Assembly: GCA_003999685.1 (NCBI GenBank)
Contig: CP021233.1
Coordinates: 1,342,656-1,406,655, forward strand
Reading direction: 5' to 3'
Source: Taiwanofungus camphoratus
Taxonomy: Eukaryota > Basidiomycota > Agaricomycetes > Polyporales > Taiwanofungaceae
Length of the DNA stretch: 64,000 nucleotides
Shown: piece after piece, positions 1-64,000 of the stretch
Numbering within the stretch: the stretch's first letter is position 1
Layout of the letters: each line of letters opens with the position of its first letter
Made by a program: the position numbers and the translations under genes
The notes under the pieces: model-generated
What the model was told of the DNA's origin: nothing
The model's input: the letters and a program-made list of their open reading frames with translations, nothing else
Databases searched by the model: none

Positions 1-1864
1 GTAGGCATGGCATCGGCTCATTTTTGTCGATTCTAATTTATTTTCTTAGCTGACACCGAACCCGATGGTTATCGTCCCATCCACGATCCATCTCGAAAGG
101 TGTACGTAGAGCGACAAGGTGTGGCGCCACGGATCTCGAGGATAAGTAACACGTCTGGGTCACGAGGGACTGGGGCCAAGATCTTCGGTAGTTACTACAG
201 GTATCATTGCCTCTAGTATCTCATTCTGATCTCGACTTAGCAGGCAGCAGTACACGACAAGAGACTGGTTCATCCATGAAGGCGGGAGCGGTACCAGAAT
301 TTTGGCGTCCTGCTAATTACTCCAGCGACAGAACGGTTACTTTGGAAACTCTCATGCAAACTGGTACGCCTGGAAAAGGCACGCCTAAGCAAGCCAGTCA
401 GGATAGTTTCATGGAGATTACCTCTCAATCCGAGAACAATGGTAGCAAAGTGTCCCTTGGTGACGAAATGGGGCTAGAGTCGCAATTGCAGGAGCTAGTG
501 GAAAGCGATATTATTCGATCGCAGAAGATCCCACTCAGAGCCCTACGAGAAGAACCTCGAACTCTTACAGGACCCTCGCATGTGCCGTCACCTGCATTAG
601 GCTTATCGGGGGACGTGCGCCACCGACAAGCGAATCGTGCTGTTGGCAACAGGATTGTGAGCGAGAATCATATACACTCGAGTCTTGCGCTTAACAACTA
701 GAGCAGGCTTCGGGAGCAGATGCGAGCGGACAAGTTATGCAAGCCACATCTAGCACTAGTGCTAGAATGCCAATTGTGGACCCACGATCCTTCGCTTTCG
801 AAGATGGTCACTGGAGACCACAGTCAAATCTTGGTCCGCGTGGGAACCCTGGGCCACAGTCTCATAGTCGCTCCCTCTCTTCTGAGCGTGACCGCTCGCC
901 ACAGGTCCTATCGAGGGAGTCCTCTGGTCGACCAACTTCCAACACTGCTGTCGAAGGTAGACAATTCACTTCGGATGACCTGTCTGTCATAGCATCAGAC
1001 GATGATGAGAGCGAGTGGGAGGCCTCCGGATTCGACATGGATGACCTTGAGCGCATGATGAAAGACGAAATGAAGCAGTTCACGGAGGGCGCGCCGACAG
1101 AGGACGTAAGCGCTGCGAGACACAAAGCTGAAGTCATACTGCAAGCGGCCATACAAAAGGAGGAAAGTTCGCAACGCGCAATGGAGGAAGTCAGCCGGAA
1201 GGAAGATGAGATCAGGAAACAGGAGGAATCCAGGCGGCAGCAGACACTCAAGAGAAAGGAGCAAGACTTCGGAGATTACAAAAGAACTGAAAGCCAGCAA
1301 ATGACGAACACAAGCGATGAAAATAATGTGGAGGCAATGCAAGAGTTTAGAAGACAGCAGGAGGAACTATGGCGGCGTGATGAAGGCCGAAGGCGGCAAT
1401 CCGACACCACGGGGAGCTCTAACAGAATGGAATGGACGCAGAACGAGTCTCACAGAGAGGGATTGGGAGCTGGCAGTGTGGGAATCCAGGCGCGGCGTGA
1501 TAACAAGGCGAAGAGAGGTGATGTGCGCAAAAGAGAAGAGAGGAGAAATGAAAAGGGGTCTGCGAAAATGGAGAACTTCAACAGAAGACACGAAGAATCC
1601 ATGAGAAATGAGCCTGATGTGAAGGGAAAGGGGAAAAGTGCGGTAAAGGCCCAACTAGAGACGGAGGTCAAGGGTAAGGAGGCATTGCGGCGTAGGGAAG
1701 AGGAGTTGCAGCAAAAATCTGAAGACTTAATGAGGAAGGAGGAAGAACTTCAGAGACGCGAGGATTTCTTGAATCGTCGAGCAGAAGAAGTGCTTGCGAA
1801 GATGAAAGCCCAGCACGATGAGTTTCGTAAAGAATGGATTAGAACGGGTGGTAGATTCTCCTGA
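1..1864 (+). CDS. Coiled-coil, charged hypothetical protein (5' end outside window)
   Basis: No family recognised. The best model is exons 50-99, 201-656 and 707-1864, at least 553 residues, with the 5' part beyond the left edge. Bases 1-49 look like the end of an intron (starts gtaggc, has a ctaat branch-like site, ends ttcttag). The other introns are 100-200 (gtgtac...ctacag) and 657-706 (gtgagc...gagcag), and all joins keep frame. The first half is polar and Ser/Thr-rich. The second half, from about residue 230 of the visible part, is dense in Glu, Lys, Arg and Gln with repeated KEEE/RREE blocks, which predicts a long coiled coil, and ends GGRFS. No catalytic motif or membrane segment is visible. 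A structural or scaffold role is only a guess. Confidence 0.6.
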
Positions 1865-2032
1865 TACGAGCCTACTGTCTACGTACCTTGAAGCCGTTGT
1901 CTTCTGTATCCGATCATAGGGCTGCTGTCAATGCATTAGTTTACAAGTACTTTCGCATCTTCAGCTGTTCTAAGTTTGATAGCGTCCGTGTGCAACGCCT
2001 GATACACACAATGGATCTATAGAAAGCCCTCG

Positions 2033-3749
2033 TTATACAGCATTTCCGTCATACTCCTTAATCCATACACCGATTTCGTTCCTTTCCGCACTACTCACTA
2101 CCGCAGTAGCAATGGCAACATCCTGTACACCAACACCTACTGATTTGAAGATTGTCACATCTCCGCTTGTTTTGATCTCCTTTATCTTTTCGTCTCGTAT
2201 CGTCCAAGAATCACCATCTTTCAAATCATCCACAGGGAATTCAATAAGCTCCCCCAGCTCGACCAAGTCAGATGGTCCGAGCTTCGCAGAAATGAGTTCG
2301 CCGGCTTCATGCTGCCCAAGAAAGTGCATTCGGATACTTTCTTGATAAGCAAACACATTACCGTAAGTGAGACAATCCAGACGCACCAGACATGCGACTC
2401 GAGAGTCTACCACAATTGTCCCGCCACGCTTTACCAGGTCTCGGTCGATCTCGTGCCTGTATCGTTATAAATCAATGTGAGTCTAATCGAGACCACATGG
2501 AATGAGGGAACACGCTGTGTTATTAAATCAAGTAAACATGCCGAGAGAATTGTGCATGTCGACTGCAAATTTGCCGATGTACACGAAGGCTGACAAGGAC
2601 AATTGTCGACTTCCTCCCTGCAGCAAGGAACTGACTATAAATAGAATTTAATGTTACTGTAGATGAAGACGTTGCAGGCTAATGTTTTCCGTCGGTTCTA
2701 GCAGCGGTAGTTCAGATGTAGCCCAGCCACCAACGCCGAAGTCATACACCCTTCGACCAAAAAAAGGGAAAGGACGAAAGCGTTATGACAGTGGATCCCC
2801 GTATGATAATCCATAATTTGAACAATGCATAGACAATGACGCATATGTTGACAGCACTCACATATCCGGTGTGTACGAACCGATGAGACATAAGTGAGTA
2901 CCAGGTGAGACATATTCGGATGGAAAGAATGGAACTGTAGACGAAGTAGCAGTGATGATGACATTGGCATTCCGCACATGGGAGCGTAGGCCGGCATCCT
3001 GAACTTCATCCAATCGCATATTCGAGTTAGGTGTTGTCGAACTTGCTGCAGGTAGTTCCCCCATTTCGAAGCGGACGCTTGGGAATCGTTCTTTCAGAGA
3101 AGACACGAGAGATATTAGTCTGGCATTGATGGATCTGTTAAAGATGGTGCAGGCCGTAATCGAAGGAAATGATGTGAGGAAGAGGAAAACATGTGATGAG
3201 ATCTGCGCCCCAGCACCGATTGCTAGGAGTGTACGTGGTCGTGAGTCAGACGAGAGAAGTAGGCGAGATGCAAGGAGAGATCCTGCAGTGAGTTATAGTC
3301 AGATGTAGACAAGATCTTCATAAGGACTGGAGGTATGTTGCCCGGATCGTCCGCGTGGCAGCATGTAACTCATACATACCAGCCGCATTCCTCAACGCTG
3401 TCAAATGCTTTGCGTTGACAATTGCCTTCACGCTACCTGTTTGTTCATCAAGAACAAGGGTACTCGCGGGCAATCCTCGTCTCTTCACCGCAGACGGTGC
3501 GGTCGAAGTAGGGACAGAAACCACCTTCACTGCTGTTCCAATCGAAGATATCCTGGAAGGCATGAATAAAGATCTATGGTGTACCATTGAAAGTGAAAGA
3601 CGATCTGGCTGATCAATCCCTGAGGCACCTGGACTCGAGCCTGAAGACAAGCGAAAAAAGACTTGCGCCATGAGGTTGACAAGCTCGTCGGGGCTGAACT
3701 CTGACGTGATCTGAGCAACATCTGCTTCGGAAAGAACAAGAAGAGACAT
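2033..3749 (-). CDS. Ornithine cyclodeaminase / mu-crystallin family protein
   Basis: Members of this Rossmann-fold family are NAD(P)-dependent imine or ketimine reductases, ornithine cyclodeaminases or related enzymes. The gene runs leftward in three exons, complement(2033-2456, 2862-3282, 3380-3749), giving 404 residues with every junction in frame. Visible family features are the N-terminal LLVLSEADV, the substrate-side stretch GLPASTLVLDEQTG followed by LTALRNAAG, the dinucleotide-binding LLAIGAGAQ around residue 145, and the later CLIGSYTPDM...VVDSR segment. The exact substrate cannot be read from sequence, and in fungi many homologs act in secondary or amino acid metabolism. The first intron is ordinary (97 bp) but the second is about 405 bp, long for this window; I see no gene in it. 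Confidence 0.88.
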
Positions 3750-4288
3750 TTCATGAGCAAGCAGAACGACTTGTGTGCTCGGGACGATAAGCCTGGTTAC
3801 AAGTAACTTTGATCCATTGCACGCGCCAGTGAGCCGTGCCTGTGGCGAAGATATACTAGGTTACTAGTAACCGCCCATGGAGCTGATGACTTTTAAGGAA
3901 AGCATAGTACTGAGACGTAACAAATTCTTTGCGCGCTCAGCTCTGAGTATTGCTGAGCAGGCGTCTAATTCATCTTGGTCCGGGCATAGATCAGTAGAAG
4001 CACCTGGGTGAGGGATATGTCCCGAAGGGGATGAAGCCTCCACCAAGAGCATCATGACGATGAATTTGAATGGAACAAACTGCACACGCCACAGGATGAT
4101 AAACACTAGCAATACAACAACAGAGGAAAATCCGGTTACAGAGGTGACCGATGGGATGAGCCAACCAACGAGCACAAGATCGGCCAGTAGAAATACAGCC
4201 AAATTACAGGTCTATGCGAGTCTAAGAAAGCCGAAAAGGGGACCGAGGAACAGAAGAGTAAAGGAAGTCCTCCACGTCAAACGTGAGT
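3750..4288 (-). other. Intergenic stretch with an orphan hydrophobic ORF
   Basis: This 540 bp gap lies between two leftward genes. On the minus strand 4202-3864 is open for 112 codons with two strongly hydrophobic stretches (around FLLADLVLVGWLI and VVVLLVFIILW), then an acidic tail. It lacks an early ATG, and the frame above it holds a stop, so it is either the last exon of an unrecognised gene, a decayed membrane protein or chance. No splice route from the neighbouring 701-residue gene convinced me. Confidence 0.2.
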
Positions 4289-6746
4289 CTATGCTCTTCT
4301 TCGCTTTGCGGGCGAAGAGTGCCGTTCTACACCAAGGGCGATATGTTTATCCTCTTCATCTCCGTCGGACTCGCGGGAGCGCTTTCTCCTAGGAGAACTC
4401 GACACACTGCGATGCCCAGGTAATCCAGTGACAGGTTCCTGAGAAGAACCAGGAGTGGAAGGACCTGTAGTGCTCTCCTGAGTAGAGACATCCTCTGGTC
4501 CAGGCGTGGAGCGGTCAACAGTCTGAGATAAAGTGTATGATGAGTGGGTATCTGAGGCCGGAGATGCACCACGGTTGGTCAACGCTTCCATGACGGAGTC
4601 TGGAGTCCGATCGAGGTGAGAAGGGGTATCTGGAACTGCTGGCTCTTCGGGAGCAGTTACCGTAGACGGTGGAGCAGCAGCGACGGGAGCAGGGTGTAAA
4701 GGAGATGTTGGAGGTGCTGCGGCGGCTGAACGCTCACCAGAAACAGTGTTGATTGAACCACCTTCATGCAGGACAGAGGAACGATTAAGGCGACGTCGAC
4801 TGGAAGGGCGTTCATCAGAAACAGGAGAAGGACTAATCTCCGATTCGTCGTCGCGCTCGCGTTTGGTGCCGCGAGTTGGAAGAGGGGACGAAGCCGGTTG
4901 CATGGCAGCACGGCCGGTCATGCGAGGGCTTGGGATGGATACCTCAGCTTCCTCCTCCTTGACATCCTGCTCATCGGCAAGCTCAGACAGGTAGTCGATG
5001 TCTCCAGCTTGAGAGTCGGCGCTGTCGTCCGCTCGTGCCGGAGGACGCTCTCGCTCCTCGCTGGGTCTTCTGATACCGCCTTCCCAGTCAGGATCGCGCC
5101 TCCAGCGGGACGTCTCCACGATCCGCAACACCGGCTGTTCGCGCCGAGCACGTTCTTCACGCTGAGCGCGCAGACGATCGAATGCTGCAAGGAGAGTGCT
5201 CCGGGGACCCATGAACAAGTCCGAGAATTCCCGTGCCGTCATGTCCTCCGGAATAAGGTCAGAAATCGAATTAGGGGGGTCCCGCGGAGCTGTAAGAGAT
5301 GGGAGATGAATACAGGAAGACGACAAAGTCTAGCATATATCTCACATGACGGTTGTCGAGGCCTCGGACCCCAGGAAGGATCCCAATAAATGTGGGGATG
5401 AGAACGATCATAGAAAGCACCCTGACGTGTCAGGGGAGCACGAGTGCCGGTGGATGATCTAGGTCGAGCACTTCTAGCATGATGTCTAGAAGTAGATGGG
5501 GCCGGTCCTACAAAAATGAGAGATAAGCACATTTCGGACAGGAAGGAGGAACATGAAGCGTTACCGGTAGGTGAAGAGGGTTTTGGGCCCCATCGGGCCT
5601 CGTCCCAGAAAACATGAGGACGTGAACGATCGTAGAATGATTGATGTCGTTCCAGAGGGGCAGTACGGCGTCTTGGACTGCTCTCGGTAGACTCGCTAGT
5701 GTTGTCATCACGTCCAGTATTAGGACGACGGGCTGGAAAACCATATGTAGTGTAAACAAAACTAAGCTCAGATGCTCAAGCTGTGCTAATCTCACCAGGG
5801 ACCTCATCAGGCGGAGGCATGAGGGCGGTATCGGCTCTTTCGCGTTCCAATCCAGATCTAGAGGGGCCATCCCTTGTGAGCTGACGAGGGGGTCTTGAAC
5901 TCAATGCCTCGATATCCGGATTGGAAAGATCCAAAACCGAATGCTGACGCGAAAGCGGGTGTGGTTGAGGGGAAGACTGAGCAGGATAGATGGCAAGGTC
6001 AGGAGACCCATGCTGAGCCATAGTCGAACTGGTGGAGTCGCTAGGACTGTCGGTTAGATGAACGTCTCGATCTGATGAAGACCCGATCAGCCTAGTCGTC
6101 CTCAAGTAAGGGACGCGCGATACTCACCTCCAGTACTGTCTTCATGATTGGCAAGAATGCCCGCGATTTCCACAACACGTGCGAATGCACTAGATCGTTC
6201 TGTTTCCGCGCGTATAGCTTCAGACAGGGCTTCAGGAGACTCGGCGGAGGAAGCGGAGAAGGGTCCACCATCATTTCCAGATTGCGGTCCAGCAAGGGTG
6301 CCGGGCAGCGGCAGGTCATGAACTGATTCTGCACTCGAAGAATCCGAACTGCTGTCATCTTCGGATTGGATGTTCCAAGTCGTATCGACCAAATGAGGGC
6401 TGGGTGATGGGGCGGAGCTTCGTCTAAGCAAGACGAGATAAGAACGCATTGAGCTAATAGGCATGGTGACAAATTGTCTGTACGCACTCTCTGCTCCGTA
6501 AGAGAACACCTTCTGCAGCAGCGAGGATGGTCGCCACTTCATCTTGAACTTCTTGTGAGACTCGGCTTGCAAGACTCAACAGGCCATTGAGGCGTTGTCT
6601 AAAATTCGATGTTACGGAATCTGGACGAGAGTCGGAGCTCTGATTAGAGGTATCTACAGCAAGACAGGTGGTAAGTACATATGCAAATCACAAGGAACGG
6701 GAAACGCACCAGAACGCATGTTAGACTGATTGGATGAAGATGACAT
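4289..6746 (-). CDS. Large disordered, nuclear-type hypothetical protein with a duplicated exon
   Basis: Seven exons, complement(4289-5289, 5346-5507, 5565-5732, 5796-6071, 6128-6423, 6488-6653, 6710-6746), give 701 residues with all junctions in frame, starting MSSSSNQS. Most of the protein is Ser/Pro/Glu-rich and low in hydrophobics. It ends in two basic clusters (SPRRKRSRES and SPAKRRRA) that look like nuclear localisation signals. Exons 5 and 6 (168 and 162 bp, both phase 1-1) encode related units sharing the pattern APL-R...FYDRS-PH--WD--WGP-P, so this block arose by tandem exon duplication. No enzyme domain is visible. The function is unknown; a chromatin or transcription-linked role is only suggested by composition. 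Confidence 0.7.
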
Positions 6747-8107
6747 CGCGAGGTTAACGTGCGTGATCTAGAAATACGAGTGCTGAACACTAGTAAGGCG
6801 ATGGGTAAGTTGCAGAGTTGTTTGCAGAAAATGAGGCGTTGGTGCTTTGTGAGAAAACCTTGTCTCGTCCCTTGCTTAAATGCATTCTGGTGCCAATGCT
6901 TTGACCTGAGCGTTGTGCCTCCAGCAGCTCCGCGACGATGTCTCCAAGCCCTGTTGTTCCGGGAGGCTCAGGAAAAGCCAACCATTATTGCGTGTTCCCG
7001 GATGGCCGACCAATGCAGTGCAACTATTGTCCCTGTGCCACAGAGCTTTGACTATGAAGCACATGGATGATAGGCTGTTCGCTTGCAGTCCGCCGCTAAG
7101 AACCGAGTCGTACGCTTTGCCCGGAAGTCTGACAAGTGATGTATGCATTCCACAAGACATCTGAAAGCATGAGTTTCGAAACAAAGCAAGACGGTCAAGG
7201 CGTCGATAGACAAGGCGGAGAAGATAACATCACATAGGAAATCAGAAGCCGTGTCAGAACTATTGTTTACCGTACCGAGTGCATCTCCTTCATCTTGGTA
7301 GACCTTCGTTATTCGGCGACAATCTTGTGAGCACGTGGGCTTACAGGTCGCGGCACTTCACCGTGACGACGCTGTTGCCACCTGACTTGTCCTTGTCTGT
7401 TTAGTAGTTGCATCCAATGTTTTTGAATTCCCCAATTTTGGTGACACGCTGCCCAGGCCGAGTACATCAAAAGGTCATAGCTTTGTATACGAAGACGGTC
7501 AGAGCGGACAACATCACCGCCACTCAAGAAGCCATCTTCAGTATTTTTCTGAGGGACTATGTAATCGTATGAGGCAATTCACTCGCAGTGGCACTTGTCC
7601 ATGCATGGCCGGCCCTCTACAGCACTGGGACAAGCCGGGCTAAGTCTAAATCATACGGGATCACAATGCGTGTGCTTTTTGTCTCATGGAGTCCTCAAGG
7701 CGGGAGAGGCGCTGTGGGCACTGGCTCACCGATGAGCTATACTCAAGGAGGACAGTCGCGTGCGCATCAGCATTCGGTTGTCTCTTTTCCCAGGTTGACA
7801 TAATTGATGATTGATTGTTCTTGTAAAGTTGTGACGGGCTTTTCAAAGGTATGAGGCCAAAGTGCTGTATTTGTACCCCCATTTTTTATGCACTTCGGTC
7901 ATGCCGCGCCGCACACTACCAATAGGAACAATACGGGATGACTGCTAACAAAGCTCAAGCAGAACATATGTACGAGGGCAAAGCAGTGGCAACAGAGGGG
8001 TACATATCTTACTTGGCACGCCGGCCAGTTGCATTCAACCTCGAGTTTCCCCTCTTCCTTCCTGCTTCCCTTTGCTTAAGCATCACTCCTCCCATTTTAA
8101 TAGTAGA
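6747..8107. other. Intergenic region with only fragmentary ORFs
   Basis: Several short open stretches lie on the minus strand (for example 7800-7661, beginning MSTWEKRQ, then 7527-7309 and 6981-6790), but I could not join them into a frame-consistent gene and recognise no family. They may be pieces of a small leftward gene or chance. No tRNA or repeat was seen. Confidence 0.3.
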
Positions 8108-9309
8108 ATGTCACCTAAATCGCGTTCCAAGAAGTCCTCTCGCAACACATTTGTTGGTGAGTCTATTCAAATTTACTTCATGTTCATGCCGTCATTTAAC
8201 ATCGTCTTTCTAGCGGAAGGTCGTGAGACCGTAAACCGCAACGCTACGGAACGGGATGATCGTGTCGAGCAGAGACACGTTCAGAGCCCGATCCACAAAT
8301 CCGGAAATAAAAGGTCTCGCCGTGCCCGTCGCCTGGCTCGTCATGCCGGAGCACAAGATAGCGCCGACAGTGGCACAGGTGTATCTATTCCCTTGGAACC
8401 ATACGTAACGTGAGCAAATTCTTTCGCCTTATCGGAATAGGCCAATTGACAAAGTTGCATAGCGATGCCTCCCCGAATGCTTCATCGTCCTCGACTCATA
8501 CCGAGGGTGCGGAAGCACCAAAATTGGAGGGGTCATCTGCATCGGTCGATCGATCTGCCCACGCTCCGGCTTCTGTGCCTCCATCTACATCTGGCGCTAC
8601 GCATGCCGATCCTCAAAGCGACGGATATCACAACATCACGTCAGACCCTGCACCTACCGGAAATACTGCACTTGTCAACTCCATTGCACAGGCTCTACCA
8701 CTCAACAGGCGTCTCAGGCGCTGGGGTGCCATAGCTGACCTTTCTGACCCACCGGCCTGCGGGTATTTTCCACTCGACCAAGCCTTGCGGCGCACCAGCT
8801 CGCTCAGGTATAACCACCCGCGGCCCATGGAACTGGATCATGTGCCGCTTGGAATGGAGGTCTTCCGCATGTATTTGGACGCTAGGAAGGATATGGAACG
8901 ACATGAAGAAGAGATGAGACAACTCCGTGCACGGCAGCGTGACAATGATCACTCTAACGCACCCTCTTCCGCGTCGGACGAGGAGCCCCAAGATCACAAT
9001 CCTGCTGATCCTCCACCCTCATCAGCTGATGATGTGGACCAAGCTGAACGTGGAGCGTGCGAACAAGAAATAACTACGCCCTCCGCAGGACCTTGTTGCG
9101 TTGCGGAGACCTCTCCTTCGCCTTCAACCACAAGGACAGACGTGAAAGGGAAGAAACGCGCACGCGACTCATCTAATGGGCCAGCCTCCGAAAGATCCAA
9201 GCGCGTGCGCGTTGACGAGCTCACGAGAGTATTCAAGCCTCCTTTACTTACCGTGAGGATGCAAATTCGGCGCGTGCACACGGTGTCCGAAGTCACAGAT
9301 GGAGTTTGA
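8108..9309 (+). CDS. Hypothetical basic/disordered protein
   Basis: Three exons, 8108-8156, 8214-8378 and 8441-9309, encode 360 residues in frame, starting MSPKSRSKKS and ending VSEVTDGV. Both introns are short (57 and 62 bp) with GT and AG ends. The N-terminus is rich in Arg/Lys. A more ordered block lies around residues 170-235 (LNRRLRRWG, then PMELDHVPLG and a short Glu/Arg-rich helix). The C-terminal third is Ser/Pro/Glu-rich with a likely nuclear signal KGKKRARD. No known domain was recognised. The neighbours give no functional hint. Confidence 0.65.
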
Positions 9310-10674
9310 GTTCATACTTTCCAGAGGTTGTTTCCAGTTTACACTCAGGATCCAACTCCTGGTGAAAGTCGAACACGTATATCGCCCGATTATCATGCTG
9401 CCCAAGTGCACTTTCGGATCGAGAGCGAGCAGGAATTATCCATCGATAAAGCACCGGCGAAGACACGGAGTGAAGATGACTGACTTCAATCTCACGTCGA
9501 GCGGCTTGCTACTTGGTTTCCGAGTTTCTACCCTTCTCTTTCTCTAATCATCTTCATACCTCCTCGCTTGCACTTTATTTCCCCGTGTATTTTCGCATCG
9601 TGTAGTTTGTCTAGACTGCTGTAAAGGCCGGTGATGCAGCCGCTTTTGCTGCGTCAGCTGCTCTGTGCTTCGTGGGATTGATCGTACAAAGATGTTGATA
9701 CAGAGTAGCCCGCAGTCGTCTGCAATGCTTCAACCCTAACCTTATTTGAAGGCGAACCATGGTTCTTCCATCTATGCTGTCTCACTGCGAAACCTGCGAC
9801 AACTCTCCTAATAAAACTTGATAGAGAGACTAGAAAGTTGCTGTATGAGTGCGATATTGGAAAAAGCTAAGAAGATCGCTCAAGGTCGAACAGGCAGCCG
9901 TTACAACGGTAAGCATCCGAGTCGGTATTCAAAGGATGCATGGAGCAGGAAACTACCATCGTGCAAACACTGGCTTGAAAATGCATGCATGCCATCTTCA
10001 AGCAAGAATTAGTAAGTAACCAATGTCGGATCTCGGATATGAACATGCTGCTTCTTGTGTGAGTGCCGTCATTGACACACTGGTACTTGCTAGTAAAGGC
10101 GGATTGTGGACAGTCGCCGAGCAAGAATCCGCGCCTTATGGGATTCTATCAAGCTGGTAGATCATCGTCGTTGAGCGCTTCTTCCTCCAGGTGGAATTCT
10201 TAAGTGTTCTGCCAAGAAGGCCAGCGTCTTCTCGCGGATATGATTCCTTTGTCGAAAGACGTGGGACTATATCGCATTGCATCAGCTTGAGTGGCGCTGA
10301 ATACCAGCTAGCAATATATCTTTCGGTCTCAGATTTTCCCAGATGCAATATGTCTGCGCGATGCCATCAATAGCTCAAGGATAAAGGAGACCATCTAATT
10401 TTTTTTGGTTTAACAGGTATTTGTCTTTGGACCCTTGATATGTCGCTGCGCGAACTAAACATATGTGGTTATCGTCCTCATTCTCACTCCTATCAAAGGT
10501 GTTCATAATTTCAGAGCTTCTGACATCACGTCGCGTTGATGGACTTGATTCCGATCCTGCTAGTGTCAGGTGATCCCCAGGAACAACCCACACAGCTTGG
10601 TATAAAAATGGAGCTATAAGACATGAGATATAGCGTCCTTAAATCCTCTCACAAATTTCGAGATACGTATAACC
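9310..10674. other. Intergenic region, no supported gene
   Basis: Short open stretches occur on both strands, none longer than about 85 codons and none recognisable. The last ~75 bases before 10675 would serve as the leader of the next gene; a tataaaa-like string sits near 10601. Confidence 0.3.
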
Positions 10675-12424
10675 ATGTCATCTGAAGCCATTATCCAACA
10701 ATCTATTCTCGCTATTCATGAAATGTAAGTTCCTGTTGTATAGTTATATTGTCGACTGGAGGATGGACTCATACCTTTCTCTCAGAAATATCACGAATTA
10801 TTGCCTGACGGCGGCAACAGGTGAGTACACTTCACAGTGACATGCTCAGCACGACTCATGGTATCGAACTCTCTGCATCAGTCCTCTTCATATATGACTA
10901 TATCATTACTTTCGACCAGGAGCTTGAAGTAGTGTGGCGCAGAAAAACAACATGGTCTAGTGTTCTATACCTGTTGAACCGGTACTGCGTGATACCATAT
11001 CTTGTGACTCAAGTTCCGTTTATGCAAGACACCCATTGTAAAGTGCGGGCTGTATCCACTGCATTCTATAATTATCTAACCCTTTGAATGTAGAGGTGAG
11101 CTTGGGTGACGTCCCCTACCCTGATGGCCTGATAGACTATCAGCGGTCCGGCGACTTTACAGCACGTACATTGTCGCACAAGTTGGAAATGGAATCGAAT
11201 GCGTGCTATACTTTCTTTGGGCAGGTTTGTATCCAGCCGATCTTTACTTCATCAGCAGAATTGACTGCATCCCATTAGCTTTTTCGGCGCTGCGTGTCTA
11301 TGCCATCAACGACCGCGGGAGGCGATTGCCAATACTTATTGTATTGTTGGGCTCCGTCCCCTCTATCACGAACATTGTGAGAGCTTCTGTGAACTGATGT
11401 CCAAGGGAACTAATGATTTGCAAGTATAATGCTTCTCAGCAAGTGGCAATTACATTGCCCCAACCAATACCTTGCGCAGTTATCAGCAAACTCCCTCTTG
11501 CTAAGTCTAACAAGTTTGTCAAAGATGACTGTTAGCTTCACAACCTCCACTCTAACTGGTCCTGCAGATGTGCGTTGCCCCCTTATACGACGATGCTAGA
11601 CCTAGTGCAGAACCCCTGCTCTTCTTACTCTATCAGTTGCTGCTGCAACTCGGGCATGCGTCATTGCTTCCGACGCCCTTGTCCTACTTATTACCTGGCG
11701 TACTACATATGCTATCAAGAAGGCCGCCGACGACAAAGATATCAAAGTCTCAACTATTACACTGTTGTTGAGAGACGGTGAGCGTTTGTTGACTCTACAG
11801 CTCCGGTCATCAATATTTATTTGTCACAACACAGGCACTATCTATTTTGGGTACGCTATATCGACATCAATGGTACCCTGACGTTGACACGGAACCCTCC
11901 TGAACAGGGTACTTTTCGGATTGAATGTTCTCGACATTCTATTATGGAGCCTCGACGTAAGTCTATTCGTGTTCTATCAACGACAACGATACATTATTTC
12001 TATGATCAGGTTTTTGATGGCATGCCAGTGTTTATCACAGTGTAGGTAATCGATTTCCTCTGGTTGACCACAGTGCTTGTCCCATTCATCTAGATTCTCG
12101 CCAATCCTAATCTGCCGATTCTATCTCAATCTTCGCCAAGTGCATCTTTCCGCACATAGCATCACGTCCGAGTCCCAGCAATCGGAAATGTCAGATCCCA
12201 AATTTGCCTCCAGGATTGTTGGGAATATGGGAGCACCGCTCAATCACGGATCCTCGTTCGAGCGGGCATTCAACACGTCGGACTCGAACATCGATTTTGT
12301 GGCAAGCGATAGTATTTGCATGCCTTCAGAATACCAAGACGACGGGTTTTCGGAGATTGTGGAGCGCCCGCGAGTTGCGAAGGAGCCTCTCAAGGATGGT
12401 TTGGGATTCCCCGGAAACACATGA
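10675..12424 (+). CDS. DUF6533-type multi-pass membrane protein, paralog 1
   Basis: DUF6533 proteins are predicted seven-helix membrane proteins, greatly expanded in Agaricomycetes, of unknown function. Exons are 10675-10724, 10786-10820, 10882-11042, 11094-11095, 11163-11224, 11279-11376, 11425-11513, 11578-11579, 11637-11777, 11835-11850, 11908-11956, 12010-12041 and 12094-12424, giving 355 residues in frame throughout. Family landmarks are FIYDYIITFDQELEVVW, LLNRYCVIPY, the Cys before the fourth helix, AFSALRVYAIN, VIASDALVLLITW, ITLLLRDG and FYLNLRQV; the C-terminal ~95 residues are polar and presumably cytosolic. Two exons of only 2 nt (AG and AT) are needed to keep the frame. The exon plan is shared with the paralogs at 18476 and 22332. 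Confidence 0.85.
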
Positions 12425-13232
12425 ACTTGATTCACGCAGCCCAGTGGACATTATGCTCTTGCGCATCTTGCCCTCAAGATGTCCAATTTGTGAGCTAAGA
12501 GGCGAGCGGGATACGGCGCTGAGACGAAGAGCGGACTGTATTTGCATCTGACTAGATATTTAGGTTTTATACTGTCCGATTGACCACTGATAATGCAATC
12601 CTTGCCGAGTACGGTACCTCGACCCTCCTATATTTCTACCAGCGTGCAGGCCTCTCTTGCCTGCCCATCGACCCTATTGTCAGTTTGAAGTTTCTGGATG
12701 CCTCTCATGATGCTAGCGTTTTCAATGCCGCTTCGCAACTGAAAGTCTGAAAAGTGGAAAATGTGCACATGTTGGGGACCCTTTATGAGACGGCTCCTGA
12801 TCACAATATACATGAAGGATCTCGTCTGAGCATTGTTATGGCATTGGCACCTAAAGCGCGAAGTCTAATTGGCTGCTTCCTAAGTCCTTCAACCCCTAAC
12901 CCGAGTGTGCCAGACCGATGCGGTCCTCAGCACGAGCGTTCAGTCCGCAAGCGCCGACTGCTCCACCACTGCCCTCTCCTCGACTAATGCTGTCCTCCCT
13001 GCCTTTCTCATTCAAACGTGTTCCTGTTACGCGCTAAGCTCTGCAGCGGAAAACTCCCATTTGAGCTCAACACGTGGATCAATCTGTGATAGCTGTCCCC
13101 GGGCGAGTACAAGAACGTACGTTGTCGCACTCACCGTTACCCATATTTCATCCTTAAATCTCCGTTGTCCTTAATAGCCATACTCACCTTGAAATCCAGC
13201 GTACTCGTGATAACAGTTTTTGGAAGGACTCT
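12425..13232. other. Intergenic region, no supported gene
   Basis: About 800 bases between the DUF6533 gene and the ZIP transporter. A Ser/Ala/Thr-rich open stretch (12905-13174, +) is present but has no family match and no clear splice partners. An upstream non-coding exon of the transporter could lie here. Confidence 0.3.
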
Positions 13233-15866
13233 ATGATATCTTCCCCTCTGGACTCATCAGCTGACGCAGACTGTGCATTCTCAAGAACTCTCGAGAAGAT
13301 CACGCCGTTGCGGACCGACCTTCAAGAACGAGCGCACTATGTTCATAATTCAGATACAGCAGCATGGGCAGAGTCGCGCGCTTGGCTCATGCTTGCCATC
13401 TTTGCTGTCTCCTTATTCGGTGTGTATAACATTCAATAGTTATCTTATGGTACTCCAACAGTGACTATGTGTGAATTTGACACGAAGCGGCGTCCTTTCC
13501 AAGCCTCTCTCGCCGACTCGTAGGTCTGCGTATCCCCGGCGTTGTGTTTTTCATCGGCAAACACTTCGGCACGGGTGTCATTCTAGCGACCGCATTCGTG
13601 CACCTCCTACAGGACGCATTCGAAGCGTTGCTGAGCCCCGTAGTCATAGATAGATGGGGTACTGGAAAATGGACAGGGATGATTGTGTGCGTTCTCAGTC
13701 GCTTCCTCTCACTTAGCCATGCTCAGGTGTCGTGCCACCATGCAGATTGAGCTCCTTATTGTTGATATTTCTGGTAGAATGTACGTACCACCCTTTTCAA
13801 GCTTTCAATCTCAATCCTTACTTCCGACGCGTAGACATATCCACCTCCTTCGTGGACCGCCTTCACTCATACTCCTCTGTACCGCCTTCTCCATCCATTT
13901 CCCCTTCTCGCTCATCCTCTCGTTCCCGCCTCTGCGCCTCCCCTTCTGAAGTCCCTCCTGTTAGCATGCAGGCTCAACTACCGTCGCCTGCGTCCTCTCC
14001 CCCACTATCTACAAATCTTTGCGACGGGGCTGCAGCTTCCGCGGCACAGCCACAGGCGCGCGCACAGCCCCACATACCTGCACACCGAACCGAAGACGCA
14101 GATGCAGACGCGGATGGCGGGCACACGGCAGGCGCACCTCTTCCGTTCGCCCCGCCTGAGACCGCTGCGGAGGTGAACGAAGAGGCGGAAGATGCAAGCG
14201 AGCGCTCGCCGCTCATTGGGCACAGCGCGGCGGATGGATCGGCGTCTCGCTCGCATCCGCGTTCGTACACCCGTCCCCGTCCTTATGCACATACTTTCCC
14301 GCGGTCGCACCGTTCACACCACAATCATGGTATGCAACGTCCCGGCTTCCGTGTTCCCTCTGATAGGAATGGATGCTCATAATTTTTTCTTGCCGTTGTA
14401 GATGAGTCACATCACAGGCCGCATGTGGAGGGGCCTGAGCTAATCTTCGCGGGCGGACATCACAGGCATGAGCCACGTGGTACACATGCAAGCCATCATG
14501 GCAGTAGGAAGGATAGTGGGTGGAGGGGGTGGTTCGGAATTGACAACGAGGGGGAAGATGTGTCGAAGCGCGATGATGGTGGCGCTCATGAACGTCGTAA
14601 AAAGAACCCGCAGGAGGGCAGGAGGAAGGGAAGGAGGCACGAGCGCGGGCATGGTCATGCACATGCACACGCACATGCGGACGTGGAGGCTTGGAGAGAT
14701 AGGAGCGTGAGCGCTGAGGCGGAGAGCGATGAAGAGGCGACGGGAGATGGGTGGGAGCGCGGGGCAGAAAAGGCGATGGGGAGACGAAGGCAGGTAGTCG
14801 GTATGCTGGTACGTGCCTCCATTCCAGGTGTACAGCCTCTGGTCTCTTGGGACGGGGAAGTTGGGACGGGGTTGATAGGTCAGACTCTACGAGTCAGTCT
14901 TCGACTGCCCCCCCCACGCGTGCTGATCACTCGTTGCCTGCGGCTGCCCCCACTATCCGAACGCCTTGTGATATTAGTCATGCGCTGATCATTTCGTGGA
15001 ATGGATGTAGATGCTCCAAATAGGAATCATGTTGCACTCCCTCGTCATCGGCCTCACACTGGCGATCACCTCTGGGCCGGAGTTCAGTACGTGTTTCAGA
15101 CTGTGTCCCTTCCCTCCCGATCCGTGTTTTCGCCCTAAGCGCTCTCCAAGTCATCTTCCCTCTTTCTCGTTGTGGTGATGACCTGATGACACATATTGAC
15201 ATAAGTGGCATGTAGCTTCACTCGTCGCCGCGATCATCTTCCATCAGCTCTTCGAGGGGCTATCACTCGGCATTCGAATCGCGAGCTTGCCCTCCAACTC
15301 AGGAAAAGGTAACATATTTACTTCTTGTCGTCTTTGCCCCCCCCCCCCCCCCCCCCGGAGTGTTCACTTACCTATGAAACGTCTTGCTAACCACGGGTCT
15401 TGAAAAGGATTGAGCGTGCTCAAACCTGGGCTGGCACTTTCCTTTGCTCTCACGACGCCCGTAGGGATCGCCATCGGTCTTGGGGTGTTCGGCCCTGGGC
15501 GGAGCGAAGGCGGTGAGTGTCCAAATGGTTTTCTCTTCTCATGTACCGATGCATCTTTCTTCGCACTACTCTGTTCCCAATCCTTCTGATCCATGCCTCA
15601 ATCATCCATAGCCAAACTGCAGCTCATCCGCGGACTGATGTCCGCGCTATCGGCGGGGATGCTGATTTACGCTGGATGCGTGGAAATGCTTGCCGGAGAC
15701 TTCATTCTTGACCCCCACCTCTGGCGCGTAAGTGTGCGCCGACAGATGCTGGCACTCGGCGCGTTGCTCGCCGGTGCTGGAGCGATGGGTATCGTGGGGT
15801 CAGTCCTTCCTTTCTTTATCTGCCCTTCATGCGCAATGTGCTGATAGACTTGGTGGAATGATTTGA
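13233..15866 (+). CDS. ZIP-family zinc/iron transporter
   Basis: ZIP proteins move Zn2+ or other divalent metals into the cytosol across the plasma or an organelle membrane. Ten exons, 13233-13419, 13488-13686, 13746-13780, 13835-14329, 14402-14808, 15011-15086, 15216-15308, 15408-15512, 15612-15798 and 15848-15866, give 600 residues in frame. The first three helices cover residues ~45-140 (FFIGKHFGTGVILATAFVHL). A long cytosolic loop follows (residues ~140-440), Ser/Pro-rich then His-rich with the metal-binding run HGHAHAHAHAD. Helices 4-8 carry the ZIP signatures HSLVIGLTL and HQLFEGLSLG. The loop is unusually long, which is common in basidiomycete ZIPs. The start ATG at 13233 was chosen because it directly precedes the conserved N-terminal region. 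One intron contains a 20-C tract. Confidence 0.9.
15337..15356 (+). repeat. Poly-C tract (20 C) inside a ZIP intron
   Basis: A pure run of 20 C lies in the 99 bp intron between ZIP exons 7 and 8 (15309-15407), between the donor and the acceptor. It does not touch either splice site. Length error during sequencing is likely for such a run. Confidence 0.95.
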
Positions 15867-18475
15867 AAACGTGGCATGGACAGAATGTAGGCGATGTTCG
15901 TGTGCTCATATGGCTGAATGTTGTATACTGATGAGGTTATTTTCTAGTTGGGACTAGAATCATTTTACAATAATGGACGTTATAGCATATGACCATACCT
16001 GCAGCATTTCGTAATTCCGGGAAGAGATGGCAGTGCCGTTATCATAATCTTGTATACTACACCACCATTTGTTTCAGGCTCCTTACCATTATCACAAGAG
16101 GAACGGTTCGCAGCTAGAGCGGTCTGATCCCAATGAATATAATCGATGACACCGAGGAAGGCGCGCTTGCTGGCCCCAACATGTCACTCCAGGCTGTCAA
16201 TTACACTATTCAGATATCATGAATCCAGATACCTGTGGCATGCAGATTATGATGTTGAGACCTGGAGGACTGGCACTTGGGTAAATATGATCTGATTCAC
16301 ACCGTTTCTTGAGAAAGAGGGACAAGGGACAACGAGGTTTCTGAGCTACTTATAGCAACGGCGAGAACGACGCATCCTTTCCACGCGACAATGCTGAGCG
16401 CTGAGGCGTTCGTTGCGATACAGTCGACTCCCTCTTAACCCATACTCCCTTTAAACCTATAGGTTTTTCGATCCACCAAGTTGTGATAATCCTCCCCACA
16501 ACCCATAGCTCACGGCGTCCACCGAGGGGGTATGGGTTAAGATGGAGTTGACTGTAGTCGTATTTTGATGACCTGACAGACTCTGACGCCCATACAAACT
16601 TAGCCGCCCCGTATCTGACCATCGGTAAGCGCCGACCTTGCCTATTTTGGAAGGTATGATAGTGGTGTGCGACACGACAAATTGTTTTGCAATTCCTGCT
16701 GATGTCTTGTTCGAGGAAATGGTTAGGTTAGGTTTTTTGAATATTTCTAGGATGTTCCTACCCAGGTAGACTATGCAGACCTAGCACCGAAACACGGGGT
16801 CATATCACACACTGCTCTTCAATTGCCTTCTCAAAGGGTGCTTACCCGAGCCTATTCTTGTCCTTTGCGGCGATCGCTCGGAATCTATTAACCGCGGAAT
16901 CTTTACCGGATTCTCCACCCTAGAGAGCCTCTTAGATCATACTCCATTAACCCTCATTGCTGCCGGAATCTTCTCGACCCGGCCATGGCCGCGGCTTTTT
17001 TTCCTACGCCATCATGCAGGAAGATGCCATAGGTGAGCATTCATCATTCCGGCAAATCGCGAAACTGAGGCATCTTCATTCTTTGGTGAGCGCTCCGATG
17101 GGTGCTCACATGATGAAGACTCGGGCCTAACAGCCCTCATACGCAGAACTTAGAGGAGCATGTCGAGCTGGGTCGCTCCCATTTTGGCGAGGTCACTCCG
17201 TCTAGTGTTCCGTCTTCGGAAACACCTTCGATTTGAACTTTGACATTGGACTGTGAGTTAACACCCTAGACTACCTTGTCTGAACTTTGCGGGCATTTGC
17301 TCTCTCCGGATGGCGATGCTGAATTGTCAGGCAGCGTGAACTTCCTTACCCCTCTGTGACGTCTGATATGGTGGTTCCGGCGATGTCGTAGCAAGTGTAG
17401 GGGCGAGATGGCGGTGCCATGTGGGGGATAACGGACAATGATTCTCCCTAGATCTTCGCTGTCAAAAGTCACAATCTGCTGGTTACGACGGATCTTTATG
17501 TAAGTGCGGCGATTGCGGATGTCAGAAACAATGCACATGTCCGGGGAACATAGGCGATAACGAAAGTAACACGTAAACCGACGGACGGAGAGATTCCTGC
17601 GTCAACTGGCCCAGGTCGATGGCCAAAGCTGCTCATCTGAATGAGATGCAGAACAAGATGTTTTCGCTGAATTGCCGCCGGCTCAGGTCAGTTCAATACT
17701 TGCGTCTGGTGTGCAGGAAACGAGCCGATCTCGATCTCCTGTTGCGATGTTGCATCGGAAATCCATTACTTCGTGCATGGCCCAAATAAGAAGGAAGGGT
17801 TGCGGCTTTGGAACAATATCCTCATTAGTTGTTGAGTAACTGTTTCACCTCTTGAGATCCTGCAAGTGCATCTACGACTGCCATATCAATGGTAGACAGA
17901 GCTTGGATCGGATTTCTAGTGGATTCTGTACATCAGTGGTCAAAGCAACGAGAGGCGGCCGATCACCGACTGCACATTCCCGTTCCAGCCAGGGGACCCA
18001 GTCGTTCATGCAGATGCGCGAGTGTTGTGAAGGGTGAGCGCTCGTTGAATTCCCCTCTTCGTTGACTGAGAGTGTAGTAAGCTTCGCCCGGAGAGCCACC
18101 GTCCACCAAGTTTTGAGTGATACAGCTGATGTCCATCGCTTCCACAGCCATTTTTGTATACCTTCTGGGAAAGAACACAACGGTCAAGGTGTCCCATTTC
18201 CAAGAAAGAGGATTGTGTACCTACGTCTACGAAGTTGTAAGGTTTAGAAACCTTCTATAGCGTCAAGTCGCAATTTGATTTTATCGTTTGTTGCTTCCTT
18301 TCCACTTGCCTTACTAGCTCTGCTTGGAGAAGACAAATCAGACCAGAGTTTTGCTTGCCTAAACCAAGCACTTTTTCCCAACGTTGAACTCCAAATGGTG
18401 TATTAAAAGCAATCCCTTGATACCGTGAAGTGTCCTCAGCTCCTTGCCTCTTATCTACAGTTTCCGGGACGCACA
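15867..18475. other. Long intergenic region with no supported gene
   Basis: About 2.6 kb between the ZIP gene and the second DUF6533 gene. Apart from the MITE at 16421-16554 I see only short ORFs on both strands (for example 17538-17266 minus, 90 codons; 18180-17872 minus, 102 codons) that resemble no family and do not join cleanly. They may be remnants of decayed genes. Confidence 0.35.
16421..16554. mobile_element. MITE of the pogo/Fot1 (Tc1/mariner) type
   Basis: A 134 bp non-coding element starts CAGTCGACTCC and ends in the reverse complement of CAGTCAACTCC. The two ends form ~30 bp imperfect terminal inverted repeats that continue with CTTAACCCATAC. It is flanked on both sides by TA, the target duplication of Tc1/mariner elements. 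CAGT ends are typical of the pogo/Fot1 branch. It carries no transposase, so it would depend on one supplied elsewhere in the genome. Confidence 0.75.
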
Positions 18476-20178
18476 ATGTCATCCCAAGGCGCGAACATCC
18501 TCTTTGTCGCCATTTTTTCCCAAGCGTAAGCCTCTGTCATTGAATCCTTTCGCTTCGATAACTCAAGCCTTGGTCTTGATTGCTGCTCAGAATCGTACAG
18601 CATTATTGCGCCGTGGCCGTTACTGGTAGGCGCATCTTTGTCTCATATGTCAGCGTTCTTACTTACCATCGCTCATGCCTTGCGATATTGTTAGCTCTCG
18701 TCTTCTATGACTATATTACCACCATCGTGGCAGAGATTGAACTCGTGTGGTGCCGCAAATTTACAGCTCCAAGCATTCTGTACATCATGATACGATACTT
18801 GACAATGCTCTACGTTGTTGTCCAAGTTTGTTTCATGTTGGATGGTTCTTTGAAATGTGAAGTGAGACTCGGTTATGATTTCCTTCATCCATCGGGAGCT
18901 GACTTTTGCTTTCAGAGGTACCCATCCATTTGTACATACGACGTACACCCAGCTACATTTTCTGCCATCTCAGTATCCACGTTCTGAACCAGGTCCAAAA
19001 TGCTAGTCAATGTGCATTGCTCCTCCTTGCTGCAAGTAAGCCCTGATCATACATACCTGTACAGTCCTCGGATGATTCTTCTAGTCTTCTCTGCCCTCCG
19101 CCTTTACGCCATCAACGGCCATCGCTGGAAATTACCGTCAGTCATTTTTGCTTTAGGGTTATTCCCGACTGTCACAAACATTGTGGGCATAATCTTTTCG
19201 TGATTGTGGCCTGATTTCTGAATACGATTTTAGTACTGCTATTCTCAATATATAGCGGTCTTGACACATCAATTGTGTGAAAATAAATTCACAATATCCA
19301 ACATCATATTGGATAAGTTAGTCCCTTCCACCTCTTGTTTTAACGATCAAAATCGTAGCCTGACCTCGGGGATATAGACGTAGGCTTTTATATTGTTCGA
19401 TGTGCCGGTGCCGGTAGATCTCTCATGTCAATCGGTCTTCATGCGTCTAGTCCTTATTGTTCAGCGAATATGTGCGATCCTCTCTGACACTCTCGTCCTG
19501 TTAGCCATTTGGCGTGCCACGAGTGCCATGCTACGGACGGTTGATAAAGAAAGTATGGAAGTCTCCATTCTCACACTATTATTTCAACATGGTCGGTTTT
19601 TTATCCTTTCTATCCGTCGAAGCCCATTTTGATCCAACCCACTGGTCACAGGCATCGTCCACTTCAGGCGAGTTGACTTGAAAGCAAATCGAGCTACAGC
19701 ACTCACAACCAATTACATAGTGTACTTCTTGCATTGAATGCAGCGCAAATCGCTCTATGGGTTACTAACGTGTGTCCATTATTCTCCAATGAACGGAACC
19801 CTAACTTCCATATACGTCAAGACTTCGAAAGACTTCGGGATGTTCATTGATGTGTACGTGCCATGAGGTCCGGATACTTCGCTTACTGATACTTGTGCCT
19901 CTTATCGTAGAATGACTTCCATTCTCCTTTCGCACTTCTTCCTCGACCTTCGCCAAGTATATTGGCTTGAGAAGGGCACTACATACCAGGTGACAGTATG
20001 CGACCCAGAAATTGCTTCTTGCATGGGGGGAAATGTGATACCTTCACCCCGCCGTGGCTTCTATTCGCCCGGGGGAGACACTGGCTTGCGGTCGTGTGAG
20101 CCGTTACAAAGTGGTAGTGAATTGATTCTTGGCGAGCATGAAGATAGGGAGATTTCGAAGTGGTCGGACGAATCATGA
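18476..20178 (+). CDS. DUF6533-type multi-pass membrane protein, paralog 2
   Basis: Exons 18476-18525, 18591-18625, 18695-18861, 18916-18917, 18974-19035, 19085-19182, 19234-19316, 19400-19401, 19451-19591, 19652-19667, 19721-19769, 19822-19853 and 19911-20178 give 334 residues in frame. Exons of 50, 35, 62, 98, 141, 16, 49 and 32 nt match paralog 1 exactly. Landmarks are FYDYITTIVAEIELVW, FSALRLYAIN, RICAILSDTLVLLAIW and SHFFLDLRQV. Two oddities: the intron after 19667 begins with GC (gcgagt), and the predicted 2-nt exon AT at 19400 is preceded by cg rather than ag. The latter could mean decay, a different splice route in that stretch, or an error. The LLRDG motif seen in the other two reads LLFQHG here, so this copy is the most diverged. 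Confidence 0.7.
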
Positions 20179-22331
20179 AGGTCTAGAACGTCAGAAATTC
20201 CGATAGGAGACTTGTACCTGCGCTGGCGGTGAGCTGGTGAGCTTTATGAGCGCGTCCCACCATTATTATTCTTGGAGAGACCAATAACGGTACCATGGAA
20301 TTAGGGACTCACGAATGGACATGCTAAAGGATCTTTACTGTCGACGTCTTTGGAAGCTTTTTGTTGTATCGCGAGAGGAGTCTTTGTACAGATAATGATT
20401 CGCTTGGACGAGCAGGGTATGCATCATGTTGGCGGTAGCCCTTCCATGTTTGCTTCTGTGCTCGCTTGTCGAGAACTATTACGGATTTTGCTTATTGAAA
20501 TTTGTGGCTCCTGTATGTATCATGATGCTAAGAAGCAAGCGATATGTTGGAGCTTGGCATTGGTGTGCAGTGTTGGTCGGTAATGTATAAGATAGCAGCC
20601 GACAGGTGTGATGGGTGGAAAGCACATCACTTGCTGCATTCTGCAGGTCATAGTTGCTACACGCTCGAGCCTCAAGGTATCACCAGTGGACGAAAATTTG
20701 AGAGAATCAAAGTTACCATAGACCACACCGTTCGTAGTCAAAAAATTGGGTCGTGCATGCGACAGTAAGCACGGAAGACGTAAAATTTCACATGTTTCCG
20801 CATTGTCAGTATCTTCCAAGCCGCAAGCAAGTGGAAAAAATTGATATGTAGTAGCCATGCCACCGTGACTATGTGCGTACCGAAGACCAACGGGGCAATG
20901 ATGGTCAAACTCTATTCCTCAAGCCGGATATCGGACAAATTATAAGAGTCACTTGCCATTACTCCGGAGCCTGTACGGGTCCGCAGAGAGTACTTGGGTA
21001 CTTAGAATCCTGTGCAGCCAAGCAACAGTAGGCAGGGCGCAGTTCCTTTTCAGGCGCAGCCCGTCGCACAACTCACCGAGCGCCCAAGAGGTACAGCGCA
21101 CACTGCACGCTCAGACCCTACGCTATCGCACCTGATGGCTGTCACTCATGAAGTTTTGAAGTTCTGCTCTGTCCGAACAAGGTCTTGCGTCCAATACGAA
21201 TGCATGATCTTGGATGATACCGAAATTCGTAAAGCAGGTGATGGGCTGCGGAACCTAAAGCAGCATTATGGCAAGAGCCGTCGTGATGACTGCCGAGCGC
21301 TGTTGTTCAATACGACAGTATGTTTGAACATATGCAAAATATACGCATCTTCCTTTTTCTCGTATTACGTATTAGTTCTTCGGAAACGGTGGTGTCCTGT
21401 GGGCGCTTCCACGGGTCAGTGACTCATGGCAAGGTATGTCACACACATATAGCAAAAAGCTTGACTGACACCGATTTGTATGATCTGCCTGTCAGGCGAC
21501 AAGCACGGTTAACTAGCAAGCTCTGCATACAGCCAAGAGCGGCACTCGACTACGTGGTGAACAGGCATCTCCGATCCCGTATATCTGACCATGACCTGCT
21601 TGCATCAGAGCAGGGCGAAATGGTCTCTCTGGGTCTGCATGCGCTTGTGAGAAATGAATTCATGTGCACTGCACAGCTTAAGTCAAGAATGGAAGCCGTA
21701 AATGTGACTGAAAGGCTTCTTGGAATCTATATACGAGCGAGAAGAGAGCATTTTCACTATATACATCAATTCCGGGATAATTTTTCTTTCACGTGTCACA
21801 TCTTCCACAAAGACGGTGCCAGGACGATAGATACGATGAGTCACTCAGGTCAAATTGACTTCCGTGGTTTCAAGATTGAAAGACTTGCATGCGAAGGTCG
21901 TAGGGCTTGATATGTGAGGATCCGGATTTTCCCCTTTGTTGACAGCAAGTGGAAGTCACTACTGATTCTTGTCAAAAACAGTGCAGAATGAGCACACCTT
22001 CGCAGCGGTGTTCCCATATTTTTGAGGAAGAAAACAATGAATGAGGTACATCCTATTAGTGCCGAAGGTCTGTCTGATGGTTCGCATGGCATGGGCGGTT
22101 GTGCCAGGCCCCTTTCACGCATACTCAAGCTATATCTCCGATCCTCCGCCGCCGTTACCTTGGATTCCCCTTGACAGCCCTATCTGACAAATGGATGGGG
22201 ACACAGTTTGTATCACGCAAGTTGGATAATCATCTCTGCACCTATGAAAATGATATAAATGGTGGTCCCTGCACACCACGAAGATGTACCCGTTTGTTTT
22301 CTCCTAGGCGAGACATTCAGAATACACCAAG
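20179..22331. other. Intergenic region with possible gene remnants
   Basis: About 2.1 kb. The plus strand has overlapping open stretches at 21012-21422 and 21320-21910 without a clear shared frame. One segment (ILDDTEIRKAGDGLRNLK, near 21208-21261) vaguely resembles the middle of fungal 3'-5' exonuclease (DEDD) domains, and a later LDYVVNRH segment is at a comparable place, but the catalytic acidic motif upstream is not visible. If real it is a broken copy. Nothing else was recognised. Confidence 0.25.
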
Positions 22332-24092
22332 ATGTCATCAAATACGAACAGCAACGAGCTTGTCGCTGGCGTGACACAAGCGTGAGCTTCTAAAGTTGCA
22401 CTCGCCTGGTTTCTTAATAAAGCATATAACACGACTTAGGATCCTGCAAAACTATTGTATCTCCGGTGTTTCTGGTAGGGTTTTTTCTGCTTCTGAAGGT
22501 CTCACACCTTGTTAGACGTCGCCACACTCGCCCACGTGTTTTTTCTAAAAGCACTGAAATCCCTCAGCTGTCTTCATCTATGAATATGTATTTACCATCG
22601 GTCAAGAAGTCAAGTTTGTGTGGCGCCGAAAGCTTACAGGCGCAAGCGCTTTGTTTCTCCTCATGCGATACTTGACAATGCTCTTCGTTGTCATTCAACT
22701 ATATCCGATACAAAGCTTGGTGCAATGTGAAGTACGACTCTGAACATACTTGCGTTCTAATCGTGGCACTGATACGTTTTTAGAGGTGCCGGATTCGATT
22801 CCGAGTTGGACAAGCTTCGCATGACAAGCTGATGTAGAGCACCCACAGCGGCTTCATTTTGACACAAGTACAGAATGGTTGCGAATGTTTGCTATTCCTT
22901 GCCGCAGCGTGTGAGATACCACAGTGTATGCGAAATTTCGTCAAACTCATTTGATGCCTTTCCTAGCTGTTTCGGCCCTCCGCATTTACACCTTAAATGG
23001 GCGCGATTGGCGATCACCGTGCATCACCCTTGCATTAGGTCTAATCATGACCATCATCAATGTTGTGAGAACATTACTCCCTCTGCTCTCCGTAGTCTCT
23101 TAACATACCGCAGTATTGTTATGCACATGACTCACTGGTGGTCTTGCCCCCCTTATTGTGTGATGATAACATTAGTCTTCCTTTTGCTACAATGAACAAG
23201 TGCGTTGGTTACCTCCGAGAGTCGTATAAAGTGACTGTGCTGAACTCTTGTTTTTGTGCTAGATGTAAGTCTCTCTTCGAGCAGGTACCGCAAATACATT
23301 TGTTTCTGAGACCGATTTCACGCTCAGTTACCATTGCGTCGCGGTTGTGTGCAATTGTCTCAGATGCTCTCGTTCTATTCGCCACTTGGCGGGCTACGTA
23401 TGATGTCAAACGAATTGCTGATAGAGCAAACGTGAAGGTCGCCATTACTGCGCTGCTACTAAGAGACGGCAAGCCTTGATTGATTATAAGTATTAGACAG
23501 TTGTTGCTGACTGGGCGATATCTACGAAGGCACAATTCACTTTGGGTATGTCTAATTCAACGCTTAGTCAAATCAGATACTCATCTGAATTTCTCCAGTG
23601 TACTGTTTGCGCTGAATGTCATCCAAATAATACTATGGGTCACTGATGTTCGTCTCCTGATGGTAGCTTGAATGGCAACTCTAAACTCCTTATCTCAGGT
23701 TTCCCAAAGCTTCGAAATGGTCATTGATGTGTTCGTCTTGATGTTGTCCAGGTATAGCACTAGCTGACCCTTCTGGTAGATTTACTTCGATTCTACTGTG
23801 TCGATTTTTCCTGAACCTTCGTCAAGTTCACGAATCTAAAGAGGACATTCTGTCTCGGCTTTCACAGCTGTCCGACCTCGAATTTGCACCTGGTAAAGTG
23901 TCAAATACAACAGGTGCGTTGCTGAATTATGGGACTTCGTTATCAGATGACGGTAGCTTGTTACCAGAGGAGCCAGTACCAGGTAGAAGTGGCTTGCATA
24001 TGGGAATGAGTGAAATCGAGGACGAGTCAGAACAGCTTGCCACCCCGCGAACCAGTCTTCAGATGCCTTCGACCTGTCAGTCGGAAGTATGA
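22332..24092 (+). CDS. DUF6533-type multi-pass membrane protein, paralog 3
   Basis: Exons 22332-22381, 22440-22474, 22568-22731, 22784-22785, 22849-22910, 22967-23064, 23114-23199, 23263-23264, 23328-23468, 23530-23545, 23599-23647, 23699-23730 and 23780-24092 give 349 residues in frame. Family landmarks are FIYEYVFTIGQEVKFVW, VSALRIYTLN, RLCAIVSDALVLFATW, ITALLLRDG and CRFFLNLRQV, followed by a polar C-terminal tail. As in paralog 1, both 2-nt exons have ag before and gt after. The intron after 23468 begins with GC (gcaagc). The gene starts MSSN like its relatives (MSSE, MSSQ) and lies in the same orientation, so the three probably arose by local duplication. Cellular role unknown. Confidence 0.82.
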
Positions 24093-24892
24093 ACCCGCCG
24101 CTTTGGTGGCTTTTCGTTCTAGCATCCGCTATATTTCATGCTCATGAACGACGTCGTCTTTCATCCGCAAGGAAGATAGTACTTCTAGGGGTTCCGTAGA
24201 ACACCTGGGAATCGTTTCATGAATTGCCTTGTTCGATCTCTCTATTTATCGATTCTTCCGATAATGAAAATCAATGTAGCTATGTTGTTCGCAAGTTTAC
24301 CCTGGTGGATTCATTTCATATTATTTCTGATGTGGATTTAAGTGTCGCCCGCTACTGCTGCGGAAAACAGGAGACAAATCGCCTATGGGTCAAGGAACAA
24401 GATAGTCAATCATCGTGCTCAGAACCTCTTGGCTTACATGAAGGGAACCACGTACCTGTTCGCGACCTAGGCGCTTCCTCAATTCAGGAGGATCCTTCAC
24501 GAGTATCTCTCTAAGTACCAAAGATGCGTGCTCACAAGACGTAACGTAGTCTCGAAAACACATGAAAATTGAACATCTAAGCTCTGGCTTACCTCGATGA
24601 TACTGTAACTGGGAATTATATCGAGGACAGGTTCAAAGCATGGGGGAGAGCGGGAAGAAACAGCGCCTCAAGCTAGGAGCTGGTGGAAGGGGGACGAGGA
24701 CTAACAATACTCGTGCATCTCGGATGTGACTCTATGCACCACGGTGAGGAGGATGCATGCACATGCATAATTGGACAATCGTTATTAGCTACAAGACGAA
24801 TCACTTGTAGGACTGATCGCTATAGGCATTACTCAACGCTCAAATATGGAAGTATCAATGTGTCTGTCATGGAAAGTAACCCACCAGGTATT
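24093..24892. other. Convergent intergenic region, nothing recognised
   Basis: About 800 bases between the 3' ends of a rightward DUF6533 gene and the leftward tRNase Z gene. Only short ORFs were seen. Confidence 0.4.
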
Positions 24893-27551
24893 TTATCGCC
24901 GCACCCTCTTATCGCCACTGTGATCATATGCCGTCGTGTCGTCCGAAACCGTGCTCTGCGAGTATGTAGTAGTATAAGTGGACTCCCTCCCACCTCTGCT
25001 CCCTCTCTGATCGAAATTCACTGTCGTACTTTCAAGGGTGATGCTCCCACTAATATTTGCACCTCCCCATCCACGCCCTTGCGAGCGATGTCTTTTACCC
25101 CTACGTCGCCCGCCAACATGACCGCTATTTCCGCGCCTGCTCGTACTTGTTCTCGCTGGTAGATCCGCTTCCACGTCTGTACGTTGCAGACCGGAAGGAA
25201 TATCTTCCCTGGGTGTTCTGTAGTCCTGTGCCTTGCGCAGGCTCTGACGATGTAGCTCTCCTGAATGCAAGGCATGATCCGGCTCACTAACTTCCATACT
25301 CTCATCCACGTTCACCTCAGCCGATTGAACCGTAAAGTTATAGTCACTGGGCGCCATAGATCCGTGATACCCGGAGGTCCGTGAGCCATGCAGAGGTTCC
25401 GGGGCCTCTTGAGATGTTGATTCAGGCGACAGCTTCCACGGGGTATATACCGAATCGAAACCAGAACTTAGAGGCCACGAGGGGAAAACCGGCTTCGAAG
25501 GTGAATTGGGTGGCAAGACAACCCTCATGAAGTCCCAGGCGGCTTGCGCAGACGTCCGATGTGATGGTGCCCATGCCTGTGTCGCCTGACGCTCAATCTC
25601 ACGCATACAGTCAAGGCGGAACCTGTCTGATGCCGAACGTGCTGTATATGCAGGAGCAGGGAAGCTGATAGATCCATGATGAGTTTTTATCGAAGGGAAA
25701 CAGATAATGAGAGAACTGGGTCAAGCAGATACAACAGGTACTAACGAGATCACTCACCGCGATCCGATATGATTGAGAATGAGCCTTTCTGCATCTATCT
25801 GCCGCGCGAATGCTCCAGCCATGGCTGGCGTGCTGTGACCACGCTCCCGTGCCTTTTCAGCGACACTAGCAAATGTACGGTGCCGTCCTGTACGTTGCTG
25901 CGGATCGATTGAGGGGGGCATGAATGCATCGGTGGCCTCATGAACAAGAAGCGAAACAGGAGTGGGTGTGAAGGCAATCTCATCCACAGTGAGTTCCTCG
26001 TCAGAAAACTCGCTCTTATGAGAGGTGGATGTTGCATTAGGGGTGATCCCGATCGTAGAAGCAGACTGGTTGGAGGGCCCCGCAATGGCATTACCGGAAG
26101 ACCGCACGGATGCAGTTGAAAGTGAGGGAGATTCAATTAGGGGAAAGATCGTAGACGGGTCTGATGTGTCGCCTAAAACGACGACCTTCCGTGGGACAGG
26201 AGTGCTTGGCGCAAATGGCTTGCGGGGAATCTCGCGAATGATGTATCCAATACAAGGATCTGTTGGTATTCAAAAGTGGAATGGCCAGTGAGCCTAAATA
26301 TGCATTGAGGCAATGGCAGGGCAATGCAACTGGAGCCACTGACCTCTGTGTGCGATCGGACCCGCATCCACTGTAACCCTTGCTTCGCTCTTCCGTCCAC
26401 CAACTGTACGCTCAATTACGATGTCTCTCCAAAAGCCATCCGTATCACACATCACATCTCGCCCTGGGGCCTCATTCTCTAATCTACCCTCTTCTAAGGG
26501 CCCCGCTATATCCACAACGTTTGACTCCGTGCCGGCAAATATCGAAGGTTGTTCATCAGGTCCAAGTAGCTCATGAACAGCATAGCGCTCCGCAGTACGC
26601 GTATGTGTGAGCGCAACCAGCGTACGAAGGTAGCGGCGCAGACCGCTGGGACCATAAATATCGATTCTAGGTGGGCCCGTAGATGCTAAAGTAGGGGAAT
26701 TAGGAGCAGGAGGTTTAGGAATGCCAAGCACGTTGCGAAGAATGGTAAGGAGGCCCATTGTGTGGTCCGCTATATGAAAATAGAACTGTCAGTATGAATC
26801 TATGGGAAGATATGACCCGAGACTTCTAGCGCAATTGACTGAAGAGGGAACGCGCATCATTTCGCGGAAGGACTTGGTAAACAGCTTCGAGTAAGATAAC
26901 AAAGGCACACAAAACGGGACTCAGACAACCATTCGGAAAAAAGCACAAGGTTGCTGTATAGACCAATAGACCATTTTATAATCATTGTATAACTCAAAGG
27001 TCACTGTAGATGTAGAACATCATGTCTCCATTGCTGACCGACAGCGTCAGAAGGCGGGGATTGTCCGTCAAACGGCCAAGTTCGCGAAAATTAAAAAAGC
27101 CCGTGGAATTTGTTAGCAGACTGACAGAGATCATAAAAAGTGATAATTCCAACGCTCGGTATTCGGTAGAATTGATTTGTAAATTATTTTATGAAATCCT
27201 TTGCGTTCTCGAAGAATGTGCCAAACATGTGGACGCCACAGCTACATACCATGCATGTGTGTAATGAAAATCTTGCTTATTTTGCTCATTTTAAGGCGGC
27301 GTGCGTCGTGGAAGGGCTGAAGTGCGAACTGGCGCACTGTACCCTCGGCGCAGTCAACCACTGAACAGCTTGTTCAGCACTTGCATCAAAGATGAGACAC
27401 CACAAAGGATGGGTGAGCTGTGCATTGTTTACGCACTCCATAGAGACCCGTCGCCGAGTGGTTCGATAACAAGGCTTGAGCAGTTGCGTGTGTCAGTTGG
27501 GCCACCACCGCTCGTGGTTCCCAGGAAGGTGACGATGATGTCGTGAGACAT
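24893..27551 (-). CDS. tRNase Z (tRNA 3' endonuclease), metallo-beta-lactamase fold
   Basis: tRNase Z cuts the 3' trailer from precursor tRNAs in the nucleus or mitochondrion. Five exons, complement(24893-25664, 25758-26259, 26344-26769, 27250-27360, 27437-27551), give 641 residues in frame. Catalytic and family motifs in order: FLGTTSGGG at the N-terminus, VDCAEGTVRQ, the zinc-binding ITHMHADH (His-x-His-x-Asp-His) near residue 75, PPRIDIYGPSGLRRYL, DAGPIAHR, VVVLGDTSDPS, LLVHEAT, GHSTPAMAGAFA and LILNHIGSR. The C-terminal ~150 residues are polar and Gly/Arg-rich. The short form is usually ~300-370 residues and the two-domain long form over 800, so this is a single-domain enzyme with loop and tail extensions. 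Intron 2 (26770-27249) is 480 bp, far longer than the others. Confidence 0.93.
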
Positions 27552-28477
27552 AATTGGAGCCGTATGGATGCGAGTAATAATATGGACACGAAACAAAGTG
27601 AGAACGAGCAATGCACAATGAATTATAGCTCGAAAGGAGACGCCGACATCGAGAAAGAGCAATGCTAGGCACTAGCTTCAGCGATCAAGAAACCGAACGT
27701 ACAGTAATTTGGACGTCTCCATTGGCTTACGTCAGCTGATCTCGCTTGGTAGACCCCATTGGCTTATGTCAGCGATCTCATTTGGTAGACCCCTGGGCTA
27801 ATACTCAACACGCACCGGCTGGCCTAGTGCTACTTTCCGTTGGCGACACTGATTAGCTCAACGTATGCGAGGAAATGTGCATATATTCACTTGAAGACAA
27901 CACGTCAGACTCGAGCAGGTGTTGAGGCGGCATACAAAGCAAATCCCCTCGTTTCCAGGATCTGCTTAGACTCGACTTAGGCTAATGTACCGAGATTCAC
28001 ATGAATCTCGGTTCTGCACACCTTTGTATTCAGGCATGCTTGTGTGCTAGTAACGTATTCATGACCGCGTGGTCATGCGTGAACGCGATCCAATATTTTG
28101 TTGATCAGCATCTCAAGTTCTGCCCCTTGGCGTCCGGTCCGTCAGTCCTTCGTCGTGCCCATGTTCTCCTCACCGAGATTCTACCGTTCCCCACGGGGCA
28201 CCAATGCACCACCCCATTCTCTCCACATTCTTGGCAGATCATTCAGGCGGTATGGAAAGTCATCCATCCCTCATCACCCCTATCGTTCAGGACTTTCCGC
28301 CGGGTATCCGCCACGGACCACCTGATCACATTCATTAACAGCAATGGTGGTGCGACAGTGCAAATGCAGGCTTAAAAACAACTTACCAGCCGTGCTGTAT
28401 CTACGGTTGTTCGCCTTCCCGTCTTCCTGTTTCCGTCATCACGTTCAGAGTCGGCCACTGCCCTGGTTTCTCAAATT
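27552..28477. other. Divergent promoter region between tRNase Z and the sugar porter
   Basis: About 925 bases with the start codons of two genes pointing away from it. It holds the short tandem duplication at 27721-27793. Open stretches such as 28001-28375 (+) look like chance. Confidence 0.4.
27721..27793 (+). repeat. Two-copy imperfect tandem repeat (~37 bp unit)
   Basis: The unit beginning ATTGGCTTACGTCAGC and ending TTGGTAGACCCC occurs at 27721-27757 and again, with a few substitutions and one missing base, at 27758-27793. It lies about 170 bp upstream of the tRNase Z start, so it could carry a duplicated regulatory site; ACGTCA in the first copy resembles a CRE-type site. Confidence 0.7.
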
Positions 28478-30454
28478 ATGAGCACCCAAGCAGGGGTTGA
28501 CCGCCTTCGAGGCACCGCGCTCATCACTGCTATCACTTCAGTATGTTCTACAGGCTTCTGGCTCTTTGGATACGACCAGGGGGTTATGTCCGGCGTGGTC
28601 ATCTCTCAGTACTGGCTTGACAAGATGGATAACCCAAGCACCGTCATGCTTGCCACCATCACTGCTCTTTACGACGTTGGTGCCGCATTCGGTGCCATCT
28701 TCGCGGCGTCATCCGCTGAGCAACTAGGACGCAAGAGGACACTCATGCTGGGCTCCATCATTCTGATCATTGGCACAGTATTGATGGGCACGTCGTTTGG
28801 GCGCGTGCAGATGATGATCGCTCGTATCGTCACTGGTATTGGTTAGTCTTATGAGTATTTATCAGTGGACGAACCGCTGATGCGACGCCCTTATGTCAGG
28901 AATCGGATATATAACCTCAGGTGGGGTCCAACATATGTGGAGATCCCCCTTAACTTATTTTCCTCAGTAACACCCGTCTATCAGAGCGAAATCAGTCTTC
29001 CAGAGCATCGCGGATGGCAAGTCTGCTGCCAGCTCACCAGCATGCTCGGCGGCCTCATGCTCGCGTATTGGATCAATTACGGCTTCTATTTCCATCACAG
29101 TAGCGTCCAGTGGCGATTCCCCCTTCTCTTCCAGTGCGTCTTCGCTGTGTACATCATTATCGTCACAGCGTTCCTGCCTGATAGCCCACGATGGCTCCTA
29201 CGCCATGATGCAACGCCGGATCGCGGAACACTTGTGCTTGCGAAACTGCGAAATCTGCCGATGGACCATCCAATAGTACAGAGAGAGAAGAAGGAAATTC
29301 TAGATGCGATAGAGCTTGAGGCAAAAGAAGAAGGCACATGGATGGATTTGTTTAGAGATAACGGTATCATGGGTAATAAACGGTTTTATCTCTCCTTGGC
29401 CATCCAATTTATGCAGCAAATGTCGGGTAAGCGCCGATCCTTGAACGCGACCTCAGCCTTCACAGGTCTAGAATAACATGGCTAATACCATTCTTCTAGG
29501 TATTAACATCGTAACATACTATGCGCCGACCTTGTTCCAGCAGAGTTTGGGGATGACGCAGGAGAAGTCGCTCTTCCTTGGTTGCTGGCTACAAGTGTGG
29601 TACATTATCGCATCATTCCTTACTGTGCGCTGTCATCTCCCGGTCTCATGGTCTATTAACATATCCGGCTCATTCCTCAGTGGTTCACGATCGATAGAGT
29701 GGGTCGGCGCAAACTGTGGATAACTATGGCTATAGCGCAGTGCATCATCCTTGTGCTTGAGGCGATATGCGTTAAGATTAATAACTCGAGCTCAAGTATT
29801 GCAGCGGTGTTTTTCATCTTCCTTTTCGAGGCATGCTTCACATGGGGTATGTAAATGTTTTCCCTCGTTTCGCTGATTCAGTCTCATGAATCCGGCGTAT
29901 TTCTCTCAGGTTGGATGGCGACTGTATGGATTTACCCGGCAGAGATTTTACCATTGAAGATCCGAGCCAAGGGTGCAGCACTCGGAGCTGGCGCAGATTT
30001 CCTGGGCAATTTTCTGGTCTGTAATATTGTCTCATGTCCGATGGCTCATTTATAAGTTTTCTTTTTTTAGGTGGTTGAAATTACCCCGCCTGCCTTGAAA
30101 AATATAGGCTATAAGACTTACATCATATTCGCTGTTTTAAACATTGTCAACGCCGCCATCGTCTGGTCATTCTTTCCTGAGACCGCTGGCCAAAGCCTGG
30201 AATCGATTGACCGCCTCTTCCGTGAAGATATAGACATACTCGAGGGCAAACGTGCTCCATTCTACAGCAAATTACAGTGGTCAATCGTTCCGAAAGCGGC
30301 GGCGATCGTAGAGAAAATGAAGGCAGAGCGAAAGGCGGAGAGCGAGATGACTGAAGAAGCTGGGAATGTGAATAACAGTCATAGCACAAACGAGAGCATT
30401 CAGGAGAAGGAGAAGGCTAATGAACAGCTCATCGAGAATGCGAACACGCAGTAG
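28478..30454 (+). CDS. MFS sugar porter (hexose-transporter family)
   Basis: A 12-helix plasma-membrane proton symporter or facilitator for a sugar. Seven exons, 28478-28841, 28900-28920, 28968-29426, 29500-29624, 29681-29846, 29910-30016 and 30071-30454, give 541 residues in frame; exon 2 is only 21 nt. Sugar-porter signatures visible are FGYDQGVMSGVV in helix 1, LGRKRTLMLG between helices 2 and 3, PDSPRWLL before the central loop, IQFMQQMSGINIVTYYAP in helix 7, DRVGRRKLW and PETAGQSLESID after helix 12. The tail is long, hydrophilic and rich in Glu, Asn and Lys. The substrate cannot be assigned. It is divergent to tRNase Z across a shared upstream region. Confidence 0.94.
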
Positions 30455-30896
30455 AAGTAGCTTAGCCATTGCGATTCCAATTATTACATGTACACCAAAG
30501 CAAGCAGCATTTCCATGCCATGTACACTATGCTTACTGGTAGAGTCGACGCACTCGCTCAGTCGGCACTTAAGAGTCTTGACCAATAAAATTTCCGGTAT
30601 TTACGAGAGCCATCAAAAAAAGTCGAGCTTTTGGCCAATCAGAAGTAATTGCCGACTCCACCAGCAAACATAGTAGTAGTAAAGGACTGTTTGTCTTGCG
30701 CCCTGTCAGCTCATCGTCATGGAACGTGATAAGTAGTCCACCCATATCCCCTCCAACTCAAATTCCTAAGTAATAGATGGCAGGCTAGTTATATAAATTA
30801 TGTCATATTATGAGTTTTCTATATTAACTCCTGGAACCGGGTCATCCCTTGGGCAAGCCTGCGAGCAGACAACTACAAAGCACTGGAGAGCTCACA
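30455..30896. other. Intergenic gap, nothing recognised
   Basis: About 440 bases between two rightward genes. It holds no open stretch worth calling and would contain the 3' UTR of the transporter and the promoter of the next gene. Confidence 0.4.
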
Positions 30897-31505
30897 ATGG
30901 ATGGCGCACAATTTCACGCAGCGGTAATTACCCGTCTCATTGGATGGTTCCATGTATCGAGTCAACTCCCATGTAGGTGTACTACGTTGTGCGTCAAATC
31001 CCACCACAGCATGTAACTTCTTACGGTACATGAACTTACCATCAAGTCTTGATTTCTACATGTCCACTTACAAGCTGCAGGCCACGTTGCAAAATTGATC
31101 GGTATGCCAAATCATTCTCGACATGTAGGCCAAGGTTGGGTTTTCCCTCACTACTGTCCTCACCACTGACAAGCGCTAGCAACTCTCTAACGAACTAATT
31201 TTATTTCAGCACTCAAGTTTCTCTCGCCAAATGCTGAACCTCCTGTCCCATGGCACCGTGTCCTCGCTGCCTCGGGCACCATATCTTCTCGTGGTCCTGG
31301 CACTGAAGGTGCACAACGGCAACGCTTGGCGCTAGAAGCGGAAGGGATAGAGGTTATCACTGGACGCACGGGTGAATTGCGTGTCGATCTGCGGCGGTGG
31401 GGCTGGTTCCCTGTGGTCGGGAGTGTGGACGTGGCTGCCGTCGAAGAAACAGATGAAACGAGGGTTAACGAGGCTGGGGAACACGAGAATGAAAGGCACG
31501 ATTGA
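30897..31505 (+). CDS. Alkyltransferase-like DNA repair protein (Atl1 type)
   Basis: Alkyltransferase-like proteins bind O6-alkylguanine in DNA and hand the lesion to nucleotide excision repair; they cannot remove the alkyl group themselves. Four exons, 30897-30923, 30977-31025, 31081-31134 and 31210-31505, give 141 residues in frame. The family core is clear: VVRQIPPQHVTSYG, HVAKLIGMPNHSRHVGQAL, then VPWHRVLAASGTISSRG, then LEAEGIEV and LRRWGW. In true O6-methylguanine methyltransferases the active site reads PCHR; here it is PWHR (residues 57-60), with Trp replacing the acceptor Cys, which defines the Atl branch. The length fits the family (about 100-150 residues). The C-terminal ~25 residues are acidic and variable. 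Confidence 0.92.
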
Positions 31506-34121
31506 GCTTCCTGTGAGTAGTCTCGTCCTTCTGTTTCCGTTCGCAAAGGTTTGTCTCTGGCGGAATATCAATCAGGTGGTGAAGGCTTGTGACCCGTGGT
31601 TTGACAAGGCTGTCTTGCACAGATTTGCGTAGTCAGTAATCTCATGTATGCTCATAGGTAAAAGGCGTTGTCCACTGAGTCCTACGAGCGCTTGAGATAC
31701 TTCAATATCCGGCAAGCTCTTGAGGGTCCAGCTGTATGATGGGCTGAGCTGATGAACTCTTTAGTCCCGTTTCGTCGCTCTTCTAGACATCAGACCTCGA
31801 CGAGACAACTTGAACGTCATGGCTTACTTTCTCTGCACATTCGGGCTGGGTCACACCATACGCTTGGATCATGTTCGAATGCTGTTCATTCAGCGAGGTC
31901 CATCTCTCCTTTAGCCTCAGTCAACGACTGGATTTGCATTCTCAAAACGGTTCTTGCGGGTCACTGACATCAAAGAGATATCTCGACCTTGATCCAATAC
32001 CTTCATATTTCTACATGGATTGACAAAGGTGAGAAATACGAAAACGTTGTAAAGATATCATGGATCCTCATCTCGAACTATAAGATTCGGAATATTATTG
32101 GAGACTCACCTGCAGACTCTGATATTACCTCCTGGCCGCCCATTCATAATTTCGACATACCTGAAATGCCTGCTCTCGTTGCACGGAGGCGCGTCGTTAT
32201 AATCAAGTCGCTTGCAGTATCTCGTTTATTACTTTTCCAACATGACATGTGGCCGCCATTTTGCGTTCCAGCTTGTCCTTGATACTTTAAGTTGATTGTT
32301 GATGAAAAAGGATTACAGTGGCTTCTCGAGCGACATCATCAATCACCACTATGTCAACATTTCCGCGACGATGCACTTTTCCAGGGCCACAGCCTCTGTA
32401 TGTTCTCAGGCTCATTGGCCGAGCAATTGAGGTATGTCCACCATCATCGTTGGAATCAATTCAGTCTGTTAGCGTTTCAGGTGCGTAAGCTAGATATCAG
32501 AAGAACCCCTGCTGGCGACGCTGTCAACCATCGATGTTCTTTAATCAGTCTCATGAGCATGGTGTGTGGTTTTGGAATCATTGACAGAGTGTCAATGTTT
32601 TGGGGCAGGCCTGTGGCATTGTCGGCGCTTAATTCATCTGAGATGTCAGTCTTTCGTTCTGCCAGGCGGACGAAGTTAGACTTGAGACTGCCGTTGTCGC
32701 CCTTGGATCTCCATTCTATTGATGAGGGGAAGGTGTCCAAGCTATCTCGCTACTCTGGATCTTTCACTAATTCGTCTTGTGTACATTGTATAGCCCAGAA
32801 TCACGTCTGGGCGCCAGATAGTCGCTCCTTTGCAAGACGGACTGCAAATGGAAGCCTTATGGCGCGATAATTTTGATGTAACTCTAGGCCAGTGATTACT
32901 TCGTATGCTACCCGACTACTGTCTTTATTCGGGTTTTCGACATGTCGTGGGGCTAGTCGTCCCTCCCAAAGGCAGGCAAAAGGCTCTTTCATATCGCAAT
33001 AAGTGGTCATGCATGATTGAATGATCGTGTAGACTGCACGATGGAAAGGAGTCCGAGTGTCTGGTCTCCAACCTGAGATGGTCACATCCTAATTCTAGTT
33101 TAGTTCTGGTATATAGAGGGTTCATTTAAATGTTCGTGCACAAATTGATAGCACTGTTCAAACCTGTCGATATCTTGATGTACTATGTAGGTGTCTTATT
33201 GTCTCAGGTCTGAGACTACTTGCACATTATCTACCTACCTTTCCCATGTTTTTCTAGGAAGGGCTGTCAATCGGACATGATCTTCCATCAATGACTTTCA
33301 AAGAACGAATGTGGAAAGCATCAATGAGTCCATCGAACAAGGGTCGGGCGGGGGTTAGGTTATGGCTTTCTCGGGTTGTTGCTTCTCTGGCAGCTGGGGA
33401 CTTGTACAGCCTGGCTGTGCTGTCCCTTGCAGGCTCGCCGGCGTTTGCCCATGCCACATAACGAGGGCATTGAGACCTGTAGATGTGCCGGTTCCTGGAG
33501 CGCGGAGCCCACTTGCTATCATTATTTACTCTACGCGTACGGAATATAAACCCGGGGAATATCCAAAAATAAATAAAGAGTCCATCGAACAAGGCCAGTA
33601 GCAGGAGGCAATGCATCACAGCTCGCGTCATGACCGTGAATAATCAAGTCACACACAACCTAGATGCCATTAATCATTATGCATGATAGAACATGCAAGT
33701 TTCGCCGGATACATCGGTCCCCTCACGTTTGCACATATGCATTACTCTTGGTATAGATGCATAGGTAATGAACGGATGTGTCAGTATAACGGGCGTCAAT
33801 AAATTGGATGGAATACGAACGAAACAATTCTTGGCATCATTACATCAATTAGGTGAATACATCTGGTAAAATCTATGAATTGACGAAGCAGACTAAGGCG
33901 GCCGTAATTTAATAGTCAGGTACCTGTAGAGGGTACACATTGATTATGAATTGTTGTCTGTGGACAAGCGAGCGATGACGATTAGGAAGGTGGCAGACGA
34001 CAGATACCGTTTACAGACAATGCTTAGAGTTACATCCTGGGAGATAAAGTCAGGTTCGCAGGGTTCGCAGAGGCGTTTGACCAGTATAGATGGATGAAGA
34101 AAGAGACCAGTTCCCAATAGG
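31506..34121. other. Long intergenic region; one doubtful leftward gene and a SINE-like insert
   Basis: About 2.6 kb. A possible leftward gene has exons complement(32477-32741) and complement(32805-33085), joined in frame across a 63 bp GT-AG intron, but no ATG is visible in frame at its 5' end and no family was recognised, so it may be partial or decayed. Other ORFs (for example 32292-32870 on +) overlap it on the other strand and are probably shadows. The insert at 33343-33577 is listed separately. Confidence 0.3.
33343..33577 (+). mobile_element. SINE-like retroposed insert with 17 bp target-site duplication
   Basis: A 235 bp segment is bracketed by a perfect 17 bp direct repeat (GAGTCCATCGAACAAGG at 33326-33342 and 33578-33594). 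It starts GTCGGGCGGGGG and ends in an A-rich tail (aaaaataaataaa) directly before the second repeat. Long variable target duplications plus an A-rich 3' end are the hallmark of insertion by LINE-type target-primed reverse transcription. I could not identify clear Pol III A and B boxes, so it may be a SINE or a retroposed copy of another small RNA or mRNA fragment. Confidence 0.65.
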
Positions 34122-36439
34122 TCAGATCACATTCACGCTCTGCAGATGGGCTCGCAGGATGCCTTCGCGGACTGCGGCGAAGAAAGATCAACAGTCAGAG
34201 AAAGAAACTAAGAGCCGATGGCACGGGTGATAACGCACCACCTACGAGGATTGCAGCGGTTGATCGTGTGTCCTAAGTAAAAAGTTGTACGCATATTTTC
34301 AGTGGTATATGTCAATTTACTCACGATGACGGATGTTTCGTGCCAATAGAAAGATCGCGCCTGCGGCGACAACCGTTTCTACGATAGCCCAAGGTTGGTC
34401 AAATCATCCTGCGCGTACCAACAGGCAGTAATTCATTGGAGACGCGAACGTACATGGTAGCCCCTGAACTTGTCTCTGAAGTCTGTAGGATGTCAGCTCG
34501 TCGACAGCAACTTGCAAGAGTAGTTCAAACACACATTTTGTAACGTGCTGCACGTCATTGGGTTGGTCACCATAACTGGGCACATATTTGTTCACACGAA
34601 TGCCCGCAGCGAGCGTTGCCTGCAAGATATCCATCTGCCGATCGAGCCGAAGTAGTATGGTATTGCACATATTAAGATCGGCAGTGCACGTCGCGCGGTC
34701 GATTGCCAAGTGTCAAGAGACAATCATTGAGCACCGACCGTAGATAAGGTAGAGAAGGCAATACTGAGCTGCCAACGCACCTTGTTCAGAAACAGAATGA
34801 GCGTCGTCTTCGCGAGTAGCGTATTCCCACAGATCTCCTTCCAAAGTGATATTGAGTCCTCCTAACAACCGGACATTGCGACAGCGTGCGAAAGCACGTT
34901 GTTGCAGAGCAGCGCAGATCAATCAAATTCGTCAAATTCGAGCGGTATAGATGATAATTGAACATACTAGTCTGTTAACCTTTGGGTCTTCCTCCAGCAT
35001 CAAGTTGAATGCTAGAGGTGCAAGGAAGATGATTGCCTGCACATCATCGAAATATGGTATCCAATGAGGCCGCTAGAAGGAAAAGGGCATTGAGTCAAGA
35101 TCAAACTCTAGGTGAGCATGAACTGACCATGCTTCGGCTTCCGCCGACATCATAGATATACCACTCCGAACCAGGCAGTGCACCTGAGAAACATGGGTAA
35201 TGAATCACAAATATTTTGATACATGACCAACCGCTTTCCATTGTAAATCGGTGTTCTTCTACACCGAGTGTCCGCAGCCGTGCGCGAACGATATCATCTG
35301 CGACAGAAGGGGTTTGAGTGCTAGCGCATACGTAATACAGACTCGGGTAGGATCGTACCATCCGTCGGCTCGTAGGTCAGCGCTGCTATCCGCGCAGCGT
35401 CGTTCAAAAAACTAGAGAGCGTTAGTGTACACACAAAGACAAGCGGCGGGAGTCCCTTACAATCCCGGCATATCTTGCAGACGCACATTGTGCTTCTTCA
35501 GGATTCCCCTGACGATAGGGTCCTCCCACAGTGCAACGATATCGTCTTTGCAAGCAGCCAGCACAGTCGTTGGGTCGTCCTTGTGCCGACCGTCGCTTGT
35601 CCCGGGCCGGGAGGGGTGGGTCCTTTCCTGAGAGGTGCTCGCAGAGATCGCGGCAAGCGCGCCTTTCCACCCGCTTCCGGCACGCACGCATACATCGTGG
35701 ACTTTGTCGTTTGCCTCGGGGAGTAGCTTCTTGGTGAGCTGCTCCTCAATGGGCAAGAGGGGCGAGAGCCGCATGCGGATCCGCCGATGGTTATCGGTCA
35801 GGGGAGACGTGGAGAAGCGCACGGCTGGCTTGGGTGGGCTCCGGCCCTCCACGCCCTTGCCCTTGTCTCGTGCGGTTGGCGAGGGGGTGTGAACTGATTG
35901 TTCCCATTCTTCTTGGAGGACTTCGAGAAGCCGTTTAATTGATCTGGATGCGGATGGGTAACAGCAGGTGAGAACATGACAGAAAGGATCGTACCTAATC
36001 AAATTGAGCTGGATTATGGTTTTCCATGCCGCCCGCTCGTTCCGAAAATGAGATGGAGAAAATGCCAGCTGAAAGTCTGTCCATACAGTATGAACATGCG
36101 CATTCCCAAAGAGGTTGGAATGGGACGTACTCTTGAGTGTGGTGCTCTTTCCCGATTCTGCCTGTCCTACATGTGGGCAGAGTCAAAGTCGCACAGGCTT
36201 GCACAGCCACATGTCCGCTCACCGAGGAGTAGGATCTTAATTGCCTTCTTGCGTCTGTCAAAGGCCTTCTTGGACTCTTGTATGTCCTCGTCAATTGCAT
36301 GTGAGACGGCCTGGGCTTGCTGCTGCTGTTGGAGACGGAGGGCGCGGTCGTCAGGAGACTCGTCGGGGGGCGGCTGCAGAGCCTTTGAGAGGGGGTCATC
36401 GGGGTCGGGGCCTAGAGAAAAGAAGGCCTTTGTCGCCAT
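34122..36439 (-). CDS. Heterotrimeric G-protein alpha subunit, extended basidiomycete type
   Basis: G-alpha subunits are membrane-associated GTPases that relay signals from seven-helix receptors. Fourteen exons, complement(34122-34171, 34242-34272, 34325-34378, 34454-34482, 34535-34634, 34781-34861, 34968-35072, 35128-35183, 35232-35297, 35359-35411, 35461-35943, 35995-36076, 36131-36166, 36223-36439), give 480 residues in frame. GTPase motifs are all present: P-loop GQAESGKST, switch I RLRTLGVEEHRF, G3 YDVGGSRS, G4 FLNKMD (split by an intron), and a G5 region reading ETSV. The C-terminus is VREGILRAHLQSVNVI. Typical G-alpha are ~353 residues; here a ~110-residue polar stretch lies in the helical domain (exon 11) and the N-terminus is longer. 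The N-terminus MATK lacks the usual Gly2 myristoylation site. Confidence 0.93.
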
Positions 36440-36815
36440 TGTTGAGATGGAGGTAGAAGCTCGGAGAGTGGGAGGGGAGGGCTATGTGAAACATTCAGGC
36501 GGGAGGTGAAGAAGTAAACATTTGAGGATAAGCAGCAGTAGCACAGTGCCGCACCAGTCGCGCGCGCCACACAGTGCCTGGCTATCACCCATCAATCACT
36601 TTGCACAGCAACCGAAAACACAACTGTCACTCCTAAACCTTCATCTTCTTGTGTTTCTGCGAGTCCATGTCTTTGCCAAACCCTCCACGGCGACGACACC
36701 TCGGGCTTTGCTTCAATGTATGACCAGGACACACATACATACACACTCACTCGCTCAACATTGTCGTCCATGACCTGCGACCATCGGTCGCAATGTCGTC
36801 TAGGCAAGATGAACA

Positions 36816-37381
36816 ATGCAAACCTATGCGTATGCGGCGCCGGCTCACCCCTCAGCGCCCACCCGCCAGCCTATGCTAGTGCCAACCCTCGGCGTTGTCC
36901 TGCTTCGAGCGCTCGTCTTACTCGTCCTCGTTTCCCGGACTCCGATCAATGCCAACAAAACGTTCTCGCAGCACGCGGTCCTCCCTTCTATTATCAAGCG
37001 TCTCTGACCGCATCTGGCCTTGCGGCCATTGCATGAATAGGTAGTCGAGTGGTCAAAATGCATCCCATCGGCCTCTGGGATCATCTTGTTCGCCACGCAG
37101 TATTTATTGTTGGCCAACAGACGTTCTTACTTGATCCTGCCTCCTGGTGCTGGAGGTGAACCTCAGGGGCTGTATCTGCCGTGCATTCTCAGATGTCTTT
37201 CGCGTTCATGACCTCGTTTGAGTCACTTTCACATCTGTCTTGGGTATGGCATGATGCGCGCTATCTCGTTTCATGCATCCTGTGGCTCTGCTCATGCACA
37301 TACACATCCCTTGCTCGGCGGGCTCGTGACATGTTTTTCATGCTCAGTAAACTGGCCAGAAGATTGAAACAACGCCGATAG
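36816..37381 (+). CDS. Possible small membrane protein, unassigned
   Basis: An ATG at 36816 opens a frame with one strong hydrophobic helix (LGVVLLRALVLLVLVS). A 66 bp GT-AG intron after 36972 could join it to a second open stretch from 37039 with another hydrophobic segment (GIILFATQYLLLANR). A basic end at 37381 (ARRLKQRR) may be its last exon. The later junctions are not resolved, so the coordinates are approximate. No family was recognised. It lies between the divergent G-alpha and the formamidase-like gene. It could also be two chance ORFs. Confidence 0.3.
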
Positions 37382-37535
37382 GGTTAGGTCTCGTGCCACG
37401 TGATTTCTGACTGGCCGTGCGTCTCATCCGATTTTCCGCTCTCCCAAGCTTGTAAATATGCTATCGCTATCGACCACCCACCTCTCAACCTTCTCTTCGT
37501 GACTGAGATCTACATTTCCCGGCGTTCATCGAATC

Positions 37536-39105
37536 ATGTCCATACATGCTATTAAACGTTCGCAGTCTCATCTTGCCTGGGACAACAGGTTAGTCCTCTT
37601 TCCCACTAATCACCCCCTCACCTTTCGGAATTCTATTTCCCGAAAACCAACAGCATCCCCCCAGTCCTACGCGTTGCCTCGGGTGACACGGTAACCTTTG
37701 ACTGTCTCGATGCCTCCAACGGTCAAATTACTCCAGCCTCCACTGTCTCGACTATTGCCTCGCTTGTCTTCTCCCAACTAGATCAGGTAAACGGACCCGT
37801 GTATATCAACTCTGCCCAGCCCGGCGACACCTTGCGAATCGACGTTCTCAGCGTGGAAACCGCCGAATGGGGCTGGACGGGGTGTATACCCGGCTTCGGG
37901 CTTCTTGCAGACGAATTCCCCGAGCCCGCATTGAAGATCTGGATGCTGCAGAAGAGTGCGGGCGAAAGTCAGGAATACGGTTTTGCATGGTTCGACGAGG
38001 CGCGCGGTATCAAGATCCCCCTGCGTCCATTTGCGGGGGAGATGGGCGTCGCGCCCGGAGAGAAAGGCGCCTTCTCTACCATTCCGCCGTACAAGACCGG
38101 TGGCAACATTGATACGCGGCATCTAGCCGCTGGCTCGACGCTCTACCTTCCGGTTGAGGTGGAAGGAGCGCTGTTTTCGATCGGGGTAAGTCATTGTAGT
38201 TTCACCTGTCACGATCAGACAAATACAACGCGATCGGAGGCGGGTTTAGTAAGCTCCCGCGAACCTTGACTGAACGTACGATTTGCACGACCTCCAGGAC
38301 GGTCATGCCGCGCAGGGCGATGGAGGTGAACTCTCTCCACTACATTCTACACCTGTCTATACACGCTGATTGCCGAGCCGAGCAGAGGTTTGCGGTGAGT
38401 GATCATGATCACGATTTCTTCTACTCGGCATCTCACATCTCTAATCACCGACCCTTCCTAATCGCTACGCGGGGACGAATCGATAGGGACGGCAATTGAG
38501 ACACCGATGAAAGTCACTGTTCGCCTTACCGTGCTCAGAGATAAACACTACATCACGACGCCGCACTTCTCATCAACGACTTCCAATCCCAGTACAGAAG
38601 AGTACTATTGCACCACCGGCGTCGACTCAGGTGAGATGGTCGAGCGCGCCCTTATAGACGTCTTCATTTGGCCGCACACGTTCTCATGCTTGCTCAACAA
38701 CGTGCCTCTATTTGCATCTTCGCATGTCCATATCCATTTCATGTGTCATTGATGATCTTGATCGACCCCTATCTCCCGGCTTAGACATTCGTGAGGCTAC
38801 CCGCGCTGCGGTGCGTAACATGATCACATTCCTGGGCGCGGAACATGGCCTCGACAGAGTGGAGGCGTATATGCTGTGCAGTGTCGCGTGCGATCTCAGG
38901 ATGCACGAGGTGGTGCGTGCTTCGCCCCTTCCCTAGTAAGATTCAATGGTAATGTAGAAGACTAGGTGGATATGCCGAACTACGTGGTGAGTAATCGGAG
39001 AAATGTTTTGCGCTGACATGGGCGGTGCACTGGCTGACGGCACAATGTTTCTTCATCTAGATTGGGATGATGATGCCAAAATCCATCTTCACAAAGGCAA
39101 AGTGA
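37536..39105 (+). CDS. Formamidase/acetamidase family amidohydrolase
   Basis: Enzymes of this family hydrolyse formamide or short aliphatic amides to ammonia and the acid, a nitrogen-scavenging reaction in the cytosol. Eight exons, 37536-37588, 37654-38185, 38298-38325, 38386-38394, 38487-38630, 38785-38912, 38965-38985 and 39061-39105, give 319 residues in frame. Family signatures seen: PVLRVASGDTVTFDC, GPVYINSAQPGDTLRIDVL, GGNIDTRHLAAGSTLYLPV, the GDGHAAQGDGEVCGTAIE stretch that supplies metal or active-site residues, and the end NYVIGMMMPKSIF. The length is below that of many fungal relatives (about 400). Exon 4 is only 9 nt and exon 7 only 21 nt, yet both encode conserved residues. Whether the substrate is formamide or acetamide cannot be read. 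Confidence 0.9.
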
Positions 39106-39906
39106 ATGGCGATTGTCTCAACTGCGAAAGAGGAATCCGAACGTGGCCGTTTGAGCAGACAGAATCTAGTGCCTTTCCGGTCAATTTAAGAGGATCAGAC
39201 TCAAGTGCGGGATACGATGATGGTCTACAGCACTTGTCAGCAAGCATAGTCTCATACTATATGATCAACGGGAGTCAGAGTATCCCAGCATATAAGCGCA
39301 AACCATCGATATGCGAAATTCGACATCGATAGAATGATGTGTGGTAACGTTTCCAACAAGATCAGTTAGTTGATCGGCAGCATTTGTCCAAGACCACAAG
39401 TTCGCAGAGCACTCGTCAACATCGTATATAGACTATACACAGTTTCGCGGTGCAGCGAATGCACGCCCCAAACGGAACCGGCCATCGCATTCGTCATATC
39501 ATGAAAATATATGCAGGGAATTTAGTCTGGCTCTTGTTCTTTTATCGCTCAGTGTCCAAGTTCTCCGAAAGATGCAGTATGACCTTGTGCTGAATGCTCT
39601 GATGGAGATATAGCACCTATTTACGACATTGACAGCTGGTATTCAAGGAGTCGAAGTCGAAGCGATCGTTCAATCGCCCGCCTACCTGATCACTATTATA
39701 TCTCACATTCCTACCTTTATGTCCTGGGGAATTTCAAGTCGATCGTCAAGGCCGAAACAGTTTAACAGTTCTGAAGGGAACCATTGCCGTCTTCCAAGTC
39801 AGTCACTGAGTGAGGGTCAGAACTTAAGAGTTCATCTAAATGCATTGACACCTACGCATACAGAAAGCATCTGCTTGTCTTCTCATTGTCGGACAGTGAT
39901 CCCCCC
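39106..39906. other. Intergenic region, nothing recognised
   Basis: About 800 bases, AT-richer than its neighbours, between the formamidase-like and HET genes. Only short ORFs are present. Confidence 0.4.
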
Positions 39907-41508
39907 ATGGCCAGCAACGTCGTCTACAATGCCTTAATAGTAAGCATTGGAGGGAAGGTCATAGATATGGTTTCAACTGCTGGCCCATTCAGATATCGGC
40001 TTCTTGATTGCGTCCAGTTTGTTCAACACGGGACCTTGCGTGTCCACGAATTTCTAGATTTTCCCTGCGTCTCCTATTCAGTCATATCATATGTCTAGCG
40101 TGGAAATCCGATCGACTCTCTCGTAATTGAACAGCAGCGTTGGAAAGAATTCGGCGTTCGAGGAGCGGAGGACGGTGATCCTATCAGCCTTGACGTCTTG
40201 CTCCACGTCTGTACGGCGTCCCTCCAGCATAATGTTGAATACCTGTGGTTGGACAGGTTATGCATCCTACAATCTGACTATAATGATAAGGCCTGGCAGA
40301 TCAGTCGTATGCATCGAATCTACCAGTCGTGCGAAACATGCATTGTTCTTCCTGGGGGTATACGACGATTAGTCGGATTAGAAGAAGAGACGACCTGGAT
40401 TCATCGTGCCTGGACTCTGCAGGAGGTCCTGGTTCCGAAACGTGCAGTGGTCCTGTTTGCTTGGCAATGGGGTTCCGGCGAGTGGGAGGCATATACGCAT
40501 TGTACAGTCCAGGAGGTCATTCCATGTGAATCCGCTGTGTCCCCAGTGGCAGAGATCCTTCACGCTACTATCACTGCTTTGTACGGTGGTAATTTCTCCA
40601 GGAAAGAGCCTGGGCGACAGGCAATACAAGGCGCAGCGCCATCCATTTTTCGTAGCCGGGTTCCTACAACTGACACTGCCGCCAAGGCCGCACAATGTCA
40701 GATTGTGAGTCTCTTTGGTGCAATGCAGCTTCAAGAACCGGATGCGAAAGTGCAGGCAATATGGCGGAGTGCATTGATGCGTACGTCTTCGCATCCTGTG
40801 GACATGGTCTTTAGTATCATGGGTCTATTTGGCGTATCCCTCGATGCCCGTGCGTTCCACCAGGACGGTCGATTAGGAGCAACAATAGCGCTTGCCAAAG
40901 GGATTCTGCGCAATGGGGGAAGGGCTAGCTGGATCGGGGTGTCATTCTATCTGCCGCCTTGCAAACAGCTGTCCTCTTTTCCAGATTTTCCAGAGACAAG
41001 CGTAGAAGGACGGGCTTATGTCAAGACCGAAGATGGCAGACATGAGGTAGCGGAATTGATGAATGGCCCATACGAGACCGCGTGGTGGTTAGCCGGGGTG
41101 CCAAAGGGAAGTATGAACGATACGGGTTATTTCAAAGTCACCACCAAGGCGGCACCCCTAGTCCTTACAAGAATACAACGCGATCAATTTCGGGAATGGG
41201 AAGACAATATGTCGCTCGGTGATGACCTCGAACGAGTACCAGTCGTCGCACTGAATAAGACAGTCTGGCTGGCCCAGAACGAGTTGGACGAGGCTGATCA
41301 TTATGCCATTTTCATCGGGGCACAGCGGCCCTTTCCGATACGTGGTATGCCTCGCTGGCATGGTGGATGGTCACTAAGGGCTATTTTGGTGGAAAGACAC
41401 AGCTCAGTGAAATTTCATCGGACGTCGTGCTTCATGCTAGGCGACGTCTTCGAAGCTTTTATCGATTCGTGGAAAGAACATACATTTGAAATTGGAGGTC
41501 CCCTCTAA
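39907..41508 (+). pseudogene. HET-domain (heterokaryon incompatibility) gene interrupted by one in-frame stop
   Basis: HET-domain proteins trigger cell death or incompatibility when unlike fungal cells fuse. A single uninterrupted reading frame of 534 codons runs from ATG 39907 to the stop at 41508, except for one TAG at 40096-40098 (codon 64). Before it the frame reads FRYRLLDCVQF...SVISYV; after it RGNPIDSL, then the HET core YLWLDRLCILQSD, MHRIYQSCETCIVLPGG and IHRAWTLQEVLVP. In this family ISYV is normally followed by Trp, so TGG to TAG is the simplest reading. The ~300 residues after the HET domain are unassigned. Alternatives: a recent null allele, a sequencing error, readthrough, or an in-frame 54 nt intron (see rejected list). 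Apart from this stop the frame is well kept. Confidence 0.75.
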
Positions 41509-41989
41509 TATCCATCATATGGCGGGATATCAAATGATGCACTGTGCAGAATCAAGCTGTTTCCAAAAGTGAAGCTCTGTAAGTGGTGAAGAATACATAT
41601 ATAGATTCTCACCGCGAATGTATTGCGTCATACACTTGTACATATGCACAACATATGGCCGCTTACTTCTATGAGCTTTTTCGCACCTGAAGGTAGACTA
41701 CATTTCTGAAGACATCTAAATGATGCGCCAGATTAAAACCATTCTGTCAGTGATAGAAAGGTAGAAGTCTGGAAGCATTCCTGTGCAGTCATTCGAAATC
41801 ACAATGAAGTACCTGAACAGAAGACAAAATGGTAGCAGGGAAAGAAGCGTCGCGCAAGTATTGCAACAGTCTCAATGATTCCAACATTCATTCACATTCT
41901 GCTAACAACAAGCAGAGTCGTGTACACAGCACAATAGCTATTGAGACATATGTAGAAGACATATTTGTACCACCTCTTCCGCTGGCGTC
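41509..41989. other. Convergent intergenic gap
   Basis: About 480 bases between the 3' ends of the HET gene and the leftward 327-residue gene. Nothing was recognised. Confidence 0.4.
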
Positions 41990-43080
41990 TCATCGACGCC
42001 AAACGACCCTGGGAGGCAGTGCACCCGGCTTCCGACGAACACTCGCTCCGTCACCAAGTCTGCAGGGCGGCTTACCAGCTGACGCAATTCGTGGCCGTAC
42101 AGTAATGCTACGAGACATCGGGGGAGGCACTGTCTTCGGGGGCAAGCTGAATACGCGACGCGGGGGGATCTTGTGCTCAACTTTGGAGCTCTTGAGGGCG
42201 ACGTGCTCATCAGGTACGGGAGCGGTCCCGTGAGAGACAGCACGGGCCGTGGATTTGCGAGCGAGGGGGGACGGGGTGCCTTTTGACGGCAGGCTGAACA
42301 CTCGAGGGTGCTGAAGCGTCTTACCGTCGGTAGACATGGAGGGCAGTGGCGCCTTAGGACGGACACTGTCACGCCTGGCGGCAACGGCTGCATGCGCACG
42401 CTTTTGCCATCCTGAAGGTAGCTTAGCGGGTGACCTTCGGACCGTAGAAGGAGAAACCACGCGGGGCGCGAGCGGTGTCTTTAGAGCCTCGTCGTCTTCG
42501 TCATCCTCAAAGTCGAACATATTAGCTTTCGGTGATGGAGGTGGCGTGGCATATTTTGAGAGAGAACTGCCCGAGCCGCTTCCTACCAATGTTTCGGTTT
42601 CACGACTGGGATTGGCACGAAGGGCTTGCACCTGGTTCTTATACTGTATGTTTGGGCACGATAAGCCATTCTAACTTGTATGTACATTCACAGAGAGACG
42701 CACCCATTGCTCTAGGAGACGACGGGCTTCCGGTGTTGACCATGAAAGTCCATCGAGGTCCACAAACTCGAATGCCACGGACTCAAACGTCAGCATCAAC
42801 GTGAGATGCTGTTCCTGAAGCAAATGCAGGGGCTTGAGTGTGTTAGGTAATACGAGCACTGAGTTGTACTAACCTCCGTCATTTTGAGCGCTTCGAGGTC
42901 TTCAAGACGTTGTTCCTCTTCGAGAATCTTTTGTCGAGCCATTCGCATCTTGGCGCGCTCTCCGTCAGGCTTGACAGGGAGCTTACGGGAGCCGCGCGTG
43001 GAGACTGTTCTGCCCATTGCGGTGGCCAGTAAGGGGTTTACAGAGTCGACATTGGAGTCAGAGGGTTGTAAGGATGCCAT
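41990..43080 (-). CDS. Hypothetical protein with coiled-coil N-terminal half and disordered tail
   Basis: Three phase-0 exons, complement(41990-42637, 42704-42832, 42874-43080), give 327 residues starting MASLQPSDSN. Residues ~30-115 are predicted helical: a basic/acidic run (MRMARQKILEEEQRLEDLEAL) then LHLLQEQHLTLML and FEFVDLDGLSW. After residue ~115 the chain is Pro/Ser/Arg-rich with the acidic motif MFDFEDDEDD and two copies of RVFSLP(S/P)K. No known domain. It is divergent to PCNA and shares a ~480 bp upstream region containing an MluI cell-cycle box, which hints at, but does not prove, a cell-cycle role. Confidence 0.6.
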
Positions 43081-43558
43081 ACTGTAAAAGATATCCTGCG
43101 AGTCCAGCAAGCAGGTAGAAAATAAAGGAGCGTGTTTTATAAGGACGGGAAGCGAAAAATGATTGTGGCCAAGGCGGCAGGCGTGATGAGGCCACGGGAG
43201 GTGTGAAGGGAGTGGCCACCAGCCTCGTTTCCTGCGGGTATTGCAAATCAGACTGATCGAGTGTCAGACAAATAAAATCTATCATTCATTTATAAAGTAC
43301 GGTAGTGGCTTGTAGAGAAGAGACAATGAGTAACCACCTATTCTCGGAGAGCTGGACTGGCGGTGAAATGTTTGACAATCGTCTGTCTCGGTCTTGAACG
43401 CGACCAGACTTGAATGTGACAACACGGTCGTGACCTCATGTGACAAGCGCGTTCGGTATTTATGCTCCGCTTAAAACACGTCCTGTTAGCTCTGCTTTCG
43501 TCACGTCCCCCAACCAAGACGCGTTCCCCCTCCTCCTCTCCTCCCCCTTATATCCACT
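43081..43558. other. Divergent promoter region between the 327-residue gene and PCNA
   Basis: About 480 bases with start codons pointing away at both ends. It contains the ACGCGT site at 43519 and a pyrimidine-rich stretch just before the PCNA ATG. No gene was seen inside. Confidence 0.5.
43519..43524 (+). promoter_or_regulatory. MluI cell-cycle box (ACGCGT) upstream of PCNA
   Basis: A perfect palindromic ACGCGT lies 35 bp before the PCNA start codon. In yeasts this site is bound by the MBF complex and drives G1/S expression of replication genes. Function here is inferred from the site and its neighbour; a single 6 bp match can arise by chance. Confidence 0.45.
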
Positions 43559-44944
43559 ATGCTCGAGGCCCGCCTCTCCGAAGCAGCCATACTAAAGCGT
43601 CTACTAGACTGTGAGTGTTGATCCCTTGTGTACGGCTAGCCTTTAACGCGTTCTTTCAGCTATAAAAGAACTGGTCACCGACGCCAATTTCGAATGCAAT
43701 GAAGAGGGCATTGTACGCGGTCTTTTGTTTTTGTTCGTTCACCTTCTGACGTCTTTATTGCGGCACGCAGAATCTCCAAGCGATGGACAACTCTCATGTC
43801 GCGCTTGTCGCCGTCAGGCTTGACGCCTCTGGCTTCAAACGTTACCGCTGTGACCGCCCGATGCCACTAGGCGTCAACCTGACCTCACTCACGAAAGTAA
43901 TAAAATGTGCAAAGGACGATGACATCTGTATACTCAAGGCCTCAGACGATGCCGACACCCTTGGCCTCACTTACGAGGCACGGAGTGCGTAGTGCTGCTC
44001 CCTCTTCCTGTCTTTTCCTCGACTTACGAGAAAATTCTGCATTTGCACATGCAGACTCTGATCGAATCGCCGAGTACGAGATTAAGCTGATGGACATTGA
44101 CTCGGATACACTTGGCCTACCCGACACGGACTACGACGCGCGCGTGACAATGCCTTCATCCGAGTTCTCGCGCATTATGCGCGACCTCTCGCAACTCAGC
44201 GAGTCCGTGCGCATCGAGGTCAGCAAGGAGGGTGTGCGCTTCGTGGCCGACGGGGAGGCTGCGACTGGGAACATCCTGCTCAAGCAAAGTGAGTCTGCCG
44301 CTCGGAAGGGATCCTCGTCGAAGCAGGCGGACGAGGACGAGGATGAAGAGGCGCAAGAGACGGGCGACGAGGATGAGAGTAGCAGCCCCAAAAAGAAGGT
44401 CAAGAAGGAGAAGATGAAGAGGGAGGACGGGGACGTTGAGATGAACGGTGATGCGGAGGAGGATGGCGAGGATGAGGGTGAGTTCAAGGCGAAGTCGGAT
44501 GACGAAGGCGAGGAAGAGCAGGACGAGGAGGATGGCGATTCGTCGAGCAAGAGGAAGCGCAAGAAAGCGTCGGCGAAGGTGTGCAGTACTTGAGTAAGCC
44601 CAGCCCCTGCTGACCCAGGTGTCCTTCGCAGAACGGCAAACCAGCGAAGAAGGCAAAAAAGAACGGCGATGACGCTGCACCGGACGGTGTGCGGATCGAG
44701 ATGAACCAGCACGTTGAACTAACGTTCTCGTTGAAGTACCTCGTGAACTTCTCGAAAAGCAGCTCGTTGTCAAATGTCGTGCAGCTCATGATGAGCAATG
44801 ATGTACCGCTTTTGGTACGTTGGTTGATATACTTTCTGCTGGATCTTCAAGCTGAATGCGATTTTCTGGCGTACTCAGGTATCATATGACTTTGGCCAGG
44901 GCTACATCCGGTATTACCTTGCCCCCAAAATCGGTGATGAGTGA
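43559..44944 (+). CDS. PCNA: PCNA (DNA sliding clamp) with a ~105-residue charged insertion
   Basis: PCNA forms the trimeric ring that tethers replicative polymerases to DNA in the nucleus. Six exons, 43559-43610, 43660-43712, 43771-43984, 44055-44578, 44632-44814 and 44879-44944, give 363 residues in frame. Conserved parts are MLEARLSEA, SHVALVAVRLDA, YRCDRPMPLGVNL, EYEIKLMDIDSD, VRIEMNQHVELTFSLKYL and the C-terminal YIRYYLAPKIGDE. Typical PCNA is about 258-262 residues. The excess sits between LLKQ (residue ~184) and VRIEM (~301), a position that is a short surface loop in other PCNAs. The insert is almost only Glu, Asp, Lys, Ser and Gly, with basic patches such as KKKVKKEKMKRE and KRKRKKASAK. 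The short intron 44579-44631 falls within it. Core residues look intact, so the clamp is probably functional. Confidence 0.93.
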
Positions 44945-46438
44945 TCTACTGGCCGTCGAGCTTGTTTTCCCATTGTGGTTTTATCTGTGTCAAATCTGCC
45001 GTGCCTAGTTCTTTTATACGCCTTTTCTCGATCCTGCTCTCTGTATTTGTTCGCGATCTGAATGCAGTGTAAACCAATTTTGCCGACCTAATTTTCTCAC
45101 ATTTCTGACTTGCACGACTTAAATCGCTTGTAATGGCCCGACACTGAGTCCCTTCTTTCGAGGTATTCTGAAACTGTTGGATCAGAGATGACGCCACACG
45201 GTCAAGGTTGGTTCCAACATAGCAATCGTAATTGCCAGACCGGGTGCAGACATGCAAAGATCGCCTTTTATGTTATCGGTACCAGGTTAACGCGTGGCTC
45301 ATCGTGGCGTAACATCAATGAACATTCCTGTTTGTCCTTCCTCCAGGTAGCAGCTCACTGAATGACATCCAGACTTGCGAGGCGGAATGCTAAGGCCCTC
45401 CCCAGAGAGTCTGGCCGCCGTTGAGGACACAGCCGACAAATCTGAACTATGTTTCTCCCATTCACTGGCAAGAAAGGCCCCGAATTCACGGAGCTTTCCT
45501 TACGAACTGCTGATCGCACCTGCCAGCGGCCTGGAAATTTCCTACTGACCACCTGGATCTCACATCTTGGTCCTGAAGGATTTCCCCTAGGAGAAGACAA
45601 CGAGCCATAGCGGCCAACACGCTGGTAGACCAAAGGAAGATATTTCATAGCAGTGTCTTCGTTCATTGATGATTGTTTGTGATGTTGAGATGCATTGAAG
45701 AGCTGAAAATCCCAATTCGCACGAATCCTGGCATACTCGTCTTCGCGAGGCCAACTTTTTACTTGTCCAACGTCGATAAGGCGCTGAACTGCACCGTCGA
45801 TTCTACCTGTCAGTGAACCGAATGCGCCGTATATTCTACCAATCTCAGCTCCAACGAGTACTTATTGAGATCGCACATTCTGGGCATTCTAACGACGAAG
45901 GTACCGAATCATTTGGCATAGAGCAGATCTTCATACACTTCATAAAATGGGTTTTTTCCCACCGGCCTTTTCAAAGGTAATGCTAGGACATTATTTTCCC
46001 TGAATGACAGCAAAAAAGCATGTACATCGAGCATACACAATGGCGGCATACATTTACTATGTGCCTAGCGTAACTCCTTGCTCGTTCAAGCGCAGATTTT
46101 CCTTAGCAGGCGGGACTTTTCTTCCACTACTATGCGTGCCATGCTGACCATGCACATCGTCCCTTCGCCGGAAGGCATGGACGTGGATATATGTAATTAC
46201 AATCGTCAGTAAGCCATGATACTCGACTTGGGCGTGTTCTTGCCCTGCTCACGTCCCCGTCTATGTTCATCTGGCCAGGTTGCTTCAAGATGTTACAAAT
46301 AAACGTAAATGGACAGTATCGAGCTGTCAGTTCTGGTCATTGTTCCAAAGTTCGTCTTCTACAATATAGTTCGGCGCCGGAAAGCAGAAACGTCTTCATT
46401 TTCGTTTCAGACCAACCTCGATAGTCCACAGTTAGCGT
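44945..46438. other. Convergent intergenic region, nothing recognised
   Basis: About 1.5 kb between the 3' ends of PCNA and the TatD gene. Minus-strand open stretches at 45257-44946 and 45666-45355 (about 103 codons each) match no family and lack splice support. Confidence 0.35.
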
Positions 46439-47697
46439 CTACACATTGTACATCTTCTTCGCGTTCTCTCTTGCCTCCCACAAGACTCTTTCTGCGTCCC
46501 ATCGTCCTGCATCGCCTGCCGCCTCACTCGCTAGCATCGCCACAAACTCGGCTGTCCATGGAATCATGGCTGAATGTGACAGTGGTAGTTTACCCTTCAA
46601 GTTTTTCAGTGTATTGTAGAGGTTGGAGGGTATCATGAAAGGGGCATCCGTCTCAAGCAGAATCCGCAAAGCTGCAGGCCGCGGAGCGGACATGTGGCGG
46701 ACGACAGCGCAGGTGTTTAGATTCGTAGAGTAAGTGATCACCCCTGTAGACAATACGTTAGCGATCTTGACGTCGTAATACGGAAACGTATCGACCTGTA
46801 ATGCCAATGAATAGATTTGGAAAATGTTCCAGCATGCGTGCAGCCCACTCGGGTGAGTCAGTGTAGCAGTGAATGTGGATCTTGTAACCCTGCCGTTGAG
46901 AGACATACTAACACCCTAAGCAGCGACGTTACCTTGTGATCCTTTGGCACTTCTTCTTTCAATATGCGTTCTGTATCCTCTTCGGCTTCCCTCGTATGGA
47001 TTGTAAGTGGTTTTCCAAGGCGAATCGCATGCCGCAGTTGGCGAGTAAAGACTCTTTGCTGTATGTCTCGCGGGGAGTTATCATAATGGTAATCCAACCC
47101 GATTTCTCCCCAACCGACACAGCGAGGATGCTCCATCGCTTTCAATCTACCGGAAGTTAGTCTCCATAGAACGTAGAACAGGATTTGAGGACATACGAAC
47201 ATTTCATCCTCTACCTCATCGGTATACTGTTTCGCTGCATGTCTATAAAAATAGAGATTGGATCAAGTTTTCAGGGACACACCATGTCGTCAATACTCAC
47301 GGATGAACTCCTGGCAATTCATTAATATCAACTGTGGCTCCCAACATAACAACAATTCTTACGTACCCATAACGAACCAGTACTCGAGCCCACTCCACTT
47401 TTCCCTCCTACTTTCCTCCGTCAGTGCCGAATCAGCAATCTCCTTCCATTTGGTCTGTACTGGCGCTTCACACCAGACGTCCACGATCGCCTCTACATGA
47501 CGATCTTGGTACAATCCACGGACGAAGTCAAAAACCGTCTCATACTTCCCCTTCTTGTATTTACCACGATACGCAGCGAAGGTGGAGATTAGGTGTGTAT
47601 GTGTGTCAACTATAGGCACAATTTTTCTTCCGAGAGGACGTAATGGTAGCTCCAGGTGTTCTTCGCTAGGTAATAAGAATTTCTTGTTTTTCCCCAT
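46439..47697 (-). CDS. TatD-family metal-dependent nuclease/hydrolase (Scn1-like)
   Basis: TatD-type proteins are TIM-barrel metal hydrolases, several with 3'-5' DNase activity. Six exons, complement(46439-46742 plus base 46743, 46796-46889, 46933-47146, 47201-47242, 47301-47310, 47367-47697), give 331 residues in frame. Metal-ligand motifs in order: VDTHTHL, GVHPHAAK, GWGEIGLDYHYD, LTIHTREAE, IHIHCYTD and LLETDAPF. The lysine-rich start MGKNKKFLLPSEEH was chosen; an in-frame ATG at 47799 would add 34 residues. Exon 2 is only 10 nt but encodes most of the conserved GVHP. The closest named type I recall is fission yeast Scn1 (Cut9-interacting), so the specific role is inferred only at family level. 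Confidence 0.88.
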
Positions 47698-47799
47698 TCT
47701 GTATGTGAGAGCGCGGACAGTAGCGCCCGAGTGAATTGCAGCCGTGCCAAGAGAGATAAAGCGGTGACAATGCACAGGCCTTCGTACGACGTTCATCAT

Positions 47800-48207
47800 T
47801 CTGGTGTTCTCTAAGTTGACGACGATGATGGACAGACCTTACGACGTTCATTTGACGGTCGTGCTATCGCTATCCCCTCTATTCGTCGTCCTAGTCAACG
47901 TGTTCATGTATTGAACGAAAAGATTCGTACGCTCAGCTTGAATCAGTATCTTGTCTCAGGCAACGAGCAACTGATAATCGTGACATAACATATGTAAATG
48001 CGTGAGGTACATGAGATGCACAGACGAGCGTGACAGCGTATACAAAGCGCAGCGAAAGACCGACACAGGAAAAATGGATGCGAAAGAAAATGATTGGAAG
48101 CACAGTGCGATCTATGACGAGTATGTGGATAGAAAAGGGCAAGGCAATGCACAAAGACATAAAAGTAAATAGACAGTGAAGGGGGAACGCGAAGGCCCGC
48201 AAATGGA
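47800..48207. other. Intergenic gap, nothing recognised
   Basis: About 410 bases between two leftward genes: the promoter of the TatD gene and the 3' end of the long Byr4-like gene. Confidence 0.4.
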
Positions 48208-51200
48208 CTATGACCTGGGCTCAACGGGTAGAAGTGCCCTTAGTTCCACGATGCATTCGCTGCATCGCGCATGGACTTCTCGCGCATTTTCCAGCAACGG
48301 CCTAATATTCTCAGGGGTCATGGCCAGCTTCACATCCGGCAGGGCACTCATCGGGAGATCAGGACTGCGGTTTACCAACGAATGCGGCGGCACTGAACGG
48401 ACCGAACCCGACGGACCACCTTTGCCACGGCTACGCGACGGGGGTCGTTTGGGTTTGGGACTAGGAGCTGACGTCCTGTCCTTTCCCCTCGAAGGTGGCC
48501 TTGTCTGATGATGTGTAGTTTTTTCTGTGAGTTGTCGGAGGCTGGAAAGCTTTGCTCGAGGGGAACTTGAATCGGTCTGGTGTTGAAAGGCGGTCTTACG
48601 GGGTGACGGTTCCGCGCTCCAGATCGACGACTGTGAGGCGCTTGGTGAACGTTTGGGCGTCATTGGGTGGTCGTCCTGGTGGTGCTGTGTGAGGTATGGT
48701 GACTTGCCTTTCTTACCGCGAACAGTGGCTGCGCCATCCACAGTCACGTCCAGTATCTTGGCAGTATGCTCCAAGTCCAATATGGCATCCACACGATCCC
48801 AGTCTTCCTCCTCTGCCTCTGCGAAGCGGGGCCCATCCACATGCCCTGAACCGCTACTGCTTGGGCTCAGTCCCGTGTGTCTGAAGTCGCCTGTAGATGA
48901 TTCCGTGCCCGCCTGTGCTGACCGACTCTTCTGTCCAATTCGAAAGATGGATGCGAGCGATGGACGACGCGGCGAGGCACGGTGTGTGAGAGAGACAGAT
49001 GTCCCGTACGGTGAATTGGGGTGCCGATCGCGATTGCTCTTGATGGATTCCGGCCCAGTACTCGTCTTCGCACGCCGCCGTTGCACTAGCGATTGTGCTT
49101 GCGTATGGGGTTGAGGTAGCGGTTTGCCCATCGGATCACAGGATAGATTGTTACCGTTCAGCGAGGAGTTGGTGCTCACCGCGATGGATGTGGTCGATTG
49201 AGGAACGGATGGGTGGTCTGCATAAGTGCGTTTGAGCGAGCGGAGCATATCCCGTAGTCCGCGCATGCCCAGGCGACTGCTCCGTCGTTTCTGAGGTTTG
49301 CCATGTTGATCACCCGAACCAGAAGCGTGAGTGCTCTCCTCACTGGGTAGAGTGATCGTGCTGTTCATTGCATCACCCCAGCGCCATTTTCGGTCAACAG
49401 CGTCGTCTTCAGGGATGTGTGGCTCGAGACTCATTATTGTTGCAGATGAGTCAGGATAATTTAGCATCTCACGAAGGATAAGGAGTTGTCGTTGGCTGAG
49501 ATCATGCCGGCCTGTTGATGCTCGCCACTGCGCTGAGGTTGGTGGACTTGCAACAGGAGGTGAGACGAGCGATCCAGCCACCATAGGCGTACTCAGATTT
49601 GGCTTTGGCTCGTCACCTGCGAGGGTGACTGCACGTTCGCGGCTCTTGCGCCCATCGGTCGGTGCAGCGGTGATGGGAGAATTCAGCACAGATTCACTTG
49701 ATGCAGGCGGTGATGTCGGAGCTGAAGCGGGAGGTGCGGGTGTGCCACTACCAAGGTCAACAAGCAACTCGGCACACTCCCATGACAGTTGGTATTTGGC
49801 CTCGATGTACTGTAGCGCAGCAGACAATTCACGGGCAGACGGTGGAGAAGGATTGGGATTGGTGTTCGACCGAGCGCGGGATGCAGGTCGGGGAAGGTTG
49901 AAGAGTGTGGGCGAGAGTGCTCGAGTTGTAGTGTGCGGCGATGATGTGCTAATGAGTGCATGAACCTCGCTAAGCAGTGTATGGTACATCTGTTGCAGCT
50001 GTTTGAGTTCTAGACGAAGAGGATTACGTTAGAACGGTCATCAAGGATCAAGACAGGGGGTAACCTCACGTTCAACACTACTCGCAAATTCTTTCACCAT
50101 ACCTAAGTCTCGTCGCAGGCCCACCTGCGCCTGGCTGATCCTCGCTGGAATCTTGAGGTCTCCCAACGAATTCCTTCTAGGTACTGCACCGGTTACTGTA
50201 ACCATGTCCTTATCTTTCTGGGGCTGGAGCACCGTGGCACGCCCGAGCGAGGCCGCCTGAGGGGGAGATGAGGGCTTTGGTTTAGCAGGACTCGGAAGAG
50301 GGGACGAATGGGGAGAGGTGGAAGAAGAGGAGCGAGAGACGACCGCAGGTGTTGCAGCATCAGAGGAGCGCGTAGATAGGGTGGGGTGCGAGCGTGAAGG
50401 CTCGAGCATAGGGTGCGGGCGCAAGAGCACGTCAATAGCAGCATCTGAAGGCGAGGGCGATGATCCCTCACCACCAACCCCTGCCGGAACACGAGGAGGG
50501 GATGGCGGTTGGAGCTCAATTGGCGGGAGGAGTGCGTTATCTGCAGAGCGCCGTACAATGCGTGAAGGTGGACGCGGCGTCTTATCGTTACTGTCCTCGA
50601 CATCCGGATCGTCGCGAGGGAGGGGCAGTGGGTCAGGAGCCTGTGCTGTACGCACGCGATCATCTGGAGGCACCGAACTTTTCGTGCGCTTGTGTTTCCC
50701 GGCACTTCCAACAAGACTGAGCCGGCGCATTCTGCCCCAGCGTTTACCGCTCTGCTCCTTCTCTTTGTTCGCATCTCGCGGCCCATTCTTAAACTCATCT
50801 CCCTCGCCAGCATCGTTTCTCTGACCAATGATATCCGTCGGTCTTCTCCTGTGTCCTCTTATACCTTCCCCACTCCTCTCATCCCGACCCGTGCCCCCAC
50901 CCTTCTGCTGCGGTCTGCTCACGTCTTCCACACTCGCACTCGCGCTTCTCTGCCTCGACGCCGAACTCGCACGGCTACTGACCCCCGTTGTCGTTCCAGA
51001 CTTTCTTCCAGCATGCCCAAGGTCATGGCCATATGAGGCATGGCGAGGAACGGGCGGACGATTGCGTGACCAACTTGACGTTGAGCCGGAATGAGACGAT
51101 GAGTTTGAGGAGGAGAGTTGAATTTGCATCGAAGTTGGACGGCGAGCAGTCCCAGACGCGGAGCCAAGGAAGAGAATGGAGGAAGGCAGCGCATCGCCGT

Positions 51201-52645
51201 TTGTCGCATGCGTGCCAAAAGAATCATCTTGAGATCCAATACTCACGTTTTCAGTGCCATTACAAAGCCGCCCGTTACTCCGTCCTGTACGAGAGGGAGA
51301 ATCAGGGGTGTGGTCAAGTCCCGCCATTGCAAGTAGCCTGTCTACGCTCGTCTCATGTTTCAGCGGCGACGCGTGCTTAGGCGGGGACCCCACCGCCGCG
51401 CCGTTGCCAGCGCCGCCAGCGCGAAAAAACCAGCTACTCTTAGACGCGTAAGAGGGTGAGGCAGTCGCCATGACGGACTGCGGACGCGAACTAGGAGGTT
51501 GATAATCCAGGTCATGGGCGTCTTCGTGCAGGGTCACCTCGGACGGTCCTGTGCTCGCGCGTTTTTTCCGAGCACCCCACTTCCTTCCCACACTGCCGAT
51601 ACGCGAGAGGAGCGGCGTCTTGGTTGTCGAAGGTGCCGTAGATGTTGACGAGGAAGGTTGAGCGTCGAGCGGGGGTGGTTCGTCCAGAGACGCAGGTAGG
51701 GGAAATCCGGCCTTCTTCTCGGGAGTGGATGGAGGACGCGGGATGTCGTCCATCTCGTACACGTCCTCCGCGAGTGCAACATGTCCTACGGCGCCCGGTG
51801 GACGGCTCTTCTTTCTCAGACGCCTTCTTTCGCGCTCGCGATGAATTGGTGGGGACGGCGGGAGGAGGGCGAGAGCGGAGCTTCCCGCAGAAACGCTAGG
51901 CCGAAGTGCAAGGTGGGCCGTCGACGAGTAGTCGTGTGCAGAGTGGCCTGCCGCGGTGGAAGGCATGGAGAAGACAGAGGCCGTGGGGGAGCGCTGGAAC
52001 GGCAAAGGGAGCGGCGGAATAGGCGGAGGTGGGTCGTGTGGGAGGTGAAGGGGAACAGGACGCGAGCGCGAGGTGACTGTACGATCCTCAAGGTCTGATT
52101 TCCCAAGGCCGTAGTCATCCTCCTCATTTTCCTCGTCAGACGAGCCCCAAGACGCACCTCGCCGCGCAGGGACCTTACCCTTGGGCGAGGTACCACTGGC
52201 CGCAAAGTCCTCATCCCAATTTTCGTGGGGCTCCGCGCCAGCGCCAGGTTCAGTGTCGGGCGGCGAGCGGTGGGGTACGGGCGAGTCGGTGTTATCACGG
52301 AAATCGTCATCCCAATTCTCTGGTAACAGCACTCGAGGGACAGAACTGGAAGTACTTGTGCGTTTGGAAGGTGTGGAGGGGACAGAGGGCGTGTGCTGGG
52401 ACTCGGACCAACGCTTGAGTCGCAATGTGTTTTTCCTGTCCTTTGATAAAGGTGTCGATGGCGCAGGCCCATGCGACTGCTGCAGACGCGTGTCTGGGCG
52501 TGCATCTGATGAGGAGTTACGTGCAACATTGAACTCAAAATCCTCGTCCCAGTTTTCTGCTGGGTCTATGAACAAATGAATGCAGAATGGTGCGAGCAAG
52601 AAATGAGATACGCATACCTGGAGGACCTGAAGGCAAGACAGTCAT
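48208..52645 (-). CDS. Very long Ser/Pro-rich protein with WD(E/D)DF motifs, tentatively Byr4/Bfa1-like
   Basis: Three exons, complement(48208-50009, 50070-52565, 52618-52645), give 1441 residues in frame from ATG 52645. Near the N-terminus the motif NWD(E/D)DF occurs three times, at residues ~14-19, 93-98 and 125-130. Most of the rest is Ser/Pro/Arg-rich and disordered. Ordered islands are DLSQRQLLILREMLNYPD and the C-terminal end ECIVELRALLPVEPRS. Repeated NWDDDF-type motifs in a huge disordered chain resemble Byr4/Bfa1, the scaffold and GAP subunit that restrains the Spg1/Tem1 GTPase in the septation or mitotic exit network. This assignment rests on motif recall only. An upstream exon could exist, because the frame stays open for some 50 codons 5' of the chosen ATG. 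Confidence 0.6.
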
Positions 52646-53177
52646 GCGAGAGGGGTCGTGAGGGTCGTCGTGGCGGTCGTGGTGGTCGTGGAGAGAGTCG
52701 TGCGAGGTAAATGTTGAACTCGGGTCGGTTGCGTTCGAAACGAGACGGTTGCAGGCGGACTACGTGACGATGAAGCGCGTTGTACTTTGCTGACGTTGCC
52801 AAATCCGGACAGGGCGCGTCGTGGGCGCTGCGACCAGCACCCAGTGATCATCACAATATACCAAACTAATTAGCTTGCCATATAGCACGCTCGGCGTCCT
52901 ATTTACTTTGTGGCAGAAGGTTCCTTCTCAACCCCCTCGCCAAGTACTGCTCCCTCTGGTCTTGTTTGTGGAGAAACCTATAGCCGGTAATGGGCTTTAT
53001 TCCACAACGGCCGCTATGGTGTCATCGTGATAACATACGCACGCTGCTGTGATATGTTCAAGGTGCGTTACAAATCCCCAACTGGAAAAAGCATCTTACA
53101 AAGCATTCTTCTTCCTCCACCTTCGTCCCACATAAAAGCGCCAACTAGTCCCTTGATCTCGTACAACCTCTCACAGC
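52646..53177. other. Divergent promoter region
   Basis: About 530 bases between the Byr4-like gene (leftward) and the alcohol dehydrogenase (rightward). Its left part is open in the Byr4-like frame and holds a GGTCGT-rich simple stretch near 52660-52700. No separate gene was recognised. Confidence 0.4.
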
Positions 53178-54617
53178 ATGACGCTCCCCACGACCACCCG
53201 CGAGTACCGCCTTCCCAAGGTACGCACGTTTCCTGTCGTTCTGTCGTCGCGAGCCCATTTACGGTCTTTGTAGGTCGATGGCTTCCACAATTTGACTCTC
53301 AAGCAGGCCTCTGTCCCCCCTCCCAAGTCCAGCGAGGTCCTCGTCAAAATACATGCCGTGTCTCTGCAGGTCTGTCCTCCATAGATCCCTCATATATCTG
53401 AACCAGTGTTAATACCCACATCAGTACCGAGATCTCATTGTCGCCAAAGGGCTGTATCCCCTCGGTCAAAAGGACAATGTTGTTCCTGGTTCCGACATGG
53501 CTGGCGAGATCCTCGCAGTCGGCGACGAAGTCAGAGGCTGGAATGTCGGCGACCGGGTCTGTGCCAACTTCGCCATTGATCACATCTTTGGTGATTGCAC
53601 CCAGGAAATAAAAATGACCGGGCTCGGGGCACCCATCGATGGCGTGTTGACCGAGTACAAACTTCTTCCTGCTCACGTAAGTCTCCAACCAGCTCTCAGT
53701 TTGTGCGACGTACATGATTTTTCTCCCTCAAAAAGTGCCTTGTCCGAATCCCATCTCACCTCTCATATGAGGAGGCTTCCACCTTACCGTGCGCCTTTTT
53801 ACTCTTCACGTTCTTAAGATTATCTCATCGTTTGCCCTCCAATACAGGTGTGCAGCGCTCACTGCCTACAACGCTCTTATGGGGCCCGTGCCGCTCAAGG
53901 GAGGCGACTATGTCCTGGTGCAGGGCACTGGCGGGGTGTCCATCTTTGGTCTCCAGCTCGCCGTCGCATCGGGTGCCACGGTCATCGCAACGTCGTCCTC
54001 GGATGACAAACTCAAGGTCGCTGCCAAGCTGGGCGCAAAGCACCTCATCAATTACAAAAAGACGCCGGATTGGGAAAAGGAAGTCTTGAAAATCGTTCGT
54101 GCTGCTGGTTGCTTTGTGTTCTCTGTCTTGTTTCTGATTACAGATCTTAGACGAACGGCAAAGGTGTGGATCATATTGTCGAGGTGGGCGGTCCCGGTAC
54201 GCTGGAAAAGTCTCTCAAGGCCGTGCGTTATGCTGGCTGGATTCACATCATCGGGTTTGTTGCTGGTGTATGTCTGTGTTTTGAATCGAATGTCAATTGT
54301 TCTGACCACCGCATTGGCTTAGGCTGGTGGCGATATGAGCTCATTACCTGGGGATGCACTTGGAAAGGCAGCTATACTTCGCGGCATCCTCATCGGTTCG
54401 CGTGCACAGTGAGTACATTTGTTGCATTCGTGATATGAATGACACTAATTCAACGGTTGCTCTCAGATTCGAAAGCATGAATCGGCTGATTACTGAAAAT
54501 GGGCTGAAGCCTGTCGTGGATAAGGTTTTCAGCTTTGAACAGACTCGACAGGCTTATGAGTATCTGGAAAGCCAAAAGCATGTCGGCAAGGTTGTCATCA
54601 AGGTTTCGAAGAACTAA
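53178..54617 (+). CDS. Zinc-type alcohol dehydrogenase / quinone reductase-like MDR enzyme
   Basis: Medium-chain dehydrogenases/reductases use NAD(P)H to oxidise alcohols or reduce carbonyls or quinones. Eight exons, 53178-53219, 53274-53369, 53425-53676, 53736-53788, 53848-54094, 54151-54267, 54323-54408 and 54467-54617, give 347 residues in frame. Seen: VLVKIHAVSLQYRDL, VVPGSDMAGEILAVGDEV, the cofactor-binding VLVQGTGGVSIFGLQLA near residue 175, ASGATVIATSSSDDKL, VDHIVEVGGPGTL and the ending KHVGKVVIKVSKN. The usual structural-zinc cysteine cluster is not seen, so it may be a zinc-poor quinone-reductase-like member. The substrate is unknown. It is the last normal gene before the subtelomere. 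Confidence 0.92.
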
Positions 54618-55038
54618 GTACTTGTACAATCGTGGGATGACGCGAAGATAAGTAGTTTGACGGATTGTATGATAACTACGTCTCAAAATATGTATCGTTG
54701 TGGTGGGAGTATATGTACAGTGTAGGACCGGTCAGGAATACACTCTGCTCACCATAGTGGCCTGAATTTATATACACGGCAGACACGCGTCAATTCGCGG
54801 CAGACACGGGCAATTGACGAAGCTCAAAGTAGTGTTGCCGCGAGTCGAGTCGAGTCGAGTCGAGTTCGCAAACTCGCCACAACTCGGTTTTACGAGTAAG
54901 GGCGAGTTGAGTGGTGAGCAAGGGGCAGGCAACATAAGGTCAGAAATCCCGGTTAAGCACCTTCAAGACCCTCCCTCCACTGCTTCTTGAACCAGTACCA
55001 CCACCATCTCCATTAGACACCCTAGCTTAGTCGTCCAA
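54618..55038. other. Start of the subtelomere; short repeats only
   Basis: About 420 bases after the last chromosomal gene. It contains a small near-duplicate (GGCAGACACG at ~54778 and ~54799) and the CGAGT microsatellite. No gene. Confidence 0.4.
54841..54865 (+). repeat. CGAGT pentanucleotide microsatellite (5 units)
   Basis: Five perfect CGAGT units, followed by loosely related GAGT-containing sequence to about 54920. Confidence 0.9.
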
Positions 55039-56913
55039 ATGGCTTCTGCTTTCACTCCCATTTCTCACCCAACTGGCTCCCATTCCATCGCTGGTGGCCC
55101 TCAAGTCACTGGGACGCCCTTGATTGGCTCGTCATCTTTGAGGATGTTTGACGGTACATCTTCAGGATGACCTGCCCCATATCCTGCGTCTGACGCACGG
55201 GGATCTCAAACCCAAGCCCAAGTTGAGGCACTATGACTTGCTCGGGGAGCTTCCTTTGAGATGGAGACTACCTCTGTGTCTTCTCCACCTCCCTCAGCTG
55301 CTGCAGAGGCTTTCATTGTTACAAGGCGGTAATGGTGCGAACATACATTTTCACTTCTCTTCACTATACCGGACTAGCAGATCGTGTACACTTACAATTA
55401 TCACCATCATTCCTGATGGGCTGGCCGTCACCCGCTTAGTTATGGACTGTTCCTCAGAAGGGACCACTCAGGCCTCTAACTTATGGACACTTAGGTGCTG
55501 GTACCCATGGGAGTGAGGGCTGGCTTGCCCTAAACCCACCATAGTACTTAAGGGGTTGGTGTTACCAGGGGGTTCACCCTGATAATGCTGCAGAAGCTTG
55601 GAGCGGTGTGCAGCGAAGGGTCGAAGAGGAGCGACAGTGACGACAAGTCACAATCCTCGGTAGTCTTCAACTATAAGCCCTATGTAGTCGCGATAGTCTT
55701 TTACGGGCTTCTTGAGGTGCAAGGAGATGTGTGAAGACTAGCGTGTATTGGTACTAATGCGTAGTACACTTTAGGAAAGGATGAACGAAGAGAATACGAC
55801 TAGGGGAACCTCCAACAGTGGGACCCCCCTTTATACTGCCACCATCAACCCCCAGGTATACTAGCAGCCCCCCAGAGACCGCATAAGGTGAGAGGAGTCA
55901 GCGGCCCAAAAGTACATAATTACCATGGCGCAAGCGGGGACGGTCGGCCCGTCAGTCAATCTGGGTAAATAAGGTGTGGAAGGGATGCCGCGCGTCCATG
56001 GTGTGACAAACAAAGGGAAAGAAAAAATGAACACGTCTCTGGTCCTATCCGACAGTAACAGTTGGCTCACTGCGGAGCACCCCAATCTTGTCCTCCTTAG
56101 TTACACTGTGTACTTTGATGCCGTCGTTACCATTTGTACTTTACGACTGGGCTTAGGCCCCTATACCTTCGTCTATTCAACGGGTCGCCTTAGACCATCT
56201 ATATCCTTGTGACTACACTAGGATTTAGGCTGTGACTTAGCCCGCAACTCTCTCGAGACCGTTGGGCTAGCGGTTGAAGACTTAGACGTGTACTCGTCGT
56301 CAGCCAGGCTGACTCCTCGTTTACACTTCACTCCTGACTACTCAACAACCCCCCGTCACAGTAGTCACCTATGGGCGTAGACCCCCCATAACATTAGGAC
56401 AAGATTCCCTACAAACTCTATCTCAGAATAGCGAATTAGAACGTGAACAAGCGGAAGAAACTGGACCCTCACCAACGTCCCCATAGAAAGGATTGGGTAA
56501 GACCAGTGTCCCTATTGAAAGAGACTGGCAGGAGGATCACTTGACTACAAGTGCGTACCATCAGTGTTGAGTTGAAGGATAAGAAACACCGGAAAGATGG
56601 AGAAGTTCCTGATGATAGTCCGGAGAGCTATCATCTGGCGAAGAAAATTGAAGAAAGGAAAGGAGGAAGACCATATACTCCGACCAGAAACAACAGAAGA
56701 AGCAGCCCTAGGGATCCCCTGGGATGGACCGCTTACCCCAAGCGACAACGACCTCAGACTTTCTCAGCCCTCTACTGAAGTCCTTGAACAGAGGCAGAGA
56801 GGCACAGGCTCCAGGCAAGGACACCAACACAACCACCCCAATACAGCTCTGACACCTCATCACTGGAAGAAGAGGAGCTGCTACCGATGCAGGAAGCCAG
56901 GACACTTGGTCAA
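55039..56913 (+). mobile_element. Decayed retrotransposon fragment with gag zinc-knuckle remnant
   Basis: The best evidence is at its right end. The frame 56597-56913 is open and ends CYRCRKPGHLVK, a CCHC zinc knuckle (Cys-x2-Cys-x4-His) typical of retrotransposon gag, but the last Cys is missing because telomere repeats begin there at 56914. Upstream the sequence is broken by stops. An ATG at 55039 opens a short Ser/Thr/Pro-rich frame (MASAFTPISHPTG) of the kind that begins some fungal gag genes. No reverse transcriptase or clear LTR was identified, so the superfamily (Ty3 or Ty1 type) is open. It is not expected to be functional. Confidence 0.5.
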
Positions 56914-56972
56914 GGTTAGGGTTAGGTTAGGTTAGGGTTAGGTTAGGTTAGGTTAGGTTAGGTTAGGTTAGG
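56914..56972 (+). repeat. Interstitial telomere-repeat block (TTAGG with some TTAGGG)
   Basis: About 59 bp of tandem TTAGG units, including two TTAGGG variants near its left end. It abuts the truncated gag and is followed by the first pseudo-LTR, so it looks like a former chromosome end. Confidence 0.9.
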
Positions 56973-57824
56973 AGGTGGAGCGAGCAACGACGAAGGAGTT
57001 GCGAGCGTTGAGAAGACTTAATGGAAGCTAGTACTAATTAGCCCGATATCGCTATCGGACGGCTAATTTCGACTAAGTCTCATCAGAGCACTAGCGTCGC
57101 TTATAACCAAGTTCAACCAAAGTCACGCTTATGGTTGAGTCATGGCCCGGGGGCCGGTGACTAAATCAGTTTGACCGTACCAGGGCAAAGGGTTGCAAGT
57201 GGGAGCGAATCACGTCTCTCCCTCCTATCCTAATCAGTCAGCGCCAAGCAAAAGACATTGTCTAGGTTCGCCTAGACACCATTACTGATCAGATGTCAGA
57301 GTCATCTGATTAAGATTAGAATCCAGACCCGGGGCCTAGGCCTCAGGTGACTAGATAAGAGATAGGAAGTCCGGGCCGAAGGTTAGTCCGGGCCGGACAT
57401 AGATAGGAACAACATAGCCGGTGCCGCACCGATCATGTGACCGGGCCGCTTTCCGGGCGTCTACTAAGGGCAGCGTGGACCACTGAGGAAGCATCATGTC
57501 ATGGCACAAACCTGGGAATCCCCGTGAACACCCTGTCCGAGCCATGCGGGGCGGGGGAAGGATATTCAATAGGACCGCGTCCAGCAAGTTGCCGCACCGT
57601 GCTCTAGCATGTTACAACCCACAGATCACCAGATCATGGACTAACACAGCAGAGGGGCGCTGGGGACCATAGTAGTTATCGCGCGCTCCGCTAGCATGCG
57701 GGAACGGCGCGCACCGGGCCACAGTGAAGGGCCGGTCCGTACTAAGTGCCGAACATATCATGTGACACGTAAGGCGCCTATCTATTTTTAGGCAACCCTA
57801 AGCGCAGGACTGGGAAAGTCCGGC
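56973..57824 (-). repeat. PLE pseudo-LTR, copy A (diverged)
   Basis: An ~850 bp non-coding unit that aligns along its length with copies B and C but differs in several blocks (for example around 57245-57260, 57335-57355 and 57525-57580), by rough eye estimate ~10%. It contains the hammerhead at 57027-57095, small inverted repeats (such as GTCTAG...CTAGAC near 57260) and ends in a GGAC...GTCC hairpin followed by two TTAGG units that join copy B. Confidence 0.8.
57027..57095 (-). ncRNA. Hammerhead ribozyme, copy A
   Basis: Read on the minus strand, this 69 nt segment has the full hammerhead core. CTGATGA is at 57086-57080, a 3 bp helix II (GAC-TTA-GTC) at 57079-57071, GAAA at 57070-57067, then helix III (TTAGCC/GGCTAA) capped by a CGATA-GCGA-TATCG hairpin, and the cleavage triplet ATT ending at 57036. 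Helix I is 9 bp (57095-57087 with 57035-57027, one G-U) and is the open helix, so the fold is type I. Cleavage is predicted between 57036 and 57035. It lies on the RT strand. Confidence 0.88.
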
Positions 57825-58700
57825 GGTTAGGTTAGGAGGTCTATGTATCAACACTACAAGGGCTGCGAGTGCAGGGCAGGAAAGAGGCTTAGAGGAAGCT
57901 AGTACTAATTAGCCCGATATCGCTATCGGACGGCTAATTTCGACTAAGTCTCATCAGAGCACTAGCGTCGCTTATAACCAAGTTCAACATAAGTCACGCT
58001 TATGGTTGAGTCATGACCCGGGGGCCGGTGACTAAGTCAGTTTGACCGTACCAGGGCAAAGGGTTGCAAGTGGGAGCGAATCACGTCTCTCCCTCCTATC
58101 CTAATCAGTCAGCGATGAGCAATCATCATTGTCTAGATTCGCCTAGACACCATTACTGATCAGATTTCAGAGTCATCTGATTAAGGTTAGAATCCGGACC
58201 TCAAGCCTGGGCTCAAGATCCGAGATAAGAGATAGGAAGTCCGGGCCGAAGGTTAATCCGGGCCGGACATAGATAGGAACAACATAGCCGGTGCCGCACC
58301 GATCATGTGACCGGGCCGCTTTTCCGGGCGTCTACTAAGGGCAGTGTGGACCACTGAGGAAGCATCACGTCATGGCACAAACCTGGGAATCCCAATAAGC
58401 ACGTCCCTGATATGGCTACGGCCAAAGACCAGTAAGACATACTATGTGGACCGCGTCCAGCAAATTGCCGCAGTATGCTCTAGCATGTTACAACCCACAG
58501 ATCACCAGATCATGGACTAACACAGCAGAGGGGCACTGGGGACCATAGTAGTTATCGCGCGCTCCGCTAGCATGCGGGAACGGCGCGCACCGGGCCGCAA
58601 TGAAGGGCCGGTCCGTACTAAGTGCCGAACATATCATGTGACACGTAAGGCGCCTATCTATTTTAAGGCAACCCTAAGCGCAGGACTAGGAAAGTCCGGC
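57825..58700 (-). repeat. PLE pseudo-LTR, copy B
   Basis: An 876 bp unit lying 3' of the RT gene in transcript sense. By eye it is identical to copy C (62599-63474), and the identity continues through the next telomere block into the RT gene. It carries a hammerhead at 57898-57966 and ends in a GGAC...GTCC hairpin next to the TTAGG block. Confidence 0.9.
57898..57966 (-). ncRNA. Hammerhead ribozyme, copy B
   Basis: Same 69 nt as copy A, base for base. The CTGATGA core is at 57957-57951, GAAA at 57941-57938, and predicted cleavage is between 57907 and 57906. It lies within the 3' pseudo-LTR of the intact element, on the transcript strand. Confidence 0.88.
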
Positions 58701-58800
58701 GGTTAGGTTAGGTTAGGTTAGGATTAGCGTTAGGTTAGGTTAGGTTAGGTTAGGTTAGGTTCGGTTAGGTTAGGTTAGGTTAGGTTAGGGTTAGGTTAGG
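58701..58800 (+). repeat. Internal telomere-repeat block of the PLE
   Basis: 100 bp of TTAGG units with marked variants: ATTAGCG near 58732, TTCGG near 58761, and one TTAGGG near the right end. The same variants appear at the same places in the block at 63475-63574. Confidence 0.93.
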
Positions 58801-58890
58801 TCTGGTTTGAACAGACAACCCTAATACACCAACACACTAAGATAACGTTACACCTGATGTAACCGATGCTAATCAAACTGACTTAACAGT

Positions 58891-61800
58891 TTATATATCC
58901 ATTTCCAAAAGTACGTCATCCGCACTTTGGGCATTAATAACACTTCTGCGCCATTTACTTGCTAAGTCTGCGAAATTGGTTTCCCGCTTCCGAGACACAA
59001 GCCAGCGCTTGTCTAAGAATCCGAGTTGGGAAAGGTCTGCGACCTTCTCCGCCTCAATAAATCCGGTGGGTTTCCTTAGGTACCGCCCAGTCCATACCCA
59101 GCCCTCTTCTGCGCGGTTATCATGGACAGCCGCCGCCAGTGTAGAGATTTGATCAGACCGCCGGGCTTCAGCGGCGGCACGATCTGCTGCTGCCGAAGCA
59201 GCCGCCGTTTCGCGCGACAGCTTGCGCTGGGCTACTCGGGCGGGATCCCACCACTCCTCAAGCGTGGTCTGAACTGTGCCGGATAGGGTCGCATCCCGCG
59301 AACCCCCAGCCGAATAATCGAAAATCGGAGCGGCCGAGTTTTCCCAACTCGCCGAAAAGAAGTTTTTGAAGAAACTCAAAGACTCCACCCACGATCCAGT
59401 GACTCGTGTCATTAATTCATGAACATCGAAAGAATCCCATGAAGGGTTAAATTGCGATTTAATTACAAGTACGCCATCATTCGCATCCGCCGCTTTGGTC
59501 GAAGTTTGTTTAGTTTCCAAACGTTTCGCCCAGCGTACTGCTTTATGTGAATCAAGCCATGCAATAACCAGAGCAGGGGGATACCCACGGCCGATGTACA
59601 AATCGACAAGCCCTTTTAGGGCATCTAAGTAGTGTTCCAACTTAGAACTTAGCGTGGCTAAACGGCTCATCTCCCCAATGAACGTGCCTTTTTTAACGTC
59701 CTTCGGGTGGTGAGATATCCATGGTATTCTTTCATGATGGTTAAGTGCCTTCCGATATGGCTTATGTTCCACCCGGTTGGTAGCGGGGTCAATATAAATA
59801 AGCATGTCAAGGAATGGCGTTGCCCACTCCGACACTTCCCATGTTATAGTACAGCCAGTGTATGAAATACGACTGGTGCAGAGTTCAAGTGCCTCTGCTG
59901 CACTACCTGCTTCAACGATAGCGAATACATCATCGATGTACCGCCCATAATAAAGAAAGGGTGGGCTAACCTGCCCAGAAGGCCAGACTTTATTTTCAAA
60001 ATGGCATCCATAAAGGTTAGCTAGATCGGGCGAACATGCCACTCCCATAGCTAACCCACGCTTTTGAAGAAATGTGTGACCGTTGAAGTCAACTATTAAG
60101 TCGTAATTGGCTGATTGCATACACCGAATAAACAAGGCGTTGTAAAATTCGGGGTGGTCCGTTGATTGACTACCAAATGGATGACTAATGTACAATTTAG
60201 ATACAATGCCTACGCATTCTCTGAGGGGTACATTTGGGTAGAAAGCGACGACGTCGCCGGCCACAAGCCAATACTTTTTATATTTTAGTGTTTTAACCGT
60301 TGCTAACTTGCCAGCAAGGTCTTTGCTGCCATGTATAATAAAGGGCTCAGCCTCTATGATGGGTTTCAACAACTTGGATACTACTTTAGCCGCGGGGCCT
60401 TGAGCGCATGAGTGACAGGGCACAATAGGCCGCATCTTCACAGGTGTCTTATGGATTTTTGGGATACCATAGAAGATGGGAACCTTAGGCTCTTCCAACT
60501 CGCTCTCGGGACATTTTGACCGAAGGTATTTGGCTAACTGGAGTGTCTGATCGTGAGGCATAGCCCCTTCGACCCAATCGCTTAACTCCTTAACCCGCTT
60601 AGTAACCTTTTCTAAATACATCTGTCGCTGACCAGGGTTAATTTCCTGATAGTCAGCCGTATTCGACAGAAGTGAGTTGCAACCAGTAATGAACCATTCC
60701 CTTGTGACTACAGCAGCACCGAGGTTCTTATCCGTTTGGAGGATGAGGTAGTTATGCTCATCCAACCAGAGGCGAACTTTATCCAGGTCCACAAGTCGAT
60801 TAGGGCGACTTCTGGCTTTCAAACCGGGTACGACATTGCGTATGAATTCAGTGACGTATGTTTGCCCGCGTTTAAGACCAAGTTCGATATATTGGCTGGC
60901 CTGAGGCGCGTCGCTATCGCGCTTTAATCTCAAGTCGTAGTCAGGATCATATGGTGGTTGACTAATCCCTTGCCGCTCAAGGATTTTTTGTTTACAGGCA
61001 AAGTGTACTCTCCATCGTACACGTTCACAAAAATCGTCATAAGCGTTTTGAACTAACTCGCTTGAAGGGCGAGCGTACAGCATGTACTTAAGTCCGCAAG
61101 AAATGTGTATACTGATGTCCGCAGGTAAACTAACACCGTCGCCAACATGAACCCAAGTCCGGAACCTCTGTGCCTCGACTAAAGCTGCCGGTGCAAAGTA
61201 AAGGAGGGTGCGTGCCCCGACTGGTGTAGGAAGATCAAGTATACAATCAGGGTAAGTGGAAGGTTGCGAGAAGCGGAGTCGCGACCGAAGGACACACCGT
61301 ATCAATTCGGTCTCCCTTTCCCTTTCCCTTTGTTCTTCTTCGTCGAAGCCTTTTTCGACGAAGCGGCCTGCTTTTGCTTTGCCGCGCGCTGCGGAGCTTT
61401 GGGAGGGCGTCCTCCTGTGCTCATGCGCGCCGAACGATTTGGCGCCTTGCCTTTGCCCTTCTAGAATACGAGAGAGGGTGGCGCCAGGTAAGTCTTTTGG
61501 TACTGAACCGTGTACAAAACTAACCTGCTGTTTAACGTTCTTCGAGGTGCCCTCACCTTTCAACCGATGATCAACCGCATCGTCAATCAGTTTCTTTAAG
61601 GCAGCGGGGTTCTCGGTGGTGTCGCTCATCTCCACCTCCGCCACTGCCTTAAGGGCACTCTTCGCATTGGCTCGAGTCGCGGCATGTGCTAGCTGTGATT
61701 CGCGAATATTCACGACACGGAAGCAAAACCGAGGGAGCACAGCGACGAATCGCTTGTGTTCCGACTCGAGGACGGGGTCGTTCTGCCAACCTTCAATCTC

Positions 61801-62424
61801 GACGTTCCCGTCAAGAGAAGTTCTCCACTTAGGGACCCGCGATCCTTGTGAGATTGCAGCCCACTGAGTGTCAACCACGTCGCGCGCCTTCCCCAACATA
61901 GTAGTAGGGTCCAACGCGCCCTCGAAGAACGAGAGCTCAGCACGCTTTTGCGCAATGGCTAAAGCGAGTGCTTCGCGGCGAAACGTTTTAAATTTCTCCG
62001 CAAGAGCCCCTGGTTCCGCCGGGTGTGTTTCCAACCATGCTTTCGCAGACTGGAAAACGGGTTCCCCCATGCCTTGTAACTGGGGCGGAAGGGAACCGCT
62101 GGCAAGATGAGCCTCGAGCTCACCCACTTGCTTCGACAAAGAAACGCAGCGTTCCTTTGCTTCCGCAATGCTAGCCAGAACCGGGCGGAGTACCTCCCGG
62201 TATACGAGAGGCACGACTGATAATACGGTGTCAAATGTTTCAGCTGAAAGGACGGCGCGGAACTCATCGGCAATAGTCTCAAGTGACGTCGCTCCCATGG
62301 CATAAGCCAGCGAGGGGGGAGCAAGGTTCCGCGCAATAGCGGCGCGAAGTGATGCTCCACCTGGTCCTGCGGAAGTCGAACGGGTGGATCCAGGACGAGG
62401 TAGGCGATTGGCCATTGTAAGCAA
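58891..62424 (-). CDS. Penelope-like reverse transcriptase (1177 aa, no endonuclease domain)
   Basis: This protein would copy element RNA at an exposed 3' end. It is one intron-less ORF. RT motifs: motif A WLVAGDVVAFYPNVP (Asp near residue 724), motif B RGLAMGVACSPDLANLYG, motif C YGRYIDDVFAIV (YIDD at residues 829-832), then TPFLDMLIYID and the PLE thumb signature WISHHPKDVKKGTF...EMSRLATL. The first ~400 residues form a PLE-type N-terminal extension ending in a Lys-rich linker. The C-terminal ~230 residues contain an Ala-rich coiled coil (about 1050-1085) and a short Trp-containing end. No GIY-YIG nuclease is visible at either end, as expected for telomere-attached PLEs. The ATG follows a 174 bp leader. 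The ORF is intact, so it may be active. Confidence 0.92.
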   Translation of the reverse strand: MLTMANRLPRPGSTRSTSAGPGGASLRAAIARNLAPPSLAYAMGATSLETIADEFRAVLSAETFDTVLSVVPLVYREVLRPVLASIAEAKERCVSLSKQVGELEAHLASGSLPPQLQGMGEPVFQSAKAWLETHPAEPGALAEKFKTFRREALALAIAQKRAELSFFEGALDPTTMLGKARDVVDTQWAAISQGSRVPKWRTSLDGNVEIEGWQNDPVLESEHKRFVAVLPRFCFRVVNIRESQLAHAATRANAKSALKAVAEVEMSDTTENPAALKKLIDDAVDHRLKGEGTSKNVKQQVSFVHGSVPKDLPGATLSRILEGQRQGAKSFGAHEHRRTPSQSSAARGKAKAGRFVEKGFDEEEQRERERETELIRCVLRSRLRFSQPSTYPDCILDLPTPVGARTLLYFAPAALVEAQRFRTWVHVGDGVSLPADISIHISCGLKYMLYARPSSELVQNAYDDFCERVRWRVHFACKQKILERQGISQPPYDPDYDLRLKRDSDAPQASQYIELGLKRGQTYVTEFIRNVVPGLKARSRPNRLVDLDKVRLWLDEHNYLILQTDKNLGAAVVTREWFITGCNSLLSNTADYQEINPGQRQMYLEKVTKRVKELSDWVEGAMPHDQTLQLAKYLRSKCPESELEEPKVPIFYGIPKIHKTPVKMRPIVPCHSCAQGPAAKVVSKLLKPIIEAEPFIIHGSKDLAGKLATVKTLKYKKYWLVAGDVVAFYPNVPLRECVGIVSKLYISHPFGSQSTDHPEFYNALFIRCMQSANYDLIVDFNGHTFLQKRGLAMGVACSPDLANLYGCHFENKVWPSGQVSPPFLYYGRYIDDVFAIVEAGSAAEALELCTSRISYTGCTITWEVSEWATPFLDMLIYIDPATNRVEHKPYRKALNHHERIPWISHHPKDVKKGTFIGEMSRLATLSSKLEHYLDALKGLVDLYIGRGYPPALVIAWLDSHKAVRWAKRLETKQTSTKAADANDGVLVIKSQFNPSWDSFDVHELMTRVTGSWVESLSFFKNFFSASWENSAAPIFDYSAGGSRDATLSGTVQTTLEEWWDPARVAQRKLSRETAAASAAADRAAAEARRSDQISTLAAAVHDNRAEEGWVWTGRYLRKPTGFIEAEKVADLSQLGFLDKRWLVSRKRETNFADLASKWRRSVINAQSADDVLLEMDI

Positions 62425-62598
62425 GCGCAGGGTGCGTCAGGAGGGAGAAAATGAAAAGAGATCGGGCACCGAGCGAAGCAAAGGGCAAGCAGTCGGTATT
62501 CCTGGATCGGGTTGACGGGCGGAGGTGTCGGTGGCAGAACACGATAGCGCCGTCGAAAACCGAGATGCGGTATGAGAGACAGTTTGGAGGTGTTGGCT

Positions 62599-63474
62599 GG
62601 TTAGGTTAGGAGGTCTATGTATCAACACTACAAGGGCTGCGAGTGCAGGGCAGGAAAGAGGCTTAGAGGAAGCTAGTACTAATTAGCCCGATATCGCTAT
62701 CGGACGGCTAATTTCGACTAAGTCTCATCAGAGCACTAGCGTCGCTTATAACCAAGTTCAACATAAGTCACGCTTATGGTTGAGTCATGACCCGGGGGCC
62801 GGTGACTAAGTCAGTTTGACCGTACCAGGGCAAAGGGTTGCAAGTGGGAGCGAATCACGTCTCTCCCTCCTATCCTAATCAGTCAGCGATGAGCAATCAT
62901 CATTGTCTAGATTCGCCTAGACACCATTACTGATCAGATTTCAGAGTCATCTGATTAAGGTTAGAATCCGGACCTCAAGCCTGGGCTCAAGATCCGAGAT
63001 AAGAGATAGGAAGTCCGGGCCGAAGGTTAATCCGGGCCGGACATAGATAGGAACAACATAGCCGGTGCCGCACCGATCATGTGACCGGGCCGCTTTTCCG
63101 GGCGTCTACTAAGGGCAGTGTGGACCACTGAGGAAGCATCACGTCATGGCACAAACCTGGGAATCCCAATAAGCACGTCCCTGATATGGCTACGGCCAAA
63201 GACCAGTAAGACATACTATGTGGACCGCGTCCAGCAAATTGCCGCAGTATGCTCTAGCATGTTACAACCCACAGATCACCAGATCATGGACTAACACAGC
63301 AGAGGGGCACTGGGGACCATAGTAGTTATCGCGCGCTCCGCTAGCATGCGGGAACGGCGCGCACCGGGCCGCAATGAAGGGCCGGTCCGTACTAAGTGCC
63401 GAACATATCATGTGACACGTAAGGCGCCTATCTATTTTAAGGCAACCCTAAGCGCAGGACTAGGAAAGTCCGGC
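62599..63474 (-). repeat. PLE pseudo-LTR, copy C
   Basis: Lies 5' of the RT gene in transcript sense and distal on the chromosome. It is the same as copy B at every position I compared, including the small inverted repeats and the terminal hairpin. It would act as promoter region and 5' leader of the element transcript. Confidence 0.9.
62672..62740 (-). ncRNA. Hammerhead ribozyme, copy C
   Basis: Third copy of the same 69 nt fold, on the RT strand. Predicted cleavage is between 62681 and 62680, about 256 nt upstream of the RT start codon, so self-cleavage would set the 5' end of the RT-coding RNA. Confidence 0.88.
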
Positions 63475-63574
63475 GGTTAGGTTAGGTTAGGTTAGGATTA
63501 GCGTTAGGTTAGGTTAGGTTAGGTTAGGTTAGGTTCGGTTAGGTTAGGTTAGGTTAGGTTAGGGTTAGGTTAGG
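63475..63574 (+). repeat. Internal telomere-repeat block, second copy
   Basis: Same 100 bp as 58701-58800, including its off-consensus units, so it was copied with the element rather than added by telomerase. Confidence 0.93.
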
Positions 63575-63854
63575 TCTGGTTTGAACAGACAACCCTAATA
63601 CACCAACACACTAAGATAACGTTACACCTGATGTAACCGATGCTAATCAAACTGACTTAACAGTTTATATATCCATTTCCAAAAGTACGTCATCCGCACT
63701 TTGGGCATTAATAACACTTCTGCGCCATTTACTTGCTAAGTCTGCGAAATTGGTTTCCCGCTTCCGAGACACAAGCCAGCGCTTGTCTAAGAATCCGAGT
63801 TGGGAAAGGTCTGCGACCTTCTCCGCCTCAATAAATCCGGTGGGTTTCCTTAGG
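63575..63854 (-). pseudogene. 5'-truncated distal PLE copy (3' UTR and last ~62 codons of RT)
   Basis: Matches 58801-59080 exactly: the 90 bp 3' UTR and the last 190 bp of the RT reading frame (63665-63854). The match ends inside the RT gene at an internal TTAGG, where the terminal telomere array takes over. It is a 5'-truncated element that cannot make RT. Confidence 0.93.
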
Positions 63855-64000
63855 TTAGGTTAGGTTAGGTTAGGTTAGGTTAGGTTAGGTTAGGTTAGGT
63901 TAGGTTAGGTTAGTTAGGTTAGGTTAGGTTAGGTTAGGTTAGGTTAGGTTAGGTTAGGTTAGGTTAGGTTAGGTTAGGTTAGGTTAGGTTAGGTTAGGTT
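63850..64000 (+). repeat. Terminal telomere array, (TTAGG)n
   Basis: About 30 tandem pentamers of TTAGG run to the window edge, with one 4-base variant (TTAG) near 63915. The G-rich strand runs 5' to 3' toward the window end, as it should at a right-hand chromosome end. The true length is unknown because the window stops here. Confidence 0.95.

Follow-up and report, generated by a model that had tools for sequence, protein, structure and literature searches.

The window, a 64,000-nt stretch of the genome of Taiwanofungus camphoratus, ends in a (TTAGG)n telomere repeat on the plus strand (63850..64000), and next to this chromosome end lies a Penelope-like element (PLE) that reads on the minus strand. 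An uninterrupted reverse-transcriptase (RT) open reading frame (58891..62415; 1,174 codons from the ATG, 1,181 from stop to stop) stands between a 3' pseudo-LTR (57825..58700) and a 5' pseudo-LTR (62599..63474), which are identical and each contain a hammerhead and a tail. The telomere-complementary tail, CCTCCTAACCTAACC, occupies 57825..57839, 67 nt past the predicted cut, and forms the 3' end of the insertion, while its homologue at 62599-62613 serves as the link to the ORF side. An internal (CCTAA)n tract with fixed interruptions (58701..58801, minus strand), a frequent 5' end of inserts, separates the RT gene from the pseudo-LTR; the same tract recurs at 63475-63575, and beyond it a fragment of the RT C-terminus is repeated before the 5' pseudo-LTR (63576..63855, minus strand), as would be left by a second pass. 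On the centromere side, a separate pseudo-LTR insertion without an ORF of its own (56972..57824, minus strand) is 91.1% like its neighbour and has the other tail type (B), and a short plus-strand run of telomere repeats (56913..56972) marks the junction between array and host DNA. With a repeat spacing of about 4.8 kb and one long ORF per unit, the pseudo-LTRs and the tandem or partial tandem organisation of PLEs are present. HET and Etd1 domains occur in ORFs of the window, and the host is a fungus.

The RT ORF contains YGIPKIHK, YIDD and DKNLG, which I take to be PLE-like motifs. Its Pfam match to RVT_1 (E 1.3e-4) is weaker than the family cut-off, PHROGs gave a weak RT match only, PDB sequence searches gave no match to the ORF, and the AlphaFold model of the RT half (pLDDT 35.5) was too poor for structure comparison. 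No GIY-YIG or other endonuclease family was found in the ORF with Pfam at E up to 10, a search that a very diverged one could escape. Two families of these elements are stacked at chromosome ends: all 58 RT matches lie within ~35 kb of contig ends in a single polarity, 5' toward the telomere, and the same distance and single polarity hold for all of the 100 family 1 hammerhead cores listed of 131 and for 64/64 cores of family 2. No endonuclease found, a location at chromosome ends and a telomere-complementary 3' tail together characterise an endonuclease-deficient telomeric PLE. The element presumably resembles the fungal endonuclease-deficient PLEs of the Coprina type, a likeness that lies in the fungal host and in the lack of a detected endonuclease. 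As far as the available text goes, fungi contain only endonuclease-deficient PLEs (PMC3846280).

Complete hammerheads are present in all three pseudo-LTRs of the window, which are direct repeats around the RT ORF, as the initial annotation had proposed for a telomeric PLE, and the cut positions it gave (57036, 57907 and 62681) agree with my reading of the minus strand. The copies lie in the centromere-most pseudo-LTR (57027..57095, predicted cut 57036/57035), in the 3' pseudo-LTR of the complete unit (57898..57966, 57907/57906) and in its 5' pseudo-LTR (62672..62740, 62681/62680), each identified by direct reading, the full descriptor, a sub-threshold RAGATH-1 match and covariation with family 2. 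On the minus strand they read GCTAGTGCT-CTGATGA-GAC(TTA)GTC-GAAA, followed by helix III as a GCGA-capped hairpin and by ATT|AGTACTAGC, with a helix I of 9 bp including one G-U pair; helix II of the element's hammerheads has 3 bp and a loop of 3-4 nt. The CUGANGA and GAAA core, the three helices and the NUH cleavage site that define a hammerhead are thus all found. A strict full descriptor, run on both strands of 214.6 kb of fetched chromosome-end DNA and on 20 shuffles of the sense strand, matched 140 hammerheads in sense, none in antisense and none in the shuffles, with only the three copies on the minus strand of 56900-64000 matching on either strand of the window. In the fetched DNA, 140 of 143 exact core sites satisfy it; the cleavage triplet is ATT in 104 and GTT in 36 of these 140, helix III is capped by GNRA in 127 and by an 8-nt loop in 13, and a copy with an altered core (C3R 3583) comes in addition to the 140. 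Genome-wide, core patterns matched 131 times for family 1 and 64 times for family 2, and reversed-pattern controls not once. A looser core pattern, CTGANGA...GAAA, gave 3,411 matches versus 2,151 for its reversed form; it was too common and was not used.

Rfam, one of the comparisons by which the initial annotation proposed to stand or fall, gave no match in the window at gathering score, so that formally the lack of a covariance-model match, which it had named as refuting, did occur with Rfam. The best sub-threshold match in the window was RAGATH-1-hammerhead (24.9 bits, E 0.94, gathering score 56.3), two family 2 hammerheads in L036 gave no Rfam match at E up to 2, and an RF00008 search of the genome, with 0 matches, is uninformative as its own controls were equally silent. 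A model built from the present sequences scores 83.8 bits for the three window copies because it was built from these very sequences. The identity of the motif is nevertheless settled by the covariation between the two subfamilies. Family 2 hammerheads follow the same plan with stems of different sequence: 13 of 21 helix pairs are changed on both sides between the families, mostly across one family split, and pairing holds in 96.5% of cells vs 75.2% when shuffled and 21-45% when slid, with helix II paired in 100%. Judged from these compared copies, the hammerhead is shown to be kept under structural constraint. AUU is a weak cleavage triplet, and in folding calculations only, the family 1 hammerhead fold (-24.0 kcal/mol) competes with a minimum free energy fold (-27.1 kcal/mol, 3.1 lower) that pairs the core, the values for family 2 being -26.1 vs -27.4 kcal/mol. 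Both the competing family 1 fold and the weak triplet count against the route favoured below.

Fungal and telomeric PLEs were already known to carry hammerheads. Cervera and de la Pena reportedly described them in PLE pseudo-LTRs in 2014, with fungal variants said to fold as monomers; like those, the present ones are of type I, lie in both pseudo-LTRs and read on the RT strand. Most animal PLE hammerheads are minimal and without helix III in the available portions of two accounts (PMC6155905, PMC7761336), unlike the present ones with their helix I of 9-10 bp and capped helix III.

The initial annotation further proposed that cleavage of tandem transcripts yields unit-length RNAs with ribozyme-set ends, and as the explanation of where inserted copies end, this does not hold. 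None of the 140 3' ends lies at the cut; instead 137 run on for 60-75 nt to the tail, the reverse complement of the telomere repeat (134 of them by a strict motif), two more hammerheads reach it past a 1,163-nt intron, and the remaining one, C3R 3997, keeps the spacer before its sequence diverges. Likewise, 0 of 25 full-length 5' sides in the fetched DNA start at the cut: 23 continue unbroken back into the hammerhead and two do so via the 1,163-nt intron, with the link CCTCCTAACCTAACC exact in 24 of the 25 joins and changed by one base in the other, whereas in truncated joins tract length varies from 5 to 71 nt. The flank was available for 13 of the 14 complete units whose 5' pseudo-LTR is full; ten begin within the internal tract or a few nt upstream, and three extend into the RT gene. 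The cut nucleotide is precisely where two tail-only inserts (C9:1733598 and C13:1458914) begin, as linear units with hammerhead-set ends would. However, at least three other start positions also recur twice among the 59 rows classed as truncations, so these two starts are weak evidence of cleavage in vivo, and in family 2 no insert start was found at the cut genome-wide. (Seven of the 59 rows are mis-classed: C1R 7191 is a full-length join, and C2R 22930, C4R 2, C8R 2009, C9L 2, C11L 1 and C12R 8752 are telomere-like.) Mobile linear RNAs of this kind, the model of the initial annotation, are therefore largely refuted for inserted copies and very improbable. From the compared insert ends it is shown that the cut does not set them and that inserts end at the tail; cutting may still take place if the RNA is rejoined, for instance as a circle. 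The ribozyme interpretation is thus partly supported. A supposed joint inheritance of tail types and pseudo-LTR bodies, breaking at the cut, was dropped, the segments being hardly linked along the whole repeat.

New here is that pseudo-LTRs flanking an ORF are nearly identical, whereas neighbours without an ORF between them are not. Among 23 flanking pairs, those that could be compared directly within the fetched DNA, 21 are 99.3-100% identical and 16 are without mismatch; no pair of the 21 adjacent ones reaches that level (91-98% identical; Fisher p 1e-10), and only 2 of 192 random pairs do. The adjacent control held 25 rows, of which four with a shared pseudo-LTR start, and hence a spurious 100%, were dropped, leaving 21 that all belong to family 1. 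Out of 25 units, C2R 5987, C2R 11617, C6L 17223 and C10L 12855 have their partners outside the fetched DNA, and two stand-in comparisons via a duplication on C10L (12855/17626, 99.07%; 28876/33647, 100%) were not counted. Overlaps are short, only 228-379 nt, in four pairs. The two non-identical flanking pairs are C4L 1798/6568 (96.9%, with differing tails) and C9R 9320/15251 (86.8%, inside a block duplicated at an offset of 7,388 bp). In the window 57825-59081 equals 62599-63855, 1,257 nt without a difference, and this identity extends into the RT gene, as it does over 1,355 nt on C9R and 1,106 nt on C10L, again with no mismatch. Given the identity across the ORF and the 1,257 nt carried twice unchanged, the compared repeats strongly suggest that both pseudo-LTRs were copied from one template in almost every complete unit examined. 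C12L 827 matches a copy on another arm better (99.88%) than its own partner (99.46%), and identical family 2 copies often occur at different loci. These points count against the route favoured below, as do the two non-identical pairs and the short overlaps, and assembly polishing could homogenise near-identical repeats.

Alternatively, gene conversion or unequal exchange at chromosome ends may have equalised the flanking pairs at the DNA level, and the 16,021-bp duplication on C10L, the offset duplication on C9R, the ends shared by C9R and C10L and the mosaic pseudo-LTRs all speak for such events. I consider this explanation improbable nonetheless, as neighbouring pseudo-LTRs separated by under 2 kb were left unequalised while those some 4.7 kb apart across an ORF were equalised. 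Somewhat less improbable, yet still unlikely, is a template jump in which the RT, on running off a linear RNA whose 5' end lies within its 5' pseudo-LTR, switches to a pseudo-LTR of this RNA or of a sister, two like repeats being made as in LTR strand transfer. This would give near-identical repeats without circles, and since the pseudo-LTRs are mosaic (distance correlations between segments are mostly near 0 and at most 0.23), switching or recombination does occur; jumps should be ragged, however, which the uniform link in the full-length joins is not, and in the window, on C9R and on C10L the identity reaches into the RT gene.

The route I favour, with a little more confidence than doubt and from the arrangement of the copies, is telomere-primed internal copying of ribozyme-made circles, by which PLEs in which no endonuclease is found would add themselves to chromosome ends. 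The TTAGG overhang would anneal to CCTAACC at the pseudo-LTR/ORF junction and prime inside the RNA, and the polymerase would then copy up through tail, hammerhead, pseudo-LTR, RT gene and ORF, often passing the same pseudo-LTR a second time. Synthesis would usually halt on copying the internal (CCTAA)n tract, since this already leaves telomere repeat at the end of the new DNA. The hammerhead would most likely cut the transcript, which would be rejoined as a unit-length circle; such a circle would account both for the identical repeats and for the absence of full-length inserts starting at the cut, and taken by itself I propose this step tentatively. More tentative still is the joint reading in which religated hammerhead-made circles, TTAGG-primed inside, are copied for more than one round until copying of a telomere tract encoded within them ends synthesis and caps the new chromosome end, whereby LTR-like identical repeats would arise without LTR strand transfer.

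A linear tandem transcript of an already homogeneous array would give the same DNA as a circle. Array transcripts spanning two pseudo-LTRs might thus be copied directly with cutting incidental, the hammerhead serving only to fold the 3' terminus so that the telomere-complementary tail is presented, an idea put forward for rotifer Terminons, where the available part of a review has a fold exposing reverse-complement telomere repeats (PMC6431247). Apart from the two tail-only inserts, every integrated copy examined reads across the cut without a break. The repeats of unit C9R 16708/22636 agree without mismatch along 430 nt, and a group I intron sits in the 5' repeat only, which fits two separate tails of one RNA and counts against a circle, as one circle gives the intron to both repeats or to neither, unless it came later. 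For an Anolis PLE, the accessible sections of one report demonstrate internal initiation at the pLTR-ORF junction in vitro, and also state that in vitro insertion of ribozyme mutants is normal and that the cut was neither the start nor the end of any RNA read (PMC11167929), the latter two results counting against the favoured route and the mutants for linear copying. Against linear copying, it requires homogeneous source arrays, yet neighbours in the same arrays differ as given above, and without a homogenising step the repeats of one lineage should drift as far as the lineages; a structural role by itself also leaves the conserved catalytic core and cleavage triplet unexplained. I therefore regard it as a serious though rather doubtful alternative.

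Compared with known systems, the element is like the Terminon/Athena PLEs of bdelloid rotifers, as far as these are covered in PMC6431247 and PMC10088271, in having no endonuclease found, a location at chromosome ends, 5' truncation by telomere repeats, a hammerhead close upstream of reverse-complement telomere repeats and head-to-tail arrays, and Athena elements with embedded telomeric repeats offer a precedent for the internal tract (PMC10088271, in its available text). Unlike Terminons, giant units of up to 40 kb in the text available, with several accessory ORFs, it is a compact 4.7-kb unit with one ORF, and it further differs from Terminon/Athena in the 60-75 nt between cut and tail, a TTAGG telomere and a three-helix, mostly GNRA-capped hammerhead. 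With retrozymes it shares a hammerhead in each repeat, and for these RNA circles have been proposed as cDNA templates (PMC4918198, PMC7229834, in the portions available); retrozymes are small and non-autonomous, whereas the present element encodes an RT, and its circles are proposed from DNA. Tandem pLTR-ORF units, a hammerhead near the pLTR-ORF junction and reverse transcription starting inside the RNA, here at a putative site, recall the Anolis element PAc, which differs by its GIY-YIG endonuclease and AT-rich targets in the accessible text (PMC11167929), the putative start site of the present element matching the telomere repeat.

The role of the hammerhead in PLEs was called 'still a mystery' in the available part of a 2020 review (PMC7761336). 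With 195 core-pattern ribozyme matches (131 + 64) in this genome, two covarying ribozyme families and many insertions, DNA alone can test replication models, and it argues against ribozyme-set insert ends and for one-template copying of both repeats. The group I intron inside one copy is a ready splicing marker for tests of circles. Should circles be confirmed, autonomous PLEs, like retrozymes, would count as retroelements copied from circular templates, and the way in which a retroelement adds to chromosome ends could be studied in a fungus.

The window is the right end of contig C14 in a genome of 33.2 Mb and 15 contigs, and closes in (TTAGG)n. From the telomere towards the chromosome interior, its minus strand holds a C-terminal fragment of the reverse transcriptase (RT), an internal (CCTAA)n tract and a pseudo-LTR with hammerhead and tail, followed by a 1,174-codon open reading frame, the tract again, a second pseudo-LTR and a more diverged third one; a short run of telomere repeat then leads into host DNA. 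The internal tract, at 58701-58801 and 63475-63575, carries fixed interruptions (GAACC and GCTAATCC). The 1,174-codon frame matches RVT_1 weakly, below the cut-off (E 1.3e-4), and no endonuclease family is matched in it; fungal Penelope-like elements (PLEs) are reportedly endonuclease-deficient only (PMC3846280). Other open reading frames in the window contain HET and Etd1 domains, which suggest a fungal host; the HET (heterokaryon incompatibility) frame lies at 40099-41508, some 23 kb inward of the chromosome end.

The three complete hammerheads that the initial annotation placed in the pseudo-LTRs (57027-57095, 57898-57966 and 62672-62740) are letter-identical and conform to the hammerhead layout, and the cut lies at the position it gave. 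Its suggested check with Rfam covariance models returned no gathering match in the window, the best sub-threshold match being RAGATH-1 (24.9 bits, E 0.94), and an Rfam search of two hammerhead copies from family 2, the second of two PLE subfamilies, matched nothing; Rfam by itself would not settle the identity of these motifs. A strict descriptor, which demands the core, U-H and minimum lengths of 3 bp for helix II, 4 bp for helix III and 6 bp for helix I, finds only the three copies in the whole window. In 214.6 kb of subtelomere DNA it finds 140 sense hammerheads (105 of family 1, 35 of family 2), none antisense and none in 20 shuffles, while 3 of 143 exact-core sites fail it. Core patterns for the whole genome gave 131 matches for family 1, with positions given for 100 of them, and 64 for family 2, the controls giving 0. 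The family 2 RT is mostly 88% identical to that of family 1 at the protein level, and its hammerhead shares the plan but not the stem sequences (helix I GACGAGAGTA/TACTCTTGTC, helix II GCT/AGC, cut GTT|TACTC). Across 15 distinct hammerhead sequences 96.5% of cells pair, versus 75.2% in shuffled sequences and 21-45% in slid structures, and 13 of 21 base pairs are changed on both sides. A contrary measure is the count of additional pair types, which is 18 here and 21.3 after shuffling; the covariation signal is mostly one split between the families, with more paired changes within families in helix III. Of the 140, 127 close the hairpin with GCGA, GCAA or GTGA and 13 with an 8-nt loop. As a caution, the predicted hammerhead fold of family 1 is 3.1 kcal/mol less stable than a competing fold in which the core takes part. 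I consider the ribozyme real as a structure. A model built from these hammerheads also gave a weak plus-strand match at 25666-25727 (16.9 bits, E 0.12), likely due to chance.

That the ribozyme would set the ends of inserted copies was not borne out, as none of the 140 copies ends at the cut. The cut is followed by the remainder of helix I, a spacer, CCTCCTAACC and telomere repeats, and the distance from cut to tail is 60-75 nt in 137 of the 140 (134 under a strict motif); in two of the other three, at the right end of contig C9 (C9R), the tail comes only beyond a 1,163-nt insert, and one at 3997 on C3R diverges. The spacers (57840-57906 and homologues) fall into types A, A', B, C, D and E, plus one seen in family 2; judged by eye, every type forms a short hairpin, possibly an RT-binding or end-protecting element. 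According to the review PMC6431247, the hammerhead at Terminon 3' ends is likewise linked to telomere repeats in reverse complement, through which the RNA pairs with the end of the chromosome. Two tail-only inserts of about 65-80 nt, with different tail types, begin exactly at the cut nucleotide (C9:1733598-1733610 at C9R and C13:1458914-1458926 at C13R). They may be remnants of the 3' cleavage product, but I do not take them as proof of cleavage because at least three other positions likewise recur twice; no family 2 insert starts at the cut nucleotide.

The pseudo-LTRs on the two sides of an RT gene were compared directly in 23 pairs, of which 21 are at least 99.3% identical and 16 exact. 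In the set of 16, 15 pairs show 99.3-100% identity (12 without mismatch), in the set of five 99.5-100% (three without mismatch), and in the set of two one pair is 100% identical over 430 nt and the other 86.8%. The latter, C9R 9320/15251, lies inside a block that recurs at an offset of 7,388 bp, which makes DNA exchange likely; the other exception, C4L 1798/6568, is 96.9% identical and its tails differ. A 16,021-bp direct duplication occupies the left end of C10 (1605/17626, 6374/22395 and 12855/28876, at equal ribozyme-core offsets), and stand-in comparisons through it gave 100% for 28876/33647 and 99.07% for 12855/17626. As a control, 21 adjacent pseudo-LTR pairs without an intervening frame are 91.1-97.7% identical (21/23 versus 0/21, Fisher p = 1e-10, the units being not fully independent), and 192 random pairs have a median identity of 96.0%, with 99.3% attained by two. 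Exact pairs at C12R, C3L 1564, C5R and C12L 7416 are tied with copies elsewhere, and C12L 827 is nearer to a copy on another arm than to its own partner. Identity continues beyond the pseudo-LTR into the RT gene, free of mismatches over 1,257 nt in the window, 1,355 nt at C9R and 1,106 nt at C10L, and at 99.5% over 979 nt at C13R. From these comparisons it is very probable that both repeats of a unit were copied from one template. Lineages differ by several per cent, whereas the two repeats of one unit are mostly alike, so something resets them at or near each insertion. Gene conversion could equalise them as well, but is unlikely because neighbouring pseudo-LTRs are unequal; homogeneous linear arrays and template jumps are rival sources of identical repeats. 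The explanation preferred here, a circle formed by hammerhead cutting and rejoining, would reset the repeats and leave copies contiguous across the cut.

In the chromosome-end DNA analysed, 25 full-length 5' sides were counted, preceded by CCTCCTAACCTAACC exactly in 24 and with one base changed in one; a hammerhead lies within 260 nt in 23, and the other two reach it via the 1,163-nt insert. When 167 joins were classed, 51 fell at the internal tract and 59 were called truncations, 7 of them wrongly when read individually; 27 were to host or other sequence, 11 resembled telomere and 19 were full-length, the last an undercount in view of the 25. Among 13 complete units for which both a full 5' repeat and its flank could be examined, ten start in the internal tract or a few nucleotides upstream, one of these sitting at a chromosome end, and three extend into the RT gene.

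Structure, position, polarity, 3' ends and one-template identity having been established, a most likely mechanism may be proposed. The telomere overhang would anneal to CCTAACC at the junction of pseudo-LTR and frame and prime there; copying would proceed upstream, often passing the same pseudo-LTR a second time, and usually stop in the internal tract. In the Anolis PLE, reverse transcription likewise starts internally, on a template spanning this junction (PMC11167929). The element's own telomere-like tract may be a built-in cap, and may explain the many solo pseudo-LTRs.

At two different chromosome ends, C9R and C10L, the sequence adjoining the telomere begins with one identical RT fragment, a sign of exchange between ends, and the 59 unique family 1 pseudo-LTRs are mosaics, with 200-nt segment distance matrices hardly correlated, which implies heavy recombination or template switching. 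The 1,163-nt inserts in the tails of two C9R pseudo-LTRs match Rfam Intron_gpI (RF00028; 57.7 bits, gathering 50, E 3e-13) on the retroelement sense strand, at C9:1724216-1724643 and C9:1731604-1732031 (minus strand); their boundaries are T|CGAGG...GCATG|CCACC, and the joined flanks match the uninterrupted tail. Genome-wide, RF00028 has at least nine matches, namely these two inserts on C9 and at least seven on C15, which at about 151 kb (by subtraction) is probably the mitochondrial genome. The intron serves as a natural marker: in unit C9R 16708/22636, whose pseudo-LTRs are the pair identical over 430 nt, it is confined to the 5' copy. Either it arrived after insertion, or the template had two separate tails; the latter would weigh against a circle for this unit. 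Nuclear group I introns beyond rDNA are very rarely reported, and those in the C9R tails merit a study of their own; no such intron in a telomeric PLE was found in the portions of the literature on PLEs with group I introns that were available.

Type I hammerheads, mostly minimal and of unknown role, are described from PLEs and Terminons (PMC6155905, PMC7761336), telomeric repeats embedded in Athena elements (PMC10088271) and PLEs at Agaricus chromosome ends (PMC7473861). The available sections of the literature on PLE pseudo-LTRs, circular RNA and hammerhead circularisation yielded no repeat-identity test in a telomeric PLE. The kind of element is thus already known, and its anatomy together with the one-template evidence makes it a variant worth testing.
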